Assembly (NCBI GenBank): GCA_016930375.1
Contig: JAFGGU010000054.1
Span: 1 to 64,000, forward strand
Reading direction: 5' to 3'
Length of the DNA stretch: 64,000 nucleotides
Source: Bacteroidales bacterium
GTDB lineage: Bacteria; Bacteroidota; Bacteroidia; Bacteroidales; UBA10428
Part shown: positions 1 to 64,000 of the stretch, one piece after another
How the letters are laid out: each line of letters opens with the position of its first letter
How positions within the stretch are numbered: position 1 is the first letter of the stretch
Made by a program: the position numbers and the translations under genes
Notes under the pieces: generated by a model
Seen by the model: the letters and a program-made list of their open reading frames with translations, nothing else
Databases searched by the model: none
What the model was told of the DNA's origin: nothing

Positions 1-48
1 CAGTATATTAAAGATAAAGAAATCGATAAGGAATTAACTGATAATTAA
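1..48 (+). CDS. C-terminal end of an upstream protein, probably BamD (partial)
   Basis: Frame 1 is open from the first base and ends at TAA (46-48), encoding a charged tail ending ELTDN. The stop overlaps the start of the next gene by one base (TAATG), so the two are translationally linked. In Bacteroidota the gene just before the omega-like subunit and coaBC is usually the outer-membrane assembly lipoprotein bamD, so BamD is inferred from gene order only. Fifteen residues are too few to identify it from sequence. Confidence 0.5.
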   Translation, partial: QYIKDKEIDKELTDN

Positions 49-374
49 TGGAACAAAACACAGATTTTAAAAAGTCAAAAGCGCCGTCCACGACGGTTAC
101 ACGTGATTTAAACATGTTAGAAGCGAAGACCGGCAATATTTATGAAGCCGTGATGATCTGTTCAAAACGGGCCAACCAGATTGGTGTTGAAATTAAGGAA
201 GAGCTGAACCGGAAATTGGAAGAATTTGCCAATTACACGGACAATCTTGAAGAGGTTTTTGAAAACCGTGAACAGATTGAAATTTCAAAGTTTTACGAAC
301 GATTGCCGAAGCATACACTCATTGCCCTCGAGGAATTCGAAAACGACCAGATATATGTGCGCAAGGCTGAGTAG
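48..374 (+). CDS. rpoZ: RNA polymerase omega (RpoZ/Rpb6-like) subunit
   Basis: This 108-residue protein carries the omega/Rpb6-type segment GNIYEAVMICSKRANQIG near residues 29-46, followed by an acidic helical tail. Omega is a small subunit that binds the beta-prime subunit and helps assemble and stabilise RNA polymerase. In Bacteroidota this diverged form sits between bamD and coaBC, as it does here, with the start overlapping the preceding stop. The coaBC ATG follows 15 bases after its stop, so co-transcription is likely. The family call rests on the SKRANQI motif, the length and the gene order. Confidence 0.8.
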   Translation: MEQNTDFKKSKAPSTTVTRDLNMLEAKTGNIYEAVMICSKRANQIGVEIKEELNRKLEEFANYTDNLEEVFENREQIEISKFYERLPKHTLIALEEFENDQIYVRKAE

Positions 375-389
375 TCTTTCGCACTCATC

Positions 390-1607
390 ATGCTGAGCGG
401 GAAAAAAATATTAGTCGGTGTCACCGGTAGTATTGCAGCTTACAAAACTGCTGCACTCATCAGGTTGCTTATTAAAGAAGGCACCGAAGTCAGGGTGGTT
501 ATGACACCGCTTGCAAAGGAATTCATTACTCCACTGACGCTCGCCACTTTGGCAAAAAATCCTGTTCTTGTTGATTTCTGGAATCCGGTCAATGGCGACT
601 GGAACAGTCATGTTGATCTTGGGATCTGGGCTGACGCCTATCTGATCGCTCCGGCATCTGCCAATACCATGGCTAAAATGGCTGCAGGTATTGCCGATAA
701 TCTTCTGCTCACAACCTATCTCTCAGCGCGCTGTCCGGTATTCGTAGCACCTGCTATGGATCTTGATATGCTCAACCATCCGGCCACCCGTAAAAACATC
801 GAGATCTTAAAGTCTTACGGCAATATCATACTCGAACCGGCTACAGGAGAGCTTGCCAGCGGTCTTGTCGGGAAAGGCCGGATGGAAGAACCCGAAAAGC
901 TTGTCGCTGCTCTGAAAAATCACCTGGCAGCCCCCTTAAAAAAAAAAATCTTCCCTAAATTAAAAGGCAAAACGGTTCTTGTCACCGCCGGGCCTACCTA
1001 TGAACCACTGGATGCCGTGCGGTTCATTGGCAATTATTCGTCAGGAAAGATGGGATTTGCCATTGCTGAAAGATTGGCCGAATGCGGCGCGCATGTAAAA
1101 CTGGTAAGCGGACCCGTATCCCTGAAACCAGTGCATCATCTGATTGAGTTTTATCCGGTTAAAACGGCACAGGAAATGCTGGCCATATGTCTTGACTGCT
1201 TCAGCCATGCAGATGGGGCTATTCTATCCGCCGCAGTTGCTGATTACCGTCCAAAATCCCCTGTGGCACACAAAATCAAACGAACACCCGGAAACCTGAT
1301 TGTGGAATTGGTTCCCAACCCGGATATAGCCGCCGAACTCGGTAAAATAAAACAATTGAACCAATTTCTGGCGGGATTTGCTTTGGAAACGGATCATGAA
1401 ATTGCCAATGCACAGCAAAAAATGAAGAAGAAGAATTTCGACTTCATTGTGCTGAACTCACTACAGGATAAAGGTTCCGGCTTCAACAGCGAGACCAACA
1501 AAATAACCATCCTGGGAAAGAACAATAAAAAAATCCAATTCGAGTTAAAATCTAAGCAAGAAGCAGCTCTTGATATTATCCACTACTTAGAACAAATATT
1601 ACGGTGA
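390..1607 (+). CDS. coaBC: Bifunctional phosphopantothenoylcysteine decarboxylase / phosphopantothenate-cysteine ligase
   Basis: CoaBC performs two successive steps of coenzyme A synthesis: it joins cysteine to 4'-phosphopantothenate, then decarboxylates the product. At 405 residues it has full family length. The N-terminal flavoprotein (CoaC) part has the GVTGSIAAYK start, the PASANTMAKMA segment and substrate loop APAMDLDML. The C-terminal CoaB part starts near residue 190 with VLVTAGPTYEPLD, followed by NYSSGKMG and AAVADYRPK...KIKR. The classical CoaC motif PXMNXXMW reads PAMD here, an Asp for Asn change that I recall as common in this phylum. Its TGA overlaps the next ATG. Confidence 0.95.
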   Translation: MLSGKKILVGVTGSIAAYKTAALIRLLIKEGTEVRVVMTPLAKEFITPLTLATLAKNPVLVDFWNPVNGDWNSHVDLGIWADAYLIAPASANTMAKMAAGIADNLLLTTYLSARCPVFVAPAMDLDMLNHPATRKNIEILKSYGNIILEPATGELASGLVGKGRMEEPEKLVAALKNHLAAPLKKKIFPKLKGKTVLVTAGPTYEPLDAVRFIGNYSSGKMGFAIAERLAECGAHVKLVSGPVSLKPVHHLIEFYPVKTAQEMLAICLDCFSHADGAILSAAVADYRPKSPVAHKIKRTPGNLIVELVPNPDIAAELGKIKQLNQFLAGFALETDHEIANAQQKMKKKNFDFIVLNSLQDKGSGFNSETNKITILGKNNKKIQFELKSKQEAALDIIHYLEQILR

Positions 1608-2518
1608 TGACCAGGTTACTACTCATCCTGTCGGTTTTTCTTTTTACAATCCCGCTGACGGCGCAGGAATTGCGGTGCAATATCCAACTCACCAGCCAGC
1701 AGGTTCAGGGAACAAACAGGCAGGTATTCCAGACTCTGCAGGGCGCCATCAATGAATTCATCAACGGAAAAGCCTGGACAAATTACAAGTTCACCACCAA
1801 CGAACGCATCGAATGCAGTATGCTGTTCAATATTCAGGATTATTCAGGTGATCAGTTCAAAGGCACTTTGCAGATACAGGTTCGCCGTCCCGTTTTCAAT
1901 TCCTCATTCAATACCGTGCTTTTTAATTATGTGGACAATGACCTGGATTTCAGATACGTTGAGTTTCAACCCCTCGAATTCAGCGAAACTTCCCACATTT
2001 CAAATCTTACATCGCTGCTGGCCTTTTATGCCAACATCATCCTCGGGCTGGATTTTGATTCCTTTGGTCTTAAATCCGGTAATGAATTCTTTCAAAAAGC
2101 CGAAAGAATCGTGATCAATGCACAGAATGCGAATGAGAAAGGTTGGAGATCCGGCGAAAGCACAAGCCGCAGAAATCGCTACTGGCTGATCAACAACATC
2201 CTGGATGAAGAATATGCCCCGGTAAGGGAGTTCATCTACAATTATCACCGTTTGGGGCTAGATGTCATGTATGATAAACCAGTGGATGGCCGGTTGGTCA
2301 CTGCAGAAAGTCTTACCCTGCTGCAGGAGGTTTATCGAAGTCGCCCCGATCCGTTCATGCATTTCCTTCAGGTGATTCTCGATGCGAAATCCGATGAATT
2401 TGTCAGTATCTTCCAGGGCTCGCTCGATGATGAAAAAAGAAGAGTCATGGCGGTGCTGAACCAGATTGACCCCACCCACGGCGACAAATACCGCAAGATT
2501 TTAGATTCGACACCATAA
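1607..2518 (+). CDS. DUF4835 family periplasmic/outer-membrane protein (PorD-like)
   Basis: This is a roughly 303-residue exported protein of the DUF4835 family, found almost only in Bacteroidota and almost always between coaBC and recN. A signal peptide is evident (MTRLLLILSVFLF, cleavage after LTAQ), and the mature protein begins ELRCNIQLTSQQVQG, the family's characteristic start. The family has been linked to type IX secretion under the name PorD; that is recalled, not visible here. I chose the ATG at 1607, which overlaps the coaBC TGA (TGATGA), over a GTG one codon earlier. The molecular role is unknown. Confidence 0.8.
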   Translation: MTRLLLILSVFLFTIPLTAQELRCNIQLTSQQVQGTNRQVFQTLQGAINEFINGKAWTNYKFTTNERIECSMLFNIQDYSGDQFKGTLQIQVRRPVFNSSFNTVLFNYVDNDLDFRYVEFQPLEFSETSHISNLTSLLAFYANIILGLDFDSFGLKSGNEFFQKAERIVINAQNANEKGWRSGESTSRRNRYWLINNILDEEYAPVREFIYNYHRLGLDVMYDKPVDGRLVTAESLTLLQEVYRSRPDPFMHFLQVILDAKSDEFVSIFQGSLDDEKRRVMAVLNQIDPTHGDKYRKILDSTP

Positions 2519-2525
2519 TGTTTGC

Positions 2526-2533
2526 TATCTTGC
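2526..2533 (+). promoter_or_regulatory. Probable -7 promoter element for recN
   Basis: TATCTTGC lies 20 bases before the recN ATG and resembles the Bacteroidota -7 consensus TAnnTTTG. No clear -33 TTG element stands out, so this is a weak call based on position and one motif. Confidence 0.35.
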
Positions 2534-2552
2534 ATCGTAAAATCGGTTCTTT

Positions 2553-4208
2553 ATGCTCTGCAATTTACTTGTTGAGAATTACGCACTTATAAGTAAGCTT
2601 GAAATAGAATTCAGGAAAGGGCTCACCATCATAACCGGCGAAACAGGTGCGGGGAAATCCATACTCCTGGGAGCGCTTGCGCTTATCCTTGGTAAACGCG
2701 CAGATGCGAATGTTTTACTGGACAAAGAGAAAAAATGTATTGTAGAGGGAACTTTCAATATTGAGAATTACGGCCTGCAAAGTTTCTTTACTGAAAAAGG
2801 AATCGATTATGATGATCAGCCTATTGCCAGGCGGGAAATCTCTGCCACAGGCAAATCACGGGCCTTCATTAATGACTTCCCGGTTAACCTTGAAGTTCTT
2901 ACTGAATTCGGGCTTAAACTCATTGATATTCACTCGCAACATCAGAATCTGAACCTCGCCGACAGTGTTTTTCAGATGAAGGTGATCGACAGCTTTGTGC
3001 AGGACCAGGAACTTTTGGAAACGTACAGATCCCATTTTCATGAATTCAAAGCCATTCAGAAGAAATTCCGGCAACTTACCGAAGAATCGGTGCGGTCGAA
3101 ATCAGACCTCGATTATTTCCTGTTCCAATACACCCAGCTGGCAGAGGCACGGCTAACCGAAGGTGAACAGGAAGAACTGGAGTTTGAACATGAAAAACTT
3201 ACACATGCCGAAGAGATCAAGACAGGATTAACAACTGCCTCCTCCCTGCTTCAGAGTGATGGAAATTCCGCATTGCAGCAAATCAAAGACAGCCTTGGGG
3301 CCATCCATAAGATTAAAAAATTCCTGCATGAAAATGAAAGTCTTTCCGCTCGTATCGATGCAGCCTATATTGAAATCAAGGATATTTCCCGGGAAATTGA
3401 AACGCTCAATGATCAGCTCTACTATGATCCCGACCGGCTTACCCAGGTCAATGACAGGTTGAACCTTCTTTACAGCCTGGAGAAGAAACACAGGGTTTCC
3501 GGCCTGGCAGAACTGATTGCAGTACGTGATCACCTTAAGGAAAAAATTGAAGAGATCAATGCCTATGATTTCAATCTGGAGGAGCTTGAAAAGAAACTCT
3601 CGGAAATACAGGGAATTGTCGGAAAATACGCTGATAAGCTGAGTCATCAGCGGCAAAAAGCCATTGTTCCCTTCAGGCAACGTGTCACAGAAATGTTGCA
3701 CGATGTCGGGATTCCCAATGCGGGTTTCAGCGTTTTGCTGGAAAAACTGGATGATTTCAGTGAACACGGTTCCGACAGGATCCAGTTCCTCTTTACTGCC
3801 AATAGAAACATGCCTTTACAGGATATAGCGCGTGTCGCGTCCGGCGGAGAGCTGTCACGGCTCATGTTGTGCGTAAAATCACTCATGTCTGATTCCATAG
3901 GTCTGCCCACCATCATTTTTGATGAAATTGATACCGGAGTATCCGGCGAAATTGCAGAGCGTGTTGGCAATATCATCAACCGTATGGCGGATAAAATGCA
4001 GATCATCAACATTACTCATTTGCCTCAGGTTGCCAGCAAAGGGAAGTACCATTACCTGGTGTATAAAACCGATGATGAGAAAACGACCGTTACCCATATG
4101 AAACTTCTTTCACCGGAGGAGAGACATATAGAAATAGCCAAAATGTTAAGCGGCGAGGAAATTACGCATGCTGCTTTGGAGAATGCCAGGATCTTGCTGG
4201 GATACTGA
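2553..4208 (+). CDS. recN: DNA repair protein RecN
   Basis: RecN is an SMC-like ATPase that acts at double-strand breaks. The 551-residue protein has a Walker A (GETGAGKSILLGAL, about residues 29-42) and long central coiled coils (about 150-380). An ABC signature follows (ASGGELSRLM, about 429-438), then a Walker B/D-loop (IIFDEIDTGVSG, about 453-464). Length and domain order are typical. It is the last gene of the conserved bamD-rpoZ-coaBC-DUF4835-recN run. A 34-bp gap with a promoter-like -7 box suggests it can also be transcribed separately. Confidence 0.95.
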   Translation: MLCNLLVENYALISKLEIEFRKGLTIITGETGAGKSILLGALALILGKRADANVLLDKEKKCIVEGTFNIENYGLQSFFTEKGIDYDDQPIARREISATGKSRAFINDFPVNLEVLTEFGLKLIDIHSQHQNLNLADSVFQMKVIDSFVQDQELLETYRSHFHEFKAIQKKFRQLTEESVRSKSDLDYFLFQYTQLAEARLTEGEQEELEFEHEKLTHAEEIKTGLTTASSLLQSDGNSALQQIKDSLGAIHKIKKFLHENESLSARIDAAYIEIKDISREIETLNDQLYYDPDRLTQVNDRLNLLYSLEKKHRVSGLAELIAVRDHLKEKIEEINAYDFNLEELEKKLSEIQGIVGKYADKLSHQRQKAIVPFRQRVTEMLHDVGIPNAGFSVLLEKLDDFSEHGSDRIQFLFTANRNMPLQDIARVASGGELSRLMLCVKSLMSDSIGLPTIIFDEIDTGVSGEIAERVGNIINRMADKMQIINITHLPQVASKGKYHYLVYKTDDEKTTVTHMKLLSPEERHIEIAKMLSGEEITHAALENARILLGY

Positions 4209-4264
4209 TAGTACATCTTTATTTGAACCTTTTCTAAATAATTTTACATTTTCTGATCAAAGTG

Positions 4265-4273
4265 TATCTTTGC
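4265..4273 (+). promoter_or_regulatory. Bacteroidota-type -7 promoter box for fabI
   Basis: TATCTTTGC matches TAnnTTTG exactly and lies 25 bases before the fabI ATG, in an AT-rich 90-bp gap after recN. The -33 TTG element is not clear. Position and match make this one of the better promoter candidates in the window. Confidence 0.55.
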
Positions 4274-4298
4274 AATCATTTTAACAAACCAAATACAT

Positions 4299-5129
4299 AT
4301 GGCATATAATCTGCTCAAAGGGAAAAAGGGTATCATCTTTGGTGCCTTGAATGACAGGTCTATTGCTTGGAAAATCGCCGAAAGGGCATATGCAGAGGGA
4401 GCACAGATCGTATTAACCAACACTCCTGTAGCCATGCGCCTTGGAGAAATTGATGCATTGGCAAAAGCCTGTCACAGTATTGTTGTTCCGGCTGATGCTA
4501 CCAGTGCTGAAGATCTGGAGAACCTGGTGAAGAAATCCATGGAGTTTTTCGGCGGTAAATTTGACTTCATTCTGCACTCTATCGGTATGTCACCCAACGT
4601 GCGAAAAGGAATTCCTTATGATAACATCAATTATGATTTTTATCTGAAAACGCTTGATATCTCTGCCTTGTCATTTCACAAAGTCATCCAGGTTTGCAGA
4701 AAACTGGACGCTTTGAACGATTGGGGATCCATTGTGGCCCTTTCTTATGTTGCAGCGCAAAGAACACTTTTCGGATACAACGACATGGCCGATGCCAAAG
4801 CTTTGTTGGAATCCATTGCCCGTAGTTTCGGATACATTTATGGCCGGGAGAAAAGGATACGCATCAATACCATATCTCAGTCTCCCACGCTTACAACAGC
4901 CGGAAGCGGTGTTTATGGCATTGATTCTCTCATTGATTTTACGGAACGGATGTCACCCCTGGGTAATGCAACTGCAGATGATTGCGCCGATTACTGTGTC
5001 ACTTTGTTCTCTGACCTGACGCGCAAGGTAACCATGCAGAATCTATTCCACGACGGCGGTTTCAGCAGCATGGGGATGAGCGAAAGGGCCATGACACAGT
5101 ATGACAAAAGTTTCAGGGAATGTCCGTAA
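4299..5129 (+). CDS. fabI: Enoyl-[acyl-carrier-protein] reductase (NADH), FabI
   Basis: FabI performs the last reduction of each fatty-acid elongation cycle, converting trans-2-enoyl-ACP to acyl-ACP. The 276-residue protein is a short-chain dehydrogenase-like fold with the FabI nucleotide motif GALNDRSIAWKIA near residue 17. It has the HSIGMSP region and the catalytic Tyr-x6-Lys in YNDMADAK. Product-site residues TLTTAGSG lie near residue 195. It is slightly longer than the E. coli protein (262) because of its C-terminal tail. It stands alone, preceded by its own promoter, and converges on efp with only four bases between the stops. Confidence 0.95.
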   Translation: MAYNLLKGKKGIIFGALNDRSIAWKIAERAYAEGAQIVLTNTPVAMRLGEIDALAKACHSIVVPADATSAEDLENLVKKSMEFFGGKFDFILHSIGMSPNVRKGIPYDNINYDFYLKTLDISALSFHKVIQVCRKLDALNDWGSIVALSYVAAQRTLFGYNDMADAKALLESIARSFGYIYGREKRIRINTISQSPTLTTAGSGVYGIDSLIDFTERMSPLGNATADDCADYCVTLFSDLTRKVTMQNLFHDGGFSSMGMSERAMTQYDKSFRECP

Positions 5130-5133
5130 TTAT

Positions 5134-5694
5134 TTATTTACATCTTTCGATATAATCACCCGTGCGGGTGTCAATCTTGATGCGATCGCCGATGTTGATG
5201 AACAAGGGTACCTTTACCTGTGCGCCTGTTTCGATGGTGGCGGTTTTCAGCGTACGCGTGGCAGTATCGCCTTTCATTCCGGGTTCAGTGTAGGTTACTT
5301 CCATTTCGACACTCACCGGTAATTCAGCAAATACAGGATCTTCACCATCAAAATAAACTTTTATGTTGGCCCCCTCTTTCAGGAGATCAATGCCATCGCC
5401 AAGGGTTTCCCTGGTTAAATGGATCTGATCGTAAGTTTCATTGTCCATGCATACCACACTGCTTCCGTCGAGGTAAAGAAATTGATGCTCCTTGAAATGC
5501 ACCCGGACGAGTTCCATTTCGTCATCAGGACGGAATCTCTGTTCTATCAGTCTGCCTGATTTCAGGTTTCTCATCTTGACCTGGTAAAAAGCCCGGAGGT
5601 TGCCCGGTGTACGGTGCTCATATTCAAGTACTACAGAAAGTTCATTGTTATACCTTACAAAACTTCCCCTGGAAATATCTGATACTTTTCCCAT
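5134..5694 (-). CDS. efp: Translation elongation factor P
   Basis: EF-P binds ribosomes stalled on proline stretches and stimulates peptide-bond formation. This 186-residue protein has the three-domain EF-P layout: KOW-like N-domain (1-65), middle OB domain, and C-terminal OB domain ending GDRIKIDTRTGDYIER, the EF-P signature. The loop that reaches the peptidyl-transferase centre reads PGNLRAF, so the position of the modified Lys34 of E. coli (PGKGQAF) is Asn. That change rules out beta-lysylation at this residue. The gene follows uvrB on the same strand after 38 bases. Confidence 0.95.
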   Translation of the reverse strand: MGKVSDISRGSFVRYNNELSVVLEYEHRTPGNLRAFYQVKMRNLKSGRLIEQRFRPDDEMELVRVHFKEHQFLYLDGSSVVCMDNETYDQIHLTRETLGDGIDLLKEGANIKVYFDGEDPVFAELPVSVEMEVTYTEPGMKGDTATRTLKTATIETGAQVKVPLFINIGDRIKIDTRTGDYIERCK

Positions 5695-5732
5695 AAAATA
5701 AATTTAGCGCAAAATAAATGAAATAATTTCAT

Positions 5733-7769
5733 TTATTTGCTTTTCGTTTTCTCTTTTAGTTTATCACTCAATATCTCTTTATACGCCAGCATTTCATCCC
5801 TGAATCGTGCAGCCTCTATGAAATTCAAATCCGCTGCTGCCCGTTCCATGGCCTTTTTGGAAGTTTCCAATGCTTTTTCCAAGGCATCCCTGCTCATGTA
5901 CCTGACAACCGGATCCGCAGCAATATCAATCTTCTGAGGCTCAACGTAAACCTTGGTCTCACCTGTTTTCTTCCGGATGTCATTGAGGATATTCGAGGCC
6001 GCTTTAATGATCTGTTGCGGGGTTATCTGGTTGATTTCGTTGTATGCCAGCTGTTTCTCGCGTCTGCGGTTAGTCTCTTCAATGGTTTTACGCATGGAAT
6101 CAGTCATTGTATTAGCGTACATGATAACCCTGCCATTCAGATTCCTGGCAGCCCTGCCTGCAGTTTGTGTCAGGGATCTCTCCGATCGCAGGAAACCTTC
6201 CTTGTCTGCGTCCAGAATTGCCACAAGCGACACTTCCGGCAAGTCAAGCCCTTCGCGAAGCAGATTCACGCCTACCAGTACATCAAAGGAACCATTCCTC
6301 AGCCCTTCCATGATCTCAATGCGTTCCAGGGTTTCAATATCCGAATGGATATAACGGCATCTGATATTTAAACGCATCAGATAACTGGTAAGCTCCTCTG
6401 CCATTCTTTTGGTGAGTGTGGTAATGAGAACACGTTCATTATTGATTATGTTCCCGCGGATTTCCTTCATCAGATCATCAATCTGATTCAAACCCGGCCT
6501 GACATCAATGACAGGATCAAGCAAACCTGTCGGCCTGATGAGCTGCTCCACAATGACCCCCTCACTTTTTTCAAGCTCATAATCAGCAGGGGTGGCACTT
6601 ACATACACGATCTGACCGACCAGGTTTTCAAACTCCTCGAACCTGAGTGGCCTGTTATCAATGGCCGATGGCATTCTGAACCCGTATTCCACAAGGGTTT
6701 GCTTGCGTGAATGATCCCCGCCGTGCATGGCCCTGATCTGCGGGATGGTAACATGGCTCTCATCGATGAAGGTAAGAAAATCTTCCGGAAAGTAATCCAG
6801 GAGACAAAAAGGCCTCTGACCCGGCGGGCGACCATCAAAATAACGAGAGTAATTTTCAATACCCGGACAATACCCCAATTCCTGCAGCATCTCGAGATCA
6901 TAGGTCACCCGGTCCTTTAACCGTTTTGCCTCAAGGTGTTTGCCAATCTCCTTGAAGTATTCGACCTGTTTCCCAAGATCAACCTGGATCTGACCTAACG
7001 CCTGGTTCATTCTTTCTTTGGTAGTAACAAATATATTGGCCGGATATATGGAAGCACGTTCCAAAACCTCAAGCGTTTTACCCGTGACCGGATCAAAGGA
7101 ACGGATATCCTCAATCTCATCACCCCAGAAACTCAACCGGTAGGCATAATCACTATATGCCAGGTAAACATCGACCGTATCACCCGTGACCCTGAAATTA
7201 CCCCTGTTGAATTCATTTTCATTGCGTGAATAGAGGCTGTCAACCAGTTGCCGAAGAAAGACATTGCGGCTGATAATACCACCCCGTTCGATATGAACAG
7301 TATTGCTATGGAAATCATCCGGATTGCCGATGCCATATAAACAGGATACCGATGATACCACAATAACATCATTTCTGCCTGACAGCAGGGAAGATGTCGT
7401 GCTTAAACGCAGTTTTTCAATTTCATCATTGATAGCGAGATCTTTTTCAATATAGGTATCAGTTACCGGAAGGTAGGCTTCGGGTTGGTAATAATCATAA
7501 TAGGAAACAAAGTATTCAACCGCATTTTCAGGAAAGAAAAGCTTGAATTCGCCAAACAACTGGGCCGCCAAAGTTTTATTATGACTTAAAACCAGGGTGG
7601 GACGGTTCACCCGGGCGATCACATTGGCCATGGTAAAGGTTTTGCCCGACCCTGTAACCCCCAGCAGGGTCTGATGTTTTGACTCCCTTTGCAGTCCGTT
7701 TACCAGTTGCCTGATGGCTTCGGGCTGATCTCCCGTGGGGGAATACGTTGATGTGAGTTTAAACTCCAT
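5733..7769 (-). CDS. uvrB: Excinuclease ABC subunit B
   Basis: UvrB is the damage-verifying helicase-like subunit of nucleotide excision repair. The 678-residue protein matches the family length (about 670). It has the Q-motif start FKLTSTYSPTGDQPEAI, Walker A GVTGSGKTFT, the beta-hairpin YYDYYQPEAYLP, motif VI QTAGRAARN and a C-terminal UVR domain (about 635-670). The open frame extends 109 codons further upstream, but that stretch overlaps the divergent gene at 7866 and the promoter. The start MEFKLTSTYS is the family start and was chosen. efp follows downstream. Confidence 0.95.
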   Translation of the reverse strand: MEFKLTSTYSPTGDQPEAIRQLVNGLQRESKHQTLLGVTGSGKTFTMANVIARVNRPTLVLSHNKTLAAQLFGEFKLFFPENAVEYFVSYYDYYQPEAYLPVTDTYIEKDLAINDEIEKLRLSTTSSLLSGRNDVIVVSSVSCLYGIGNPDDFHSNTVHIERGGIISRNVFLRQLVDSLYSRNENEFNRGNFRVTGDTVDVYLAYSDYAYRLSFWGDEIEDIRSFDPVTGKTLEVLERASIYPANIFVTTKERMNQALGQIQVDLGKQVEYFKEIGKHLEAKRLKDRVTYDLEMLQELGYCPGIENYSRYFDGRPPGQRPFCLLDYFPEDFLTFIDESHVTIPQIRAMHGGDHSRKQTLVEYGFRMPSAIDNRPLRFEEFENLVGQIVYVSATPADYELEKSEGVIVEQLIRPTGLLDPVIDVRPGLNQIDDLMKEIRGNIINNERVLITTLTKRMAEELTSYLMRLNIRCRYIHSDIETLERIEIMEGLRNGSFDVLVGVNLLREGLDLPEVSLVAILDADKEGFLRSERSLTQTAGRAARNLNGRVIMYANTMTDSMRKTIEETNRRREKQLAYNEINQITPQQIIKAASNILNDIRKKTGETKVYVEPQKIDIAADPVVRYMSRDALEKALETSKKAMERAAADLNFIEAARFRDEMLAYKEILSDKLKEKTKSK

Positions 7770-7804
7770 ATCGTTGCAATCATCCTTGTTTTTCTGTGAG
7801 AGGT

Positions 7805-7812
7805 CAAAATTA
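7805..7812 (-). promoter_or_regulatory. Probable -7 promoter box for uvrB
   Basis: On the minus strand TAATTTTG matches TAnnTTTG and sits 36 bases before the uvrB ATG, in the 96-bp divergent region shared with the cyclase-HD gene. Its position supports the shorter uvrB start. Confidence 0.5.
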
Positions 7813-7865
7813 GTAAACCTTTTTATGCATACGATACGTAAAAGTATTGTAATTTTAAGAATCCC

Positions 7866-9296
7866 ATGGAAATTGCGGCCCTTAACGAACCATTCATGCC
7901 TAAGAAAAGAAAAGGAACACTTCGCCGGATAGCGAATATTATCATTCAGAACAAAATGCTTTCTGTTGAAAATGAGAAACTTTACAGACAGAATGAAAGG
8001 CTGTTGCTGGAGGTAGACCAGTATAAGGAAGTGATTGATAAATCGGGTCATGTTATTTCTTCGGGAAATACACATCTTGAAAAAAAACTCTCCCAAATCC
8101 GTTACAGAACCGCTACGATATTATATGTAAATGTTACGGCGGCCGAGCATTTTATACCACAACTGGATTCAAAGCTTGTTGTGGATTCGCTGGATGAGAT
8201 CTTCATCAATTTACAGCAAATTGCGGACAAGTATCCGATCAGAAGCATCCGCACCTTTGGAGACACATTGATGTACGTCGGTGGTATTCCACAGAAAAAC
8301 ATAACCAATCCCATTGAGGTATTACAGGCCGCTGTTGAAATGCAGTATTATTTCAAGGTGCTGCAGGAGATTCACCCGGCTGGCAAGATATGGAAATTCA
8401 GGATCGGCGTGCATACAGGAACTGTTCAGGCCACTGTATCGGGAAGAAAAAAACCGCAGTATGAAGTCAAGGGTGAAACCATTAACCTGGCAACCCGTAT
8501 CCTGCAGTTTTGCGAAACCGGAAATATTCTCATTTCTGCCACAACCTACGAATTGGTGAAGGATTTGTTTGAATGCAATTATTATCATAAGATGCCCGTG
8601 AAATACGAAGGAGAGATACCCTTGTACGTAGTCAAAAGCATCAAACCGGAATTTTCGCTTCAGGGAAAAGGTATCATACCCAACAAGCGTTTCAGCATAT
8701 GTTATGGACTGATCCAATTTACAAATCTCCAGGAAGTCGTGTTGGATAAACTCGAAAAACATTTGCCACAGAACCTTTATTATCATAATATCAAACATAC
8801 TGTTGACGTAGTAACACAGGTTGAATTAATCGGACTGGGTGAGGGGGTTACAGATGAAGATTTGTTGTTGCTTAAAACCGCGGCTTTGTTTCATGATACA
8901 GGTCATGCCAAGTCCTACGACGATCATGAAAGCATGAGCTGTATGAATGCCCGTGAGGTTTTACCGGAATATTACTACACCACATCGCAGATAGATACAA
9001 TCTGTGAACTGATCATGGCCACAAAACTTCCTCCGAGACCCCAGAACAAACTGGAAGAAATCATGTGTGACGCTGATCTGGATTACCTGGGCCGCAGCGA
9101 TATGATACCTGTTTCCAACACTCTTTTCCTGGAATTAAAGGAACGATCCATGATCGGATCTTTAAAAGACTGGAACAAATTGCAGATGAGATTCATTTCA
9201 GGTCATCAGTATTTTACGCTGACTGCCAGAAATCTTCGGGAGGTGAATAAACAGGCTCAGATTGAAAGGATCCGCAGTTTGATTTTAGAGGAGTAG
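7866..9296 (+). CDS. Degenerate class III nucleotide cyclase fused to an HD phosphohydrolase domain
   Basis: This is a cytosolic 476-residue protein with no membrane segment. It has a coiled-coil start (about 35-60), a class III adenylate/guanylate cyclase homology domain (about 80-260) and an HD domain (about 290-470). In the cyclase domain the second metal Asp is present (FGD133) and so is the NLATR transition-state segment (Asn206, Arg210). The first metal Asp appears to be Asn89 (LYVNVTAAE). The HD part has HNIKH (306-310), FHD (341-343) and a later Asp near 401. A signal-degrading or sensing role fits better than synthesis. An alternative start is the ATG at 7896. Confidence 0.7.
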   Translation: MEIAALNEPFMPKKRKGTLRRIANIIIQNKMLSVENEKLYRQNERLLLEVDQYKEVIDKSGHVISSGNTHLEKKLSQIRYRTATILYVNVTAAEHFIPQLDSKLVVDSLDEIFINLQQIADKYPIRSIRTFGDTLMYVGGIPQKNITNPIEVLQAAVEMQYYFKVLQEIHPAGKIWKFRIGVHTGTVQATVSGRKKPQYEVKGETINLATRILQFCETGNILISATTYELVKDLFECNYYHKMPVKYEGEIPLYVVKSIKPEFSLQGKGIIPNKRFSICYGLIQFTNLQEVVLDKLEKHLPQNLYYHNIKHTVDVVTQVELIGLGEGVTDEDLLLLKTAALFHDTGHAKSYDDHESMSCMNAREVLPEYYYTTSQIDTICELIMATKLPPRPQNKLEEIMCDADLDYLGRSDMIPVSNTLFLELKERSMIGSLKDWNKLQMRFISGHQYFTLTARNLREVNKQAQIERIRSLILEE

Positions 9297-9324
9297 CCAT
9301 TCACCATTTACCATTCACCATTCA
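9297..9324. repeat. Four-copy 7-bp tandem repeat
   Basis: Directly after the TAG stop of the cyclase-HD gene come four adjacent 7-base units: CCATTCA, CCATTTA, CCATTCA, CCATTCA. It is a short simple-sequence array between two co-directional genes and just precedes the promoter region of the AI-2E permease gene. No function is evident. Confidence 0.7.
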
Positions 9325-9366
9325 CTGTTAATTGCTATCTTTACCTGATCACCAAAATAAACTGCA

Positions 9367-10473
9367 ATGAACAGTAAGTTGATTGGAGTGCGTCTGACCT
9401 ATTTCCTGCTTTCAATCATTCTCCTGATATTTGGTTTAATAGTTGCCAAGGATTTCCTGTATCCGCTGGCCTTTGGCATTCTGCTTTCATACCTTCTCTA
9501 CCCTCTCGTCAATTTCCTCGAAAAGAAAGGCATGCCCCGCATCATGTCCATTTTGATACCCATAGTTATTGCATTGGTTGTATTTGCCATCCTGGCTCTT
9601 TTTGTTTTGAAGCGCGTCAGTCTTTTCATGGATGATTTGCCGGAATTCAGGGCAAAGACCATTGCCCACATTGAGGATATGCAGAGGTATATTGAAAGCG
9701 AATTCGGAATTCCGGCTGAAAGGTTCAAAAACTTTCTGCTCAGCCGAATTTTTGATATCGGCACCGAATCCGGAAAGATATTTTCAGCCACAACAGGGAC
9801 CCTATTTGTCATTCTGATGCAACCTGTGTTTGTTTTTCTGTTCCTGTATTACAGGACCAAATTCGCTTATTTTGTCCTCAAGGTGGTTGGCAGGCAGAAC
9901 AGACTCATTGCCATTCAGGTTCTCCGGGAGATTGCCAGTGTTGTCACCCGGTATATGCTTGGCGTAGCCTCTGTGGTGCTGATTCTCTGTGTTTTTAATT
10001 CCATCGGGCTTCTGCTGATCGGCATTAAATACCCGCTCCTGTTGGGTGTCATTTCTGCCCTTTTTAGTTTTATTCCGTATTTCGGCAATTTTATAGGAGG
10101 TTCAATTCCCTTTATCTTTGCCCTGCTCACGGAGGATTCACAGGTATATGCCCTGCGGATTGCGATTTTCGTTTATATTATTCATTTTTTTGAAAACAAT
10201 ATACTGTCGCCAAATATTGTTGGTAACAATATCCGCATCAATCCCTTTATAATAATACTGGGTCTGATCGCAGGTTCCATGATATGGGGAGTTCCGGGTA
10301 TGCTTGTGGTCATTCCCTTTCTGGCCATGCTGCACATCGTACTCAAAAAAATACCCGGCATGCAGCCCTATGTATACCTTATGGGAACAAGGGGCACCAG
10401 CAGGCATGCCCTTAATTTTGCCAATATCAGAAAATTTTTTGAAGTAATTAAAAGAAGGCTGAGAAGAAAATAA
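9367..10473 (+). CDS. AI-2E family (PerM/TqsA-type) permease
   Basis: This is a 368-residue polytopic inner-membrane protein of the AI-2E/UPF0118 family. Hydrophobic pairs lie at about residues 8-45 and 60-85, then a soluble segment (about 88-135), then a cluster of helices with family motifs FIPYFGNFIGG and NIVGNNIRINPF and the final segment GVPGMLVVIPFLA. Members export autoinducer-2, sodium or other solutes, or influence membrane traffic; the substrate cannot be read from sequence. The C-terminal tail is basic and cytosolic. A -7-like TATCTTTA about 30 bases before the ATG suggests its own promoter. Confidence 0.85.
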   Translation: MNSKLIGVRLTYFLLSIILLIFGLIVAKDFLYPLAFGILLSYLLYPLVNFLEKKGMPRIMSILIPIVIALVVFAILALFVLKRVSLFMDDLPEFRAKTIAHIEDMQRYIESEFGIPAERFKNFLLSRIFDIGTESGKIFSATTGTLFVILMQPVFVFLFLYYRTKFAYFVLKVVGRQNRLIAIQVLREIASVVTRYMLGVASVVLILCVFNSIGLLLIGIKYPLLLGVISALFSFIPYFGNFIGGSIPFIFALLTEDSQVYALRIAIFVYIIHFFENNILSPNIVGNNIRINPFIIILGLIAGSMIWGVPGMLVVIPFLAMLHIVLKKIPGMQPYVYLMGTRGTSRHALNFANIRKFFEVIKRRLRRK

Positions 10474-10503
10474 TCTCCATAAAATAAAACAAAATGCCTA
10501 TAA

Positions 10504-10878
10504 TCAGTCGGTTTCGATAAAGTTAAATTTTATTTCGAGGATCGATTCGTAATACTCACCCCTTTCCATGATATCATCATCCCCTTCTTCATAATACCAG
10601 TTGATGGTGAGTTTATAGCCCTTTTTAACAATTTCGGCCAGGGCTCTGAGGATGTGGAGCAATGCCTTTGATGAACCGCTGTTAAAATATTCCAGTTCAA
10701 TATCAACCGTGGTTGATTCAGGGGGGGTCTGACAATATTCATACACCCACTCGAAAAGCTCATCGTAAAATTTTGAGGCGTCTTCCGGAATCGACCGTCC
10801 GCTGATTCGCATCCTGCCGTCGATATTAAAGGCAACGTCAGGTGTTTTTTTAGTGCTTTCAATCAGCAGATTATCCAT
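10504..10878 (-). CDS. SiaC-like (DUF1987) regulatory phosphoprotein
   Basis: This is a 124-residue cytosolic protein of the DUF1987/SiaC family. It shows the family pattern TKKTPDV...GRMRISGRSIPEDASKFYDEL, then the central IELEYFNSGSSKALLHIL where the phosphorylatable Ser/Thr of SiaC-type proteins lies. SiaC in Pseudomonas is controlled by the kinase SiaB and phosphatase SiaA and activates a diguanylate cyclase; no such partner is adjacent here. I chose the internal ATG giving MDNLLIES, matching the family start, over one ten codons upstream. It converges with the AI-2E gene after 30 bases. Confidence 0.75.
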   Translation of the reverse strand: MDNLLIESTKKTPDVAFNIDGRMRISGRSIPEDASKFYDELFEWVYEYCQTPPESTTVDIELEYFNSGSSKALLHILRALAEIVKKGYKLTINWYYEEGDDDIMERGEYYESILEIKFNFIETD

Positions 10879-10969
10879 AAAAAGATCAATATGGGTCAAA
10901 TGTAGCATGATAACCTACACCCGATTAGGAAATTGAATATCATTAATTCTAAATACATCACCAATATAA

Positions 10970-10977
10970 CAAATTTA
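10970..10977 (-). promoter_or_regulatory. Probable -7 box for the SiaC-like gene
   Basis: TAAATTTG on the minus strand is an exact TAnnTTTG match about 90 bases upstream of the chosen SiaC-like ATG, implying a leader of about 80 nucleotides. A -33 element is not clear. Confidence 0.45.
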
Positions 10978-11179
10978 TAACAAAAAAACGTACCATCGCC
11001 CGTATACCTATGAAAAACGAGGCCTTAAATACACGTATCCGGCGATCAAAGAATCTCCTGATCGCCTGAAGAGTCAAGAGAGATAAGGCATTGACCTTCA
11101 CGGTAATGGTTACAACCCACGTAATCAAAATTGACCAACGGCGTCTATCTTTTGACGAACGCACGCTCTGGTAATCCGC
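10978..11179. other. Non-coding stretch with a perfect inverted repeat
   Basis: Between tsaD and the SiaC-like promoter lie about 200 bases with no convincing gene. The only structure found is a perfect inverted repeat, GGCGATCA (11041-11048) and TGATCGCC (11059-11066), with a 10-base loop and no U-tract. A 68-codon open frame on the minus strand has no recognisable features and was not called. The stretch could hold a small RNA, the tsaD 3' end or remnant sequence. Confidence 0.4.
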
Positions 11180-12202
11180 CTATAAGTGATTAAAACGGGC
11201 TACAGGCGTAATTTGTTGTGAAGAAAACTGCCCGCCCAGGAATTTATAATAGCCGGTAATGGCGATCATTGCAGCATTGTCCGTGGCAAATTGGATTTCA
11301 GGAATAAAAATCCGCCAATTCTTACGGGAGCCAAGCCTTCTTGCAGTTTCCCGCAAACCTGAGTTGGCAGATACTCCTCCGGCGATGGCAATATCCCTTA
11401 TTCCCGTATCCCGGGCGGCCCTGGTTAGTTTTTGCATCAGTGAGTCAATGATGGCATCCTGTATTGAAGCGCACAGATCATTCCTGTTTTCTGTGATGAA
11501 GTTTTTATCCAGGTGCGACTTGTCTCTCAGGAAATAGAGAAAAGAAGTTTTCAAACCGCTGAAACTGAAATCCAATCCTTTAATTCGGGCCCTGGCAAAA
11601 TGGTATGCTCTTGGATTACCCTGAGCGGCATACTGATCAATCAACGGCCCGCCCGGATAAGGCATTCCCATCACTTTCGCGCATTTGTCAAAAGCTTCGC
11701 CGGCCGCGTCATCAATGGTCTGTCCTATGATCTCCATTTCCAGGTGGTTCTTCATCACAACCAACTGTGTATGCCCTCCCGAGACCAGCAGGCAAAGAAA
11801 GGGAAATCCGGGGAAATGCCTGTCATTCTCATTGCGGGCAATAAAAACAGAAAGAATATGTGCATGCAAATGATTGACATCAATCAAAGGAACATCCAAT
11901 GCCAATGCAAGCCCTTTTGCAAAGGAAGAACCAACCAATAATGCTCCCATCAGGCCAGGTCCCCGGGTATACGCAATCGCATTTATACTGGCACGTGTTT
12001 TGCCGGCTTCTTTTATGGCTGCATCAACAACAGGAACGATATTCTGTTGGTGTGCTCTGGATGCAAGTTCGGGAACAACGCCTCCATATTCCTTATGCAC
12101 CTGTTGATTGGCGATCCTGTTTGAAAGAAGATAACCGTTCTCAATCACAGCTGCAGAAGTATCGTCACAGGAGGACTCAATCCCCAGGATGGTGATGTTC
12201 AT
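11180..12202 (-). CDS. tsaD: tRNA N6-adenosine threonylcarbamoyltransferase TsaD
   Basis: TsaD transfers the threonylcarbamoyl group to A37 of tRNAs reading ANN codons, working with TsaB, TsaE and TsaC. The 340-residue protein begins MNITILGIESSCDDTSAAVI, the family start. It holds the iron-binding HLHAH motif near residue 110, LVSGGHTQL and the ASKH-fold nucleotide segments GGVSANSGLR and TDNAAMIA near the end. The ATG at 12202 (preceded by GGGACAA) was preferred to an in-frame TTG four codons upstream. It diverges from tamB with 58 bases between. Confidence 0.95.
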   Translation of the reverse strand: MNITILGIESSCDDTSAAVIENGYLLSNRIANQQVHKEYGGVVPELASRAHQQNIVPVVDAAIKEAGKTRASINAIAYTRGPGLMGALLVGSSFAKGLALALDVPLIDVNHLHAHILSVFIARNENDRHFPGFPFLCLLVSGGHTQLVVMKNHLEMEIIGQTIDDAAGEAFDKCAKVMGMPYPGGPLIDQYAAQGNPRAYHFARARIKGLDFSFSGLKTSFLYFLRDKSHLDKNFITENRNDLCASIQDAIIDSLMQKLTRAARDTGIRDIAIAGGVSANSGLRETARRLGSRKNWRIFIPEIQFATDNAAMIAITGYYKFLGGQFSSQQITPVARFNHL

Positions 12203-12260
12203 TTGTCCCGACAAATAATGAAAGATTAAACTTTTTTTACAACTTTTGTATTATTATACT

Positions 12261-15200
12261 ATGCAGAGCCGCAAAATTATCAAAAAGTTAATACAAATAA
12301 CAGCAATCATGCTGTTGTTGATGTTTGCCATACCGGCAACTGCATTTTTCATGCTTCAGAGCAGCCGGATACAGACGAATGTTGCAGATCGTATCATGCA
12401 AATCGTTTCCAAAAATCTGAATACCACGTTCACCATCAGTAAAGTGGATATATCCTTCCTGTACCGCATCAGATTAAATGATGTATATCTGGAGGACCTT
12501 TCAGGTGATACAATGTTGTTTGTTGAGAGCCTCACTGCAGGTATCCGGTCTGTAAACCCATTTAGACGGGAGATTTCCATAGGCAGCATTGATCTCAACA
12601 AAGCTTTTGTTGGACTGGCTGTGGATTCAGCCGGTGATCTGAACCTGAAGTATTTTATCAGCAAACTGCAGGGTGAGGGGAAAGGGGAAGGAGGAATAAA
12701 GGTTAAATTCAATAACCTCAGAATGCGTGACAGCCGCTTTAATTTCAGGAATGCAGATAATAAGCCTGTGGAATACGGAATGAATTATGCCGATATGCAA
12801 GTTTCGGATATGGATGCGGATATCCGGCGTTTCAGACCTTCAAAGGATTCCCTCTCCTTCTTTATAAAATCGATGAATCTCAGGGAGAAGAGTGGATTCC
12901 GTATTGACAAGCTTACCGGGGAGTTCAGCGAAAGCAAGACCTTTCTCGCCTTCAGGGATCTAAATCTGAGAACACCCTATTCCCGAATCAGCGGTCCTGA
13001 GATCTCCCTGCGTTTTGATAACTGGGACCAGTTTAAAGCAGATTCATTTACCCGGTTTGTCAGGTTAAGGGTCGATCTGTTGGATTCAAAAGTAAATCTG
13101 CATGACATAGGGTATTTCGCACCTGCTTTCCGGAACACCAACCAGCTAATATCTTTCACGGGTAAGGTAACAGGACCTGTAAGCAACCTGAAGGGGAGAA
13201 AAATTGATCTCAGCTATGGAAACAATTCAAAGCTTACCGGGGAATTAAATTTTGAAGGCCTGCCTGATATCCGTGAAACATTCATCCTGGCCGATATTGA
13301 TGATTTTACCACATCCGCATCAGATATAAAAAGCCTTGAACTCCCCGGAAATAAAAGGCTTAAACTTCCGGAACAATTTGAAAAACTTGGCAATATTACA
13401 TTCAAAGGTAACTTTACAGGTTTCTTCAACGATTTCGTGACCTATGGCCAGTTTAATACCGATATTGGCATACTCAGCACCGACCTGCTCTTCAGGCCGG
13501 ATACATCCAATTACGTCAGTTTTGAGGGAAAATTAATTACCAGGGATTTCGATCTTGGGTATCTTCTGGACGCATCCAAAAATGTTGGACAGATTAATCT
13601 TTCTGCCACAATCAATGGGGCTACCCTCGCTGGAAAATCGATCAAGGCGTCTCTGAAAGGTTTGATACAAAGCGTTGAGCTAAAACAATACAAATATACC
13701 AACATCAGCCTGTCCGGCAACCTGGATGACAAAACCTTTAACGGATCGGTTAATATGAACGACCCCAATGCGGAACTTGAATTCCTGGGAAAGGTAAATT
13801 TTTCCGATTCCGTGGCTGCGTTTGACTTCACTGCGAACATAACAGATGCAAATCTTTACGCTTTAAATTTAGAAAAATCTGATCCTGATTTCAGGGCGTC
13901 CTTTTACCTGATCGCCAATGCCAGGGGCAACTCTGTCAATACGCTCAATGGTGAGGTCAAACTGCTGAATTCGCTTTTTATAAGAAAAGACAAACAATTG
14001 CAGATCTATGATTTCAGCGTTCTGTCAGAAAACGCTTCCGGTTATAGCAACATTACCCTCCGGTCAGATTTCCTGGACGCTGATATGAAAGGCAACTATG
14101 AACTGACAAAAATTGACGACGCCGTGAGGTATTTCATCCTGACCTACCTTCCTTCAATTGCAGACTCATCGGTATTGAAGACAGCCACTCCCGACCATAG
14201 CCTTCAACTGACAGCAATCATAAAAAATGCCAAACCTTTGCTGGATTTTTTTCTTCCTGAATACAGCATGGCTGAAAACAGTACGATAAACCTTACATAC
14301 ATCCCTGATAATCAAAATATAAAGATGAGTTTGCAAACCTCGAAGCTCATTGCAAAAGGCATTACCTGGAATAATCTGAATGTATACCTGACAGGGAATA
14401 ATGACTCCCTGGATATTGAAGCAGGTGGCAGGAATCTGATTCTGGGAAAAAAGATCAAGCTGGATAATTTCACGCTGTATTCCAATGTCGGAAAGGATGA
14501 AGCCGCTTTGCAGATTCGATGGAATAATTGGCAGGATTTGCAGTACAAAGGTGATATCAGCGCAGTGGGCAGAGTTACCAGAAAGGAAGGAAGCCGGTTC
14601 CCGCATTTTGATATCGGGCTTTTGCCGGCCAGTTTCGTCACCAATGATACACTGTGGACGATTCAGCCGGGGAAAATCATGATTGACAGCTCGCAAATCA
14701 CATTCGACAATCTTGTCATCAATCATGGAGATGAATATTTCAAATTGGAAGGCGTCCTTTCCGAAGCTCCCTCGGATAATATGAATATTCTGTTCCATCG
14801 TTTTAACCTGGGCAATCTGAATGGAATTGCTGCCACCTCAGGGTATAAGCTGGGCGGGGTACTCAATGGCAATGCTTCGGTTTCAGACATATACAGCAAT
14901 ATCCTTTTCACGAGCTTGTTGGAAATTGACAGCCTGATGATCAATAATGAAATGCTTGGCAGCGCGCAAATCAGCTCGAAATGGAACAATGACCGTAAGT
15001 CAGTGAATCTGATGGCACTTGCCATGCGGGACAATTTAAAAACAATTGATTTGGAAGGTGAATACTTTCCGACCCATGAAGGCAAGCTGGATTTCAATTT
15101 GCAACTTGATAAACTAAGACTGAACCTCTTCAATCCCTATGTTAAGGTGATATTCACCGACCTCCGGGGAGCGGCTTCAGGCAAACTAAAACTGACAGGT

Positions 15201-16736
15201 ACCCTTGCCCGGCCTTTGTTAAACGGTGAGCTTGATCTTCAGAAAACGGCTTTTACCGTCAATTACCTCCAGACCCGCTATAATTTCACAGATAAGGTGC
15301 AAATCGAAAATAACAACTTTTATTTTAAAGATATCAGAATATTTGATCCGAAAGGAAATTCGGCTTATCTCGCCGGAGCCATCCGCAACAGGTATCTGAA
15401 AGATTTTCAGCTCGATCTTGGCATCCGATTCCAGAATTTTCTTTGCATGAATACCACCCAGGCTGATAACCAGGTTTTCTACGGAACTGCGTATGCTAGC
15501 GGAGATATTAAAATCGCCGGGCCTCCAAAAAATATCACCATGGATATTCAGGCAACAACCGGTAAGAATACCACCATCAGTTTACCCCTGTCAAATACAG
15601 GTGAACTGGATGAATACCAATTTATTACTGTTGTAAATCTGTACGATGAGCAACCGGATGAAATGGATATTATTGATTATCAGGTTAATTCATCCGGCAT
15701 GCAGATCAATTTCGGACTTACCGTCACGCCGGATGCAGAAGTCCAGATCATTTTCGATCCGAAACTCGGGGACATCATCAAGGGAAACGGCCATGGCGAT
15801 CTGGATATGAAAATCAGCACCGCGGGGGATTTTATTATGTTCGGTGAGTATACCATCGAAAAGGGAGACTATTTGTTCACCCTACAGAATATCATCAACA
15901 AGAAACTCACCATTGAACCAGGTGGTACCATCCGCTGGAACGGAGATCCCCTGGATGCCACTATTGATATTGTTGCCAATTACGCTACCAAAGCTTCCCT
16001 GAAAGATTTACTGGGTACTACCGATGACAGGAAAATCAATGTGCATGACCGTGTGACGATGACGGGCAAGTTGATGTCACCGAATGTAAAATATGATATC
16101 TATCTTCCGAATGCCGATGAATCAACCCGGTTGATGGTATCCAGTGCTATCGGCTCAAGCGAGGAATTGAACAAGCAGTTTATTTCACTGTTGACCCTTA
16201 ACCGGTTTGTTCTGAGTACAAACAGGTCAGGATTGCAGTCCCAACCCGGCGGCACGGCTTCGCCATACTCCAATGCCGCGGGAGTAAATGCCAGTGAATT
16301 CCTTTCCAATCAATTGAGCAACTGGTTATCACAGATCAACAGCGATGTGGATGTCGGCGTGAATTACCGGACAAACCGTGAAATGAAGAGCGACGAGGTC
16401 CAGGTGGCACTATCCACGCAGTTGTTCAATGACCGGCTCACCATCAACGGAAGTGTTGATGTGGCCACCAATGCTGCAGCCAGTGCTTCTGACAATATTG
16501 TCGGTGAATTTGACATTGATTATAAGCTTGTCCCAAACGGCAAATTCAGGCTAAAGACCTACAATCACATCAACAACGACATGCTTTATGATAATCCCTA
16601 TACCCAGGGATTCGGGGTGTTTTACAAAGAGGAGTTCAATACTGTAGGTGAACTCTGGAAGAGGTATTTAAGATCCATATTCGGGAAAAAAGAGGAGCAG
16701 CCTGCAGTATCCGAAGAACCGAACCCGGGTGGTTAA
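12261..16736 (+). CDS. tamB: Translocation/assembly module TamB-like protein (DUF490)
   Basis: This very large (about 1491 residues) AsmA/TamB-superfamily protein has one N-terminal membrane anchor (about residues 10-33). A long beta-rich periplasmic groove follows, then the C-terminal DUF490 domain (about 1080-1440) with LDATIDIVANYATKASLKDLL. TamB-like proteins bridge the two membranes and are implicated in phospholipid transfer and outer-membrane protein assembly. I took the ATG at 12261 rather than the TTG at 12246. The frame is intact over its full length. It is followed by the exbB-exbD-tonB set, making an envelope-function block. Confidence 0.9.
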   Translation: MQSRKIIKKLIQITAIMLLLMFAIPATAFFMLQSSRIQTNVADRIMQIVSKNLNTTFTISKVDISFLYRIRLNDVYLEDLSGDTMLFVESLTAGIRSVNPFRREISIGSIDLNKAFVGLAVDSAGDLNLKYFISKLQGEGKGEGGIKVKFNNLRMRDSRFNFRNADNKPVEYGMNYADMQVSDMDADIRRFRPSKDSLSFFIKSMNLREKSGFRIDKLTGEFSESKTFLAFRDLNLRTPYSRISGPEISLRFDNWDQFKADSFTRFVRLRVDLLDSKVNLHDIGYFAPAFRNTNQLISFTGKVTGPVSNLKGRKIDLSYGNNSKLTGELNFEGLPDIRETFILADIDDFTTSASDIKSLELPGNKRLKLPEQFEKLGNITFKGNFTGFFNDFVTYGQFNTDIGILSTDLLFRPDTSNYVSFEGKLITRDFDLGYLLDASKNVGQINLSATINGATLAGKSIKASLKGLIQSVELKQYKYTNISLSGNLDDKTFNGSVNMNDPNAELEFLGKVNFSDSVAAFDFTANITDANLYALNLEKSDPDFRASFYLIANARGNSVNTLNGEVKLLNSLFIRKDKQLQIYDFSVLSENASGYSNITLRSDFLDADMKGNYELTKIDDAVRYFILTYLPSIADSSVLKTATPDHSLQLTAIIKNAKPLLDFFLPEYSMAENSTINLTYIPDNQNIKMSLQTSKLIAKGITWNNLNVYLTGNNDSLDIEAGGRNLILGKKIKLDNFTLYSNVGKDEAALQIRWNNWQDLQYKGDISAVGRVTRKEGSRFPHFDIGLLPASFVTNDTLWTIQPGKIMIDSSQITFDNLVINHGDEYFKLEGVLSEAPSDNMNILFHRFNLGNLNGIAATSGYKLGGVLNGNASVSDIYSNILFTSLLEIDSLMINNEMLGSAQISSKWNNDRKSVNLMALAMRDNLKTIDLEGEYFPTHEGKLDFNLQLDKLRLNLFNPYVKVIFTDLRGAASGKLKLTGTLARPLLNGELDLQKTAFTVNYLQTRYNFTDKVQIENNNFYFKDIRIFDPKGNSAYLAGAIRNRYLKDFQLDLGIRFQNFLCMNTTQADNQVFYGTAYASGDIKIAGPPKNITMDIQATTGKNTTISLPLSNTGELDEYQFITVVNLYDEQPDEMDIIDYQVNSSGMQINFGLTVTPDAEVQIIFDPKLGDIIKGNGHGDLDMKISTAGDFIMFGEYTIEKGDYLFTLQNIINKKLTIEPGGTIRWNGDPLDATIDIVANYATKASLKDLLGTTDDRKINVHDRVTMTGKLMSPNVKYDIYLPNADESTRLMVSSAIGSSEELNKQFISLLTLNRFVLSTNRSGLQSQPGGTASPYSNAAGVNASEFLSNQLSNWLSQINSDVDVGVNYRTNREMKSDEVQVALSTQLFNDRLTINGSVDVATNAAASASDNIVGEFDIDYKLVPNGKFRLKTYNHINNDMLYDNPYTQGFGVFYKEEFNTVGELWKRYLRSIFGKKEEQPAVSEEPNPGG

Positions 16737-16808
16737 TAACTTGGTTACAAAAATAAACACCTGTATTCACCGTTTATATAATTTTAGCGAATCATTAAAA
16801 AATCGTAT

Positions 16809-17510
16809 ATGTTGCTTGTACTATTACAGAATGTTGTGAGCAGCAATGCTGACAGTCTTGCTGCCAGCGCTGCTGCCAATATTACCCCGGTGTCTTATTT
16901 TGAACTGGCCGTAAAGGGCGGATGGGTAATGGTTCCCATTGCCATTCTTTCCGTTATTGCGATTTACATTTTCATAGAACGGTTTATGGCCATCCGGAAT
17001 GCAGGAAAAATAGACCAGAATTTCATGAACAGGATTAAGGACTATATCCATGACGGAAAAGTTGATTCGGCCATGGCCCTCTGTCAGTCGACCAACAATC
17101 CCCTGGCCCGCATGATCGAAAAAGGTGTCAGCCGCATTGGACGACCGCTGAACGATATCAATACGGCAATTCAGAACATCGGCCAGGTGGAAGTATATAA
17201 ACTCGAAAAGGGGTTGGCGATCCTGGCTTCATGCGCCGGGGGAGCTCCCATGCTGGGATTTTTCGGCACCGTTCTGGGTATGGTGAAAACATTCATGGAC
17301 ATGGCAAATGCCGGGACCAGCCTGGATATCGGGATACTTTCCAATGGTATTTATATTGCATTGATCACGACAGTAGGCGGTTTGCTTGTAGGTATTCCTG
17401 CGTTTTTCGCATACAATTACCTGGTTGCCCGCGTTGAAGAGTTAGTAAACAGGCTTGAGGCATATTCCATGGAATTCATGGACCTTTTGAATGAGCCTGT
17501 AAAAAAATAG
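16809..17510 (+). CDS. exbB: MotA/TolQ/ExbB proton channel family protein
   Basis: ExbB/TolQ proteins form the pentameric proton channel that powers TonB or TolA. The 233-residue protein has a hydrophobic helix at about 38-57 and a cytosolic loop with the family segment LARMIEKGVSRIG. The paired helices at about 130-160 and 175-205 include LASCAGGAPMLGFFGTVLGMVKTF and GGLLVGIPAFFAYNYL. It starts a three-gene run with exbD (23 bases later) and tonB. An AT-rich promoter-like stretch (TAATTTTAG near 16780) precedes it, so it need not depend on tamB read-through. Confidence 0.92.
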   Translation: MLLVLLQNVVSSNADSLAASAAANITPVSYFELAVKGGWVMVPIAILSVIAIYIFIERFMAIRNAGKIDQNFMNRIKDYIHDGKVDSAMALCQSTNNPLARMIEKGVSRIGRPLNDINTAIQNIGQVEVYKLEKGLAILASCAGGAPMLGFFGTVLGMVKTFMDMANAGTSLDIGILSNGIYIALITTVGGLLVGIPAFFAYNYLVARVEELVNRLEAYSMEFMDLLNEPVKK

Positions 17511-17533
17511 TTGATTTATCTGATACCTGATTT

Positions 17534-17935
17534 ATGGCACTGCGATCAAGAAATAAAATTGATGTAAGCTATAGCGTTGCAGGAATGACGGATATTATTT
17601 TCCTGCTCCTGCTTTTCTTTATGCTTACCTCCACTCTCGTTTCACCCAATGCGATCAAGCTTCTTCTTCCGCGAAGCAACAGTCAGACAACCAGCAGGCC
17701 GATCACCACGGTATCCATTACTAAGGATATCTCTTTTTTTGTTGAAAAAACACCGGTAGACATATCCCAGCTTGAATTCCTGCTTCAGCGAAAGGTCGGA
17801 AAAACCGAGGATCCTACCATTGCCATTCACGCTGAAAGGTCTGTTCCCATTGAATATATTGTTGAAGTCATGAACATAGCCAAAAAAAATAACTACAAGG
17901 TTATTCTGGCTACCAGCCCTGAACTTAAAAGATAA
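17534..17935 (+). CDS. exbD: ExbD/TolR family biopolymer transport protein
   Basis: This is a 133-residue protein with one transmembrane helix (about residues 17-36). It carries the conserved membrane Asp in VAGMTDIIFLLLLFFML, the residue that takes part in proton relay in ExbD/TolR. The C-terminal periplasmic domain (about 55-133) has the family ending of beta strands and YKVILATSPEL. It lies between exbB and tonB with gaps of 23 and 5 bases, which fits a single motor operon supplying energy to the TonB-dependent receptors of this organism. Confidence 0.92.
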   Translation: MALRSRNKIDVSYSVAGMTDIIFLLLLFFMLTSTLVSPNAIKLLLPRSNSQTTSRPITTVSITKDISFFVEKTPVDISQLEFLLQRKVGKTEDPTIAIHAERSVPIEYIVEVMNIAKKNNYKVILATSPELKR

Positions 17936-17940
17936 GGCAG

Positions 17941-18750
17941 ATGACGGAAAAGCATTATGGCATATTGGGGACATTTATCATACACAATATTATTGTGCTG
18001 ATCCTGCTGTTTACCTACATCACCCTGACAAAACCCTCACCCTCCGAAGGTGGCATTCTGATTAATTTTGGGGATATGGAAAGTGCCGGGGGACCTGAAG
18101 AACCGGCCATGAATGATTTATCATCAGCTGCTGCCCCTGCACCTTCTGCCAGTCAACCCAAAGCCGAAGACGGCATGCTGACCCAGGATTTTGAGGAAGC
18201 TCCGGCAGTAAAGAAACCGGCTGAGGCCAAAAAGACTGAAAAAAAGCCCGAGACAAAGCCGGTTACCAAGCCTGTTAAAAAACCCGTTCAAACAACTACT
18301 GCAGAACCGGCCAAACCTACTGTCAATAAAAAGGCGCTCTATTCAAGCCAGGGCACAAAGGGGCAGTCCACCACCGAAACAGGCACATCAGAGGGAATCT
18401 ACAAAGGATCGGGCAACATGGGAGATCCCACAGGCACGCCGGAATCTGACAATTATTCAAAGGGACTTGGAGGTGGTGGTATTGCATTCGATCTAAACGG
18501 CAGAAGTCCTTTGCATCTGCAGAAACCGGAATTCAATATTCAGAAGGAAGGGATTGTGAAAGTCGAAATTACAGTGGACCGTTCAGGCAAGGTCATCAGT
18601 GCCACCCCCGGTGTTAAAGGATCTACGCTGGTAGATAATACGTTATGGGCTGCCGCCAAAAAAGCAGCTCTTGAATCAAAATTCAACCTGAAGAATGATG
18701 CTCAGGAACGACAGGTGGGCACCATTACATATCATTTCAAACTGCAGTAG
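17941..18750 (+). CDS. tonB: TonB-like energy transducer
   Basis: This 269-residue protein has an N-terminal membrane anchor (about residues 7-28), a long Pro/Lys/Glu-rich periplasmic linker (about 85-135, runs such as KPETKPVTKPVKKPV), a Gly-rich segment and a C-terminal TonB-type domain (about 185-269, KVEITVDRSGKVISATPGVKGS...ITYHFKLQ). It would carry energy from ExbB/ExbD to outer-membrane receptors. The SxxxH segment usual in TonB anchors is not clear, so a TolA-like use cannot be excluded. It converges on the TSUP gene with a one-base gap. Confidence 0.85.
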   Translation: MTEKHYGILGTFIIHNIIVLILLFTYITLTKPSPSEGGILINFGDMESAGGPEEPAMNDLSSAAAPAPSASQPKAEDGMLTQDFEEAPAVKKPAEAKKTEKKPETKPVTKPVKKPVQTTTAEPAKPTVNKKALYSSQGTKGQSTTETGTSEGIYKGSGNMGDPTGTPESDNYSKGLGGGGIAFDLNGRSPLHLQKPEFNIQKEGIVKVEITVDRSGKVISATPGVKGSTLVDNTLWAAAKKAALESKFNLKNDAQERQVGTITYHFKLQ

Positions 18751-18751
18751 A

Positions 18752-19516
18752 TCAGAAAAATATCAACTGCACTGCAGATACAAGCACAGCCACCAGTAAA
18801 ACATAGCGCACGAATGTTGGTCCCCAGCTTACAGCTGATCTGGTTCCCAGCCAGGCTCCTGTCATGCTGCCGATGGATAAAATCAGACCGGCCCTGTAAT
18901 CAACCTGTTGTCCGATCATAAATACTGCCAGGGCAAAGGGTGTATACAGGAATACCAAAAAGTTCTTGATGGCATTTGCCCTTACAACGTTAAGTCCGGC
19001 TCCCAAAACCAACCCGGCCAACAGGAAAAAACCCACGCCGGCCTGGATAAATCCTCCGTATACGCCGATCACAAAGAATACAAGTATATTAATCCACAGT
19101 GATCCGCCAATTCCTTTTTCAGTTTTACCTTTCAGCCAGGCTTCAGGTTTCAGTAAAACAACAAAAAACATAACAACCAGCAAGATCCCCACCACCCTTT
19201 CCATCATCTTGTTGTTAATGGCCAGGGCTATCAATGCTCCAACGACAGATCCGGCAACAGAAGGTATACCCAGCAGTAGACCTGCTCTCAGGTCTAGGGA
19301 TCCCTGCTTTCTGAAGCCCACTGATCCTACCAGGCTCTGCAACATGATGGCTATGCGGTTAGTTCCGTTAGCCACATTCGGAGGAAGGCCGATAAAGATT
19401 AACAGGGGAAGGGTGAGCAAAGATCCGCTTCCGGCAAGCGTATTAATAAAGCCGGCGATCAGGCCGGCTCCTACAATCAGCAGATACTGGTACCATTCCA
19501 GGTTGACAAAATCCAT
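18752..19516 (-). CDS. Sulfite exporter TauE/SafE (TSUP) family permease
   Basis: This is a 254-residue polytopic membrane protein of the TSUP (TauE/SafE/DUF81) family. It shows two similar halves of about four helices each, and the family's N-terminal motif GLIAGFINTLAGSGSLLTLPLL, broken here as GLIAGFINTLAG then SGSLLTLPLL. The second half carries VYGGFIQAGVGFF. TSUP proteins move sulfite, sulfoacetate or related organosulfur anions; the substrate cannot be assigned here. It lies 18 bases after glyA on the same strand, suggesting co-transcription without an obvious metabolic link. Confidence 0.85.
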   Translation of the reverse strand: MDFVNLEWYQYLLIVGAGLIAGFINTLAGSGSLLTLPLLIFIGLPPNVANGTNRIAIMLQSLVGSVGFRKQGSLDLRAGLLLGIPSVAGSVVGALIALAINNKMMERVVGILLVVMFFVVLLKPEAWLKGKTEKGIGGSLWINILVFFVIGVYGGFIQAGVGFFLLAGLVLGAGLNVVRANAIKNFLVFLYTPFALAVFMIGQQVDYRAGLILSIGSMTGAWLGTRSAVSWGPTFVRYVLLVAVLVSAVQLIFF

Positions 19517-19534
19517 GCTGTCAGGTTCTTGTAT

Positions 19535-20815
19535 TTACCAGGCGAACAGGGGATAGTCCTTCATCAGTTTATTCACCTTTGCTTTTACTGAACTGATCAC
19601 CTTTTCATCTTCGATGTGCATGATGACCTCATCAATGAGCTCAACCACGGTTTCGATAAGATCTTCCCTGGCTCCTCTTGTAGTGATGGCCGGTGTGCCA
19701 ACCCTTACACCCGAAGTAGTAAAAGGAGTTCTTGAATCAAAGGGGACCATGTTTTTATTGAGTGTAATATCGGCTTTCACCAGGACATTCTCTGCCATTT
19801 TGCCGGTAACATCAGGTACTTTGGTACGCAGATCAATCAGCATGGAATGATTGTCAGTTCCGTTGGAAACAATTTTATAGCCCTTGTCGATAAAGCATCG
19901 GGCCATGACAGCGGCATTTTTTTTGACCTGTATTACATAATCACGGTAAGAATCGGTAAGCGCTTCACCAAAAGCCACAGCTTTGGAGGCTATGACATGT
20001 TCCAGTGGTCCTCCCTGTGTACCCGGGAATACGGCAAGGTCCAGGAGATTTGACATCATTTTGATCTCACCCTTGGGAGTGGTATAGCCCCAGGGATTGG
20101 GAAAATCTTCACCGATCATGATCAATCCGCCCCTTGGGCCACGTAATGTTTTGTGTGTTGTGGTGGTGACAATATGACAATGTGGGAAAGGATGATTCAG
20201 CAAGCCTTTGGCTATCAGTCCCGCCGGATGTGCAATATCAGCCATCAGCAATGCGCCTACCTTATCGGCAATGGCCCTCATCCGGGCATAGTCCCAGTCG
20301 CGCGAGTATGCCGATGCCCCGGCAATAATCAGTTTGGGCTTTTCCTGTAATGCCGTTTCCTCCATTTTATCATATTCTACCCTGCCAGTATCCGGATTCA
20401 GCATGTATGCAACCGGGTGATACAGTATTCCGGATGAATTCACGGGAGAACCGTGTGACAGGTGACCACCATGCGACAGATCGAGGCCCATGAATTTATC
20501 GCCCGGGTTCAATACAGCCAGCATAACGGCGGCATTGGCCTGAGCCCCGGAATGGGGCTGAACATTGGCCCAGCTTGCATTGAACAGGGTTTTGATTCGC
20601 TGGATGGCAAGTTCTTCCACCTCATCAACAACCTGACATCCACCATAATAACGCTTACCGGGCAGCCCCTCAGCATATTTATTGGTAAGGCATGAGCCCA
20701 TGGCCTGCAGTACCTGGTCAGACACAAAGTTCTCAGATGCAATCAGTTCAATACCGTGCAACTGGCGATCGTTTTCTTTTTGAATCAGGTCGAATATGAG
20801 AGAATCCCTTTCCAT
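19535..20815 (-). CDS. glyA: Serine hydroxymethyltransferase
   Basis: GlyA is the PLP enzyme that interconverts serine and glycine with tetrahydrofolate, feeding one-carbon metabolism. The 426-residue protein has full length and family motifs: [10 protein letters not shown] (about 22-31), [13 protein letters not shown], the PLP-binding Lys in [14 protein letters not shown] and the C-terminal [15 protein letters not shown]. It is preceded by a Bacteroidota-type promoter and followed by the TSUP permease gene. Nothing unusual was seen. Confidence 0.97.
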
Positions 20816-20837
20816 AATGCGATGGTTTGATTTGACT

Positions 20838-20845
20838 CAAAAATA
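20838..20845 (-). promoter_or_regulatory. Probable -7 promoter box for glyA
   Basis: TATTTTTG on the minus strand matches TAnnTTTG and lies 22 bases before the glyA ATG, in an 89-bp AT-rich gap after the ClC gene. Confidence 0.5.
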
Positions 20846-20904
20846 ATAGTTTAATCAGGAGGAAAAAAATTATTGAAGAATAGTTTATCAGTTTTTTTTA
20901 GGCC

Positions 20905-22680
20905 TCATTCATCCGAAATCTCAATCAGCCAATTCCGGTAGAAGGAAAACAATTTTGATTTTGAAATGAAGCCGATGTACTCTCCATTATTGATCACAGG
21001 CAGGTTCCAGGCATCATTTTCCTCAAATTTCTTCATCACGCTTTCCATGGAATCACCGGGAGAGATATGCATGGGAGGAGGTTGCATGAGATCGCGTACA
21101 AATACCCGGTCATACATGTCCGTGTTGAAAATGATATGCCGGATGCTGTCGAGCAGCACCACCCCGATCAGCATATTCTGACTGGTGACAACCGGGAACA
21201 GGTTGCGTTTTGACCTGGCAATGGATTTGACGAGTTTGCCCAGGGAATCCTCCGGGGAAACCGGGGTAAAGTCTTTTTCAATCAGAGCACCCATTTCAAG
21301 CAAAGTCAGTATGGCCTTGTCCTTGTTATGGGTGATCAGTTCTCCCCGTTTGGCCAGCCTGTGCGTATATATGGAATGTGGTTGAAAATAGCGGTTCGTA
21401 ATAAATGCAATTGTCGAAGTGATCATCAGCGGGATAAAGAGAACATAGCCTCCTGTAATTTCGGCGATAAGAAAAATGGCAAACAGGGGGGCATGCATGA
21501 CCCCGGCCATCAGACCGGCCATCCCGGTTAATACAAAGTTTTTTTCCGGCACCTGGACAAAGTCAAATAGATTCAGAATCCGGGCCGCCAGGTAGCCCGT
21601 AAAACCACCCATAAACATGGTAGGGGCGAATATTCCGCCTACTCCTCCACCCCCCGTGGTTGCCGTCATGGCAACCGGTTTGAACAGGAGTACCAAAACG
21701 ATGAATAACAGGAAGACCAGCAGGTTATCCGTATGACCATAAAACATGCTGTCCCGGGCTACTTCGGCAATATCACCTGCAAGCACTATATTTAATATGT
21801 CATAACCTTCACCGTATAGCAACGGAAAAAACAGAATCAATATACCCACTATCAACCCGCCGGTAATCAGCCTGATCGATGGCTGCTTTATATTTCCAAA
21901 AAGCGTTTCAATCCACAGGGTGATTTTCGTAAAATAAAGGGATACCATTCCGGTAATAATACCCAACACCATATACCACGGAATATTCTTCAGATTGAAA
22001 GTTCCGTTGATCGGGTAATACAGGCTGACACCGGGATCGAGAAAGAGATAGGATATGGTGGCTCCTGTCACAGCGGAAATCAATAAAGGAATAATGGAGC
22101 CAACCGCGATATCCAGCATAAACACTTCGAGTGCAAAAATTACTCCTGCCACCGGAGCCTTGAAAATACCAGCAATGGCACCTGCAGCGCCACAACCTAT
22201 CAGGGTGATAACGGATTTATAATTCATACCAAACAACCGGCCCAGGGTGGAACCCATTGAGGATCCCGTAACTACAACGGGGGATTCCAATCCAACTGAA
22301 CCGCCAAATCCGACTGTAAGCGTTGACGCAATGATGGAGGAATAACTGTTATGTGGCCGCAAATATCCACCTTTCTTGGAAATGGCATATAAAACCTTGG
22401 TGATGCCGTGTCCCATTTCATCCTTGACAAAAAACCTGACATAGAGGATGGTAAGGAGTATCCCCAGCATGGGAAAAGCCAGGTAAAGAAAGTTGATACT
22501 GTATAAACTGCCCTGTTTTAAAATAAACTGATGCGTAAAATGAACGGCACTTTTTAATAGTATGGCTGCCAGGCCGCTAACTATGCCAACGAACAAACTG
22601 AACACATACATTTGCTGTCTGTGATTCAGATGTTCAGAAATAAAATTGATTAAACGAGTCAAATATTTGTGGATATTCAT
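20905..22680 (-). CDS. ClC family chloride channel/antiporter with C-terminal CBS pair
   Basis: This is a 591-residue membrane protein: a ClC core (about 1-435) followed by two CBS domains (about 450-575). The three anion-selectivity segments are visible: MGHGITKV (position of GSGIP), GGSVGLESP with the gating Glu, and GGVGGIFAP. The gating Glu is present, which is compatible with either channel or proton-coupled exchange. The CBS pair probably senses adenine nucleotides or ionic strength, as is known for other family members. It shares strand with glyA but is separated by 89 bases containing the glyA promoter. Confidence 0.93.
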   Translation of the reverse strand: MNIHKYLTRLINFISEHLNHRQQMYVFSLFVGIVSGLAAILLKSAVHFTHQFILKQGSLYSINFLYLAFPMLGILLTILYVRFFVKDEMGHGITKVLYAISKKGGYLRPHNSYSSIIASTLTVGFGGSVGLESPVVVTGSSMGSTLGRLFGMNYKSVITLIGCGAAGAIAGIFKAPVAGVIFALEVFMLDIAVGSIIPLLISAVTGATISYLFLDPGVSLYYPINGTFNLKNIPWYMVLGIITGMVSLYFTKITLWIETLFGNIKQPSIRLITGGLIVGILILFFPLLYGEGYDILNIVLAGDIAEVARDSMFYGHTDNLLVFLLFIVLVLLFKPVAMTATTGGGGVGGIFAPTMFMGGFTGYLAARILNLFDFVQVPEKNFVLTGMAGLMAGVMHAPLFAIFLIAEITGGYVLFIPLMITSTIAFITNRYFQPHSIYTHRLAKRGELITHNKDKAILTLLEMGALIEKDFTPVSPEDSLGKLVKSIARSKRNLFPVVTSQNMLIGVVLLDSIRHIIFNTDMYDRVFVRDLMQPPPMHISPGDSMESVMKKFEENDAWNLPVINNGEYIGFISKSKLFSFYRNWLIEISDE

Positions 22681-22737
22681 AAGGGCTCTGTATTATCGAC
22701 AACTATAACGCAAATCCCCATCCTGACAGGAAAAAGG

Positions 22738-23136
22738 CTAAAATTCACCAAACCATTTTTTTGCCTCCTCAATGGTATTAAACATCTTGAACGGAAGTCC
22801 GAATTTTTTTGCAGACTGAAAAACATGATTAATATAATACTGTTTAAAAACATTCACATTGGCTACACCTACAACACGTTTCAAGCCAGCCTTGGCGGCC
22901 TCAGGCATAGCTACTTCCTGCAGCCATTTCCTGAAATCTGGTGAAACGATTCCCTGATCCCGGATATCAGAGATATAATTATCCACAGGCTTTTTGGTCA
23001 TGAATTCCAGGGCAAGTTTAAATGGCCTTTGATACTCTTCCAGGCTCAGTTTCTTATTTTTCCATGTAATGGTCAGGATCTTCAGATCCTCTTCATAACT
23101 AAGTCTTGAAAACTCATTCTCGAAAACTATTTCCAT
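22738..23136 (-). CDS. STAS/SpoIIAA-like small cytosolic protein
   Basis: This 132-residue soluble protein has an alternating beta/alpha pattern like STAS- or SpoIIAA-like domains: N-terminal strands (FENEFSRLSYEEDLKILTITW), a helix after SLEEYQRPF, a central strand DNYISDIRDQG, and a C-terminal FGLPFKMFNTIEEAKKWFGEF resembling the end of SpoIIAA-like proteins. No catalytic residues are recognised. It lies between ClC and the ABC operon on the same strand with gaps of 57 and 111 bases. The fold is inferred from pattern alone; the function is unknown. Confidence 0.5.
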   Translation of the reverse strand: MEIVFENEFSRLSYEEDLKILTITWKNKKLSLEEYQRPFKLALEFMTKKPVDNYISDIRDQGIVSPDFRKWLQEVAMPEAAKAGLKRVVGVANVNVFKQYYINHVFQSAKKFGLPFKMFNTIEEAKKWFGEF

Positions 23137-23247
23137 AATTGCATGATTTAAATGTTTTCCCCCTAGTATTATAATCGTTAAGGTCCCGTTTGAAATTAGA
23201 TAAAATAATACGTTATTGCAAGAGGAAAGTTCTTTCGGTTCATTCTT

Positions 23248-24165
23248 TCAGCGATGATTTGTTTCCTTTTTCAGATCTTCCAGGAGCGATCCCAGTTTGT
23301 TTACATAATCTGTAAACCCGGTGGAATACCTTATTGAATCATCACGGTTTTGTGGCAAATCAATTTTAAAATGGTGTCTGACGGTAGCAGGACCTGAATC
23401 GAGAATGAAAATATCCGTGGATAGAAAAACAGCCTCACTTTCGGAGTGAGTTACAAAGATTACGGTCGGATCAATTTTGGCGCTTTCGAATATGGAACGC
23501 AGAAAAACCTGAATTTGTTTTCGGGTCACAGTATCTAATGCTCCAAAAGGTTCGTCCATTAATAAGATCTGCGGATTTACGACGAGGTTACGGGCAATAG
23601 CGACCCTTTGCAATTGTCCCCCGGAAAGGATCGGATACTTGGCCCATTTGTTTTCATGCCCGGCCAATCCAACAATTTCTATCATGTTCATGGCCTTTTC
23701 ATGGGCTTCCTCCCTGGACACACCCTTCAAAATCAGCGGCAAAGCAACGTTTTGCAGCACCGTTTTCCATTCAAATGAGGTATATTGCTGAAAAACCATG
23801 GGAATTCTATCCCTATCCGTCCGCTTCTTTCCATAAATATATACATCTCCCGAAGTCGGTTCCTGCAGCCCCGAAATATAGCGTAGCAAAGTGGATTTTC
23901 CGCAACCCGATTTGCCCATGATTGTAATAAACTGCCCCCGGGTTTTAATGTCCTTTATATCCAGGTTGAAATCTTTAAAAACGATGTTGGGAGGACTATG
24001 ATCTGTGTATACCTGGCTGATATTGACAAGATTTATGATATCTGACGCCTTATCTGAATCCACATGAACTGAAGTCGTCTTATCGCTTTCATCAGCAACT
24101 GTTTCAGGTCCGACAGGCTTGGAAATCTCACTGTCATCCTGTTTTTGAAAAATATTCCGCTTCAT
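23248..24165 (-). CDS. ABC transporter ATPase, nitrate/taurine (NMT1) type
   Basis: This 305-residue ATPase has Walker A GKSGCGKST (near residue 83), the Q-loop PMVFQQY, signature LSGGQLQRVAIAR, Walker B LLMDEPFGALD and the H-loop FVTHSESEA. It groups with SsuB/TauB/NrtD-type ATPases. An unusual feature is about 45 extra N-terminal residues, acidic and low in complexity, before the ABC fold. It is the last gene of the operon beginning at 28576 and starts two bases after the permease stop. It would energise import through the permease; the substrate is unknown. Confidence 0.88.
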   Translation of the reverse strand: MKRNIFQKQDDSEISKPVGPETVADESDKTTSVHVDSDKASDIINLVNISQVYTDHSPPNIVFKDFNLDIKDIKTRGQFITIMGKSGCGKSTLLRYISGLQEPTSGDVYIYGKKRTDRDRIPMVFQQYTSFEWKTVLQNVALPLILKGVSREEAHEKAMNMIEIVGLAGHENKWAKYPILSGGQLQRVAIARNLVVNPQILLMDEPFGALDTVTRKQIQVFLRSIFESAKIDPTVIFVTHSESEAVFLSTDIFILDSGPATVRHHFKIDLPQNRDDSIRYSTGFTDYVNKLGSLLEDLKKETNHR

Positions 24166-24167
24166 GT

Positions 24168-24980
24168 TCAGGCGTATTTAAAGTTAAATAGTTTTCTATC
24201 GAGCAGTTTAAGCAATTTGTCCTGGACAAAACCAATAAAGATGATAAGCAACAATACCGCATAAAGCTGGTCGACATGAGAGCCACGTGACGTAGCCATG
24301 TAAATCATCGAGCCCAGACCGCCCTGAGCGTTAACCATCTCGGCAATTACGATGTATGTCCAGCTGACGGCTACCAGGTTAATAACATCCATCGAAAACC
24401 TGCTGAGGACAGAGGGAATATAGAAATGCTTCAGCGTCATCCAGGGGCTGGCATTCAAAGTCCACATGGTTTGCTTGAGCGCTTTCAGATGATCGTCGGT
24501 TTCAATATCCTTAATTCTTTGCGTAATGGCCGGAAGAAGGTATACAAAAATACCAAAGGCCAGGAATTCAACTTTAACTCCCAGTCCCAATCCGAACAGA
24601 GCCATAAATATTCCCGTTGTTGCCGGTAGCGGTGTAAACCTGATTGCTTCAATCTGTTTGCTGACAAGGTGTCTGAAAAAAGGGATAAGTCCAACCACCA
24701 AACCAAGTGGAATTGCAATAACAATGGCCTGCAGATAACCGCCCAGGTTAATAAAAATGGAATATCCCGTATTAAATAAAAGGTTACGCTCCACAAAAAG
24801 GGTTTTGTAACATTGGATGACATCAATAGGCGACGGAAGAATGGTGGATTTAATCCATCCGAGCGCCGTTACCAGCCACCAGAAAAAAATCAGCAGGATC
24901 CATCCCAGAATATTCAAAGCCAATTCAGTTTTTCTGTCAACTTCACCGGCGAATTTGAAAAGCTTTTTGATCAAGTCCAT
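24168..24980 (-). CDS. ABC transporter permease, nitrate/taurine type
   Basis: This is a roughly 270-residue inner-membrane permease with about six helices and the BPD_transp_1 coupling segment (KALKQTMWTLNASPWMTL region, about residues 165-185). It resembles the SsuC/TauC/NrtB group. The open frame continues upstream to 25049, but that part runs into a palindromic repeat. The ATG at 24980 is preceded by AAGGAG at good spacing and gives a normal cytosolic start (MDLIKKLFKFAG). It lies between the ATPase (2 bases) and the substrate-binding gene (156 bases containing two hairpins). Confidence 0.85.
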   Translation of the reverse strand: MDLIKKLFKFAGEVDRKTELALNILGWILLIFFWWLVTALGWIKSTILPSPIDVIQCYKTLFVERNLLFNTGYSIFINLGGYLQAIVIAIPLGLVVGLIPFFRHLVSKQIEAIRFTPLPATTGIFMALFGLGLGVKVEFLAFGIFVYLLPAITQRIKDIETDDHLKALKQTMWTLNASPWMTLKHFYIPSVLSRFSMDVINLVAVSWTYIVIAEMVNAQGGLGSMIYMATSRGSHVDQLYAVLLLIIFIGFVQDKLLKLLDRKLFNFKYA

Positions 24981-25034
24981 ATTTCTTTTTCTCCTTATAG
25001 TAAAACAAGCGGTTGTATTAAAATATTGAAAGAA

Positions 25035-25057
25035 AAGCGTAGTTGGCAACTACGCTT
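25035..25057. repeat. REP-like palindrome, copy 1
   Basis: Ten-base perfect arms, AAGCGTAGTT (25035-25044) and AACTACGCTT (25048-25057), flank a three-base loop GGC. A near-identical copy starts 56 bases further on. Both lie inside the operon gap between the OmpA-fused substrate-binding gene and the permease gene. Confidence 0.85.
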
Positions 25058-25090
25058 AGCCTAATAATATGGTTATCTGTATGTTTCGCT

Positions 25091-25113
25091 AAGCGTAGTT
25101 TGCAACTACGCTT
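25091..25113. repeat. REP-like palindrome, copy 2
   Basis: The same ten-base arms as copy 1 (AAGCGTAGTT at 25091-25100 and AACTACGCTT at 25104-25113) flank the loop TGC. The two copies differ only in one loop base. As RNA either would be a strong hairpin, able to attenuate transcription or protect the 3' end of the upstream message. Confidence 0.85.
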
Positions 25114-25136
25114 GATTTCAAAGTTTTATATACATG

Positions 25137-26690
25137 TTATTTCCCCAGGAGCTGAAACTCCGTCCGCCGGTTTGCAGCTCTGCCATCTTCTGAATTATTA
25201 TCTGCGACCGGTTTATCGGGTCCGTTTCCAACAATTACAAACCTGTTTGGATCAAAATTATAGGTTTTTACCAGGTAATCAGCAACGGATTTGGCCCGCT
25301 TGTATGAGAGTTCCCTGTTCATAGCTGCCCCACCCACATTGTCTGTGTTTCCTTCAATACGGACTTTCATGCCGGCGAACTCAACCGATAATTGTCCGAG
25401 CTCGTTTTCGATTTTTTCCTTCATATCAGGTGTAAGTGCCCATGAAGCCGTTGCGAAATTGATAATAATTGGTTTTATCGCAACAGCAGGTAGTGCAGCA
25501 TCCGCTTCCGTGGGGGATTCAAACCGGATCAGGCCTTCTGCTGCATGCGCATCACCCTGCAGATCATTAATTGCCTGCACGACACCGGGATAAGAAGCCT
25601 CAGTCCAGGGTACTATGTTTGTTAAATTGTTGCCATAACCGGTTTTATAAACACGTGCCATTTTTGTATAAAGCTGTTGTCCGGTAATACCCGTGTAATC
25701 CGTGCTCAACCCAAAAAAGTTTATATTATCACCATAGGTTGCAAAATGGATTTTTTTCATTCCGTCCAGGATAATGCTCACATCATCAGGAACTTCGAAT
25801 GCTACCTTATAGGTTTGTGCGGCTGCTGCCATTTTTTCCGGATCATTCATTTCCGAATTGGCCACCAGCCAGGCCCTGGATAGTTTAACAAAAAGGTCTT
25901 TTTTCTTTTCAAGGACCTCCTTCCGGGCGATAAATCCATCCATGATGATATTTGGCAGTAAATCAGTACTCGTTAGAACTTTGGAGGCCCTTGATTTCAG
26001 GCATTCCTCATCATCAGGCGACCAAACCACGGTAGCATCGGCATTTCCGGTAGTAAATGCAGTTTTCGCGGCAAAGGGATCACCCATGGGTAAAATCTGG
26101 ACATCCTGCTCAGTAAGACCTCCGGCCTCAAGAGTAGCATGAAGCAATGTATTGCTTGGCCATCCCAGCGCGCAGGCGATCTTTTTGCCTTTAAGATCAG
26201 CGACTGAATTGATGGATGCATCAACGATGAAAACATCGGCTCCCCGTGAATCATCTATTTTTAAAAATTGCACGACCGACATTTTGGCCAGGTCGCTGGT
26301 CCGGTCCATTCCAATAGGAGAAATATCGGTGGTTGTAAAAATAAAGTCAAGGTCTCCATTTTTCAAAGCATCATTGAGCTTTTGCATATCATCCATCCTG
26401 ATGGCTTCGAAGGCAATGCCAAACTCCTTGTACATCCTCGATTCCTTATTGGGAGCAGCTCCGCCATTCATGTGGATCCCCGGGGCAAAGCCAACGAAAT
26501 TGTTAAATCCGGCGCGCAGATCTGCTGTGTTTCCTTTGGATGCCTTATTCAGATAAGGATAGCCAAAATAAACACCTGCAGCAATCAGGCCAATGATAAG
26601 CAGGAGCACTATCAATTGAAATCCAAAAGTCCACTTTTTAGGAAATCCCGGAATTGTTCTTCCTGGTTTGTCTTGATAATCAGTTGCCAT
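25137..26690 (-). CDS. Membrane-anchored ABC substrate-binding protein fused to OmpA peptidoglycan-binding domain
   Basis: This 517-residue protein has three parts. A short cytosolic start and one membrane helix (about 23-44) are followed by an NMT1/TauA-type periplasmic binding domain (about 55-395, with DLKGKKIACALGWPSNTLLH). The C-terminal OmpA-like domain (about 405-517) has the peptidoglycan-contact pattern IEGNTDNVGG...LSYKRAKSVADYL...RAANRRTEF. Binding proteins of ABC importers are normally free or lipid-anchored; here the receptor is tied to both the inner membrane and, presumably, the cell wall. The ligand is unknown. The permease and ATPase genes follow. Confidence 0.85.
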   Translation of the reverse strand: MATDYQDKPGRTIPGFPKKWTFGFQLIVLLLIIGLIAAGVYFGYPYLNKASKGNTADLRAGFNNFVGFAPGIHMNGGAAPNKESRMYKEFGIAFEAIRMDDMQKLNDALKNGDLDFIFTTTDISPIGMDRTSDLAKMSVVQFLKIDDSRGADVFIVDASINSVADLKGKKIACALGWPSNTLLHATLEAGGLTEQDVQILPMGDPFAAKTAFTTGNADATVVWSPDDEECLKSRASKVLTSTDLLPNIIMDGFIARKEVLEKKKDLFVKLSRAWLVANSEMNDPEKMAAAAQTYKVAFEVPDDVSIILDGMKKIHFATYGDNINFFGLSTDYTGITGQQLYTKMARVYKTGYGNNLTNIVPWTEASYPGVVQAINDLQGDAHAAEGLIRFESPTEADAALPAVAIKPIIINFATASWALTPDMKEKIENELGQLSVEFAGMKVRIEGNTDNVGGAAMNRELSYKRAKSVADYLVKTYNFDPNRFVIVGNGPDKPVADNNSEDGRAANRRTEFQLLGK

Positions 26691-26728
26691 TTTTATTTGA
26701 ATTTAAAGTTTGATAACAAAATTTAGGT

Positions 26729-27850
26729 TTAGAAAATATCACCAAGCGGACCGGCAGCGTTTTTTTCCTCACGTGTCAGTTTGTGATTGGGATTTGAAAT
26801 TTTCGAGGGATTCGGAACTTCCAGCTGTCCGGCATCCAACTTATTGCCAATGGCAAGAAGCTTTTCGTAGGCTTCATCACTGTCGAAATTAAACTCAGAG
26901 GTATTTTTTTCAAGATCCTCAAGGTTCTGTGCCGTTGTGGCAAGGTCCTCCGAAATACGTCCGGCAACAAACTCTACGGCATATTCCAGCTTCCAGTTTT
27001 GTCCTCCCGGGCCAAGGATTTCCTTCAGTATAGCCGTTGCGCCACGGGATGCAGCTGCCATTTCCCAATCCTTTTTCATGATGTTAATACTTTCCTCAAA
27101 ATCCTTGATTTTATTTTCAAGGAGTGTTGCACCAATGGCCAGTTTACGGTCGAGATTGGCGAAAATATTCGAACGCGCCGCATACTTGGTTGTCCATTCT
27201 ATATTTTTCTCGAGGGTTGTATTTGCACGCGTTCCCGCGGAAGTGGCATTGATGAATTGTTGCTGCAGGTCAACATAATCGTCGGTTTCCTTAATGCCTT
27301 CACCTTTTTCAGCAATCAGCTGATCCATCTTTTGTTTTATTTCACCGGCTTTTTTGGTCTGCCGCTGAACTTCAGTTTTGGAGTTATCAGCTACCTTGCG
27401 GGTATCATTTGACATTTGCTCAAAGTCGGTGCGCAGCTGTTTAATTTTGGATTTGTGTTTCAGGAATAAATCGTGTGTTTCCCACATTTTCTGCTTTTGC
27501 TCTTCAAGCTCATCGAAAGGGTTCCAGCGAATGATGGCTTTGTGGAACCAGCGCACTATTCTCCGGAAAAGCTTAAAAATCGCAGGCAGGAGAAAAATGA
27601 CGAGAACCACTGCCAGGACGGAGACAATAACTGCAAGAACCTGGCTTAAAGCTCCGAAAACCGCCGGGATTACCCATTTGAATACACCGTATCCAACAAT
27701 CCCGATCAGTATTAATCCAATAATGGAAGCAATGGGCTTTTCGCCCTTGCGCCATTTGGCGAGTGTTTCTTTACCTTTTTCAACCAGCTTGGCATCATCG
27801 AAGTATTTCATAATTGGCAGCTGGGTAATTGTTTTGGTTTCTGTTTGCAT
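26729..27850 (-). CDS. Membrane-anchored coiled-coil protein of the ABC/OmpA operon
   Basis: This 373-residue protein is of no recognised family. After about 40 polar residues come two close hydrophobic helices (about 42-68 and 69-93). A long, highly charged coiled-coil region follows (about 108-330, e.g. KSKIKQLRTDFEQMSNDTRKV), then an acidic tail. The coil is probably cytosolic. It resembles in layout membrane-associated scaffold or PspA-like proteins, but no specific motif supports that. Its place, 9 bases after the 238-residue gene and 38 bases before the substrate-binding gene, says it works with the transporter. Confidence 0.7.
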   Translation of the reverse strand: MQTETKTITQLPIMKYFDDAKLVEKGKETLAKWRKGEKPIASIIGLILIGIVGYGVFKWVIPAVFGALSQVLAVIVSVLAVVLVIFLLPAIFKLFRRIVRWFHKAIIRWNPFDELEEQKQKMWETHDLFLKHKSKIKQLRTDFEQMSNDTRKVADNSKTEVQRQTKKAGEIKQKMDQLIAEKGEGIKETDDYVDLQQQFINATSAGTRANTTLEKNIEWTTKYAARSNIFANLDRKLAIGATLLENKIKDFEESINIMKKDWEMAAASRGATAILKEILGPGGQNWKLEYAVEFVAGRISEDLATTAQNLEDLEKNTSEFNFDSDEAYEKLLAIGNKLDAGQLEVPNPSKISNPNHKLTREEKNAAGPLGDIF

Positions 27851-27859
27851 GGTATTACT

Positions 27860-28576
27860 TTATTTATTTGAAGTAAGGTTCGATTTAATTCCGGCTTCAA
27901 TGTCAACAATGCTAACAATGACCTGCTCCTTGGCATTACGAATGGCATTTATTTTCCTGTCGATATCTATGAACTTGCCCTGGTAATTCTGATCAATGGC
28001 CATGAGCTGGTTGTTCAAGGCTACTTCCTGGTTCTGGAGTTCCTGGATCTGTTTAGTCAGCTGCTGTATCTTTGTCCTTGTGTTTTTAAGACTGCTGTCG
28101 AGGTTGTTTTTTTCATTGTCCTTTTCAGCCTGCAATTCCTGCTTCTTGGACTCTCCCTTGTGAATCTCAGAATCCGCAGTCCGCTGAACCAGATCTTTAT
28201 AATACATAGCGCTATCGATTAACCGGGATGGCGTTAATGATTTGTCCATCTTTTGCGCAATCCTGAATACTGTTTTATAAATTTCAGCATTGGGATTTTG
28301 CTTTTCTTCAAAAAGAGATTCCGTGAATTCCAGGAAATCAAAACCGGTTTGGTTATTCTGATTGATCAGGTTTTGAAGCCGCTGAACAAAATCCTCCACA
28401 AGCTGCTGTCCCTGAACTCCTTCAGGCACCTGCAGTTTAGAGCCTGTTATATAATCCGTCTGCATTGGACTACCTGCCGGTGGTGTGTTCTGGTCCTGCT
28501 TTATTTCTGGTGCATCCTGTTCTGCATCCCGGAAAAAAAGTCGCTTGAATTTAAAACCCTTATCTTTTTCAGACAT
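27860..28576 (-). CDS. Cytosolic coiled-coil protein, first gene of the ABC/OmpA operon
   Basis: This 238-residue soluble protein is of no recognised family. It has a basic start (KFKRLFF), a disordered Pro/Gln-rich segment (about 20-55), a helical domain (about 55-125, LVEDFVQRLQNLINQNNQ) and a long coiled coil (about 130-225, LKNTRTKIQQLTKQIQELQ). No signal peptide or membrane helix is present. It may pair with the coil of the next gene's product. It is the promoter-proximal gene of the five-gene set. Confidence 0.65.
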   Translation of the reverse strand: MSEKDKGFKFKRLFFRDAEQDAPEIKQDQNTPPAGSPMQTDYITGSKLQVPEGVQGQQLVEDFVQRLQNLINQNNQTGFDFLEFTESLFEEKQNPNAEIYKTVFRIAQKMDKSLTPSRLIDSAMYYKDLVQRTADSEIHKGESKKQELQAEKDNEKNNLDSSLKNTRTKIQQLTKQIQELQNQEVALNNQLMAIDQNYQGKFIDIDRKINAIRNAKEQVIVSIVDIEAGIKSNLTSNK

Positions 28577-28623
28577 TTTCTTGAATTGGTTTGTAGGTTA
28601 ATGAAAAATGTAAAGAATTATTG

Positions 28624-28631
28624 CAAAAATA
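28624..28631 (-). promoter_or_regulatory. Probable -7 promoter box of the ABC/OmpA operon
   Basis: TATTTTTG (followed by C) on the minus strand matches TAnnTTTG, 48 bases before the first gene's ATG, within the 273-bp divergent region shared with the dipeptidase gene. The rest of that region shows no other clear signal. Confidence 0.45.
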
Positions 28632-28849
28632 TAAGAATTTTGACTGGTTATGCTGGTTTTTAGTTTATGCTTCGGTCCTTATATCCTATTTCAAATCATT
28701 GTATAAAAATAGCATATTTAAAGCACGGTTAAGCAATTAATCGGTGAATGACATAAGATTAAGGGTGAGTCGCGGTACGAATCGATGAACGCACAGCGAC
28801 AAGCTATACATAAAATCATTACTTTAGACCCTAAATATCTTCACCTTAC

Positions 28850-30082
28850 ATGAACATGAAATCGTTCCACTTATACGCCACTGCGCTAATTCTCATTACA
28901 TTAGAAGCATCCATTCGTTCTTGCCAGGCCCAAATCCCAGACGTAAGGACCAATCGGGTTCATCACAAAGCCCTTGTGATCGATACCCATACCGACACCC
29001 CCATGAAGCTGATAAAAGGTGACTTTGATCCCGCTGAGCGGCATGAAGCGCCTGAATCCAGGGTGGACTTTCCCCGTTTGCGCGAGGGCGATGTAGATGC
29101 TGTCTTTTTTGCGATCTTCACCAATCAGTGTGAAAGAATTCCCGAAAATTATGCACAGGCCTATGAGATGGCAGGAAGCATGCTGGATTCAACTCTTGCC
29201 GCGGTGAAAAGGAACGGTAAAACCGTGACCATTGCTGCAAGTGTAAATGAGATCACCGAAGCAGCAAAAAACAATAAAAGCGCCATCTGTCTGGGAATGG
29301 AAAACGGATTTCCTCTGGCAAAAGACATTACCAGGATCAAGGAATTCTACAACAGGGGTGTGCGGTACATCACCCTTTGTCACAGTTACAACAATGATAT
29401 CTGCGATTCCTCCACCGATCCGAAGGGTGCTGAGAACAATGGCTTAAGCAGTTTCGGAAAGGAAGTTGTAGCCGAAATGAACAGGATGGGAATGATCGTG
29501 GATGTCTCACATATCTCCGACAAATCGTTCTATGACGTTTTGGCGGTTTCCAAAGCTCCTGTAATTGCGTCCCATTCAAGTGTCCGATCATTGTGCGACC
29601 ATCCCCGCAATTTGAGTGATGATATGATCAGGGCGCTGGCAGCAAAGGACGGTGTTATTCAGATCTGCATTCTCGGCGCATACATTGTTCCTGAAGATAC
29701 AACATCCGTTAATTATCTCAAAAACAAAGAGCTCCGGATCAAATACCATGATTTCCAATATAAAAATGACGAGGAACGCAAGGCAGCCTGGAGTGAATGG
29801 GATTCCATTGAGAAACAATATCCTCCGGATTTACCTTCCATTGCCCAGGCAGTGGACCACATCGACCATGTTGTGAAACTTGCTGGCGTTGATCATGTGG
29901 GTATCGGAAGTGATTTTGACGGTGGAGGAGGTTTGTCCGATTGCACCAGTGTGGCTGATTATCCCCGGATCACGGCTGAGCTGGTAAAACGCGGTTATTC
30001 GCAAAAAGATATAGCCAAAATCTGGGGTGGAAACTTCCTCCGGGTTTTCAGGGAAGTTGAAAAGACCGCTAAACGGTTATGA
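28850..30082 (+). CDS. Membrane dipeptidase (peptidase family M19), exported
   Basis: This is a 410-residue secreted zinc dipeptidase of the renal-dipeptidase family. A signal peptide (cleavage near CQAQ, about residue 28) precedes the catalytic barrel with the metal motif DTHTDTP (HxD), the bridging Glu in GMENGFPL, the His ligands in DVSHISD and SHSSVRSL, and the late substrate segment GIGSDFDGGGG. It would hydrolyse dipeptides, including those with a D-residue, in the periplasm. Its last 14 bases overlap the 3' end of the opposing C_GCAxxG_C_C gene. Confidence 0.92.
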   Translation: MNMKSFHLYATALILITLEASIRSCQAQIPDVRTNRVHHKALVIDTHTDTPMKLIKGDFDPAERHEAPESRVDFPRLREGDVDAVFFAIFTNQCERIPENYAQAYEMAGSMLDSTLAAVKRNGKTVTIAASVNEITEAAKNNKSAICLGMENGFPLAKDITRIKEFYNRGVRYITLCHSYNNDICDSSTDPKGAENNGLSSFGKEVVAEMNRMGMIVDVSHISDKSFYDVLAVSKAPVIASHSSVRSLCDHPRNLSDDMIRALAAKDGVIQICILGAYIVPEDTTSVNYLKNKELRIKYHDFQYKNDEERKAAWSEWDSIEKQYPPDLPSIAQAVDHIDHVVKLAGVDHVGIGSDFDGGGGLSDCTSVADYPRITAELVKRGYSQKDIAKIWGGNFLRVFREVEKTAKRL

Positions 30083-30512
30083 CATCCCCAAGGATATGGA
30101 TCGCATCCGTAATGCATTTTTCACACACCACTTCATACAGGTTGTTGTCTTTAATATACTGTTTACCTTCATTAGTTTTCAGGTCCGCGTGCAAAAGATC
30201 GATACAGTCAAGCGTGCCGTGGATTGATTTAAACCTCCTGCTGAATTCCTGCACCATGGCATAGGTTTTTTCCTTCCTTTCCCTGTTATCGGTGTATTTC
30301 CTGCAGTTGTGGACCCCCATAACCATAAAGGACCCGGTCACTGCGCCGCAGGTTTCCTGCAGCCGGCCCATTCCACCCCCAAATCCGCAAGCAATGCTTA
30401 ATGCAAGGTTTTTATCCAATTGCAGATCGTCTGCAAAGGCAGTTAATACGGCCTGTGAACAGTTCAGTCCTCCCCGGAAGTCAGTAATTGCGATTTGTTC
30501 GATTATGTTCAT
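30069..30512 (-). CDS. C_GCAxxG_C_C family protein
   Basis: This 147-residue cysteine-rich cytosolic protein carries the family pattern: NCSQAVL (Cys18), CGFGGGMGRLQETCGAVTG (about 42-60), NCRKY, LDCIDLL and a C-terminal VCEKC. The family is thought to be redox- or metal-linked and often adjoins transporters, but no activity is established. Its ATG overlaps the stop of the Lrp/AsnC gene (ATGA), so the two are co-translated, and it converges with the dipeptidase gene with a 14-base overlap. Confidence 0.8.
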   Translation of the reverse strand: MNIIEQIAITDFRGGLNCSQAVLTAFADDLQLDKNLALSIACGFGGGMGRLQETCGAVTGSFMVMGVHNCRKYTDNRERKEKTYAMVQEFSRRFKSIHGTLDCIDLLHADLKTNEGKQYIKDNNLYEVVCEKCITDAIHILGDVITV

Positions 30513-30991
30513 TGTGTATTGTTCTCCTCTAATACAGGTAATTGTCTATCTATCAATATATCAAGTGAAATAAATGTTTCGGTTCTCGATACACCCTTGA
30601 TGGATTGTATTTTATCCGCCAGAACGGCACGCAGGTGTTCGTTGTCGCGGGTGTACACCTCCACAAACATGGCATATTCCCCGGTGGTATAATGGCATTG
30701 CGTGATTTCCGGAATTCTTATAAGCTTTTCAGAGACGTTGTTGAATAGTGCTGCATTGTCAAGAAAGATGCCAATGAAAGCGCAGGTTTTATAGCCCAGT
30801 TTTTTGGGATCAACATTGAATTGCGAACCGCTGATTATTCCCAGGCGGATCAGTCGCTGAACACGCTGATGAACAGCTGCTCCCGAAATATTGCATGCCC
30901 TGGCTACTTCGAGAAAAGACGCGCGGGCATTTTTTGTCAGGATAGAAAGAATTTTCCTGTCCAGACTGTCAATTTGAAAGCTGTTTTTCAA
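30509..30991 (-). CDS. Lrp/AsnC family transcriptional regulator
   Basis: This 160-residue feast/famine regulator has an N-terminal helix-turn-helix (about residues 8-55, IDSLDRKILSILTKNARASF and RLIRLGIISG) and a C-terminal RAM ligand-binding domain (about 75-150). The start codon appears to be TTG; no ATG in frame gives the family N-terminus. It is transcribed divergently from asnA, exactly the arrangement of asnC and asnA in E. coli, where AsnC responds to asparagine. Control of asnA, itself and the downstream C_GCAxxG gene is therefore the leading inference. Confidence 0.88.
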   Translation of the reverse strand: MKNSFQIDSLDRKILSILTKNARASFLEVARACNISGAAVHQRVQRLIRLGIISGSQFNVDPKKLGYKTCAFIGIFLDNAALFNNVSEKLIRIPEITQCHYTTGEYAMFVEVYTRDNEHLRAVLADKIQSIKGVSRTETFISLDILIDRQLPVLEENNTQ

Positions 30992-31040
30992 TTTATGCGG
31001 GATTTAATTGCATTTATTAACACTGGATATTTGATAAACC

Positions 31041-31048
31041 TATCTTTG
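31041..31048 (+). promoter_or_regulatory. -7 promoter-like box upstream of asnA (distal)
   Basis: TATCTTTG is an exact TAnnTTTG match on the plus strand in the 225-bp divergent region. A second match, TACTTTTG, lies at 31114-31121 nearer asnA, so two start sites are possible. Confidence 0.4.
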
Positions 31049-31129
31049 TAAGCAAGTTTGAAATTTTTGTGTCATAGTAACAGATAATCGGGTGTGTAAA
31101 TTTAAATTAAAATTACTTTTGCATTCATG

Positions 31130-31171
31130 ATTGCAATTTAATACTTTTTGTATGTTTTGCATTGCAATTAA
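31130..31171. promoter_or_regulatory. Candidate AsnC/Lrp operator: phased ATTGCAATT repeats
   Basis: ATTGCAATT occurs at 31130 and again at 31161, 31 bases apart or close to three helical turns, in a very AT-rich stretch just before asnA. Lrp/AsnC proteins bind phased AT-rich sites as multimers. The adjacent divergent Lrp/AsnC gene is the obvious candidate binder. The site assignment is inference. Confidence 0.4.
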
Positions 31172-31216
31172 GCATTGACAATTGAATTTCAGAAAAATTA
31201 ATTAAACCATTGATCT

Positions 31217-32257
31217 ATGAGTAAGCCCTTATTAGTGCCTTCCAATTACAAAAGTCAGCTCGATCTGAACCAGACTGAAAAAGCCATTAAACTTGTCAAG
31301 GACACCTTTCAGCAGCAGTTATCCGCCGAACTCAATCTTCGCAGGGTGACCGCTCCCCTCTTTGTACTCCGGGGAACTGGAATTAATGATGATCTGAATG
31401 GGATTGAACGCAAGGTCAGTTTTCCGGTAAAAGACATGGGTGAATCCGTTGCCGAGGTCGTAAACTCACTGGCCAAATGGAAACGGATGGCGCTGGCTGA
31501 TTACTGTATTCCGCACGGAAACGGCATTTACACCGATATGAATGCCATCAGACCTGATGAGGAGTTCAGCAACATTCATTCGCTTTATGTGGATCAGTGG
31601 GACTGGGAGAGGGTAATTGCGCAAAAGGACCGTAACCTCGAGTTTCTCAGATACATCGTCCGGAAGATCTATGAAGCCCTGAAACGTACTGAATATGTTG
31701 TTTATGAAAACTATACCACCATCAAACCCATATTGCCCCATGAAATAACCTTTTTGCATGCCGAGGAATTGCTTGCGGATTATCCGCATCTCACGGCGCG
31801 TGAGCGGGAATTTGAAGCAGCCCGGAAATACGGAGCCATATTTGTAGTCGGCATCGGCGGTATGCTGGCCAATGGTGAACTGCATGACGGGCGCGCACCC
31901 GACTACGACGACTGGACCACACCCACAGTAAATGGATACAGGGGACTTAACGGCGATATTATCCTTTGGAACCCTCTGCTTGAATGCGCCTTTGAAGTTT
32001 CATCCATGGGCATCCGGGTGGACAGGGATGCCTTGCTGAAACAACTGGAGATCGTCGGTGTCCCTGAACGCGCTGAAATGCAGTTCCATAAAAGGCTGAT
32101 CAGTGGAGATCTTCCGCTTTCCATTGGAGGAGGTATCGGACAATCGAGAATTTGCATGTTCTACCTTCGTAAAGCGCATATCGGCGAGGTGCAGGCGAGT
32201 GTGTGGCCACCGGAATTGCTGGAAGAATGCAGGAAAAACAATATATTTTTATTATAA
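31217..32257 (+). CDS. asnA: Aspartate-ammonia ligase (asparagine synthetase A)
   Basis: AsnA makes asparagine from aspartate, ammonia and ATP and is related to class II aminoacyl-tRNA synthetases. The 346-residue protein has the family segments RVTAPLFV, GIERKVSFPVKD, WKRMALADY, GIYTDMNAIRPDE, SLYVDQWDWE and C-terminal motif 3, LPLSIGGGIGQSR. Length matches E. coli AsnA (330) closely. It is divergent from an AsnC/Lrp-type regulator, as in enterobacteria. A strong palindrome follows its stop and may end its message. Confidence 0.95.
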   Translation: MSKPLLVPSNYKSQLDLNQTEKAIKLVKDTFQQQLSAELNLRRVTAPLFVLRGTGINDDLNGIERKVSFPVKDMGESVAEVVNSLAKWKRMALADYCIPHGNGIYTDMNAIRPDEEFSNIHSLYVDQWDWERVIAQKDRNLEFLRYIVRKIYEALKRTEYVVYENYTTIKPILPHEITFLHAEELLADYPHLTAREREFEAARKYGAIFVVGIGGMLANGELHDGRAPDYDDWTTPTVNGYRGLNGDIILWNPLLECAFEVSSMGIRVDRDALLKQLEIVGVPERAEMQFHKRLISGDLPLSIGGGIGQSRICMFYLRKAHIGEVQASVWPPELLEECRKNNIFLL

Positions 32258-32266
32258 ACCATCTGT

Positions 32267-32290
32267 AGAGACGCAAAATTTTGCGTCTCT
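32267..32290. repeat. REP-like palindrome, AGAGACGCA family
   Basis: A perfect 24-base palindrome has arms AGAGACGCAAAA (32267-32278) and TTTTGCGTCTCT (32279-32290), ten bases after the asnA stop. It shares the outer nine bases of each arm with the element at 55914-55958. As RNA it would fold into a hairpin and could act as terminator or 3' protection for asnA. Confidence 0.85.
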
Positions 32291-32342
32291 TCGAGTTTTT
32301 CACATTTCCTGTCTGCTCTTTATACTTTTTCCAACTTAATGT

Positions 32343-32350
32343 TATATTTA
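32343..32350 (+). promoter_or_regulatory. Probable -7 promoter box for galK
   Basis: TATATTTA (a one-mismatch TAnnTTTG box) lies 34 bases before the chosen galK ATG at 32384. It overlaps the longer open frame's first codons, which argues against the upstream start. Confidence 0.4.
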
Positions 32351-32383
32351 CACGATAACATTTCATCCAAAAAAAACATTCCT

Positions 32384-33667
32384 ATGTCATTATCAGAAAC
32401 CCTCATCCAAAAAATCAATAACGGCAATAACAGTGCCTTCAGAAAACTATACGGAGAAGATACCACTGAACTGGGGAGACAATCCATAAGGTATACGGAT
32501 CTTTTGAAACAGTTCGAAACAGCTTTTGGCAGTAAGGAAATCAAGTTTTTCAGCTCGCCAGGCAGAACCGAAATAGGAGGTAACCATACCGATCATAATT
32601 ACGGCCGTGTGCTTGCCGGAGCGGTGAACCTTGATAATGTATCAATAGCGGCCAAAAACAATACGGATGTGATTCGCATAGAATCAGCCGGATATCCCAG
32701 GTTCGAAGTCAACCTGTCCTCACTTAAACCGGAGAAAAACGAGCAGTTTACATCAGCAGCCCTGGTGCGCGGAATTTGCTCGCGCCTGAAGGAGACGGGG
32801 TTTGTCATTGGTGGTTTTGATGCCTGCATCGACGGTGGCGTTCCCAAAGGTTCGGGCCTCAGCTCATCTGCTTCCTTTGAGGTGCTCATCGGGGCAATGG
32901 TCAGTGAATTATTTAACAACGGAAAGGTTGATCCTATTCAGAATGCCATTATCGGACAATATGCCGAAAACAATTATTTCGGCAAGCCCTGCGGGCTCAT
33001 GGACCAGACAGCCTGTGCCATGGGAGGCCTGATCACCATCGATTTCAAGGATCCGGCCAATCCCATCGTAAAAAAGGTGAATTTCGATTTCGTGTCAACA
33101 GGCTTTGCCCTGGTTATTACTGATACCGGTGGAAATCACGCAGATCTGAATGACGAATACGCTTCTCTTCCCACGGATATGAAAGCAGTTGCGGCTGAGC
33201 TGGGAGCCAAGGTGTTGCGTCAGGTCAGCCTGGATCAGGTTTTGCAAATAGCACCAAAAATCCGTGAAAAGGTGGGCGATAGGGCAATCCTCAGAGCCAT
33301 TCATTTTCAGGGAGATAACCAGCGGGTCGTCGACCAGGTTGCCGCACTCGAAAGAAATGATTTCAAATCATTCCTCAACCTGGTAATTGATTCAGGTTAC
33401 AGCTCCTACATGTACAATCAGAATATCTTCCCAGTCAACAATGTGAAAGAACAGGGTGTTTCCCTGGCGCTGGCACTGAGTGACCTGGTGCTGAAAGGCG
33501 AAGGTGCATGGCGGGTTCACGGCGGCGGATTTGCAGGCACCATCCAGGCGTTTGTTCCCAATAAATTGCTTGATAAGTATGTCACAACGCTGGAACATGT
33601 CTATGGTCAGGGATCCTGTCACAAGTTGTTCATCAGGCAGACCGGAGCGGGAAGAGTAGAAATATAG
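32384..33667 (+). CDS. galK: Galactokinase
   Basis: GalK phosphorylates alpha-D-galactose to galactose 1-phosphate. The roughly 427-residue GHMP kinase has the galactokinase signature GRTEIGGNHTDHNYG (about residues 48-62 of the chosen protein), the ATP loop VPKGSGLSSSASFE and the C-terminal GHMP motif WRVHGGGFAGTIQAF. The substrate motif reads GGNHTDH rather than the classical GEHTDY, a form known from Gram-positive and Bacteroides enzymes. The ATG at 32384 was preferred because the upstream start at 32339 lies on the promoter. galM and a transporter follow. Confidence 0.92.
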   Translation: MSLSETLIQKINNGNNSAFRKLYGEDTTELGRQSIRYTDLLKQFETAFGSKEIKFFSSPGRTEIGGNHTDHNYGRVLAGAVNLDNVSIAAKNNTDVIRIESAGYPRFEVNLSSLKPEKNEQFTSAALVRGICSRLKETGFVIGGFDACIDGGVPKGSGLSSSASFEVLIGAMVSELFNNGKVDPIQNAIIGQYAENNYFGKPCGLMDQTACAMGGLITIDFKDPANPIVKKVNFDFVSTGFALVITDTGGNHADLNDEYASLPTDMKAVAAELGAKVLRQVSLDQVLQIAPKIREKVGDRAILRAIHFQGDNQRVVDQVAALERNDFKSFLNLVIDSGYSSYMYNQNIFPVNNVKEQGVSLALALSDLVLKGEGAWRVHGGGFAGTIQAFVPNKLLDKYVTTLEHVYGQGSCHKLFIRQTGAGRVEI

Positions 33668-33671
33668 TAGG

Positions 33672-33691
33672 GACAGGTCGCGACCTGTCCG
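33672..33691. repeat. Perfect 20-bp palindrome after galK
   Basis: Arms GGACAGGTCG (33672-33681) and CGACCTGTCC (33682-33691) form a perfect palindrome four bases after the galK stop. It is REP-like and could serve as a transcription end or mRNA-stability hairpin between galK and galM. Confidence 0.85.
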
Positions 33692-33704
33692 TACGGAGGG
33701 CAAA

Positions 33705-33784
33705 CCCTTCAAGCGGTCCCGGACCCTTCAAGCGGTCCCAGACCCTTGAAGGGTGATAAATAATTAATCAATCCCTGTAAGGGT
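33705..33784. repeat. 19-bp tandem repeat plus ACCCTTGAAGGGT palindrome
   Basis: Two direct 19-base units (33705-33723 and 33724-33742, each ACCCTTCAAGCGGTCCC plus two bases) are followed by ACCCTTGAAGGGT (33743-33755), itself palindromic. A further CCTGTAAGGGT ends at 33784. All share the ACCCTT/AAGGGT core. This fills the galK-galM gap and looks like a decayed or growing REP cluster. Confidence 0.75.
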
Positions 33785-33820
33785 AAACAGCATTTTTAGG
33801 TTCTTTATAGAAAATCCAAT

Positions 33821-34873
33821 ATGAATATAATTCAGGAAGCATCCTTCAAAGGCATGCATGACGGCAAACCAACCGGACTTTACACATTAAAAAACAAAAA
33901 CGGTCTCATAGCCCAGATCACAAACTACGGCGCCATCATTGTCAGCATATATGTTCCCGACCGAAACGGAAATCTGGCCGACATTGTTCAGGGATATGAT
34001 ACCATCCAGGAATACATACAGGGCAACGAACCTTATATGGGCGCCTTATGCGGAAGATGCGCCAATCGCATTGCAAAAGGAAAGTTCACCCTGGCAGGCA
34101 AACAGTATACCCTGGCGACAAACAATGGGCCCAATCATTTGCACGGCGGGATTACCGGCTTCAGCAGAGTAGTGTGGGATGTGATAAAGGTTTCACCAGA
34201 CCAGGTACAACTGGAGTATGCATCCCGGGATATGGAGGAAGGATATCCCGGAAATCTCAAGGTTTCAGTCACCTATACACTTACCGGCGACAATGAACTG
34301 CGGCTGGACTACCTGGCAACAACTGATAAAACCACGATTATAGCCCTGGCCAGTCATTCCTATTTCAACCTGGCAGGTGAAGGTTCCGGCAGTATTTATA
34401 ACCAGGAATTGATGATCAATGGCTCCCTTTTCACGCCTACCGATGAAGCATCAGTTCCAACCGGTGAGATCAGAAGTGTGAGCGGAACTCCGCTGGATTT
34501 TACAGTGGCAAAAAAAATAGGCAGGGATATTGACCAGGAATACGATCAGCTGACATTCGGAGCAGGGTACGATCAAAACTGGGTTTTGCGGCATCGCTCC
34601 GGCACCCTGGGACTTGCTGCTGTTGCCCATGATCCGGTATCAGGGAGGGTGATGGAGGTATATACAACCCAGCCCGGGGTTCAGCTTTACACCGCCAACT
34701 GGATAGATGGTGAGAAAGGCAAGGGCGGGAAGAAATACGGCAGGAGATGGGCATTTTGTCTCGAAACACAGCACTTCCCCGATGGCATTAACCAACCTCA
34801 TTTCCCTTCAACCATACTCAATCCCGGAGAGGATTACAGGCATAGTTGCGTGCATAAATTCTTGACGAAATAA
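33821..34873 (+). CDS. galM: Aldose 1-epimerase (galactose mutarotase)
   Basis: GalM interconverts alpha and beta anomers of galactose and other aldoses. The 350-residue beta-sandwich protein has the catalytic His residues in GPNHLHGG (about residue 107) and SHSYFNLAG (about 184), plus the C-terminal catalytic Glu in CLETQHFPDGIN. There is no signal peptide, so it acts in the cytosol. It lies between galK and a glucose/galactose-type transporter, consistent with galactose or lactose use. galT and galE are not in this window. Confidence 0.93.
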   Translation: MNIIQEASFKGMHDGKPTGLYTLKNKNGLIAQITNYGAIIVSIYVPDRNGNLADIVQGYDTIQEYIQGNEPYMGALCGRCANRIAKGKFTLAGKQYTLATNNGPNHLHGGITGFSRVVWDVIKVSPDQVQLEYASRDMEEGYPGNLKVSVTYTLTGDNELRLDYLATTDKTTIIALASHSYFNLAGEGSGSIYNQELMINGSLFTPTDEASVPTGEIRSVSGTPLDFTVAKKIGRDIDQEYDQLTFGAGYDQNWVLRHRSGTLGLAAVAHDPVSGRVMEVYTTQPGVQLYTANWIDGEKGKGGKKYGRRWAFCLETQHFPDGINQPHFPSTILNPGEDYRHSCVHKFLTK

Positions 34874-34892
34874 ACTCTAAACATTATTTACC

Positions 34893-36098
34893 ATGCAAAA
34901 AGAAAACTCAAAATTCCTGTTCCCATTGATCGTGATGGCCTCCCTGTTTTTCCTTTTTGGCTTCATCACTACCATGAACAATTCGTTGATCGATTACCTG
35001 AAAGATGCATTCAATCTCAATGAAGTCGAAAAACAGTTGCCCAATACATTTTTTTACGGTGCCTACATTTTATCCATCCCGGTCGGATACCTGCTGAACA
35101 GAATAGGTTATAAAAATGGTGTGCTGGCGGGCCTGGCCCTTGTCAGTGCCGGTTTTTTCCTGTGCATCCCGGGCGTTGCCGCAGGATACTATGGATTTCT
35201 GAGCGCCGTATCGGTATTTGCCATTGGCGTTGTTCTGCTGCAGGTGGCTGCCAATCCTTATGTAAATGCACTTGGCAAGCCGGAAACAGCCGCCAGCCGA
35301 CTGACACTAACCAACGCGCTTAACTCACTGGCGACGGTGATTGCTCCCATATTTGTTTCGATGCTGATTGTATCCTCCAATACACCCGGTGCCACCGATC
35401 CGAAAACCGTGCAAGGTCCCTTTGCCGGTATCGGCATTGCGACCCTGGTCATTGTAGTCGTCATGTTTTTCCTTCACCTTCCTGAGATTAAGGGTGATGA
35501 ATCCTCCGAAGGAGTAGCGAAAAAGTTTAAGTCAAGCGCCTACAAGTACCCGCATATGTGGCTGGGTTCACTGGCAATCTTCGTATATATGGGCGTTGAG
35601 ATCGGGATTCCCAGTTTCTTCGCTGATTATTCGGCCAAACTGGGCTTTACCTTTGACGGCGAAATGCGAACCAAGCTGCTGGCCTACTATTGGCTGGGAC
35701 TGATGATTGGCCGTATTTTGGGGATTTTCATCCTTCGTAAATACTCAGCCAGCCAGATCCTGAGTTTCTGTGCCATAGCAGGTGCAACAATGCTGCTCTT
35801 TTCGCTTGTATTGGGCAACATGAATATGGCTACGGTTTCGCTGGTGCTTTTCCTGGGAACCGGTTTGATGCACTCCATCATGTGGCCCTGCATATACAAC
35901 CTGGCGCTTGAGGATCTCGGCCCGCATTCCAAGGTGGGATCCGGCGTAATTGCCACTTCCGTCATCGGGGCAGCCATTTTGCCCATCATGATGGGTGGCA
36001 TTCAAAAAGGAATCGGATTGGTTGTGGCAATCTGTTGCCTGTTTATCTATTATGCTTATATCACCTTCTTTGCCGTGAAGGGGTCGAAGATCAGGTAG
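34893..36098 (+). CDS. FHS-family sugar:proton symporter (glucose/galactose type, GluP/FucP)
   Basis: This is a 401-residue major-facilitator protein with 12 predicted helices and the FHS-family start FFLFGFITTMNNSLIDYLK. The helix-4 segment VAANPYVNALGKPETAASRL is given here in two parts, VAANPYVNALG and KPETAASRL. These features place it with GluP and FucP. Its position 19 bases after galM makes glucose/galactose the most likely substrate; fucose cannot be excluded. A strong stem-loop begins 23 bases past the stop, inside the end of the opposing kinase gene. Confidence 0.88.
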   Translation: MQKENSKFLFPLIVMASLFFLFGFITTMNNSLIDYLKDAFNLNEVEKQLPNTFFYGAYILSIPVGYLLNRIGYKNGVLAGLALVSAGFFLCIPGVAAGYYGFLSAVSVFAIGVVLLQVAANPYVNALGKPETAASRLTLTNALNSLATVIAPIFVSMLIVSSNTPGATDPKTVQGPFAGIGIATLVIVVVMFFLHLPEIKGDESSEGVAKKFKSSAYKYPHMWLGSLAIFVYMGVEIGIPSFFADYSAKLGFTFDGEMRTKLLAYYWLGLMIGRILGIFILRKYSASQILSFCAIAGATMLLFSLVLGNMNMATVSLVLFLGTGLMHSIMWPCIYNLALEDLGPHSKVGSGVIATSVIGAAILPIMMGGIQKGIGLVVAICCLFIYYAYITFFAVKGSKIR

Positions 36099-36120
36099 AA
36101 ATTAAACCTGTATTTACTTT

Positions 36121-37485
36121 TCAAAAACCCTGCAGCAATGCGGGGTTTTTGCTGAGGGGCAACCGGAAAGCAAATCTGGATCCTTTCCCGGGGACGGAAT
36201 CAAGCAGGAACTTCCCGCCAAGCATATCCACATAGGCCGCGCTGATTGAAAGTCCCAGACCCATACCGCCATAAGTTCCCATATCGGATTTATCGATCTG
36301 GTAAAACCGGTCAAAAATTCTGGCATGTTCATTCTCGGGAATGCCAATCCCGGTGTCCGAGACATAAAATTCAATCCAGTCATCCTGCATTGTACATCCC
36401 ATCTCGACCGAACCCTTGTACGTAAATTTAAAGGCGTTGTTCAGGAGGTTGGAAATGATACCGATCACTTTGTTTTCATCAATCCTCACACTGCCTTTGC
36501 GAACCGGAAAAGTATTGTTCACACTGAATCCAAGCTTTTTTTTCGTGGCCAGCGGAAGATATTGACGGTACAGGTTATTCAGAATAACATTCAGATCCGC
36601 AGTAGTTTCGTTGATAATGACCTGGCCAGCTTCGATCTGGGATATCTTAAGTATATCATCGATTATGGAAAGCAACTGATTGTTGCTTTGCGATATGATG
36701 TCCATGTAATCCCTTTTCAATTTGGGCGAGATTCCTTCCTGTACGAGAAATCCTGAAAAGCCGATGATGGCATTCAGAGGTGTCCTTATTTCATGAGAAA
36801 TATTATGCAGAAAAGCGGTTTTGAGCTGGCTGCTCTCTTCAGCTTTCTCCATGGCAATTTTTAAATTCCCGAATAAATAAGAATTTTCCAGCGCCAGAGA
36901 AGTGATGTTTGAGAAGGTGCTGAACAGATCGATTTCTTCCTGTTCAAATTCATGTTTTCGTCCGATCGTCCCCATAATGATTACTCCTTCCACTTTCTTT
37001 TGAACCAGCAAAGGGATATAGACGAGTGATCCCAGATTTCTAATTTTTGTAATCAGTCGCTCTTCCTCTGTTAATATAGCCTTCGATACATCGTTGACGA
37101 TAATTGTCGTCGGGGATTCAATGACAGCCTTTATATAGGGATGGTTTTCCAATTTTGCATACCTGAATTCTTCAGGGTATTCTGCCGGAAGCGGGGGGAA
37201 TGTGGCTTCGAGGAACAGGTCTTTTCCCTTGACAAAGTAAATGGCACTTGTATCTGTACCAACCAGATTTGCTGCATTTTCAACAATCTTTAGCAGCACT
37301 TCCTTACTGTCTAATGATTCAAGGAGATGAAGACTCATATTGAAAAGTCTGGCAAGGTCCTTGTTTTTCTTCAATAACTTTTCTTCAGTCTGTTTATGTT
37401 CAGATGTCAGTTCCCTGATATGCTTTTCAAGTTCAAGGATTTTTTTCTTCCAATGCGCATTCTGGTCACCCTTATTTCTTTCCAT
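36121..37485 (-). CDS. Cytosolic GAF-domain hybrid-free sensor histidine kinase
   Basis: This is a 454-residue kinase without membrane helices. An N-terminal coiled coil (about 5-50) leads to a GAF domain (about 55-205), HisKA with the phospho-acceptor in HNISHEIRTPLNA (about 228-240), and HATPase_c with N-box NLLNNAFKFT, DTGIGIP and GMGLGLS. No receiver domain is attached and no response regulator adjoins it, so it is an orphan kinase sensing an internal signal. Its C-terminal codons lie within a bidirectional terminator hairpin. It follows the fused transporter gene by 81 bases on the same strand. Confidence 0.88.
   Translation of the reverse strand: MERNKGDQNAHWKKKILELEKHIRELTSEHKQTEEKLLKKNKDLARLFNMSLHLLESLDSKEVLLKIVENAANLVGTDTSAIYFVKGKDLFLEATFPPLPAEYPEEFRYAKLENHPYIKAVIESPTTIIVNDVSKAILTEEERLITKIRNLGSLVYIPLLVQKKVEGVIIMGTIGRKHEFEQEEIDLFSTFSNITSLALENSYLFGNLKIAMEKAEESSQLKTAFLHNISHEIRTPLNAIIGFSGFLVQEGISPKLKRDYMDIISQSNNQLLSIIDDILKISQIEAGQVIINETTADLNVILNNLYRQYLPLATKKKLGFSVNNTFPVRKGSVRIDENKVIGIISNLLNNAFKFTYKGSVEMGCTMQDDWIEFYVSDTGIGIPENEHARIFDRFYQIDKSDMGTYGGMGLGLSISAAYVDMLGGKFLLDSVPGKGSRFAFRLPLSKNPALLQGF
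36122..36151. terminator. Bidirectional Rho-independent terminator with GNRA loop
   Basis: A 13-base-pair stem has left arm CAAAAACCCTGCA (36122-36134), loop GCAA (36135-36138) and right arm TGCGGGGTTTTTG (36139-36151), with one T-G wobble. The A-run before and T-run after allow termination in both directions. It ends the galK-galM-transporter unit and at the same time encodes the last residues of the histidine kinase on the minus strand. Confidence 0.75.
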
Positions 37486-37566
37486 AAATTCTTACATCAT
37501 GCCTGGTTGGATCATTATGGCGATAAATGTTAATTCAGATGTCAGATGCAAATTAATGATTTTATG

Positions 37567-39318
37567 TTATATCACCAAGCCTTTTAAGACCGGGGGTTGC
37601 TTTTCCTCTTTGTGAAATATGTTGTTCAAAATCGATGTTTCCGCCTTGTGCATATTTTCTTCAGAAACACTATAAATGGAGGGATTTCTGATTTCAAACT
37701 TTTCAAGAACCAGGTTCAGTATGTCTTTCCTTATGGATAGGATCAGGCACAAAGCCGGTTTGGCAAGCAGGTTTTCAAGACAGCTGCTCCAACCATGCCC
37801 CTGCAGTTCCAGCCTGCCAATCTCATCGATGATTACAACATCTTTATTCCTGGAGTTCTCAGCAGACAGAATACTTTTGCCCTGTTCCAGGGTCTCTGCA
37901 TTGATTTCATATTTTCCAATACCACCGGGTATTCCATTTTGCTTAATTCTCAAAAAACTCAATTTATTATCAGTCTCAACAAAAACCAGGTCATAACCCA
38001 GTGTTTTACCATCCTGCATAATACGGGGCGCATAAAAGCCCCCGATCAACAAATCTTTGTCCCTTAACCTCTGGAGAAGCCCGACCAAAAAACCTGTTTT
38101 CCCTTCGGAAACATCACCGGTAATGATAAAAACCGGTGCCTGCTGCTGCTTTTTCAGTGCGTTGAAACGGTCTTCCGTATAACTTATTAAAAGTGCCATC
38201 ACATCAGCCGGTTTCTTAATGAAGGTCTTTGCATCCGGCAGGTTGGCAACCACAAACGGGAGTGATTCAAATGCCAGTTCAAGGGCAGCCGGAAGCTGTT
38301 TGAATGTTGATTTCGCTAAAAAATTCCTGATACCGGGATTGTACAATTCCGTTCCCAGGGCCGAAAAGCCAACGATGACAACGGCTGCTCTGAAATTCAT
38401 CTGCAGACCGATGATCAGTCCGTCAGTCCAACGACTCTGGCTGCCATTCAGGGATGATATTAATACGGCGGATAAAACAGTAATCACCACAAAGAAGATC
38501 CAGAACCTGGGGCGTGAAAGCTGACGCATTGCCCGCTTATAACGTGACACCCATAAAGTGATCAAAAGCACCGACACAGGTATCCATATGTATATCGGAC
38601 TTTTATTAATCAGAATGAAAGTCATAACAAGACCTGCAAAGCTCAGTATGAGCCAGCTTGTTGAATAGGGAAAATGAACATCCCGGTTGTTCTGCAACGC
38701 AACAGGCTGTCGTGGGCATACCTGTCCCCTGATATCCTGATTGCCGGCTATGCTCCTCGCCATCTTTACTCCAGCCGCTGCAGCAAACAGGCCGAAAAGT
38801 ATATAAACGGCCAGTAAAATCAGTACCGGTAGCCAAAAAATATCGAATTGCAGGTTTAGTTGTTGTTCGGCATAATTCAGAACGTTTGCATATATTTCAA
38901 CGATATTGTTTCCGTAGTAGATAATGTAGTTGATGATTTTCTGCGTCAGAATCCATGACATGGCCAGGGCAGAACCCAAAAAAAAGCCGGCCAGGTTTCT
39001 TCCCAACAATCTAACGGAAATATCAAGCAATAAAGCCTCCATAACAATGGCCACCATGGGTCCCAAAAGAACAGCGCTTGGCGACATGGTTTTCATCACG
39101 GCGCATATCAGTCCGCTGCGCCAGAACAGTCCCCTGTCTTTCCATTTATAGGCTACCGAGATCATCAGTATCAGTCCGATTGCAGTCAGGATATTTCCTT
39201 TGAAAGGAATATTCAGGTTGTGCAGAAAACTGCCCAGAATGATTTCGGATGCTGCCCAGATGGCACCCAAAATGGATGCCTTCAACCAGACATCGCTGAG
39301 TACATGCCTGTCGTTCAT
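37567..39318 (-). CDS. Fused membrane transporter-NTPase: S-like + EcfT-like + THEP1-like domains
   Basis: This 583-residue protein has an unusual domain order. Residues 1-195 contain about five or six membrane helices, like an ECF substrate-binding S component. Residues 216-395 contain four helices and a C-terminal stretch (LGTELYNPGIRNFL, then ALELAFESLPFVV) resembling the CbiQ/EcfT coupling subunit. Residues 395-560 are a P-loop NTPase with Walker A GDVSEGKT (401-408) and Walker B DVVIIDEIGRLEL (493-505), the THEP1/NTPase_1 pattern. It overlaps the TonB-receptor gene by four bases. I infer that it moves across the inner membrane what the receptor brings in. The S and EcfT assignments are by pattern only. 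Confidence 0.65.
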   Translation of the reverse strand: MNDRHVLSDVWLKASILGAIWAASEIILGSFLHNLNIPFKGNILTAIGLILMISVAYKWKDRGLFWRSGLICAVMKTMSPSAVLLGPMVAIVMEALLLDISVRLLGRNLAGFFLGSALAMSWILTQKIINYIIYYGNNIVEIYANVLNYAEQQLNLQFDIFWLPVLILLAVYILFGLFAAAAGVKMARSIAGNQDIRGQVCPRQPVALQNNRDVHFPYSTSWLILSFAGLVMTFILINKSPIYIWIPVSVLLITLWVSRYKRAMRQLSRPRFWIFFVVITVLSAVLISSLNGSQSRWTDGLIIGLQMNFRAAVVIVGFSALGTELYNPGIRNFLAKSTFKQLPAALELAFESLPFVVANLPDAKTFIKKPADVMALLISYTEDRFNALKKQQQAPVFIITGDVSEGKTGFLVGLLQRLRDKDLLIGGFYAPRIMQDGKTLGYDLVFVETDNKLSFLRIKQNGIPGGIGKYEINAETLEQGKSILSAENSRNKDVVIIDEIGRLELQGHGWSSCLENLLAKPALCLILSIRKDILNLVLEKFEIRNPSIYSVSEENMHKAETSILNNIFHKEEKQPPVLKGLVI

Positions 39319-41306
39319 TTATGAAAATTAAAATGCAATGCCGCATAAAGATTTCGGCCCATCTCGGGGTAGCCTTCATCCAGGGTATAGTTATTATCAA
39401 GCAGATTGTTTACACCGAATTCTGCATCCATAAATCCGGCAAAACGATACGAAATTTCCGCATTGGCAATGGCAAAGGCAGGTGAAATTCTTGAACCATC
39501 ACTGGCATTGAAGCGTTCTGAATTATATTCACCGGATAATTGGACCGTAAGTTTTTCGGCAAAAGTGAATTCTGCGGAAACAAATACTTTGTTTTCCGGA
39601 ACATCCGTAAATAAAAGTTCCGGATTGCTCAGGTTATCACGTTGAATGTAAGAATAAACAGCATAGAGCCTGAAACTCTTATACGGCTGGTAAATCAGAC
39701 TGAGATCAGCACCAGTAAATCGCGATGAACCGGTGTTCTGCATCTGTGACAGGTCATCCAGCACATTGTCCACCGGTTGAATGGTGTTATAGAGGCGGCT
39801 GTAAAACAATTCAGGCCGCAGTTTAAGTTTTTCAGCCACCGTCAGGTTGGCCGCCAGTTCAAGGTTAAGCGCTGATTCTGATGTCAGATCGGGATTCGGA
39901 ATGGCTACGCCAAGGCGGTATGAATACCGGTCTTTCATGGTAGCAAAACGGTTTTTATAGGCGACATTGAAATTTGTTGAAAAGGCATTCGAAAACTGAT
40001 AATAGGCAGCCAGTTGCGCATTGAATGCATCATTTGAATTACCGGGCATATCAGTTATGGTCTGATCAGCAGAATTATAATTCTCAGCTTCTAAGCTGTA
40101 TCTGACATTGTATCCCACACCAGGTATCAGGGTAAGTTTACTGACCGGTTTGTAAACACTTTCAAAGCTGATTGAAACTGTGTTGTCGGCAATGTGTATG
40201 GCAGGTTCACCTTCATTGTGCTCGCTGTGGTTGTCATTTTTCAGGTGTGCCGAGAATCTGAGGGTGTTATTTTTACCTGCATCTCTTGAAAATTCAAGGT
40301 TGCCGCCCAGCGTATAATCCTTGAAGTAGCTGTTAAAGGAATATCCTTTGATTTGCGTAGTGTAGCTATTATCATCATAACTCCTGAGCTTATTTTTAAA
40401 TTCATCAAAGAACAAACGTGCTTTCAGAAAGGATTTCTGCCCGATGGCTGTCTTTGAAATAAAATAAACGCTTTGTTTATCCCAGTATGGCCAGTCCCAA
40501 TAGCGGACCCTGACCGTGTTGTCATCCCCGAGATAAACCGGATTTCCTTTGCTCCCGTGGGAAATAATATAGTTAATAGTGTATTCATCCGTACTATTGG
40601 ATGCATATCCAATTTTCAGGCTTCCTTTAACATCTTTGCGGTAAGAATTGTCGCGTCTGTGGTTATTTTCAAGCGCCGAAGTGTCAAAACCCGCCGACAT
40701 GGGAACAAACTCCCGGTTCAATACGGAGAAACCTGCCTGAATATAAACTTTCCCCATTTTGCTGCCCAGGTTGAGCCGGGCATCATAACCATTGCCGCTC
40801 ATGATACCGGTTTTGGCGCTGATCTCCAATGGATAGGATGGTTTCATGCCGACCAGGTTGATGGCCCCTCCGAGGGTATTGGCACCGTACATCATGGAAG
40901 AAAATCCCTTGGAAACATCTATTTTGGACACGTCGTAGGTGGTAAAGCGGGCCAGGTCCATATAACCATCGTAAGGCACATACACAGGTATGCCATCCAC
41001 AAACACAGGTATACTGCGAATGTCAAAACCTCTCAGGTAAACGGCGCTTTCGTTACGCGGACCCAGGTTGCTAAGCGTAATGGAAGGCAGTATGCCAAGT
41101 GAAGAACTTACATCTTGGGCATTGTATCTGTGCAGCTCATTCGTCCCTATCATTTCCCTGTCAATGGTCCCGGTTATAATGACTTCTCCCAGTTGGAAGG
41201 GTTTCACCGGATAGGCTGCCGTGTCTGTTTCACGCTGCGAGAGGCAATTTAAAGTCAGGGTAAAAAACAGGAATAGCAATGGAATTCTGTTCATTCTGAT
41301 TGTCAT
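39315..41306 (-). CDS. TonB-dependent outer-membrane receptor
   Basis: This is a 663-residue receptor with a signal peptide (cleavage near LSQ, residue 23). The plug domain (about 35-150) has GEVIITGTIDREMIGTNEL, the plug segment GFDIRSIPVFVDGIPVYVP and YGANTLGGAINLVG. A 22-strand-type barrel ends FAALHFNF-like with terminal aromatic residues (ALHFNFHK). No SusD partner is present, so an ion, metal chelate or cofactor is more likely than a glycan. The fused transporter follows with a 4-base overlap. A ModE-box-like palindrome lies just upstream of the ATG, suggesting an oxyanion such as molybdate or tungstate. Confidence 0.85.
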   Translation of the reverse strand: MTIRMNRIPLLFLFFTLTLNCLSQRETDTAAYPVKPFQLGEVIITGTIDREMIGTNELHRYNAQDVSSSLGILPSITLSNLGPRNESAVYLRGFDIRSIPVFVDGIPVYVPYDGYMDLARFTTYDVSKIDVSKGFSSMMYGANTLGGAINLVGMKPSYPLEISAKTGIMSGNGYDARLNLGSKMGKVYIQAGFSVLNREFVPMSAGFDTSALENNHRRDNSYRKDVKGSLKIGYASNSTDEYTINYIISHGSKGNPVYLGDDNTVRVRYWDWPYWDKQSVYFISKTAIGQKSFLKARLFFDEFKNKLRSYDDNSYTTQIKGYSFNSYFKDYTLGGNLEFSRDAGKNNTLRFSAHLKNDNHSEHNEGEPAIHIADNTVSISFESVYKPVSKLTLIPGVGYNVRYSLEAENYNSADQTITDMPGNSNDAFNAQLAAYYQFSNAFSTNFNVAYKNRFATMKDRYSYRLGVAIPNPDLTSESALNLELAANLTVAEKLKLRPELFYSRLYNTIQPVDNVLDDLSQMQNTGSSRFTGADLSLIYQPYKSFRLYAVYSYIQRDNLSNPELLFTDVPENKVFVSAEFTFAEKLTVQLSGEYNSERFNASDGSRISPAFAIANAEISYRFAGFMDAEFGVNNLLDNNYTLDEGYPEMGRNLYAALHFNFHK

Positions 41307-41326
41307 TATGGAAGAATAGGATATTG

Positions 41327-41349
41327 CGTTATTCGATTAAGGAATAACG
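41327..41349. promoter_or_regulatory. ModE-box-like operator upstream of the TonB receptor
   Basis: A perfect inverted repeat, CGTTATTC (41327-41334) and GAATAACG (41342-41349), has a 7-base spacer and lies 21 bases before the receptor ATG. A promoter-like TATCTTCA (41354-41361, minus strand) is just upstream, so the repeat would cover the transcription start and suit repression. The E. coli modA operator, as I recall it, has the same outer halves CGTTAT...ATAACG with 12 bases between; here there are 11. The neighbouring ModE-type gene is the likely binder. Confidence 0.55.
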
Positions 41350-41406
41350 GTGGTGAAGATATAAATTCCTTCCAAGACAACAAAATCTTTGGTTACCCCA
41401 AAAGAG

Positions 41407-41757
41407 TTATAAATTCAGACACCTGGTCTGCGCATCCAAAAAAACAATGAATTCCTCTTCCGTTTTTTCAAATTTTCCAAGAATTTCCTTCCCAAACGGG
41501 GTGATCTGGGCAATGCCGCCTTGTCTGCCTCCCCGTTTAAGAACAATCAGCGGCGTTCCGGCGGCTTTATTCATCTGGTTCAGGCTATACCAGGCTTTTC
41601 TGTAGGAAAGATTCATTTCTTTTGCTGCTTTTCGCAGGGAGCCGAGTTCGGATGTTTTCTTCAGCAAATGTACCTTGCCCTCCCCCAACAGGGTTTTATG
41701 GTGAATCTCTATCCAGATACGTCCCCTTACGGTATATGTTATATTCTCGGTATCCAT
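41407..41757 (-). CDS. ModE-type winged helix-turn-helix regulator (DNA-binding domain only)
   Basis: This roughly 116-residue protein corresponds to the N-terminal winged-helix domain of ModE: GRIWIEIHHKTLLGEGKVHLL, broken here after GRIWIEIHHK, then GSLRKAAKEMNLSYRKAWYSL and the wing KRGGRQGGIAQIT. ModE is the molybdate-responsive repressor of molybdate transport in proteobacteria. The two C-terminal molybdate-binding (MOP) domains are missing, so ligand sensing must differ. The ATG at 41757 was preferred to a TTG inside the previous gene. It follows the 1141-residue gene by 10 bases and precedes the TonB-receptor gene by 100 bases. Confidence 0.78.
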   Translation of the reverse strand: MDTENITYTVRGRIWIEIHHKTLLGEGKVHLLKKTSELGSLRKAAKEMNLSYRKAWYSLNQMNKAAGTPLIVLKRGGRQGGIAQITPFGKEILGKFEKTEEEFIVFLDAQTRCLNL

Positions 41758-41767
41758 TATTATCCTA

Positions 41768-44700
41768 TCATTCAAGGGTCAGATGAACATATATTTTGCT
41801 TATTTTTCCTTCCCTATTGAAAATAGAATGGCTGTTTACTTTGTCAATAGCAGATCCCTGGATATTCAGAGAATTCCCGTTGTTCAAGATCAGGTCTATT
41901 CCTTTTTTACCGTCAAGCAGGTAAATTACCTGAACTTTGCAGTAAGTAAAATAAAGATGCGGCACCGAATGGCCATGGGAATTTTTTGTTCCCGGGAGAA
42001 TAAATTCATCCTTTTTCAAAACGACAGGATTAAAGGATATTTGTCCGTTATGTACAATCAGGCCAAGCTCAAAGAACCGGCTTATAACATCTTCCTTCAC
42101 CTGACCGGTCATACCCGGTTGCTGCACCCCAGCCATCCGGGGTGTATGGGAGTATGGATCAATCGGGAAGGCCCCGTATTTATCAGGCGTTTTATGAACT
42201 CCTATGCCTTCCTTTACCTCGGTATAATGTTCCGCAAGCCTGAGAAGGGTATCTTTGAAGGCACCATTATTTCTGGCTTGTTCAATGTTTTCGCCAATCG
42301 CGAGCAACAGTTTGGAAACCATATGCCAGTATATTGAACCCAGCCCTTCATACTTATAGAAAGTACCTGATCTACCAGTAAACGATTGATGATCAAATAT
42401 TTTCTCATATACCGCCATTACCGATTTGATCTCCTCCGGCATAACTTTTGCAACTGCTGTATCAGCAAGCTTCTGCAGTGCTTTTTTCAGAAAACCTGCA
42501 TTATTGAATGTACCATTAAAATGGTACTGACCTCTGGTATCTCTGGCAATTATACTTGTATCGCCCATTTCAATCAATTTCGACAACAGTGGAATTCTCT
42601 TAACATCTTCAGGGGGCACAATATTCTTTTCAAGAAACCAGGGCAATCTCTTGTCCGGATAGAGAATATAGCTTTCCTGATCCGCACGGTACAACTTGCT
42701 ATTTCTCATGGTATCGAGCACTTCCAGTGCCTCTTCGGGTGAAAGTTTGCCGGAACTGAGCACTGAAACCTGTCCTTCAAGCATCTCATACAAATGCCTG
42801 ATTGAAAAGCCGTCGTCACCGATAGTTAATAGATTATAAGCATTGTAGAGTTTATCTGTTCTTTTGTTTGCAACAATACTCTGGTCTATAAAAGCTTGAG
42901 CTGTTTTGAGAAATTCAATGAGGTACTGCTTCTTTACAGAAGTCCTTTTACCGGAAAATCCTTTGTATGCTTTAGCTCTGAAATCGCTTCCCACATTGCC
43001 AAGTTGGTCTGCCAGAAGCTTACGCTGCGTGTCGTTGAATCCATCTTTGAGCAATGATTCATTCTCTTTCAGGGCATCATCAATTGCAGAAAGGAAGTCT
43101 GCCATTTCTTCTGTAATCTCAAGGCTTGTATGAGAAAATGTCGAAAACAACCCGGTCATAAAATGAATGAACCGCCTCATATAATAGAGCGTAACCATGG
43201 ATACGCCATACCCGACCAGCGCATTGTTGGCATCGTTCCATTCGGGACGCAAGGTATTCATCCAGATGCCCGCCTCGGGGATAAAATTGCTAAGCTTGGA
43301 TAACAGCGGGGCCAGAATTTTTTCGGTAAGATTAACCTTGAATACCAAACCCGATTCATCAAGCAGCAATTTGCCATCTGCTCCCATCCGGGCCACAATT
43401 TCATCTATTTTTTGATGGGCATCAAAATCGAAGACAATAGAATCATGCGGGTTATCAACAATCTCCTGATAAGATTTAATCCGGTAAGGAATATTGGCAT
43501 ATGCAAACATATCCTTGACCAGCCATGAATTCAGATGTCCCGGAAAATATTTTTCCGATACCTCCATCAATTTTAGCAGATAAATTATCTGGTGATCACC
43601 CCAATAGCCGATATTCGAGAACGGATTACCGGGTTCAGGAACTTCCCAGTCTATGCCATCGCGGGTTACACGATACGGATTGTATCCATCGGCCGATGAA
43701 GCATTCACGAACTTGGCGATCATACCGTTTACATAACCGGGATAAGACAATGCCAATGCCTCCCAATTCTGGAAAATATCGCGCCAATTACCCTGGTAAT
43801 ATAGCAACTTATTGCCGCCTGCATCTTTAATGTTTATCGAAAAAAGGTTCCATGGGCGGCTTGGATCGCCATGCCTCCGGCTGAAGGTAAGCGGCAGATA
43901 TTCAAGAAACAGTCGATATAGATCTTCATCACCCTCTTTGGTTATTATTGTATCGAGCTCTTCATATTTGAGACTGGCAGGTAACTGATCGAAGAGTTTC
44001 AGGTGTCTTTCCAGCAATTGTTTATTAAAGTGCTTGATATGTTTGATGAAATCACCTTTATCAATAGAATATCCCTCGCTGAATATGCCCCCCCGCATCA
44101 CATTGAACAGAACATTCGAAAAGTGCCTTGAGACCACAAGCTTGTCGGATGAATCCTGAATACCATCTGCATCGGCAACAATAGCTTTCAGGTTAAGGGT
44201 GCCCTCCTGAATGTTTTTTTCAAGCTCGCCAATTTTATCCTTGGTCCCTGACAAAAAATCAATAAGGTTATTCACTTTCACCGAATCCTGGTTGACCTCG
44301 GCAGCAAAATACCATGTCTTGCTTTCGCCGGCATTGAGTGCAATGTTGGCGTTTGCAAAGAATGCCCCTTTTACTCCTTTTGATTCCAGCTCTTCAACAA
44401 CTTCTTTTCCCTTTCTGAATGGTACCAGTTGTCTTGAACTTAACAGAAAAATATTATTTTCGAGCCCGCAAGTCCATACCGTTGTAACTTTGAGCGCCTC
44501 ACTTGGTTCGGCTTTATCAACTGGAATAGATTCGAGGCGGAATAATCCCAGCGAATATTCTTTCACAAGCTCGGATTTTTTATAACCGTCGAGCAAGGTG
44601 GAAAACTGGTTTTGCATAAACCTCTCAACTCCATAAGGTAACAGGTTTTGCAGGCCATCGATCATTTCTACCCTCACTGATTCCAGTGATGTGTTCACCA

Positions 44701-45193
44701 GGATACTTTTCCTGATCCAACCGAAATGATCAGAATTCATCCAGCCATACCGAAAGGACAATCCCAAATCGAGGTTGTTTTCTTCGAAAATGAGCTTATT
44801 GCCACAAGTATTTTTGTACAGGTTCCTTTCGGTTTTGTACACACCTTCATACCTATCGGAAAAAGGCTCCCACAAATATTTTTTGCCTTTTGACGATACC
44901 CTGAAAATTGATTTACTCCCGGTTATCTCTGCTGATTCCTGAAGTTTATCATCTGTATAATATGGGAATAAGGCGCTTTCGGGGTTGATCCTGCCTGCTG
45001 ACAAACCACCGGTGCTGGCAATAAACATCCAGTGGTCAGAATCACTGGCAAGACTCATAAAAAACGGCAACATCGAATCGAAATTCCTGATTTCATAGAA
45101 ATCTTCCCCATCCATTGTCACAAATTTACCTTTAACTTCTTTCTCCCATGTCTGGAATACATTCTTACCGATCAATAATTCATTTTCAGCCAT
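41768..45193 (-). CDS. Large six-hairpin glycosidase/phosphorylase-like protein (GH94-like)
   Basis: This is a cytosolic 1141-residue protein without signal peptide. The first about 300 residues look like a beta-sandwich domain. The middle (about 340-760) looks like an (alpha/alpha)6 barrel, with YYQGNWRDIFQNWEALA and IGYWGDHQIIYLLKL in the style of six-hairpin glycosidases, and TLRPEWNDANNALVGYG recalling the WND motif of GH94 phosphorylases. The last about 350 residues match nothing I recognise. It is the third gene after a sugar porter and a mutarotase-like gene, so intracellular breakdown of an imported oligosaccharide is likely. The reaction is not known. Confidence 0.5.
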   Translation of the reverse strand: MAENELLIGKNVFQTWEKEVKGKFVTMDGEDFYEIRNFDSMLPFFMSLASDSDHWMFIASTGGLSAGRINPESALFPYYTDDKLQESAEITGSKSIFRVSSKGKKYLWEPFSDRYEGVYKTERNLYKNTCGNKLIFEENNLDLGLSFRYGWMNSDHFGWIRKSILVNTSLESVRVEMIDGLQNLLPYGVERFMQNQFSTLLDGYKKSELVKEYSLGLFRLESIPVDKAEPSEALKVTTVWTCGLENNIFLLSSRQLVPFRKGKEVVEELESKGVKGAFFANANIALNAGESKTWYFAAEVNQDSVKVNNLIDFLSGTKDKIGELEKNIQEGTLNLKAIVADADGIQDSSDKLVVSRHFSNVLFNVMRGGIFSEGYSIDKGDFIKHIKHFNKQLLERHLKLFDQLPASLKYEELDTIITKEGDEDLYRLFLEYLPLTFSRRHGDPSRPWNLFSINIKDAGGNKLLYYQGNWRDIFQNWEALALSYPGYVNGMIAKFVNASSADGYNPYRVTRDGIDWEVPEPGNPFSNIGYWGDHQIIYLLKLMEVSEKYFPGHLNSWLVKDMFAYANIPYRIKSYQEIVDNPHDSIVFDFDAHQKIDEIVARMGADGKLLLDESGLVFKVNLTEKILAPLLSKLSNFIPEAGIWMNTLRPEWNDANNALVGYGVSMVTLYYMRRFIHFMTGLFSTFSHTSLEITEEMADFLSAIDDALKENESLLKDGFNDTQRKLLADQLGNVGSDFRAKAYKGFSGKRTSVKKQYLIEFLKTAQAFIDQSIVANKRTDKLYNAYNLLTIGDDGFSIRHLYEMLEGQVSVLSSGKLSPEEALEVLDTMRNSKLYRADQESYILYPDKRLPWFLEKNIVPPEDVKRIPLLSKLIEMGDTSIIARDTRGQYHFNGTFNNAGFLKKALQKLADTAVAKVMPEEIKSVMAVYEKIFDHQSFTGRSGTFYKYEGLGSIYWHMVSKLLLAIGENIEQARNNGAFKDTLLRLAEHYTEVKEGIGVHKTPDKYGAFPIDPYSHTPRMAGVQQPGMTGQVKEDVISRFFELGLIVHNGQISFNPVVLKKDEFILPGTKNSHGHSVPHLYFTYCKVQVIYLLDGKKGIDLILNNGNSLNIQGSAIDKVNSHSIFNREGKISKIYVHLTLE

Positions 45194-45220
45194 CAGGTTA
45201 TGTATTATTGGTTAATAATT

Positions 45221-46129
45221 TCACAGTTGCGCATCCGGTATTAAATGAAAGAACTTGAAGACTCTCCGCCATTTTAGTTTTTGTCCGGGATCCAGATCTA
45301 TTTCCACGAACAATTCCGGACTGAGCACGTGTTTACATCCCCAGACATTCATCATTTCGGGCACGAAATCGGTACTTTCTTTCATCCCGATACACATGCC
45401 ATCGTGGGTAATTTCCCATTCCCCATTTGCCGATTGAAATTCAGTTAAAGGGCTAAAGAAGAATTCCTCTTTGGGTGTGCCTTTAAAATTCAACGAATTT
45501 GCATTCAGTATCACGGCATTCTCAGGGTTTACCGACTCGGTCATCCATGACGGATCAACTATTTTACAGGGTAACCTGAGGGTATAGCGCTCATCCACTT
45601 CCGACTTGTTAAAGGCAACAAAATTATGACAGTATTCATTCGTTTGTATTTTCTTTTTCCCAGTGTTTTCCAGCTCATAATCGATAGTAAACGCATTACC
45701 CGAGAGTTCGACCTTCTTGATTAGTTTCGCACTATATCCCCTGCAATCTTTTGGAAGGGAGGTAAACTTAACCCATTCCTCACCCCTTTCCATTTGAATA
45801 TCGAAAGGATCAATCTCGTATGCCGTATAAAACTCATAGGCACTGTTACTCTTTCTGGTAAGCAGTCCGACACCGATTTTAGGGAATTTCCTGCCCAAAG
45901 CGCAATCATCATAGCCTACTGGTTTCGTTATTCCAAATTCATTATATAAACCCTGACCATGCTGCTTTGGATCAAAATCCTGGTATTTCTCCCGGGAACA
46001 GAAACTATTTTTTTTCTCCAGCAGAATCTGAGAAATATTGCCTGTCCAGTCGAACCGCGAGCCTTCATAAACCTTACCCGGTTCTTCGATGGTCAGCTGC
46101 AGCATACTATTTTCCAAAACGATTGCCAT
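45221..46129 (-). CDS. Galactose mutarotase-like protein
   Basis: This is a 302-residue cytosolic protein with the beta-sandwich pattern of the galactose mutarotase-like superfamily. It has SRFDWTGNISQILLE near the start, a central YELENTGKKKIQTNEYCHNFVAF that aligns in style with the catalytic-His region (broken here: NTGKKKIQTNEYCHNF), and the C-terminal PELFVEIDLDPGQKLKWRRVF. It differs from GalM and from DUF4432. It lies 27 bases upstream of the large glycosidase-like gene and 58 bases after the sugar porter, consistent with preparing a sugar anomer for that enzyme. Confidence 0.65.
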   Translation of the reverse strand: MAIVLENSMLQLTIEEPGKVYEGSRFDWTGNISQILLEKKNSFCSREKYQDFDPKQHGQGLYNEFGITKPVGYDDCALGRKFPKIGVGLLTRKSNSAYEFYTAYEIDPFDIQMERGEEWVKFTSLPKDCRGYSAKLIKKVELSGNAFTIDYELENTGKKKIQTNEYCHNFVAFNKSEVDERYTLRLPCKIVDPSWMTESVNPENAVILNANSLNFKGTPKEEFFFSPLTEFQSANGEWEITHDGMCIGMKESTDFVPEMMNVWGCKHVLSPELFVEIDLDPGQKLKWRRVFKFFHLIPDAQL

Positions 46130-46187
46130 AGTTCTGTTTGCTATTATTGCATATCAATGTGGAAACTTATACCGGCAGCTCAGCATT

Positions 46188-47765
46188 TTAATTTTTCACC
46201 AAAATTGTCTCCAGTTCCTCCAATGACTTACCCTTTGTTTCAGGCACAAATTTCAAAACGAATAACAGGGTCAGAAACCCCAAAAAAGCAAAAATAAGGA
46301 AGGTAAGACTTGAACCGATAACTTCCAGTTCTGTGGGGAATATTGTGGCAACCGAGAAACTCACCACCGAATTCCAGGTACCCACAATGGAGATCATTAC
46401 ACCTCTCATTTTGTTGGGGAAGATTTCCGAAAGAAGCGCCCACATCACCGGTCCGAGAGATATGGCAAACGAGGCAACATACAGGATCAATCCTATTAAT
46501 ACCAATACTGCATTCATAGAGATCGAGTTTTCAAGAATCAAAGATTTAAAATTGTTATAATTCTCTGGGCCAATCTGCCTTTTGGCTTCCTTAAAAAATG
46601 TTATTTCATTGTCGTATTCTGTATTGGCCAGATTCCGTAAACCACTTTCCAATACCGCCAGATCCGATGCAGAACTTGCCTCATTTTTTGCAGCCTCCTG
46701 CAGGACTTTAACAAGCGACTGGTCGGAAAGATTATATTTGGCCGCCTTAAATGCAAAACCGGCCATTGAGAGTGATACCATAATCCCAATCGACCCAATA
46801 ATCAAAAGGGGTTTTCTACCCAACCTGTCGATCAGGAACATGGCTACAACCGTGAATGCAACATTCGTCAATCCCAGGATAATGGCCTGGGCAAATGCAG
46901 CATCCTGACCGCCACCGGCCATCCCGAATATCATGGGAGCATAATAGAAAATTGCATTGATACCGGTAATTTGCTGAAAAAATGCAATACCAAGACCAAT
47001 GATCAATATGAGGGTCATTTTCTTCTGAAAAACCTGGCGAAAGCTGATGCCGGAACGTCCTTCGGATTTTCCGATATTTTCCTTGATTTCCTTAAACACC
47101 TGGTTTGCATATTCTGCACCACCTATTTTGACCAGGGTCTCCTTTGCCTCTTTATCCCTGTTTTTCAATGCCAGCCACCTGGGACTTTGTGGAATAATAT
47201 ACAACAACAGAAAATAGAGTACAGCCGGAATAGCGCCGATTCCCAACATCCATCTCCAGTTAAGACTGGGATCGGTAACTTTTTGCAGAATAAAATAATT
47301 GGTAAAATAAGCGGCCGAAATTCCCAATACAATATTTAGTTGATTGATGGATACTAAAGTTCCTCTTTTTTCCCGGGGCGCAATTTCAGCAATATACATG
47401 GGTGCAACCAGTATTGACATTCCAACCCCCAGGCCGCCAATCATCCTGGCAATGATAAAAAAAGTAAGATTACTGGTAAGGGAAGTGGCCAGGGCACAAA
47501 ATGTAAAAAGAGCGGCAGTCATAATAAGCACCAACTTACGTCCGAAAATATCTGCCAGAATACCCCCGATAAAGTTACCGCCGATAGCTCCAAAAATGAT
47601 GGCAGAAACCGAGAGACCCAGCAATAGTGATCCGTTTTCCAATCCAAACACATTCCTGTAAAAAGGGACCGCCCCGGAAATCACTGCGCTGTCAAAACCC
47701 AGGAGAAACCCTCCGAGAGCTACGATTAAGGAAATCAGAATTATAAAAACATTATGCTTCTTCAT
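46188..47765 (-). CDS. Sugar porter family MFS transporter
   Basis: This 525-residue transporter has 12 predicted helices and the sugar-porter signatures. These are GFLLGFDSAVISGAV, the RMIGGLGVGMSI segment, IPQSPRWL (PESPR variant), QQITGINAIFYYAP and VPETKGKSLEELE. It is longer than XylE (491) because of an insert of about 60 mostly polar residues (about 345-405) between helices. It heads the operon that continues with the mutarotase-like and the large glycosidase-like genes, so it probably imports their substrate. It diverges from the GPH transporter gene. Confidence 0.9.
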   Translation of the reverse strand: MKKHNVFIILISLIVALGGFLLGFDSAVISGAVPFYRNVFGLENGSLLLGLSVSAIIFGAIGGNFIGGILADIFGRKLVLIMTAALFTFCALATSLTSNLTFFIIARMIGGLGVGMSILVAPMYIAEIAPREKRGTLVSINQLNIVLGISAAYFTNYFILQKVTDPSLNWRWMLGIGAIPAVLYFLLLYIIPQSPRWLALKNRDKEAKETLVKIGGAEYANQVFKEIKENIGKSEGRSGISFRQVFQKKMTLILIIGLGIAFFQQITGINAIFYYAPMIFGMAGGGQDAAFAQAIILGLTNVAFTVVAMFLIDRLGRKPLLIIGSIGIMVSLSMAGFAFKAAKYNLSDQSLVKVLQEAAKNEASSASDLAVLESGLRNLANTEYDNEITFFKEAKRQIGPENYNNFKSLILENSISMNAVLVLIGLILYVASFAISLGPVMWALLSEIFPNKMRGVMISIVGTWNSVVSFSVATIFPTELEVIGSSLTFLIFAFLGFLTLLFVLKFVPETKGKSLEELETILVKN

Positions 47766-47980
47766 TTTACATCAATTTTAGGAGTAAAAAAATTAATTAG
47801 GGATAGCAATTTATTAAAAATATCCGGATCAGAAGTTTATTCTCAAGTATAGAATTTATGTTGAAGAGCAATTTCTTTTCGGGATATTTATGTATATTGC
47901 TGTGCAATTAGCCCTATTAATGCAAAAAATATAATTGCAATTGTCAGTATTATTAAACCATTTTAACACCCCCCGATGGT
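47766..47980. promoter_or_regulatory. Divergent promoter region with two small palindromes
   Basis: This 215-bp AT-rich space separates two divergent sugar-transporter genes. It contains ATTGC-TGT-GCAAT (47896-47908) and AATTGCAATT (47933-47942), small palindromes sharing a TTGCAA core, close to the GPH transporter start. They could be operators for one regulator. A TATATTGC box near 47893 could be the -7 element for the GPH gene. No gene is present. Confidence 0.35.
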
Positions 47981-49342
47981 ATGAACAGGAGTAATTCGTC
48001 ATTGACATTCAAAGAAAAATTAGGATATGGTTTGGGAGACACTGCATCTCATTTTGTATGGGATATGGTGGGTTTCTGGCTCATGTTTTTCTATACCGAT
48101 GTTTATGGAATTTCAGCTATTGCTGCCGGGACAATTATGCTCATAGCCCGTTTCTGGGATATGGCTATCGATCCTGTTATTGGTATTGTCTCAGACCGTA
48201 CCAATACAAAGTGGGGAAAATTCAGGCCATATATCTTATTTGGAGCATTACCCTATGCGGTTTTAGCTGTTTTGACTTTCACAACACCAAATTTTGGTGA
48301 AACAGGAAAGATCATTTATGCCGGAGCAACCTATATTCTGTTAATGACTGCCTATGCTTCGGTCAACCTGCCCTATTCCGCATTAGGCGCAGTAATGACA
48401 AACGATTCATACGAACGGGCCGGATTAAATACATACAGATTTATTGCAGGTTTTGCCGGACAGTTTATTGTAACGGGGCTCGCTCTTACTATGGCAAAAT
48501 TCTTTGGAGGTGGCGACAAAGCTCAGGGTTTTCAATATACGGTGGTATTATTTGCCGCCCTGAGTCTGGTATTCTTCTTCATTACTTTTAAGGCCACAAA
48601 GGAGAAAGTTCATCCCCCGAAATCACAGGTTAATTCCCTTGGTGCTGATTTTAAAAATCTCTTTACCAACAGGGCCTGGATTATATTGGCCATTGTAGGC
48701 ATAGTATCTTTTGTAATGTTTGCCATTCAAAATGCAGCTGTAGTTTATTACTTTAAATACTATATTGGTAATGAGGAAAATGTGCAGTTATTTAATGTAA
48801 TCGGAACAGTGGCTTTGATTGTTGCCCTGCCTTTTTCAAAGCCTTTGGCCAAAAGATTCGGTAACAGGAATATTTTTATAGCCAGTTCAATTATTTCAGG
48901 CATATTCTTTATTGCCATTTATTTGCCAAATGCGCATAATACTGTTACTATTTATATTTTAAATATTTTGGCTAAAATGGCCTATGCCCCGGCAGTTCCT
49001 TTATTATGGACAATGATAGCCGATTCGGCTGATTACGGTGAATGGAAAACCGGACGCAGGGCAACTGGACTTTATTTCTCAGCAGCCGTATTTGCTCAAA
49101 AAGCTGGATGGGGAATTGGGGCCGCCTTGGTTGGCGTTATTCTATCCATGTTCAATTATGTTGCCAATGAAGTCCAAACCGATACTTCGATAACCGGTAT
49201 AAAACTGCTTGTTTCTGTTATCCCTGGTGTTCTGTATATGTCTTGTGCCATTTTTATGTATTTCTATAATATCGATGCCAGTACAACTGATTTGATCAAA
49301 AAAGAACTGGATGCCCGCAGGGACAAAGAAAACGCGGGATAA
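47981..49342 (+). CDS. GPH-family (MelB-type) glycoside/pentoside/hexuronide:cation symporter
   Basis: This is a 453-residue transporter with 12 helices and the GPH-family start KLGYGLGDTASHFVWDMVGF. The family motif IARFWDMAIDPVIGIVSDRT holds the cation-site Asp residues, and KWGKFRPYILFGA follows. Later it has the family segment MIADSADYGEWKTGRRATG. It moves a glycoside or uronide with Na+ or H+. It is alone on its strand and diverges from the sugar-porter operon, sharing a regulatory region that suggests a common inducer. Confidence 0.92.
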   Translation: MNRSNSSLTFKEKLGYGLGDTASHFVWDMVGFWLMFFYTDVYGISAIAAGTIMLIARFWDMAIDPVIGIVSDRTNTKWGKFRPYILFGALPYAVLAVLTFTTPNFGETGKIIYAGATYILLMTAYASVNLPYSALGAVMTNDSYERAGLNTYRFIAGFAGQFIVTGLALTMAKFFGGGDKAQGFQYTVVLFAALSLVFFFITFKATKEKVHPPKSQVNSLGADFKNLFTNRAWIILAIVGIVSFVMFAIQNAAVVYYFKYYIGNEENVQLFNVIGTVALIVALPFSKPLAKRFGNRNIFIASSIISGIFFIAIYLPNAHNTVTIYILNILAKMAYAPAVPLLWTMIADSADYGEWKTGRRATGLYFSAAVFAQKAGWGIGAALVGVILSMFNYVANEVQTDTSITGIKLLVSVIPGVLYMSCAIFMYFYNIDASTTDLIKKELDARRDKENAG

Positions 49343-49396
49343 CAGGTCCATTCGACGGGGACCCTGCAGTTAACAATCAATTTTCAGTTTTGCTGT

Positions 49397-50935
49397 TTAA
49401 AATTGGTTTAAAAAGTTCAACTGGGCTTGAAAAGGAAGGTCTATCACTTCGGTCCTATCGCCAAATTCCATAACCCGAGGACTGCCCGGATCAAAGGTGG
49501 TCCATTCGGGAAGACCCTTCCCGTTTGGATTGCCGCTGACTGCAAAATTCACCCAGAACGACGACATAGTTTCTGACAGCTGGTGGTCATAGTCAGTAAA
49601 CGGTCTGTCCCAATATTTCAGGGTTTTTAGCGCGTAGCCAAATTCAGCAGAATGGAAGGCTCCGTAATTTGGCAGTCCGGGTGGAACATGGCTGAAAAAG
49701 TACAGATAAACCGGATTCTTTCCATTTGCACATTGAACCCTGGCCCATGTGTAATTTGTTCCCCCGAAGGACAACATACCCAGCACCTCCTGTGAATTTT
49801 TGGCTTCTTCATCAGTACCTGCAGGAAAAAGTCTTAGAAACTCATCTGCTCGCTCACCGTACTTTTTCTCAGCATTGGCAATAAAATCAGCTGCTTTTAA
49901 AGGTGATGCGAATGAAAGATTGTCACCCGCATTCCAGCCGGTAAGCAGCGGAACATCATTTTGTTTTCCTGCAGCATATGCTGCCGAAGGGTTAATCAGC
50001 ACATAGTCGTCTATCGTCAATCCAAGGAACGCACCGGCCTTGATAAGCTCATCAGCAGGTTTTGTACGCAATTCGGCGATACCTGGAATGTTGAGTCTCT
50101 TCAGCAATCCAACACCCTGCTTTTCCATATCGGTCAGTCCCGATCCGCCGAGCCTGTCACTGCTGAACATCGAACCGCTCTGCGCTATGGCGCGATGAAA
50201 CAATCCCTTTGCCAGCGGAGAGATCACCAATGCGTTCACACTGAATGATCCTGCTGATTGCCCGGCAATCGTCACCCTGTCGGGGTCCCCCCCGAAAGCT
50301 ACGACATTGCTTTTCACCCATAACAGGGCAGCGATCTGATCGAGGATTCCGTAATTGCCGGAAACCTTATTTGGCGATTCCTGAGATAATTCGGGGTGAG
50401 CCAGAAAACCTAAAAGTCCAAGCCGGTAATTGATGGTGATGAACACAACACCCTTTTTGGCCATTTCCTCGCCGTCATAAAGGGGCACAGAACCAGATCC
50501 GCTTGTGAAAGCACCACCATGGATCCAAACGATGACAGGACGTCTCTCATCCGATGTTTTGGCAGCCGTCCAGAGGTTCAGGTAAAGACAATCCTCGCTC
50601 AGGGGCTCTTCGGGCGCCATGAACTCTTTGCTCCACATGGCAAATGGCGTAGGTTTGGATTGCATGGCACTGGGTGGAAAAACGTCACATTTGCGAATGC
50701 CCTCCCAGTGGGGTAACGGAGCCGGTGCTTTCCACCGCAAATCACCCAAGGGAGGCGCCGCGAAGGGGATGCCCCTGAATATTTTAACAGTACCATCCCC
50801 TCCAGGCACTCCTGAAACAAGCCCGGCTTCTGTTTTCACGGCATTGATATCAATGATCATGCTGCTCTTGCTTTTCGGCGCTGAGGAACAGGCAGTCAGC
50901 ATAATGACAGTTAACAGAATTACCGTATGTTTCAT
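49397..50935 (-). CDS. Carboxylesterase type B, exported lipoprotein
   Basis: This is a 512-residue alpha/beta hydrolase of the type-B carboxylesterase family. A lipoprotein signal peptide ends LTAC (Cys16). The catalytic Ser lies in GQSAGS (about residue 232), the oxyanion segment is WIHGGAFTSGSG, and the His is in GAFHSAEFGYAL. Such esterases in glycan loci remove acyl or aromatic groups from sugars. It follows the GH3 gene by 7 bases, so the pair probably act together on an esterified plant-type glycoside outside the inner membrane. Confidence 0.9.
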   Translation of the reverse strand: MKHTVILLTVIMLTACSSAPKSKSSMIIDINAVKTEAGLVSGVPGGDGTVKIFRGIPFAAPPLGDLRWKAPAPLPHWEGIRKCDVFPPSAMQSKPTPFAMWSKEFMAPEEPLSEDCLYLNLWTAAKTSDERRPVIVWIHGGAFTSGSGSVPLYDGEEMAKKGVVFITINYRLGLLGFLAHPELSQESPNKVSGNYGILDQIAALLWVKSNVVAFGGDPDRVTIAGQSAGSFSVNALVISPLAKGLFHRAIAQSGSMFSSDRLGGSGLTDMEKQGVGLLKRLNIPGIAELRTKPADELIKAGAFLGLTIDDYVLINPSAAYAAGKQNDVPLLTGWNAGDNLSFASPLKAADFIANAEKKYGERADEFLRLFPAGTDEEAKNSQEVLGMLSFGGTNYTWARVQCANGKNPVYLYFFSHVPPGLPNYGAFHSAEFGYALKTLKYWDRPFTDYDHQLSETMSSFWVNFAVSGNPNGKGLPEWTTFDPGSPRVMEFGDRTEVIDLPFQAQLNFLNQF

Positions 50936-50942
50936 GGCAGTA

Positions 50943-53339
50943 TTATTTTGCAGGTTTTAATTCACTGATATTTTGTTGGGGAACCAGGGCAACCGATTCT
51001 TTCTTCACAGTCAGGTCTTTTACCAGCATAAAGGAGGCGCTTTGCCTGATATCCCTGGAAGAAGAACCCAGCTTCACCATATAAGCCCCTGCATCAGCGA
51101 TCCATGAAGATCCGGATGCATCGAATGAGGCCAGGTTATGAGCATCGATCATAAAAGTCAGTGTTTGTGTTTCACCGGGCTGCAATAAACGGGTTTTGGC
51201 GAATCCTTTCAATTCCAGTGCAGGTTTATCAAGCTTTTTGGAAGGGGCACTCAGGTATAGCTGAGCCACCTCTTTTCCCGCTGCCTTCCCGGTGTTTTTA
51301 ACATCAACAGTGATTGTCATTTTACTGTTGAATTTTTCCGAGCTTAATTTCAGGTTGCTGTAACCAAATTCAGTATAGGAAAGTCCATGACCGAATTCAT
51401 AGGACGGTTTCACACCAAAGGTTTCATAATACCGGTAACCAACATATATTCCCTCGGTATAAGTATCCTCGGCAGGTCTTCCGCGCATGAATCCTCCGGG
51501 CCTGCTATCCTTGGGTTCATTGGAGGGAAGCTCTTTGCCCGGAAATGTTGCCGAAGACGGAACATCTTCATAACGGGCAGGAAATGTCACAGCCAGTTTT
51601 CCCGAAGGATTTTCCTTGCCGCTGAGCAGGTCTGCTATTGAATTGCCCGTTTCCTGTCCGGCCTGCCATGCCAGCAATATTGCATCAGGTATGTCTTTCC
51701 AGCTGGCTGTTTCAACAACGCCGCCCACATTCAGAATGACAATTGTCTTTTTTCCCTTTGCCTGAAAAGCTGCAGATACATTTTTGATCAGTTCCTTCTC
51801 AGTAGCGGTAAGCTGAAAGTCCCCCTCATCGCTGGATCGATCACGGCCTTCGCCTGAATTTCTGCCAATGGTAATAATGGCTGCATCTGATGTTCCTGCC
51901 AGGCTGGTAGCCAGACCTTCATTAACGGCAAACTCAGGAGTAGGTTCCGACCCCATCATCATGGCCATAAAGCCCTCTCTTTTGGGTCTGCCCTCTTTAA
52001 CTGCATTCCCGTATGCTTTGTACATGGCCTGCAGGTTTTCATGAATGGTGTATCCTGCGCCTTGAAGTCCTTCGACCAGTGAAACGCTGTAGGCTTCATT
52101 GACATCACCGCTGCCTGTTCCCCCTGTGATAATATCATAGGATGTAGTCCCGAAAACAGCCAGTTTCTTTACAGTGGAAGCCAGTGGAAGAGCCGAATCT
52201 TTGTTTTTAAGCAATACCATGCCCTCTGTGGCAGCCTGACGCGTAACCCGGGCGTGGGCTTGCAGATCAGGTTTGTTGGAATAATTATAGCCTTTATACC
52301 GGGGGCCCTGCAGGATAATGTTCAAAATTCTTTCAATATTCTGATCCAGTAACCGGACATCGAGCTTACCTTCCTGAACAGCTTTAATAATAGCCTGTGT
52401 CTGGTTTTGATTTCCGGGCATCAGCAAATCATTCCCTGCAGCAACCTGGGCAGCAGCATCCTTTCCGCCAAACCAGTCGGTCATCACATAGCCTTTAAAG
52501 CCCCAGTCGTTCCTGAGAACTTTTGTCAGCAGATCATGGCTTTCCGAAGCATACAGGCCATTTATGTAATTGTAGGATGACATGACAGTCCAGGGTTGAG
52601 CTTCCTGAACAGCGATCCTGAAACCTTCGAGGTAAATCTCGCGCAAGGCTCTTTCACTGGCGATGACATTCAGCGAATTTCGGTTCGTTTCAGCATTATT
52701 GGCTGCGAAATGCTTGACAGAAGTACCAACGCCGTTTGATTCCACACCGTTTATCATGGCAGCAGCTATCTTCCCTGAAATGTAAGGATCTTCGGAGTAA
52801 TATTCAAAGTTCCTTCCGCAAAGCGGATTGCGCTGAATATTCAAACCCGGTCCCAAAAGCACATCAATGCAATATTCCAGCACTTCATTCCCCATGGCCT
52901 GTCCTACCTGATGTACCAGGTCCGTATTCCAGGTGGAAGCCAACAGGGTTCCAATCGGGAATGCAGTACAATAATAGGTATTGTTATCCTTATCGCGTGT
53001 CGGGCTGATGCGCACGCCGGCAGGGCCATCAGCCACTACCGAAGGAGTTATGCCAAGCCTGGGAATACCCAACGTGGTTCCGGAAGCGCCATCCACCAGA
53101 GATTTGGTTTCTCCGACTACCGGACCACCTGCTGGCATACCTGGTATATTCATGCCGGTACCAACTACTAATTTTGCCTTTTCTTCCAGCGTCATAGCTG
53201 CAATGACCTGTTTTACGGAAGCCTTCCCCAATTGAGGAGCCTGAGGCGCCTGTGCCTTTAAAGATAAAGCAGACAGATAACACAAGCCAAGTGTTATGAT
53301 CAATACAGAATTCCTTACATTTTTCATATCATTTCCCAT
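50943..53339 (-). CDS. Beta-glucosidase-like glycoside hydrolase family 3, exported
   Basis: This 798-residue GH3 enzyme has a signal peptide (about residues 5-30), the N-terminal barrel with the nucleophile Asp in GYVMTDWFGG (about residue 290), and the KHFAANNAETNR segment. The second domain has ITIGRNSGEGRDRSS, and a fibronectin type III-like C-terminal domain spans about 690-790. It would release beta-linked glucose or xylose in the periplasm. An ATG at 53327 is an equally good start. It heads a two-gene unit with the esterase. Confidence 0.9.
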   Translation of the reverse strand: MGNDMKNVRNSVLIITLGLCYLSALSLKAQAPQAPQLGKASVKQVIAAMTLEEKAKLVVGTGMNIPGMPAGGPVVGETKSLVDGASGTTLGIPRLGITPSVVADGPAGVRISPTRDKDNNTYYCTAFPIGTLLASTWNTDLVHQVGQAMGNEVLEYCIDVLLGPGLNIQRNPLCGRNFEYYSEDPYISGKIAAAMINGVESNGVGTSVKHFAANNAETNRNSLNVIASERALREIYLEGFRIAVQEAQPWTVMSSYNYINGLYASESHDLLTKVLRNDWGFKGYVMTDWFGGKDAAAQVAAGNDLLMPGNQNQTQAIIKAVQEGKLDVRLLDQNIERILNIILQGPRYKGYNYSNKPDLQAHARVTRQAATEGMVLLKNKDSALPLASTVKKLAVFGTTSYDIITGGTGSGDVNEAYSVSLVEGLQGAGYTIHENLQAMYKAYGNAVKEGRPKREGFMAMMMGSEPTPEFAVNEGLATSLAGTSDAAIITIGRNSGEGRDRSSDEGDFQLTATEKELIKNVSAAFQAKGKKTIVILNVGGVVETASWKDIPDAILLAWQAGQETGNSIADLLSGKENPSGKLAVTFPARYEDVPSSATFPGKELPSNEPKDSRPGGFMRGRPAEDTYTEGIYVGYRYYETFGVKPSYEFGHGLSYTEFGYSNLKLSSEKFNSKMTITVDVKNTGKAAGKEVAQLYLSAPSKKLDKPALELKGFAKTRLLQPGETQTLTFMIDAHNLASFDASGSSWIADAGAYMVKLGSSSRDIRQSASFMLVKDLTVKKESVALVPQQNISELKPAK

Positions 53340-53480
53340 ATTTAAAATTCATGATTCCGTCCCCATTTTTTTGGAGCCCTATCAGATAAAGGTAGTAATT
53401 TACCGGGTGGAGGTAAATAAAATAGACAAACTGGTATTTTTTATAGATGATTGCTGTTAAAATCTGCAGATAAATGCTTC

Positions 53481-53540
53481 GACTGCACAACTGCAAGACT
53501 GCATGACTGCACGACTGCACGACTGCACGACTGCACGACT
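53481..53540. repeat. 8-bp tandem repeat, about 7.5 copies
   Basis: Units of eight bases run in tandem: GACTGCAC, AACTGCAA, GACTGCAT, then four exact GACTGCAC and a final GACT. The array ends one base before the stop codon of the DUF5916 gene and lies in the 202-bp space before the GH3 gene. The exact copies at one end suggest recent expansion by slippage. The copy number probably varies between strains. Confidence 0.9.
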
Positions 53541-53541
53541 T

Positions 53542-55785
53542 TTATAGCCTGAACGTATGCGTATACTTCACCATCACCGCCCTGTTGTAAAATACCGGTG
53601 GATCAGGATCGGGGTGAACATTGCCGATGTATTCGTTTTCATCGATAACCAGGTAAAAATCATTGCCCTCTTTGGGATTGAAGCGCAATCTGAAATTCCC
53701 GACAAAATCGCCTGTAAAGCTGTTGTATTGAACCAGCAGGCTGGTCGACAATTTGATGTTGAACATATACAGCATGCTCACATTGGCGACATGACTTCTG
53801 AAGAATTTGTCGCGACCCGGAAAATTCACATAATTGAACTGGTATGATCCTTTCACCTGCAAACTTTGGGAAATGCTCATGGTGGGCATGATCATGATGC
53901 TGAAATTTTTTCCGTCATAATACTCCCCGCCGTTGATCATGATCATGGCGTTATAAGGTTTCGACATCGGGGTAAACACCACGGCCTCGGCTCCGTAAAA
54001 TTTATAATGGCCAACCGGTACGCCAACATCATCAGAAAGATCAAAAGCTTCATCCACGCCTTCCTGTTTATACATCAGGCTAAACATACCCCCCAGACCA
54101 CTCTTTCCAAATACTTCAAAACCTGGTGCCACCATGAAGGTTTCAATATCTCCGCCTGTGGTTCTTGTCATCCTTTCCACGCGAACACCTGCTGCAGTGC
54201 TGAATATTTTTGATTCTGATCCCGGAAGCCAACCGTACCTCATTTCTCCTTCAAATCCTTGCGAACCAATGTACTTCATAAATCCCACCTGCGGATCAAA
54301 ATGGTCACCGAAATAAGCATAAGTCAGGTTGTAAGCAAATCCCTTATCGGACCTCCGTTCCCAATTGGCCCTGATCATGGTGGGTTTCATCGACATGGCA
54401 TCGGCTCCAACTTCCTTGTTCTGGTTTTGTGCCAGTTTCAGATCCACATAATCATCACCGAAAACGCGCACCAGTCCATCTAATCCATAGGCCACATCGT
54501 AGGTACCATCAGCTCCAATCTTGGTGGTTACCAATCCTCCCACATAGCTGTTAGGGTTGAATACCTGCCTTCTCAAGCGGGCCACGCCGAAATTGTTGGA
54601 AGGAATGGTATCCAGTTTCTGGGTTTGCATGTCGAGGAAACCGATATCCCATTTTCCGGCCCGGCCAATGAGTTTGACACCACCGAAAATCCTTGTCCGT
54701 TCTTCCTCTTCAATACCGATCCGGCGGCTGTAAAACATATCTGAGGTTCCGCCAAGCTTGTAGCTGAAAATGCTGGACCGTTCCTGGAAGAACAAGCGCT
54801 TTTCCGGAAAGTACAATGAATACCTCGTCAGGTTAACCTGCTGATCATCCGCTTCCACCTGGGCAAAATCGGTATTCAGGGTTACATCCATGGTCATGTT
54901 GCTGGTCAGGCTGTATTTCACATCAAGACCTACATCTATTTTCGGCTCATTTTCTTTCAAATACAGGGTTTCCTCGTCATTCAGGTCGTAATGACGGCCA
55001 TAACCACCAATTGCATAGGGAGATACATAAACCGGCCTGCTTGATTTAATACCCGTGAATGAAACATCTGCAGCCTGGGACGGTTTTATGGGCGCCATCA
55101 TTCCATATTTCGGATCAATTGCCGGATAGGTATCCACTTCATTCCTGGAACTGATGGACCTTTGCACGATGAGTCCCATGGATACCGACTCACCCTGGGC
55201 CTGAAACCGCAGGCTTGAAAAAGGGATTCTCATCTCAACATACCAGCCTTTGTCGTCGCGGGAGGTTTTCACATCCCAAAAAGTATTCCAGCTGAGGTTT
55301 ATCGTTCCTCCGCCGGGAGCTCCCATCTGGCCACCGCTGGACATATTCGCATCGCTTGAAACCGTATAATCAATCCTTAATCCCGAGGGCATGGTTCCGA
55401 AACCCATGGCATTTTCATTGTCATTAAAAGTATCGAGGATTATGGTAAATGCATCGGAATTCCTCGATTGCTCATCTCTCTTTTTGCTTGTTGATTTTAT
55501 TGTGGATGGATCTTTCGTAAATAATCTTGCCCCAACCCATAAAAAGTCTTTGTCATAGGCAATCATCACCTCACTTTTTTCCGAAGGTTCAGCGCCGTAA
55601 TTGGGTCTGTGCATTACGAGAGGGAACATTTCCGCGTCGGTCCATGCATCTTCGAAGGGTAGTCCATCAAACTCGATATTCTCCAGGAGATGGTATATTT
55701 TTACGGGTTCAGCAGCCGAAAGGGTAACACTTAATACCTGGAATAAAAGGATATATATGAAAGACCAATTGCTCCTAATATGCAT
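53542..55785 (-). CDS. DUF5916 family protein: CBM9-like domain plus outer-membrane barrel
   Basis: This is a roughly 747-residue exported protein. After a signal peptide (cleavage near LSAA, about residue 26) comes a carbohydrate-binding family 9-like domain (about 30-225, with DGLPFEDAW near its start and RNSDAFTIILDTFNDN). DUF5916 follows, probably an outer-membrane beta-barrel, with FPEKRLFFQERSSIF and a terminal THTFRL strand. The ATG at 55785 gives a clean signal peptide; the longer frame adds 20 residues. Function is unknown. An octamer repeat sits right at its 3' end. Confidence 0.85.
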   Translation of the reverse strand: MHIRSNWSFIYILLFQVLSVTLSAAEPVKIYHLLENIEFDGLPFEDAWTDAEMFPLVMHRPNYGAEPSEKSEVMIAYDKDFLWVGARLFTKDPSTIKSTSKKRDEQSRNSDAFTIILDTFNDNENAMGFGTMPSGLRIDYTVSSDANMSSGGQMGAPGGGTINLSWNTFWDVKTSRDDKGWYVEMRIPFSSLRFQAQGESVSMGLIVQRSISSRNEVDTYPAIDPKYGMMAPIKPSQAADVSFTGIKSSRPVYVSPYAIGGYGRHYDLNDEETLYLKENEPKIDVGLDVKYSLTSNMTMDVTLNTDFAQVEADDQQVNLTRYSLYFPEKRLFFQERSSIFSYKLGGTSDMFYSRRIGIEEEERTRIFGGVKLIGRAGKWDIGFLDMQTQKLDTIPSNNFGVARLRRQVFNPNSYVGGLVTTKIGADGTYDVAYGLDGLVRVFGDDYVDLKLAQNQNKEVGADAMSMKPTMIRANWERRSDKGFAYNLTYAYFGDHFDPQVGFMKYIGSQGFEGEMRYGWLPGSESKIFSTAAGVRVERMTRTTGGDIETFMVAPGFEVFGKSGLGGMFSLMYKQEGVDEAFDLSDDVGVPVGHYKFYGAEAVVFTPMSKPYNAMIMINGGEYYDGKNFSIMIMPTMSISQSLQVKGSYQFNYVNFPGRDKFFRSHVANVSMLYMFNIKLSTSLLVQYNSFTGDFVGNFRLRFNPKEGNDFYLVIDENEYIGNVHPDPDPPVFYNRAVMVKYTHTFRL

Positions 55786-55913
55786 ATTTATAAAATAAAT
55801 GCAAAGTAAATGCAATTCCGTTGATTTTTGAAATTCAATCGACAAACAACTGTTTTCTGCCGTCCAAGAATGGAAACCCCCTTTCTGTTAATTAGCCTGT
55901 TTTATACGCACGA

Positions 55914-55958
55914 AGAGACGCATTGCTTTGGGTCACAATATGTATGCAATGCGTCTCT
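55914..55958. repeat. REP-like inverted repeat, AGAGACGCA family
   Basis: Thirteen-base arms AGAGACGCATTGC (55914-55926) and GCAATGCGTCTCT (55946-55958) flank a 19-base loop. The outer nine bases match the palindrome after asnA at 32267-32290. The right arm contains two bases of the AraC-family gene's stop codon (TAG, 55957-55959 on the minus strand), so the element abuts the coding end and may act as its terminator. Confidence 0.85.
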
Positions 55959-56811
55959 ACTTCATCTGATCGCGAAAGATTCCGGGGGAGGTATTGCAGT
56001 ACAACCTGAACTGCCGGTTGAAATAGGAGATATTTTCATATCCGCACTCGAAAGCCACTTCACTGATGGCTTTATCAGTTTCGGACAATAATTTCCTGGC
56101 ATGCATGATTCGTGTTTCATTCACGAATTCCGTGAATTTCTTTTTGGTTTTGCGCTTAAAGTACCTGCAAAATGCGGCCCTTTGCATGTTAGCGACCGAA
56201 GCTGCTATCCCGAATGTAATTTCTTTCTGGAAATTTTCAGCCACGTATTTGTATACATCATTAATTACCTTGGATTCACTAAGACTTTCAGCACTCAGGT
56301 TATTCCCGGCACTCAGAAGTTTTGTATTTCGCTTTCCTGCCAGTTCATTAAGGATCAACAAGAAATCCCCCAGTCTCTCCAGGTTTTTTTTATGATTTAG
56401 TTCCAACATTCTATCGATTAGGGCTTTTGATGGATTCAATATCTGTACGCCAAGTTCAGCTTTTTTAATAAGCCTGTTAAGTTGTGAAACTTCAGTTTTA
56501 CTGAAGAAATTAATACCAAGGAAGTCGCGTCTGAAAAGAACTACCACAGCATGAGCCAGTATGTTTCCCTTTTCATAACCACGGTTATTGTAAAAACAAT
56601 GTGGCAGCCCCGGAGCAAAAAGAAAAATATCCCCATCACTAAAATTGGTCACAGTGTTGCCTACATAAAGCTTACCATTACTTTTTTTAATAAGGATCAG
56701 TTCGAACTCATCGTGCAGGTGAAAAGGGGATGTGAAACGGGTTTGAATAAACTCCTGGTGATGGAATAAGCTGTTCTCATCCACTATCAGTTTTTCATAT
56801 GAAATCTGCAT
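55957..56811 (-). CDS. AraC family transcriptional regulator with cupin sensor domain
   Basis: This 284-residue protein has an N-terminal cupin-like sensor (about 20-110, HLHDEFELILIKKSNGKLYVGN, broken after LILIKK) and a C-terminal double helix-turn-helix (about 185-284). The latter has FGIAASVANMQRAAFCRYFK and the AraC signature SEVAFECGYENISYFNRQFR. Its gene diverges from the aldolase-isomerase-kinase operon with 130 bases between, so it is the probable sugar-responsive activator of that operon. A minus-strand TATATTTA (56850-56857) may be its own -7 box. Its stop codon borders a REP-like repeat. Confidence 0.9.
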   Translation of the reverse strand: MQISYEKLIVDENSLFHHQEFIQTRFTSPFHLHDEFELILIKKSNGKLYVGNTVTNFSDGDIFLFAPGLPHCFYNNRGYEKGNILAHAVVVLFRRDFLGINFFSKTEVSQLNRLIKKAELGVQILNPSKALIDRMLELNHKKNLERLGDFLLILNELAGKRNTKLLSAGNNLSAESLSESKVINDVYKYVAENFQKEITFGIAASVANMQRAAFCRYFKRKTKKKFTEFVNETRIMHARKLLSETDKAISEVAFECGYENISYFNRQFRLYCNTSPGIFRDQMK

Positions 56812-56905
56812 AATATTAACAGTAATTGGTTTAATAAAGAACAGTAATGTAAATATAGTACAAGATATGGCAAATCAGTTGCTACATTTCAGGATTTTAA
56901 GGTTG

Positions 56906-56913
56906 TAAATTCG
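56906..56913 (+). promoter_or_regulatory. Possible -7 promoter box of the aldolase operon
   Basis: TAAATTCG differs from TAnnTTTG at one base and lies 28 bases before the aldolase ATG in the divergent region shared with the AraC gene. A weak basal promoter would fit an activator-dependent operon. Confidence 0.3.
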
Positions 56914-56941
56914 TTACGTATCAAAACCAATATACAGTAAA

Positions 56942-57865
56942 ATGAAAATCAAGCCCTTTGGCACAAGTGAAATTATACTCCAGGCATGGAAAAAAGGAAT
57001 TGTAGTTCCCGGGTTTAACATCCCGTACCTTCCGATGATGGAGCCGGTCGTCAGGGCGCTGCGGGACACCGGCACATTCGGACTGATCATGGTGGCGAGG
57101 CTGGAATGGATCAAATTCAAATCCGGCAGCATGAAAAGTATCCGTGATGAATATGAAAAGCAGAAGGATCTGCGTTTTACCCGGCTTCACCTCGATCATG
57201 TGCCGGTCATTGATGAGGATAACCTGCTCACTGATTTTGAAACCATCATCTCTGAAGCGATTGGACTGGGATATGATTCGGTTATGATCGACGGATCAAG
57301 GCTTTCACTGGAGGACAATATCAAAAGCACCCGGAAAATTACAGCTCTCGCACACAGTGCCGGAATCCCTGTGGAGGCCGAACTGGGTGCCGTGATGGGC
57401 CATGAATCGGGACCGTTACCACCCTATGAGGAGCTGTTTGCCACCGGTAAGGGATTCACTTCCCTGGAAGAGGCCCTGAAATTTGTTAAGGAAACGCAAA
57501 CCGACTGGTTATCCGTTGCCATAGGCAATGTTCACGGGGCCATATCTACTGCGGCACGTACTGAAAAAAAGATTGAAGCCCGGCTGGCCATTCCCCACCT
57601 TGAGAAAATTAACAATACACTTCACATTCCGCTTGTATTACACGGAGGTACGGGAATTGCCAAGGAATACCTGATGCAATCCTTCAAACAGGGTATAGCC
57701 AAGATCAATATTGCAACGGCCATCCGGCAACCCTATGAGAAATTAATGAACAGCTCCGTAAAAGCGGCTCAGGATGCTGTTTATAATGAGATGCTGGATA
57801 TCATCCGGAAACAGCTTGAAATTGCCGGATCCGCAAACCGCATATTTGACGACAGTAATATATAA
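56942..57865 (+). CDS. Class II (zinc) fructose-bisphosphate aldolase family protein
   Basis: This is a 307-residue aldolase of the FbaA/GatY/KbaY family. Visible catalytic parts are the Asp and first zinc His in LHLDH (about 81-85), MIDGSRLSLEDNI, EAELGAVMGHE, the zinc His in AIGNVHG and LHGGTG, and the phosphate segment KINIATAIRQP. The usual NIDTDLR of bisphosphate aldolases reads NIATAIR here, so the substrate may differ from fructose or tagatose bisphosphate. It starts an operon with an isomerase and a kinase and probably cleaves the phosphorylated ketose they make. Confidence 0.85.
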   Translation: MKIKPFGTSEIILQAWKKGIVVPGFNIPYLPMMEPVVRALRDTGTFGLIMVARLEWIKFKSGSMKSIRDEYEKQKDLRFTRLHLDHVPVIDEDNLLTDFETIISEAIGLGYDSVMIDGSRLSLEDNIKSTRKITALAHSAGIPVEAELGAVMGHESGPLPPYEELFATGKGFTSLEEALKFVKETQTDWLSVAIGNVHGAISTAARTEKKIEARLAIPHLEKINNTLHIPLVLHGGTGIAKEYLMQSFKQGIAKINIATAIRQPYEKLMNSSVKAAQDAVYNEMLDIIRKQLEIAGSANRIFDDSNI

Positions 57866-57875
57866 TACTAATCCT

Positions 57876-59282
57876 ATGAAAGATCAAAAAGCAACATTCG
57901 CATTGTATTTTGGCAACAGGGGATTCTTTCCTGAATCATTGATTGCCATAGCCCGCAAGGAAGTCAGCGAGACACTTAAAAAACTGGGGCACGGCATCCT
58001 GATGATGGACAGCCACCTGACCCGCTACGGAGCCATTGAAACTACTGAAGAAGGCAGGAAATATGCTAAATTCCTGCAGGACAACCGGGGTAAATTCGAT
58101 GGTGTCATCCTGGTACTTCCAAACTTCGGAGATGAAAACGGTGCAGCTGCCGCTTTACAGGATGCAGGTGTGCCCATTTATATCCTCGCTTATCCGGATG
58201 AACTGGATAAAATGGATTTTCAGCAGCGCCGTGACGCTTTCTGCGGGAAATTCTCCATCATGGATGTGTTTTACCAGTACCGGCTACCCTATACTGTTTT
58301 CCCTCCTCACACCCTGCATCCATCTTCAAAAGAGTTCAAACAGCAAATTGACGCATTTGATAAGGTATGCAAAATCGTTAAAGGCATGAAAAGGATGACC
58401 GTAGGAGCTATCGGGGCAAGGACCACAGCATTTAAAACGGTTCGTTTTGACGAACTGGCTCTGCAGAAATACGGGATAACAACTGAAGCCCTCGATTTGT
58501 CAGAAGTTTTCAGCAGGGTACGCAAGCTGGACATAACTACCAAGGCATCGAAAGAAAAAGCAAACAGACTGAAAAACTATACCAACTTTAAAAAAGTTCC
58601 TGAAAAAGCATTTGAAAACCTGGTACGATTTGGTGTCGTGATCGACGAGATCATTGATGAATATAGGATGGATACTCTCGCCTTGCGTTGCTGGATCGAA
58701 ATGGAAAAGGATTTTGGCGTAGCTCCCTGTGTTCTTCTTAGTGAAATCAACGATCGTGGTATACCGGCAGCCTGTGAACTGGATATCTGCAATGCCATCA
58801 CCATGTATGCACTGAACCTGGCATCGGGGAAACCGGCAACCTGTCTCGATTGGAACAACAATTACGGTGATGAGCCCGATAAATGCATACTCTTCCATTG
58901 CGGACCTGTACCCCAAAGTCTTATGACCGCCAAAGGAGAAGTTATTGAACATCCCATGTTTGCCAAGTCATTTGGTGCAGGCTGTGGCTTTGGCTGCAAT
59001 GTGGGTCGCATCGCGCCCAACCCGATCACCTTTGCCAGCTCAAAAACACAGGACGGGAAACTTTTTGTGTATATGGGCGAAGGTAAGTTTACCAAAGATC
59101 CAATACAGGAAGGCTTTTTCGGTTGCGGAGGAGTTGCGCAGATCGATAACCTGCAGGAAAAACTATATAAAATCGGTTACAACGGATACCGGCATCATGT
59201 GAGCGTGACGCCCGGACTTTTCTCTCAGGCATTGCGGGAAGCCTGCACCCGTTACCTGGGTTACGAAATCACTGAAATTTAA
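57876..59282 (+). CDS. L-fucose/L-arabinose isomerase-like protein
   Basis: This is a 468-residue cytosolic protein of the fucose/arabinose isomerase superfamily. N-terminal Rossmann-like domains include the GVILVLPNFGDENGAAAA segment, and the C-terminal part has metal-site candidates in ALRCWIEMEKDFG, CELDICNAITMY, HCGPVPQS and YNGYRHHVSVTPG. It would convert an aldose to a ketose. The frame extends upstream into the aldolase gene, but the ATG at 57876 (10 bases after the aldolase stop) gives the natural start MKDQKATFALYFGNRG. The specific sugar cannot be told from sequence. Confidence 0.78.
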   Translation: MKDQKATFALYFGNRGFFPESLIAIARKEVSETLKKLGHGILMMDSHLTRYGAIETTEEGRKYAKFLQDNRGKFDGVILVLPNFGDENGAAAALQDAGVPIYILAYPDELDKMDFQQRRDAFCGKFSIMDVFYQYRLPYTVFPPHTLHPSSKEFKQQIDAFDKVCKIVKGMKRMTVGAIGARTTAFKTVRFDELALQKYGITTEALDLSEVFSRVRKLDITTKASKEKANRLKNYTNFKKVPEKAFENLVRFGVVIDEIIDEYRMDTLALRCWIEMEKDFGVAPCVLLSEINDRGIPAACELDICNAITMYALNLASGKPATCLDWNNNYGDEPDKCILFHCGPVPQSLMTAKGEVIEHPMFAKSFGAGCGFGCNVGRIAPNPITFASSKTQDGKLFVYMGEGKFTKDPIQEGFFGCGGVAQIDNLQEKLYKIGYNGYRHHVSVTPGLFSQALREACTRYLGYEITEI

Positions 59283-59293
59283 AACACAATATC

Positions 59294-60802
59294 TTGAGTT
59301 ACCTGGGCTTGGACATAGGTACCGGAGGATGCAAGGCGGTTGTATTTGACAGCAATGGGAAGGAACTGGCTTCTTCTTTCAGGGAATATGCTGTTTTACA
59401 TCCTTATCCCGACTGGGCGGAACTCAATCCGGAAGAAGTGATCACCCAATGTTTTGAAGTGATAACAGAGGTAAATGCAAGTGTTTCCGATCCTGTAACA
59501 GCAATGAGTATCTCAAGCCAGGGAGAAGCATTTGCGCCCGTCGGCGGTGACGGAAAAATACTGGGGAATGCGATGGTCTCTTCGGATTCCAGGGCAAGGG
59601 ATATTGCAACCCGCTGGAGCAGCAGTTTCGGAAATGAGAAAATCTATCACATTACAGGACATACACCGCATCCCTTATTTACTTTGTTTAAAATACTCTG
59701 GATTAAAGAAAACCAACCGGATGTATGGAATAATACCAGATATTTCTTATGCTTCGAAGATTTATTCCATTACAGGATGGGACTTGAACCAAAGATCAGC
59801 TGGCCCCTGGCCGGAAGGACAATGCTATTTGACGTTCTTCACCATCAATGGAGCAAAGAAATTCTCGAGGCTGTTGGTTTGCTGCCTGAAAGGCTGGCAA
59901 TACCCTCATTATCAGGCGAAATAACCGGAATCATCAAGCCGGAAAACGGTCTTAAATTGGGTTTTAAAAATGGGGTTACTTTGGTAGCCGGTGGCCATGA
60001 TCAAACCTGTGCGGCATTGGGAGCAGGGGTGATTGAGACAGGTATGTGCATGTATGCCACCGGTTCCGTGGAATGCTTTTGTCCCATTCTTGATAAACCA
60101 AGCTTCTCAGAAGAGTTGCAACGGAATAACCTCTGCTGCTATGATTATACCGTCAGGGGAAAGTACACCAGTGTTGCCTACAGTTTAACAGGAGGCAATA
60201 TACTGCGGTGGATGCGTGATGAATTGGGACAATCTGAGAAAGCCATATCCGCAAGATCCGGGCAAAATGCCTATGCCCTTCTTTTGGATACCATGCCCTC
60301 CCGGCCTTCCGATCTGCTTGTACTGCCCTATTTTTCTGCAACAGGGACACCCTATTTTGATACCAGGGCCAAGGGAGCGATAATAGGACTTCAGCTGTCA
60401 ACCACAAAAGGCGAAATAACCAGGGCATTGCTCGAAGGTGTGGCCCTTGAAATGAAATTGAATCTTCAGCTGATGGAGAAATCAGGAATGAAAATCAACA
60501 CGCTTATTGCTACCGGAGGAGGAACCCGTAATCCCAAATGGACACAACTCAAGGCAGATGTGTTGAACAAGAAGATCATCGTACGTGACATCAGCGAAGC
60601 AGGATGTTTTGGCGCAGCACTGCTCGCTCAGAGCGCTACAGAAAACATACCTGTTGTGGAATTACTCAGGGATAATACTTCAAAAACGGAAGAATTCACA
60701 CCTAATCCTGAAAATGCAAAAATATATGATAAGAAATTCATTACCTACAAACAGCTTTATCCTGTTCTGAAACAATTCTGGTCAGAAAAACAAACAGATT
60801 AA
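59294..60802 (+). CDS. FGGY family carbohydrate kinase (xylulokinase-like)
   Basis: This 502-residue sugar kinase has the FGGY N-terminal phosphate loop YLGLDIGTGGCKAVVFD, the WAELNPEE segment, the catalytic Asp in AGGHDQTCAALGAG (about residue 237) and the second nucleotide segment LIATGGGTRNPKW. The start codon is TTG, 11 bases after the isomerase stop; no ATG in frame yields the family N-terminus. It would phosphorylate the ketose made by the isomerase before aldol cleavage. Xylulokinase-like is a similarity statement, not a substrate. Confidence 0.88.
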   Translation: MSYLGLDIGTGGCKAVVFDSNGKELASSFREYAVLHPYPDWAELNPEEVITQCFEVITEVNASVSDPVTAMSISSQGEAFAPVGGDGKILGNAMVSSDSRARDIATRWSSSFGNEKIYHITGHTPHPLFTLFKILWIKENQPDVWNNTRYFLCFEDLFHYRMGLEPKISWPLAGRTMLFDVLHHQWSKEILEAVGLLPERLAIPSLSGEITGIIKPENGLKLGFKNGVTLVAGGHDQTCAALGAGVIETGMCMYATGSVECFCPILDKPSFSEELQRNNLCCYDYTVRGKYTSVAYSLTGGNILRWMRDELGQSEKAISARSGQNAYALLLDTMPSRPSDLLVLPYFSATGTPYFDTRAKGAIIGLQLSTTKGEITRALLEGVALEMKLNLQLMEKSGMKINTLIATGGGTRNPKWTQLKADVLNKKIIVRDISEAGCFGAALLAQSATENIPVVELLRDNTSKTEEFTPNPENAKIYDKKFITYKQLYPVLKQFWSEKQTD

Positions 60803-60837
60803 ATCTGTATCTTTCTGTAAACTTTACATGTAATGTC

Positions 60838-61845
60838 ATGGATAAATCGGAAAAATTAAAATACATCGGAAACCTTTCTCAGCAGGGTGGTTGTCGTCAT
60901 TATACACTAAACGACGGCTGGGGACGAGGACTGAGGGCTACTGATATAAATACCGGGAGCGGACTGCAATACACAGTCCTGCCGGACCGTGGAATGGATA
61001 TTTCACTGGCAAGTTTCAAGGGAATGAACCTGGTTTACCTTACCTGCAATGGCGAAACTAACCCGGCATATTATGAACCGGAAGGGATTGGTTGGTTGCG
61101 CACATTTGCCGCCGGTCTGCTCACTACCTGCGGACTAACCTACCTTGGCCCTCCCTGTGAGGATGGTGGCGAGCAACTCGGATTGCATGGGAGGTTTTCC
61201 ACACTCCCTGCCAGACAATTTTCCGACCTGTCGGGTTGGAACGGCAATGACTACATCTGCCGGGTAAGCGGAATCCTCGAAGAGGGATATATTTTCGGTA
61301 ACAAGCTGAGGATGGAACGTGACATATCTTCTGTCTGCGGCCAGAACATGATCCGTATTACAGACAGGATCACCAATTTCGGGAGTGCCCCAAGTCCATA
61401 TACCATTCTTTATCATATGAACTTTGGTTACCCCCTGCTGACCGAGGATGCCGAACTGGTGATCGATCCCCTGGACTCTTCACCCCGCGACGCAAATGCT
61501 GTTCCCGGGATAAAGGAATTCAGAAATTTCATAAAGCCCCAGCAGTCCTACAAGGAACAGGTTTTCTTTCATACCATGAAAGGCAATGCCCGGGGAGAAA
61601 CCACAGTCACCCTGCAAAACAAGCAGGCCGGAGTAGCTGTAAGCATGATCTTCAATGTAAACCAGCTTCCCTATATAACGGAGTGGAAAATGATGGGATA
61701 TGGTGAATACGTATTGGGGATCGAACCCTGTAATGTGCTTTGCAAATCACGGAAAGCGCTCCGCGACGAGAACAACTTACCCATGCTGCAGCCGGGAGAA
61801 AGTACAAGCAATGTGATTGAAGTCCTGGTTAACGAATATATCTGA
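60838..61845 (+). CDS. DUF4432 family aldose 1-epimerase-like protein
   Basis: This is a 335-residue cytosolic beta-sandwich protein of the DUF4432 branch of the mutarotase superfamily. Typical segments are LQYTVLPDRGMDIS (about 41-54), LTTCGLTYLGPP, EQLGLHGRFS with its likely catalytic His, and YHMNFGYPLL with a second His. The C-terminal LGIEPCN carries a Glu. It probably interconverts anomers of the sugar used by this operon. It sits between the kinase (35 bases) and the MtlD-type gene (14 bases). Confidence 0.82.
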   Translation: MDKSEKLKYIGNLSQQGGCRHYTLNDGWGRGLRATDINTGSGLQYTVLPDRGMDISLASFKGMNLVYLTCNGETNPAYYEPEGIGWLRTFAAGLLTTCGLTYLGPPCEDGGEQLGLHGRFSTLPARQFSDLSGWNGNDYICRVSGILEEGYIFGNKLRMERDISSVCGQNMIRITDRITNFGSAPSPYTILYHMNFGYPLLTEDAELVIDPLDSSPRDANAVPGIKEFRNFIKPQQSYKEQVFFHTMKGNARGETTVTLQNKQAGVAVSMIFNVNQLPYITEWKMMGYGEYVLGIEPCNVLCKSRKALRDENNLPMLQPGESTSNVIEVLVNEYI

Positions 61846-61859
61846 TTTAGTACCTATAT

Positions 61860-63041
61860 ATGAAGAAACTGGTTCTCTTTGGCGCTGGTAAGATCGGACG
61901 TTCCTTTATCGGTCAACTTTTTGCCCGTTCGGGATATGAAGTCGTTTTTGTGGATATTGCCGAGCAGGTCATCCGGGAATTGAACAGACGGAAATCCTAC
62001 CAGGTGGTTATTAAAAGTGAAGGAGCTGATGAGATCATGGAGGTTAGGAATGTTCGTGGTATCATCGGTACTCAAGCGGACAAAGTAGTAAATGAAATAA
62101 CGGATTGCGATATTGCAGCCGTTTCAGTCGGTCAGAAGGGGCTTCCGCAGGCTATTGCCACACTGGCCGAAGGTCTGAAGCTTCGGTGGAAAATATATGG
62201 TAAAAAACCACTTGACATTATCTTGGCGGAAAACCTGCGCGATGCCGATCAGTATGTGAAAGGCATTTTACAAAAGATCCTGGGAAAAGAATTTCCTTTA
62301 AATGAATTGGTGGGTCTGGTGGAAACAAGTATTGGCAAAATGGTGCCGATTATGCCGAATGAAATCCAGGAAAAAGATTGCCTGCTGGTATATGCGGAAC
62401 CTTACAATACACTGATACTCGACAAAAAAGCTATTAAAAATCCGATCCCTGATGTCGCAGGACTTGCTCCGAAGGACAATATGAAAGCCTGGGTAGATCG
62501 TAAATCGCATATTCATAATTTTGGCCATGCTGCGGCAGCCTTTGCAGGATTCCTGGCAGAACCACATGCTATTTACCTGGCCGATGTACTAAAAAACAAA
62601 GCAGTGAAAAAATTCGCCCGGAGTGCCATGCTGCAAAGTGCTGAGGTGCTGATGAGAAAATACCCCGGCGAGTTTACCCCCGCAGATCTTACGGATCATG
62701 TGGATGATCTGCTGTTTCGTTTTAGCAATCGTGCACTCGGAGATACCGTTTTCAGGGTAGGCTGTGATCTGCAGCGAAAACTGCACCGCAATGACAGGAT
62801 CCTGAGTCCACTGATCGATGGCATGGAGATGAAAGCACCAGTGAGCAAGATCGTGCTGACCTTTGCCTATGGTTTGAGTTTCAGGGGCAGGGATGAAAAC
62901 GGGAATTTATCTCCTGGTGATGAGGAATTTGCTCAGGCACTTGACAAAAAAGGACTGGCTTATGTGCTGTGTCATTTTTGCGGCCTTCACCCTGAAGATG
63001 ACAGTAAAGTGATTCAAATACTGACTAAAAAAATACCATAA
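61860..63041 (+). CDS. Mannitol-1-phosphate 5-dehydrogenase-like polyol dehydrogenase
   Basis: This 393-residue enzyme belongs to the long-chain mannitol dehydrogenase group. It has an N-terminal NAD motif FGAGKIGRSFIGQLF, LAENLRDA, the middle segment VGLVETSIGKMVPIMP and the catalytic KxxxxNxxH as KSHIHNFGH (about 214-222). It is close in length to E. coli MtlD (382). In this operon it may interconvert a ketose phosphate or ketose with a polyol rather than serve mannitol use, since no mannitol PTS is present. The GH2 gene starts 5 bases after it. Confidence 0.85.
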   Translation: MKKLVLFGAGKIGRSFIGQLFARSGYEVVFVDIAEQVIRELNRRKSYQVVIKSEGADEIMEVRNVRGIIGTQADKVVNEITDCDIAAVSVGQKGLPQAIATLAEGLKLRWKIYGKKPLDIILAENLRDADQYVKGILQKILGKEFPLNELVGLVETSIGKMVPIMPNEIQEKDCLLVYAEPYNTLILDKKAIKNPIPDVAGLAPKDNMKAWVDRKSHIHNFGHAAAAFAGFLAEPHAIYLADVLKNKAVKKFARSAMLQSAEVLMRKYPGEFTPADLTDHVDDLLFRFSNRALGDTVFRVGCDLQRKLHRNDRILSPLIDGMEMKAPVSKIVLTFAYGLSFRGRDENGNLSPGDEEFAQALDKKGLAYVLCHFCGLHPEDDSKVIQILTKKIP

Positions 63042-63046
63042 CCATT

Positions 63047-64000
63047 ATGAAAAGCGCATCTTATTTCGCATTTATCCTGCTGATTTCCGTGTTCACCCTG
63101 CAATCCTCCTGCGGTACACAGGGGAAAGCAGACAGAAATCAGCGCACCAGCTTATTTGATGAAGGCTGGCGTTTTATCAAAGACAACCCGACAGGAGCAG
63201 AAAATCCGGCATTCGATGATTCACAGTGGAGAACCGTGGATCTTCCGCACGACTGGAGCATAGAGGATTTACCCGATCAAAAAGAGGACAGTGTCGTGGG
63301 GCCATTTTCCAGATCTGCCGTGGGAAGCCTGGGTACCGGTTTTACAGTGGGCGGTACAGCCTGGTACCGGAAGAGTTTCACTATCGATAAAGCGGACAGG
63401 AAAAAAGTCGCATACCTTCAATTTGATGGCATTTACATGAATTCAGATGTCTGGGTTAACGGAAAGCATGTGGGTAATCATCCGCACGGTTATACTTCTT
63501 TCTGGTATGATATTACCTCCTATCTTAATCCGGCCGGACAACCCAATGTAGTGGCCGTTCAGGTAAAAAATGAAGGCAGGAACTCACGCTGGTACTCTGG
63601 TTCCGGCATTTATCGGCGCACCTGGCTTACGCTGGTGAATCCGACCCATATCGGTATGTGGGGTGTTTATGTTACGACACCTGATGTTTCTGAAAAGTCA
63701 GCGGATATTGACATTACCACGACCCTTACAAATAAATACGAGGCAGACGCCCCTGTAACCTTGCAAGTGCAGATCATCGATCCTTCAGGTAAATCAGTAG
63801 GAAGCACCCATAACAAAATTACACTGGCACCGGGTTCTTCCTCCAATTTTACCCAAAGGATTTCCTTTGAAAATCCGTCGCTCTGGTCGACCGAAAATCC
63901 CAATCTTTATCTGGCGGAATTATCCGTATTTGTCAATAATAAAACCATTGATAAACTGAAGACTACTTTCGGCATCCGGAGCGTTCGCTTTGATGCCGTG
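63047..64000 (+). CDS. Glycoside hydrolase family 2 (beta-galactosidase-like), 5' part only
   Basis: The frame is open from the ATG at 63047 to the window edge, giving 318 residues of an incomplete protein. A lipoprotein-like signal (hydrophobic about 5-19, Cys near SSCG) precedes the GH2 sugar-binding domain, with LFDEGWRFIKDNP, LPHDWSIED, GTAWYRKSF and YTSFWYDITSYL. The immunoglobulin-like domain follows, with NPNLYLAEL and TFGIRSVRFDAV. The catalytic barrel lies outside the window. It joins the sugar operon and probably releases its substrate in the periplasm. Confidence 0.9.
   Translation, partial: MKSASYFAFILLISVFTLQSSCGTQGKADRNQRTSLFDEGWRFIKDNPTGAENPAFDDSQWRTVDLPHDWSIEDLPDQKEDSVVGPFSRSAVGSLGTGFTVGGTAWYRKSFTIDKADRKKVAYLQFDGIYMNSDVWVNGKHVGNHPHGYTSFWYDITSYLNPAGQPNVVAVQVKNEGRNSRWYSGSGIYRRTWLTLVNPTHIGMWGVYVTTPDVSEKSADIDITTTLTNKYEADAPVTLQVQIIDPSGKSVGSTHNKITLAPGSSSNFTQRISFENPSLWSTENPNLYLAELSVFVNNKTIDKLKTTFGIRSVRFDAV

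Follow-up and report, generated by a model that had tools for sequence, protein, structure and literature searches.

What does an operon import that combines a ModE-type DNA-binding protein, a TonB-dependent receptor and a polypeptide in which membrane segments are joined to an NTPase? Three such genes lie side by side on the minus strand of the window (the whole 64,000-nucleotide stretch of Bacteroidales DNA analysed here), and the initial annotation had read them as an uptake system for molybdate or tungstate. The molybdenum cofactor (Moco) is regarded as made by each cell for itself. A search of the full text of 5.4 million open papers found no description of a Moco importer and, on Moco uptake, one speculative sentence concerning outer-membrane proteins of another kind. 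We propose, with a probability of roughly 55%, that the operon encodes an importer, under ModE control, by which molybdopterin or Mo-molybdopterin is salvaged.

Organization and predicted control of the operon

An open reading frame check of the window gave the same positions for the three genes as the initial annotation (Table 1), with a TTG at 41775 as an alternative start of the ModE-type gene, and located the four-base overlap of the receptor and transporter genes at an ATGA (39315–39318). Family searches likewise agreed with its description of a ModE-type gene without molybdate-binding domains, a TonB receptor without SusD (no SusD gene was found anywhere in the 64-kb window) and a chain uniting membrane and NTPase parts.

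Table 1. Positions in the window of the operon's genes, the domains of the transporter and the candidate operator
Feature	Position	Strand	Basis or remarks
ModE-type winged-helix DNA-binding protein	41407..41757	-	116 aa; TIGR00637 and PDB ModE chains
ModE-box-like candidate operator, CGTTATTCGATTAAGGAATAACG	41327..41349	.	between the ModE-type and receptor genes, 21 bases before the receptor start
TonB-dependent outer-membrane receptor	39315..41306	-	663 aa; PF07715 plug
One-chain ECF-like transporter (S-like, T-like and THEP1-like NTPase domains)	37567..39318	-	583 aa; AF2 models, fold matches, conservation
S-component-like membrane domain, residues 7–205	38704..39300	-	VIA-align to 5edl
T-component-like membrane domain, residues 216–392	38143..38673	-	VIA-align to 4rfs_T
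THEP1-like P-loop NTPase domain, residues 397–563	37630..38130	-	PF03266; VIA-align to 1ye8

The ModE-type protein matched TIGR00637 (ModE_repress) with an E-value of 4.9e-19 and 68.2 bits, below the 98.5-bit cut-off of that model, and also matched ModE chains in the PDB (2ijl, E 1.7e-15; 1b9m and 1o7l, E 7.5e-10); the two comparisons identify a ModE winged-helix DNA-binding domain. Domain and profile searches found no MOP/TOBE molybdate-binding domain in the 116 residues, and ModE proteins consisting of the DNA-binding part only have already been described (PMC545781). Homologues of the protein are encoded in 13 other loci of the transporter family.

The half-sites and spacing of the candidate operator are equal to those of the E. 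coli ModE consensus, ATCGNTATATA-N6-TATATANCGAT (PMC545781), so that the likeness to E. coli ModE extends to the operator as well as to the DNA-binding domain, whereas the molybdate-binding domains are absent from the Bacteroidales protein. In 1.78 Mb of related loci the pattern CGTTAT-N11/12-ATAACG occurred at 15 exact sites (two of which come from one genome fetched twice, L036 and L137), compared with 0–1 in ten shuffles. Thirteen of the 15 lie just upstream of the operon's receptor, DUF364 or transporter gene, and some precede the operon at loci where no modE gene was seen. No box was found before the PhsA operon of the source genome, allowing at most one mismatch. As a prediction from sequence, control by molybdenum is supported within the window most directly by the box at the target operon.

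The receptor carries a plug domain (PF07715, E 8.7e-17), matches TIGR01785 over residues 48–661 at a score below that model's cut-off, and is weakly similar to heme, siderophore and BtuB receptors. We therefore class it as a TonB-dependent receptor with a plug and a predicted beta barrel, the barrel being assigned by similarity. In about ten loci, a close homologue stands immediately before the gene for the transporter or for DUF364.

Two further genes flank the operon. That for a GAF-histidine kinase (36121–37485, minus strand) starts 81 bases beyond the stop codon of the transporter gene, in the same orientation; as relatives rarely have a gene of this kind nearby, it is probably unrelated. 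On the other side, a gene for a 1141-residue protein (41768–45193, minus strand) sits in a sugar-use region adjoining the operon. Its product is similar over its full length to a solved beta-1,3-oligosaccharide phosphorylase (6hq6) and has no Pfam match at E <0.01.

An ECF-like chain with a THEP1-type NTPase

The C-terminal domain of the transporter was readily identified as a THEP1-type NTPase: it matches PF03266 (NTPase_1) over residues 397–563 with an E-value of 5.2e-21 and 75.7 bits (curated cut-off 23.9), contains Walker A (GDVSEGKT) and Walker B (VVIIDEIG) motifs, and resembles the fold of THEP1 (1ye8) with a VIA-align Z-score of 17.4. It differs from stand-alone THEP1, which to our knowledge has no assigned transport role, in being fused behind membrane domains.

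Residues 1–390 gave nothing convincing in Pfam. An assignment of residues 1–190 to an S component and 215–390 to EcfT was set down ahead of the fold search, for which an AF2 model restricted to the membrane half (pLDDT 87.6, the other model having 87.4) was compared by VIA-align with 998 PDB chains. The best match over residues 7–205 was 5edl, the thiamine S component YkoE of a group I ECF system (Z 12.5, rmsd 7.4, 174 residues aligned), a score that is not beyond doubt since a helical bundle can reach about 13 by common arrangement alone. The second best, over residues 216–392, was 4rfs_T, the EcfT of a pantothenate ECF transporter (Z 6.7, rmsd 5.5, 169 residues aligned), and all remaining chains scored 5.7 or less. 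Residues 7–205 are thus predicted to have the fold of an ECF S component; substrate binding is not part of that match.

Sequence comparison pointed in a similar direction at a lower level. The T-like region scored 21.3 against CbiQ in local profile comparison versus at most 16.9 in 12 control families (P 0.024), and the S and T profiles scored best, among the families tried, against CbiM and CbiQ of the same order, though weakly (P 0.01–0.03) and without reaching significance. No Pfam CbiQ match was found in the transporter family, Foldseek searches with the whole chain or the membrane half returned only THEP1 and generic transporter rows, and the membrane-part sequence profile gave nothing meaningful against the PDB.

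An alignment of 91 sequences revealed twelve invariant positions in the S-like domain (W21, E25, G29, H33, N34, P38, G63, K76, P80, S81, P87 and I91) and three in the T-like domain (G304, R310 and E324). If the NTPase is cytoplasmic, then according to the order of helices in the model H33, N34, K76 and S81, with the neighbouring P38 and P80, should be located in loops facing the periplasm.

In the modelled domain order, S-T-NTPase, the chain follows the layout of ECF systems but has an NTPase of another type where their ABC motor would be, and the S-like and T-like folds of the membrane half uphold the initial reading of the protein as a one-chain inner-membrane transporter. Among the relatives' loci, no gene for an ABC ATPase (EcfA-type) recurs directly beside the transporter. 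We use the term 'ECF-like' and do not assign the protein to the ECF transporters, since it lacks their defining ABC ATPases and its attached NTPase belongs to PF03266/THEP1. A literature search for a link between THEP1 and ECF systems found nothing relevant.

Distribution and gene neighbourhood

We surveyed 148 genomes, in which the transporter is present in 41 and absent from 107. Elsewhere in the order, about 25 genomes encode the fusion at full length (30–54% identity); they represent genera of many of its families. Cultured hosts with the fusion include Maribellus luteus (L078) and Lutibacter sp. B1 (L086). In the genome collection, at least 533 stretches encode relatives, the best 80 being nearly all from Bacteroidota. 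With the fused protein this widely conserved, the observation is not due to chance. No other surveyed genome of the source genome's genus or family has the fusion, which was therefore probably acquired in the source lineage.

In 11 genomes the membrane part is an unfused, separate gene of ~400 codons. Ten of these 11 also have a separate THEP1 gene, whereas two of the 107 genomes that lack the membrane part do (Fisher 7e-12). This association ties the NTPase to the membrane part.

Genes that recur near the transporter encode DUF364, MobA, MocA, XdhC, xanthine dehydrogenase, PhsA-type molybdoenzymes, TatC and ModE. Counting genes no more than 500 bp away from the transporter, we found across 118 loci DUF364 40 times, MobA eight, MocA seven, PhsA six, MoeA, XdhC and xanthine dehydrogenase two each and MobB once, while MoaA, MoaC, ModB and WtpA had no occurrence. 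These neighbours and the ModE boxes sustain the initial view of a molybdenum-linked uptake system under a ModE-type protein.

The DUF364 gene, which lies directly upstream of the transporter in about 40 loci, is present in 23 of the 41 transporter genomes and nine of the 107 others (148 genomes; Fisher 3e-9); none was found in the source genome. The family is named for heavy-metal chelation, and the paper on its structure suggested a flavin- or pterin-like substrate and a context of metal transport (PMC2954201).

The transporter in genomes without cofactor synthesis

The 148 genomes were scored for the transporter, MoaA, MoeA, ModB-type permease and molybdopterin oxidoreductase, and the co-occurrence lists were compiled by hand from the separate scorings. 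For MoaA (TIGR02666) the threshold was chosen in a gap between about 235 and about 105 bits, and one genome with a split gene (G090, 144 bits) was counted as positive. Most genomes are MAGs; an assembly gap could account for a missing gene in an individual genome but hardly in every one.

MoaA is present in 28 of the 41 transporter genomes and absent from 13. These 13 belong to 13 different families (eight are at least 95% complete); 11 of them also lack MoeA, none has a ModB/Wtp-type permease, and every one encodes a PF00384 protein. By a strict count, which leaves out PF00384 matches of ~1160–1255 residues (NuoG/FDH-like and ActB-like) that may not need Moco, a PhsA/PsrA-type enzyme is present in 12 of the 13, whereas three of the 72 genomes lacking both MoaA and the transporter have one (Fisher 4e-11). 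The pattern was repeated in 50 other named genomes that carry the fusion: MoaA is missing from 20, of which 19 have a PF00384 molybdopterin-family enzyme. The PhsA proteins keep a cysteine aligned with the Mo-ligand region of the T. thermophilus enzyme 2vpw and carry a Tat signal, and should for these reasons need cofactor that is loaded in the cytoplasm.

The difference can be seen within a single genus, where one genome (G146) has MoaA and MoeA and another (G029, 99% complete) has neither, while retaining MobA, transporter membrane part and PhsA in one gene row (MobA-TM-PhsA, L060). Enzymes for finishing the cofactor stand in gene rows of other MoaA-less genomes as well: MobA at L062 and L071 (the latter TBDR-TM/THEP1-MobA-PhsA) and MoeA with MogA at L034 and L074 (both TBDR-DUF364-TM/THEP1-MoeA-MogA).

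The source genome (G000, 85% complete) yielded no MoaA, MoeA, MoaE or ModB. The initial annotation had remarked on the absence of classical ModABC genes from the window; in the assembly, no ModB/Wtp-like permease was found (best E 1.9e-17, far below the cut-off). Contig C54 of this genome carries a PhsA-FeS-NrfD-YeeE gene row (L157). This row (L157:4207-9781), which comprises genes for PhsA-like, FeS and NrfD proteins, two YeeE/YedE-type membrane proteins and rhodanese-like proteins, is conserved at L158–L168 and is apparently, judging from its genes, a sulfur-respiration module common in these Bacteroidales.

Permeases of the Wtp/Mod type are found in 23 of the 28 MoaA-positive transporter genomes (five have no ABC permease). 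Most genomes that make the cofactor possess such a binding-protein ABC permease, often encoded beside AOR, moaA, moaC and moeA. The idea that the transporter replaces modABC therefore held in part: only one of 21 genomes has both the transporter and classical ModB, but Wtp-type permeases coexist with it. The expected co-occurrence with molybdopterin enzymes was similarly found, in all 13 MoaA-less hosts, but did not bear out an oxyanion cargo.

Two other candidates were set aside. Nitrogenase, as a molybdenum user in the 13 MoaA-less genomes, gave no match over the cut-off, and MoaE was dropped as a marker of Moco synthesis, being absent also from three of four MoaA-positive controls. Since MoaE is missing in some genomes that have MoaA, which points to unrecognised steps of the pathway in this order, the absence of MoaA is no strict proof of an inability to make the pterin.

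A proposed salvage importer and its alternatives

From the computed genes, fusion, folds, operator, neighbours and co-occurrence we infer the cargo, the direction of transport, the NTPase as motor and the signal of the regulator as follows. The TonB receptor would take a scarce, bulky cofactor compound across the outer membrane, the cargo being a pterin form, perhaps after loss of its nucleotide. The S-like domain would bind it on the periplasmic side, the T-like domain would couple its passage, and the fused THEP1-type NTPase would power transport, a task that falls to ABC ATPases in ECF systems. In the cytoplasm, MogA and MoeA could insert molybdenum and MobA or MocA add the nucleotide, and the finished cofactor would go to a Tat-exported PhsA/PsrA-type enzyme or one of the xanthine-dehydrogenase type. 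DUF364 may be a pterin-handling helper in many relatives, and the ModE-type protein would bind the palindrome before the receptor gene. Co-occurrence and gene context bear indirectly on the putative binding and transport of Moco or molybdopterin. In the 28 hosts with MoaA, salvage would be supplementary rather than the sole source.

The cargo is where this proposal parts from the initial annotation. For MoaA-less hosts that keep a cofactor enzyme, uptake of the oxyanion by itself would yield no cofactor, whereas a pterin importer would suffice, and the presence of the transporter in many molybdoenzyme genomes without MoaA, and usually without MoeA or an ABC permease, speaks against free molybdate or tungstate. 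Import of the free oxyanion, with the pterin made by the cell (by an unrecognised route in MoaA-less genomes), nevertheless ranks second, as an unlikely reading that would explain the ModE box and ModE-type protein, the near-exclusion with ModB, the five MoaA-positive hosts without ABC permease and the two MoeA genes adjoining the transporter; MoeA/MogA beside some copies would fit a molybdate importer equally well, and because the Wtp operon of MoaA-positive genomes is often found with tungsten AOR, a separate route for molybdate is thinkable. It has to contend with the molybdopterin-family enzymes of all 13 MoaA-less hosts (mostly without MoeA), with the permeases that most MoaA-positive hosts already own, with the lack of mod/wtp or moaA/moaC genes next to the transporter, and with the ligands of known ECF S components, which are vitamins or metal cations. 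A scarce, bulky cofactor is a better match than a small anion for a TonB receptor and for an S domain of the ECF type, and this fit, the co-occurrence and the rows with finishing enzymes place salvage first, even though the oxygen lability of Moco counts against salvage from a putative free external pool. A molybdophore-like chelate of molybdenum or tungsten, from which molybdate is freed inside, would suit the relation of the receptor to siderophore and cobalamin receptors, the ModE control and the name of DUF364 and its link to metal transport (PMC2954201), but is quite improbable given the many hosts without a Moco pathway and the absence of a chelator-biosynthesis cluster among the recurrent neighbours. 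Least probable is that the system carries a queuosine precursor or some other compound resembling a pterin or deazaguanine: ECF-type QueT transporters exist, and about six loci have a QueA-type gene close to the gene for the transporter or THEP1, yet QueA is confined to one sub-lineage, while ModE boxes, MobA, MocA, XdhC and molybdoenzymes recur throughout the family.

A separate question, compatible with either cargo, is whether the membrane part transports while the THEP1-like domain acts as a MobB-like handler of nucleotide or cofactor rather than as a motor. We consider this somewhat unlikely. It draws on a fusion of THEP1 with MobA that immediately precedes the phsA operon in one genome (MobB-MobA fusions are found elsewhere), on weak MobB matches in 15 family members and on the NTPase gene being separate in 11 genomes. 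Against it stand the fusion of the NTPase to the end of the T-like domain, the place at which an ECF system requires an ATPase, the co-occurrence of separate THEP1 and membrane-part genes described above, and the fact that no other ATPase gene recurs directly beside the transporter.

The wider proposal, that dedicated uptake of Moco or molybdopterin is widespread in Bacteroidota, some of which would be Moco auxotrophs, by a single-chain ECF-like importer with a THEP1-type NTPase motor, we put forward tentatively, at a little short of even odds. If it is true, Moco would be a shared good like B12 and other vitamins, and many anaerobic Bacteroidota would be hidden Moco auxotrophs living on cofactor released by neighbours, a question that G029, G053, G074 and G077 make directly testable. 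The S-T-NTPase chain, if right, would show that a motor other than an ABC ATPase can drive ECF-type import, and would assign a function to the THEP1 family.

Comparison with known systems

The system resembles group I ECF importers (YkoEDC, CbiMNQO, BioYMN) in the predicted order of its S-like and T-like domains, its micronutrient scale and its dedicated components in one operon; it differs in having S, T and NTPase parts in one chain, a THEP1-type NTPase instead of a pair of ABC ATPases, and no significant match to their sequence families. With ModABC, WtpABC and TupABC it has in common ModE-type control and a molybdenum context, but it is not an ABC molybdate/tungstate importer: the transporter lacks a binding protein, BPD permease and ABC ATPase, its loci contain no ModB or WtpA gene, and the system has a TonB receptor and occurs in genomes without Moco synthesis. 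A parallel in salvage logic is BtuB with the inner-membrane importers of cobalamin, where a TonB receptor likewise feeds a high-affinity cofactor importer; here, BtuFCD is absent and the neighbours are molybdenum-cofactor rather than cobalamin genes.

Additional observations

Several features of related loci were recorded in the course of this work. The gene for the THEP1-type NTPase fused to MobA (L189:6907-8091, genome G096) lies directly upstream of a phsA-type gene row and, as a sequence observation, suggests a role of THEP1 in Moco handling. The queA-type genes near a THEP1 or membrane-part gene (L055, L056, L057, L059, L061 and L189) belong to the lineage with the unfused form. Three genomes (G115, G027 and G086; L187, L186 and L191) have MoaA, MoeA and MOSC-MogA-type genes but no detected MoaE (PF02391), so that in Bacteroidales of this type the molybdopterin synthase step may be carried out by something else. 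Finally, L182–L185 contain a cluster of a Wtp/Mod-type ABC importer, tungsten aldehyde ferredoxin oxidoreductase, moaA, moaC, moeA and MOSC-MogA, and L182 encodes another bare ModE-type HTH protein (L182:5196-5618).

Follow-up and report, generated by a model that had tools for sequence, protein, structure and literature searches.

A Bacteroidales membrane protein combining S-component-like, EcfT-like and THEP1-type NTPase domains in one chain, encoded with a TonB receptor

ECF transporters normally consist of a separate S component, EcfT and two ABC ATPases (EcfA and EcfA'), and the ABC ATPases define the class. EcfT binds EcfA through Arg-Gly motifs of its coupling helices. The protein described here is encoded in a 64,000-nt stretch of DNA (the window) from Bacteroidales bacterium GCA_016930375.1 (contig JAFGGU010000054.1, positions 1 to 64,000, forward strand). 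It resembles ECF transporters in its EcfT-like and putative S-like membrane parts, a cytoplasmic P-loop NTPase and a modular gene organization in which the parts are separate or fused. Unlike ECF transporters, it has a THEP1-type NTPase in place of ABC ATPases, lacks the Arg-Gly motifs and carries all three parts in one chain, and its locus includes a TonB receptor gene in the operon and a molybdenum gene context. Because the ABC ATPase pair and the Arg-Gly motifs are both missing, the protein is classified as ECF-like and not as an ECF member.

Structures of THEP1-family proteins have been solved, but no function is known for the family, and its known members are soluble. The NTPase domain of the fusion protein is a member of PF03266, as judged by a score above the curated cut-off and by its fold, and has the fold and the Walker A and B motifs in common with the THEP1/HCR-NTPase proteins (1ye8 and 2i3b). 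It differs in its association with ECF-like membrane domains, by fusion or by genetic linkage; the known members have no assigned role. THEP1 has been characterized as a slow soluble NTPase without a known transport role (PMC1079890, PMC2700126).

Two further systems resemble the locus in part. As in the ModABC/ModE system, a ModE-box-like palindrome precedes the putative transport genes, next to a gene for a putative ModE-type DNA-binding domain, but the window locus contains no ModA, ModB or ModC homolog, the regulator lacks molybdate-binding domains and the transporter type differs. As in TonB-dependent siderophore and cobalamin uptake (BtuB with BtuCDF), an outer-membrane TonB receptor is co-encoded with a putative inner-membrane importer, but the inner-membrane part is ECF-like with a THEP1 NTPase, and no periplasmic binding protein was seen. 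No description of an ECF/THEP1/molybdenum system was found in the full text of open-access papers.

Domain structure of the fusion protein

The S-T-NTPase chain is arranged in the order S-like domain, EcfT/CbiQ-like domain (about residues 215–396) and THEP1-type NTPase domain (about residues 395–583) (Table 1). The start of its gene and the end of the TonB receptor gene upstream overlap by four bases (39315–39318, ATG against stop codon), which suggests that the two genes form one transcript. The fusion gene is followed, after 81 bases and in the same orientation, by a gene for a GAF-containing histidine kinase (window 36121–37485) that is possibly co-transcribed; a PAS-type histidine kinase is also encoded just downstream of the S-T gene in the related locus L014. 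No riboswitch was found in the window by Rfam.

Table 1. Features of the fusion locus, in window coordinates
Feature	Position	Strand	Details and evidence
S-T-NTPase fusion protein gene	37567..39318	-	583 aa; ORF, relatives, alignment, structure
THEP1/NTPase_1 domain	37630..38130	-	Residues 397-563; PF03266, THEP1 Z 17, motifs
Walker B DEIG	37816-37827	-	Residues 498-501
Walker A	38095-38118	-	Residues 401-408
EcfT/CbiQ-like domain	38131..38676	-	Residues 215-396; four membrane helices plus coupling helices; structure ranking, profile comparison
S-component-like membrane domain	38734..39318	-	Residues 1-195; 5edl Z 12.5, conservation, weak Pfam matches of split relatives
TonB-dependent receptor	39315..41306	-	663 aa; Plug domain E 9e-17; probable outer-membrane partner
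ModE-box-like palindrome, candidate ModE operator	41327..41349	.	Between ModE-like and TonB genes; CGTTATTC-N7-GAATAACG
ModE-type DNA-binding domain protein	41407..41775	-	122 aa; TIGR00637, below the cut-off

The C-terminal domain is defined by both sequence and structure. NTPase_1 (PF03266) is the sole meaningful Pfam match of the fusion protein and covers its domain with an E value of 5e-21 and 75.7 bits, against a curated cut-off of 23.9. A PDB sequence search with the fusion protein returned the human HCR-NTPase (2i3b) and Aquifex THEP1 (1ye8), to which model residues 395–569 align with VIA-align Z scores of 17.5 and 17.0, respectively. All 37 NTPase domains compared, drawn from every architecture, retain the Walker A motif ([G/S]xxxxGK[ST]) and the DE residues of Walker B, and this conservation of catalytic motifs suggests that the domain is probably an active enzyme. 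The ABC signature is absent from the domain, in agreement with the original prediction that the ATPase is not of the ABC type. Among the 20 loci of the split and other-fusion set, an ORF with LSGGQ occurs in one (L052), beside probable pst genes; an ABC ATPase gene is located near two relatives of the fusion protein (L007, with an ABC-2 permease, and L010) and is not conserved.

Residues 1–395 gave no meaningful or useful Pfam or NCBIfam match, and searches of PDB sequences with profiles of the S and T parts yielded no relevant match. The N-terminal domain was tentatively assigned from the full-length AlphaFold model, which was built from 17 sequences and has a pLDDT of 77. Residues 6–202 of this model align with the ECF S component 5edl at a VIA-align Z score of 12.5 and an rmsd of 5.9 over 172 residues, values that helical bundles can reach by common arrangement; 5edl represents the only non-NTPase family in the top matches of the full-length model. 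5edl is YkoE from Bacillus and belongs to PF09819. This family (E 5e-4) and PF09605 (E 2e-4), both of them ECF S-component families, are matched weakly and under the cut-off by split versions of the N-terminal part. In 29 S-domain sequences, residues E25, G29, H33, P38 and G136 are invariant and K76 is near-invariant; that H33 and K76 form an anion site is a guess.

When the middle domain is modelled alone (pLDDT 87), VIA-align places EcfT/CbiQ chains in all ten top positions, with Z scores from 8.2 down to 6.0; helical proteins of no relation come next, at Z 5.8 and below. These Z values are modest one by one, and it is the rank order of the modelled domain's matches that carries weight. Profile comparison with hhalign points in the same direction: the T profile matches an EcfT/CbiQ profile with 86% probability (E 5e-6), whereas the controls, a reversed alignment and the S domain, reach 0.3% and 0.4%, respectively. 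The EcfT profile of five sequences gave 25%, and the value rose to 86% upon addition of two EcfT sequences of solved structures. Foldseek alone found nothing significant with the T part (4rfs_T at rank 2, E 0.83). Arg-Gly motifs, which are present in CbiQ controls, do not occur in the EcfT-like coupling helices (RG is found elsewhere in 3 of 20 T domains), nor after residue 200 in 15 S-T fusions. Their absence from the coupling region is as expected if another NTPase docks there and makes it plausible, at the level of sequence, that the fusion protein couples energy differently from ECF transporters.

Comparisons of structures and of profiles, together with the split-gene relatives, support the three-part chain of S-like, EcfT-like and THEP1-like domains in the original prediction. 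The membrane parts match the ECF S component 5edl and EcfT/CbiQ chains and the P-loop part matches THEP1, and the domain borders proposed at residues 215 and 395 are correct within a few residues; the strand and the neighbouring TonB receptor and ModE-like genes were not part of that prediction.

Relatives and alternative gene arrangements

Relatives of the fusion protein with 41–50% identity occur in 15 GTDB loci, all from Bacteroidales/Bacteroidota MAGs, so the fusion is not an assembly or ORF artefact. The whole chain is present in 13 of the 15. The relative in L015 is cut by a contig end, and that in L014 (L014:2201-3532) ends after the T part (443 aa) with the NTPase not in frame, which could reflect truncation, gene splitting or a sequencing error. 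Few genomes have the full fusion: it was found in one of 23 genomes of the family (the source genome itself), one of 395 sampled in the class and three of 395 sampled in the phylum. A DUF364/DUF4213 gene (PF04016, Dhaf4260) is located directly upstream in 12 of the 15 relatives (L012 and L015 are near-copies), as exemplified by the gene rows ModE-like, TonB, DUF364 and S-T-NTPase in L002 and TonB, DUF364 and S-T in L014, but is missing from the window locus and was not found elsewhere in the source genome. The DUF364 family has been linked to molybdate, tungstate, vanadium and iron transport genes (PMC2954201).

In more distant genomes of the phylum, these parts are arranged differently. S, T, TonB receptor and NTPase are four consecutive genes in L047, L048, L049, L062 and L063 (the T gene of L047, L048 and L063 was assigned by position and alignment, without a T-profile match), whereas in L053, L055, L059, L065 and L066 a fused S-T gene precedes a gene for an NTPase of about 155 aa. 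The order is inverted in four NTPase-S-T single chains (L050:5090-6514, L051:5518-6924, L052:4525-6030 and L060:4959-6371). The NTPase stands beside S-T in nearly every locus, and no other evidence speaks as strongly for a joint function of the domains as these split-gene arrangements. Because the split operons also encode a TonB receptor from the window's family, the receptor is taken as part of the system wherever a lineage carries it and as the probable outer-membrane partner of the fusion protein. No molybdenum genes were seen near the four NTPase-S-T chains, so the wider family may have other substrates.

Several neighbouring genes accompany these arrangements. A PEP-utilising enzyme gene (PtsI type) adjoins NTPase-S-T in L051 and L060, and NTPase-S-T of L052 comes after probable pst genes. 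A small, conserved carboxymuconolactone-decarboxylase-like (AhpD-like) gene lies directly upstream of S-T in L053:6712-7041, L055:6658-6969, L059:175-498, L065:1741-2085 and L066:6727-7050, and also occurs in L047:9162-9491, where S and T are separate genes. One contig, L058, contains S-T-TonB without an adjacent NTPase and, 8 kb on, a second S-T plus NTPase (4663-7770 and 15881-17405, respectively); a single NTPase might serve both S-T units.

Molybdenum gene context and the ModE-like regulator

At least four different molybdoenzyme contexts are observed among the relatives. In L047, one run of genes comprises a molybdopterin oxidoreductase, an FeS protein, a NarJ-type chaperone, the carboxymuconolactone-decarboxylase-like gene, S, T, TonB, NTPase and MobA, and in L049 a molybdopterin oxidoreductase and a NarJ-type gene lie upstream. 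In L104:1-7522, narGHJI is directly followed by genes for a TonB receptor from the window's family (profile E 2e-144) and a THEP1-type NTPase; the S-T gene is not adjacent to this receptor and NTPase. The order in L102 is S-T, NTPase, MobA, FdhD, one small ORF and a formate-dehydrogenase-type molybdopterin oxidoreductase. The NTPase is fused to MobA downstream of S-T, followed by an FdhD-like gene, in L099:6968-8020 and L100:7193-8272 (both domains by Pfam), and the same NTPase-MobA layout is judged from length and order in L101:7257-8336 and L107:7277-8356. This fusion of a MobA-like nucleotidyltransferase to a THEP1-type NTPase is of interest in its own right for cofactor synthesis. The second S-T and NTPase pair of L058 directly follows xanthine-dehydrogenase-type genes, and in many genomes a Psr-like block (molybdopterin oxidoreductase, FeS protein, NrfD and YeeE-type genes), sometimes with MobA, is found a few kb off. 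In 13 of 36 genomes, a large molybdopterin oxidoreductase gene lies no more than 10 kb away, where 0.35 would be expected (nominal P 2.5e-18); shared synteny contributes to this count, which hence represents fewer than 13 independent events. A ModB-like permease is also present in about 8 of the 37 genomes with the parts.

The source genome (3.97 Mb, 85% complete, so that absences are provisional) contains MoaC and one large molybdopterin oxidoreductase with FeS, NrfD-like and YeeE-like neighbours. No ModB scored above the cut-off; ModB-like matches (E 2e-17) were rejected as two adjacent permeases of a probable PotABCD operon. A conventional CbiMQO-type ECF system is also encoded, and the fusion protein is therefore not a replacement of ECF in this cell.

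The ModE-like protein matches TIGR00637 with 68 bits (E 5e-19), under the cut-off of 98.5, and is the only TIGR00637 match in its genome. Only the HTH was matched, and neither of the two molybdate-binding domains of ModE was found in the protein; ModE genes with the DNA-binding part alone are known in Desulfovibrio (PMC545781). The palindrome in the gap between the ModE-like and TonB genes reads CGTTAT-N11-ATAACG and fits the CGNTAT...ATANCG pattern with a gap of 11 bp instead of the 12 bp of the E. coli geometry, the E. coli ModE consensus being ATCGNTATATA-N6-TATATANCGAT (PMC545781). It is the only such site in the 3.97-Mb genome, with 0.01 expected per window. Two CGTTAT-N12-ATAACG sites of E. 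coli geometry are located in the ModE-TonB gap of L002, and no such site was found in the other 86 loci of that search. No ModE-box-like palindrome lies upstream of split S or T genes (one match in L059/L087 lies elsewhere), so that only the window and L002 show the signal, in both cases in the ModE-TonB gap. On the far side of the ModE-like gene, a GH149 1,3-beta-glucan phosphorylase gene (window 41768-45193), which probably belongs to unrelated carbohydrate metabolism, overlaps with its end the annotated start of the ModE-like gene.

Possible role in molybdenum or tungsten import

The S-T-NTPase protein and the TonB receptor probably constitute a TonB-fed, NTPase-driven ECF-like importer of molybdate, tungstate or a chelate thereof. 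Observed here are the predicted folds, the kept catalytic motifs, the recurrent linkage and fusion, the molybdenum gene context and the palindrome; from these we infer transport, substrate, energy coupling and regulation. The evidence on the substrate, for which the original prediction made no proposal, comes from gene context, including the frequent DUF364 neighbour, and points to molybdenum or tungsten. In the proposed mechanism, the TonB receptor would carry the substrate over the outer membrane. One point against this reading is that molybdate usually crosses by porins, so the involvement of a TonB receptor implies a chelate or scavenging; the ModB-like permeases of about 8 carrier genomes and the NTPase-S-T chains without molybdenum neighbours also weigh against it. 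The N-terminal S domain would bind the substrate in the inner membrane, possibly via the invariant His33 and the near-invariant Lys76. The EcfT-like domain would act as the coupling scaffold, and the fused THEP1-type NTPase would stand in for the EcfA ABC ATPases. Binding and hydrolysis of NTP would shift the scaffold, upon which the S domain would topple and release the substrate inside the cell. The imported metal would then be used in Moco synthesis, with Moco enzymes as the end users, and the ModE-like protein may control the TonB receptor and the importer through the palindrome ahead of them.

In an unlikely alternative, the membrane part imports molybdenum or tungsten alone and the NTPase is a cofactor-synthesis partner, like MobB with MobA, or a regulator that passes the metal to Moco assembly. 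Solitary S components such as BioY have been reported to take up substrate alone, and MobB is a P-loop protein and a partner of MobA. The NTPase-MobA fusions of L099 and L100 and the adjacent MobA of L102 and L047 favour a partner role, as does the slow, soluble character of THEP1 noted above; the original prediction had also considered that the P-loop domain might regulate or act as a chaperone, and this may still apply, given the genomes in which this NTPase and MobA form one protein. Set against these points, fusions of the NTPase with S-T exist in two orders, which favours a motor, the NTPase accompanies S-T almost everywhere, a complete EcfT-like coupling domain is retained that a solitary S component would not need, and MobB (PF03205) is absent from the Pfam matches. 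The NTPase is thus preferred as a putative motor over a MobB-like partner, and both roles could be true if it also hands molybdenum to assembly.

The substrate could also be something else needed by molybdoenzyme operons, namely iron, cobalt, nickel, vanadium, a sulfur compound or a vitamin. S components of related fold serve vitamins or cobalt and nickel, YeeE-type sulfur transport genes adjoin in several genomes, and the literature link of DUF364 extends to iron and vanadium genes (PMC2954201). This is nevertheless quite improbable, given that the molybdenum cofactor is the sole feature common to the nitrate reductase, formate dehydrogenase/FdhD, Psr-type and xanthine-dehydrogenase-type operons, MobA and ModE. 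An accidental fusion or artefact with no common function, for which the dearth of Pfam families in the membrane part might speak, is very improbable in view of the conserved relatives, the several fusion orders and the fold matches, and was rejected since relatives carry the parts as separate neighbouring genes in split operons.

The importer reading leads to a broader and more tentative proposal, that of a primary transporter of a new class in which an S and T module is driven by a RecA-like THEP1 NTPase and, with the TonB receptor, possibly completes a two-membrane molybdenum or tungsten route in Bacteroidota, giving THEP1 a role. If so, an S/T module could couple to a motor other than an ABC ATPase, which would test the EcfT features that coupling needs, and a structurally characterized NTPase family of no known function would gain one. 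It would also represent a previously unrecognised import route for the trace metals molybdenum and tungsten, would hint at TonB-dependent uptake of them, and would explain the molybdenum supply of molybdoenzyme-bearing Bacteroidota without ModABC.

Follow-up and report, generated by a model that had tools for sequence, protein, structure and literature searches.

A conserved ModE-box-type palindrome before a TonB-receptor gene in Bacteroidota, a probable operator of a single-domain ModE-type regulator

The palindrome at positions 41327-41349 of a 64,000-nucleotide window from a Bacteroidales genome (GCA_016930375.1, contig JAFGGU010000054.1; the window is the whole stretch of DNA that was analysed) is very probably, judging from its sequence and conservation, where a regulator of the molybdenum type binds. 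We hold with considerable confidence that it is the operator of a single-domain ModE, which represses a TonB-receptor operon when molybdenum (or tungsten) is sufficient; within this reading we infer that the 116-aa protein encoded next to it binds there and represses instead of activating, and likewise the metal signal and the substrate of the receptor. New here are the occurrence in Bacteroidota, a ModE without a molybdate-binding domain, the 11-bp variant of the site and a TonB receptor as the target.

The window site reads CGTTATTCGATTAAGGAATAACG, a perfect 8+8 inverted repeat with seven bases in the middle (CGTTATTC-N7-GAATAACG), which as a predicted ModE-box-type operator, with no strand assigned, is CGTTAT-N11-ATAACG with a spacer of 11 bp; an earlier note on this DNA had given the symmetrical sequence and its coordinates exactly. 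The site is part of a 100-base stretch flanked by a ModE-type gene (41407-41757, minus strand), whose end falls where the note had placed it, 100 bases upstream of the receptor, and by the TonB-receptor gene (39315-41306, minus strand). The closeness of palindrome and receptor ATG also stands, but the first ATG (41306) is 20 bases away and not 21, and the distance becomes 32 bases from Met5 (41294), to which the receptor orthologues align. The genome to which the window belongs (3.97 Mb, 85% complete) has this site as its single copy of the exact halves at an 11-bp spacer and no copy at a 12-bp spacer, and the window holds 2 matches at up to three mismatches against 0.10 expected. By itself the dyad is weak evidence and not decisive, because Markov shuffling of the 100-bp gap gave some perfect 8-bp dyad with a spacer of up to 20 in 74 of 2000 cases; conservation decides.

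For the conservation analysis a profile was made from four receptor orthologues, and the best 80 of 250 relatives were taken as loci. Sites with at most one mismatch to any of five half-sites and a spacer of 11 or 12 were sought in the interval from -220 to +150 around the start of each receptor ORF. Such a site is present at 66 of these 80 receptor starts, whereas of the 929 other gene starts that these loci contain only 11 have one. The comparison is biased in favour of the 66, since these receptor regions had themselves supplied part of the information on the five half-sites. For this reason the count of exact CGTTAT/ATAACG halves with spacers of 0-30 is the stricter figure, and it gives 26 for the receptor starts (21.6 kb) and 4 for 1.52 Mb elsewhere. 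The earlier note had named absence of the palindrome upstream of orthologues as what would refute it; the palindrome is present there. A chance palindrome, which the shuffled gaps would by themselves allow, is refuted by this conservation, and we give it practically no credence. Identity with the window is 21/23, 18/23 and 19/23 over the site in L048, L049 and L052, and 23/50, 17/50 and 15/50 over their upstream flanks.

The script found no site in 14 of the 80 loci (L050, L051, L058, L059, L060, L070, L079, L093, L094, L104, L108, L110, L121 and L127); the miss in L070 reflects an ORF start that was placed too early, and at 9932 this locus does have a site with one mismatch. Six of the 11 sites at other gene starts, five of them exact and one near, belong to a second TonB receptor, apparently orthologous, that adjoins modE in Flavobacterium; orthology was judged by length and position, and one of the six was scanned. 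This scanned protein (852 aa, L067:7270-9828) has its own CAGTAT-type site and is encoded between modE and the first receptor, and its likely orthologues are in L071, L073, L081, L086 and L100. Bare genome-wide pattern matches were rejected as evidence and only position was used, since genomes often contain both the 12-bp-spacer pattern and the backward version that served as its control (42 genomes matched the 12-bp-spacer pattern, and 11 sites lay inside ORFs among the 30 stored loci).

The halves of the window site are those of a known ModE operator. Read from the upstream region of Escherichia coli K-12 modA (L153:1547), that operator is CGTTATATTGTCGCCTACATAACG, with the same CGTTAT and ATAACG halves and a spacer of 12 as against 11 in the window, just as the earlier note had stated; PMC545781 gives the E. 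coli ModE consensus as ATCGNTATATA-N6-TATATANCGAT. Both systems have homologous winged HTH proteins and a site near the start codon of a transport operon. They differ in that E. coli ModE has 262 aa with molybdate-binding domains and acts on modABC, whereas the protein encoded here has 116 aa without them and the target is a TonB receptor.

The ModE-type character of the 116-aa protein lies in its N-terminal winged HTH, which matches HTH_1, TIGR00637 (ModE_repress; E 4.9e-19, 68.2 bits, under the NCBIfam cut-off of 98.5), PDB 2ijl (E 1.7e-15, over the winged HTH region) and, with residues 16-97, E. coli ModE 1b9m/1o7l (E 7.5e-10). The domain search returned the HTH only; because the Mop/TOBE molybdate-binding C-terminal domain is absent, we describe the protein as a single-domain variant rather than as full ModE, and for the same reason molybdenum control is put forward as a prediction. 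No TOBE protein was found elsewhere in the 85% complete genome. The combination of E. coli-type operators with such a regulator raises the question of how the metal is sensed. Single-domain ModE proteins, consisting of the DNA-binding domain only, are described in two Desulfovibrio species and in D. psychrophila, in PMC545781, which states that the mechanism of molybdenum sensing in Desulfovibrio is not clear and predicts a Desulfovibrio site, CGGTCACG-N14-CGTGACCG, unlike that of E. coli; the window, in contrast, keeps E. coli-type halves. Between modA and modB of one genome with CAGTAT sites lies a gene (L084:7804-8208) for a stand-alone Mop/TOBE protein, a candidate molybdate sensor that might partner a single-domain ModE.

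The operator could instead belong to another regulator, with the modE-type gene a mere neighbour, and the site is indeed kept in 15 of 25 receptor loci that have no modE inside the fetched stretch. Where modE is present the site occurs in 51 of 55 loci (p 8e-4). Among 295 genomes sampled from the order, 107 have a modE relative, 42 an exact site with 12-bp spacer and 26 both (p 4e-4), and in 15 of them the site is 8-182 bp from modE; both p values are rough because the genomes are related and not independent. This proximity, the identity of the halves with those of the E. coli ModE operator, and the HTH substitutions S51A and K/Q43N, which go with a differing half-site (in one clade only), all speak against a different regulator, which we consider very improbable. 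No modE gene is present in nine genomes of the same genus.

The arrangement of the site varies between relatives in an orderly way. CnnTAT dyads number 53 with a spacer of 12 and two with 11, with none at 4-10 or 13-24. The 11-bp spacer is found in the window, L048, L049 and L052, which form one group of four rows in the receptor tree with a support of 92 (under the tree's mark of 95), and nearly all other relatives have 12 bp. Flavobacterium loci carry CAGTAT-N12-ATACTG, in which both halves are altered symmetrically; CAGTAT forms one receptor-tree group of 25 rows with a support of 100. Other loci have CGATAT, CACTAT or CGCTAT, each with the matching complement half. Three of the 11-bp carriers have a modE that can be read, and residue 35 of its product is Thr in each; in the 12-bp carriers that have this residue it is Ile, in 48 of 48. 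On these sequences the change in residue 35 and spacer seems to be a correlation resting on one event, as does each of the variant correlations, since each change seems to have arisen once. With spacers of 11 and 12 bp and CGTTAT, CAGTAT, CGATAT and CACTAT halves, these loci are a natural panel for protein-DNA specificity.

Beside the palindrome the earlier note had seen a promoter-like box. It is present but imperfect: a Bacteroidota-type element, TTTTG-19-TATCTTCA, can be read from the sequence at 41354-41385 (minus strand), ending 4 bases before the operator, and its -7 box has two mismatches to TAnnTTTG, which we take to be the Bacteroidota -7 box consensus. Boxes of this consensus fit the relatives better than the window. 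In the relatives they cluster 0-8 bp before the operator: of 69 anchored sequences five have an exact box, in each case at a distance of 3-6 bp from the site, and near boxes number 29 in the nine nearest offsets versus 33 in the other 39. A sigma-70 scan gave nothing at the operator.

In the control model that we favour, the ModE-type winged-HTH protein, whose gene lies 57 bases upstream of the palindrome, would bind it as a dimer contacting the two CGTTAT halves. Immediately after the -7 box, the bound dimer would lie over the point where transcription of the receptor operon starts, a placement that suits repression, so that transcription would be blocked when molybdenum (or tungsten) is sufficient and the receptor and the transport gene that follows it would be made when molybdenum is scarce. 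As the protein has no molybdate-binding domain, the metal signal would need a partner protein or an undiscovered mode of sensing.

The same palindrome could act as an RNA hairpin, either a terminator of modE or an attenuator of the receptor, and not as protein-binding DNA. The transcript does fold into an 8-bp stem with a 7-nt loop (-7.2 kcal/mol, z -2.1), and L056 gives a z of -2.7, but the fold of L101 is no better than that of shuffled sequences (z -0.07), the spacer of the relatives is almost always 12, and the stem is short and A+U-rich. In addition, no T run follows the palindrome, a terminator scan did not return it, positions 36000-46000 have no Rfam match, and the element also occurs at modE and moa genes and at E. 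coli modA. A hairpin function is, in our judgement, scarcely credible.

The receptor itself (39315-41306, minus strand, 663 aa, Plug E 8.7e-17) has the plug and barrel of its family, the profile from four orthologues matching BtuB 1nqf with an E of 2.4e-22, and is predicted to take up molybdate, tungstate or a complex of either across the outer membrane. Molybdenum genes were found within the fetched stretch in 13 of the best 80 of 250 receptor loci, with modBC relatives in 8 and Moco genes in 6 of the 80; an initial count of 15 was reduced when L052 and L074 were rejected as molybdenum neighbours, their genes being generic ABC ATPases. In three hand-picked loci (L084, L061 and L101) a di-haem peroxidase-like gene and an Oxidored_molyb gene come after that of the receptor. 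Outside the receptor family a comparable site is found at modE genes adjoining moaA (L033 and L034) or modABC (L039, and L040 with a spacer of 10). The gene cluster of the window contains no molybdenum gene, and the genome encodes one molybdopterin oxidoreductase, of 745 aa. Taken at the level of gene content, these neighbourhoods point to molybdenum, with tungstate possible too.

Protein and site could both be correctly assigned and the signal or cargo still be tungstate or a complex of molybdenum or tungsten, or binding could activate transcription, a set of variants that we regard as possible if rather unlikely. The regulator's want of a Mop domain would be compatible with them, as would the resemblance of the receptor relatives to heme, B12 and siderophore receptors, which are carriers of complexes. 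On the other side, modABC, Moco genes and molybdoenzymes adjoin some of the relatives, AFOR_C (the tungsten aldehyde oxidoreductase family) is absent from the genome of the window, and the operator is positioned at the inferred start site or beyond it, as suits repression.

Seen with the predicted repression of the receptor by molybdenum, an operator-type site kept before an uptake gene across many Bacteroidota suggests active uptake of molybdenum in these bacteria via a gated outer-membrane receptor. Molybdate is usually thought to cross the outer membrane through porins, and the repeated occurrence of a TonB-type receptor at a ModE operator makes active outer-membrane molybdenum uptake directly testable. 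The earlier note had called an operator conserved across such distant phyla notable; the conservation is borne out, but the idea is not new, since a 2003 title by Studholme and Pau reportedly already announces a ModE element conserved across phyla, without naming Bacteroidota. A TonB receptor for molybdate and Bacteroidota ModE sites were not found in the literature covered, which included the available parts of PMC2700814, PMC12758843, PMC10845959 and PMC9542535; this result is no proof of novelty, because the search could not distinguish the word ModE from "mode" and because RegPrecise and subscription journals were outside its scope.

The gene after the receptor (37567-39318, minus strand, overlapping it by 4 bp and in line with it) is the boldest and least tested lead. 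Its 583-aa product, a predicted inner-membrane partner, consists of an ECF S-component-like membrane domain, a second membrane domain and a C-terminal THEP1-type NTPase (NTPase_1 E 5.2e-21; 1ye8 Z 18.1 over 161 residues). Modelled without the NTPase, residues 7-198 appear to fold like the S component 5edl of ECF transporters (Z 12.6, rmsd 4.0, 166 aligned, the next match reaching 5.1), with a pLDDT of 71.7 for the model of the membrane part and a warning from the aligner that helical bundles can reach such a Z. This match came from a second-look aligner; Foldseek gave none under 0.001 for the membrane part, and the S-component-like domain has no sequence match in the PDB. For a T component (CbiQ/EcfT), residues 215-390 gave no match in Pfam or by hhalign against the CbiQ of the same genome; in our own reading residues 300-370 resemble one. 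ECF transporters use an ABC ATPase, unlike this protein, whose own NTPase is of THEP1 type, although it may have a partner ATPase encoded elsewhere.

A relative of this gene is present in 11 of the 80 receptor loci (best 80 of 250). Of 13 genomes with the gene, one has a ModB above the cut-off (G324), three have intermediate matches of 131-149 bits (G314, G315 and G320) and nine have 64.5 bits or less or none, in a sample of mostly incomplete bins in which G032 and the genome of L053 look like the same organism; two of three genomes without the gene at the receptor are above the cut-off. The ModB matches in the genome of the window look, by sequence, like polyamine permeases. That carriers mostly lack ModB is suggestive only. 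One could picture the operon as a complete ABC-independent molybdenum or tungsten uptake system, in which a TonB receptor and an S-component/THEP1 importer replace ModABC under a single-domain ModE whose dimer was re-set to 11 bp with Ile35Thr, a proposal that we advance tentatively and consider doubtful as a whole.

Several relatives of the 583-aa gene adjoin a DUF364/DUF4213 gene, putatively for metal chelation (L048:11992-12804, L050:8264-9079, L104:12093-12812 and L203:823-1635), and the order in L203 is modE, site, DUF364 and S-THEP1-like gene without a receptor. In the window, 81 bases separate the end of the 583-aa gene from the start of a GAF histidine kinase gene (36121-37485) on the same strand. 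Genes of about 430 aa adjoin modE or modABC in L040:6228-7532, L047:6860-8134, L184:1648-2946 and L195:2371-3024, and the two that were scanned, in L184 and L195, match Alginate_exp outer-membrane porins; in other lineages molybdate may perhaps enter by such porins. Finally, CGTTATG-N10-CATAACG stands directly before aldehyde dehydrogenase genes at L178:1501, L200:1048 and L201:1501, possibly a case of a metal-free enzyme under ModE control; the L178 protein is above the cut-off for TIGR01236, glutamate-semialdehyde dehydrogenase, and in L200 modE adjoins the site.
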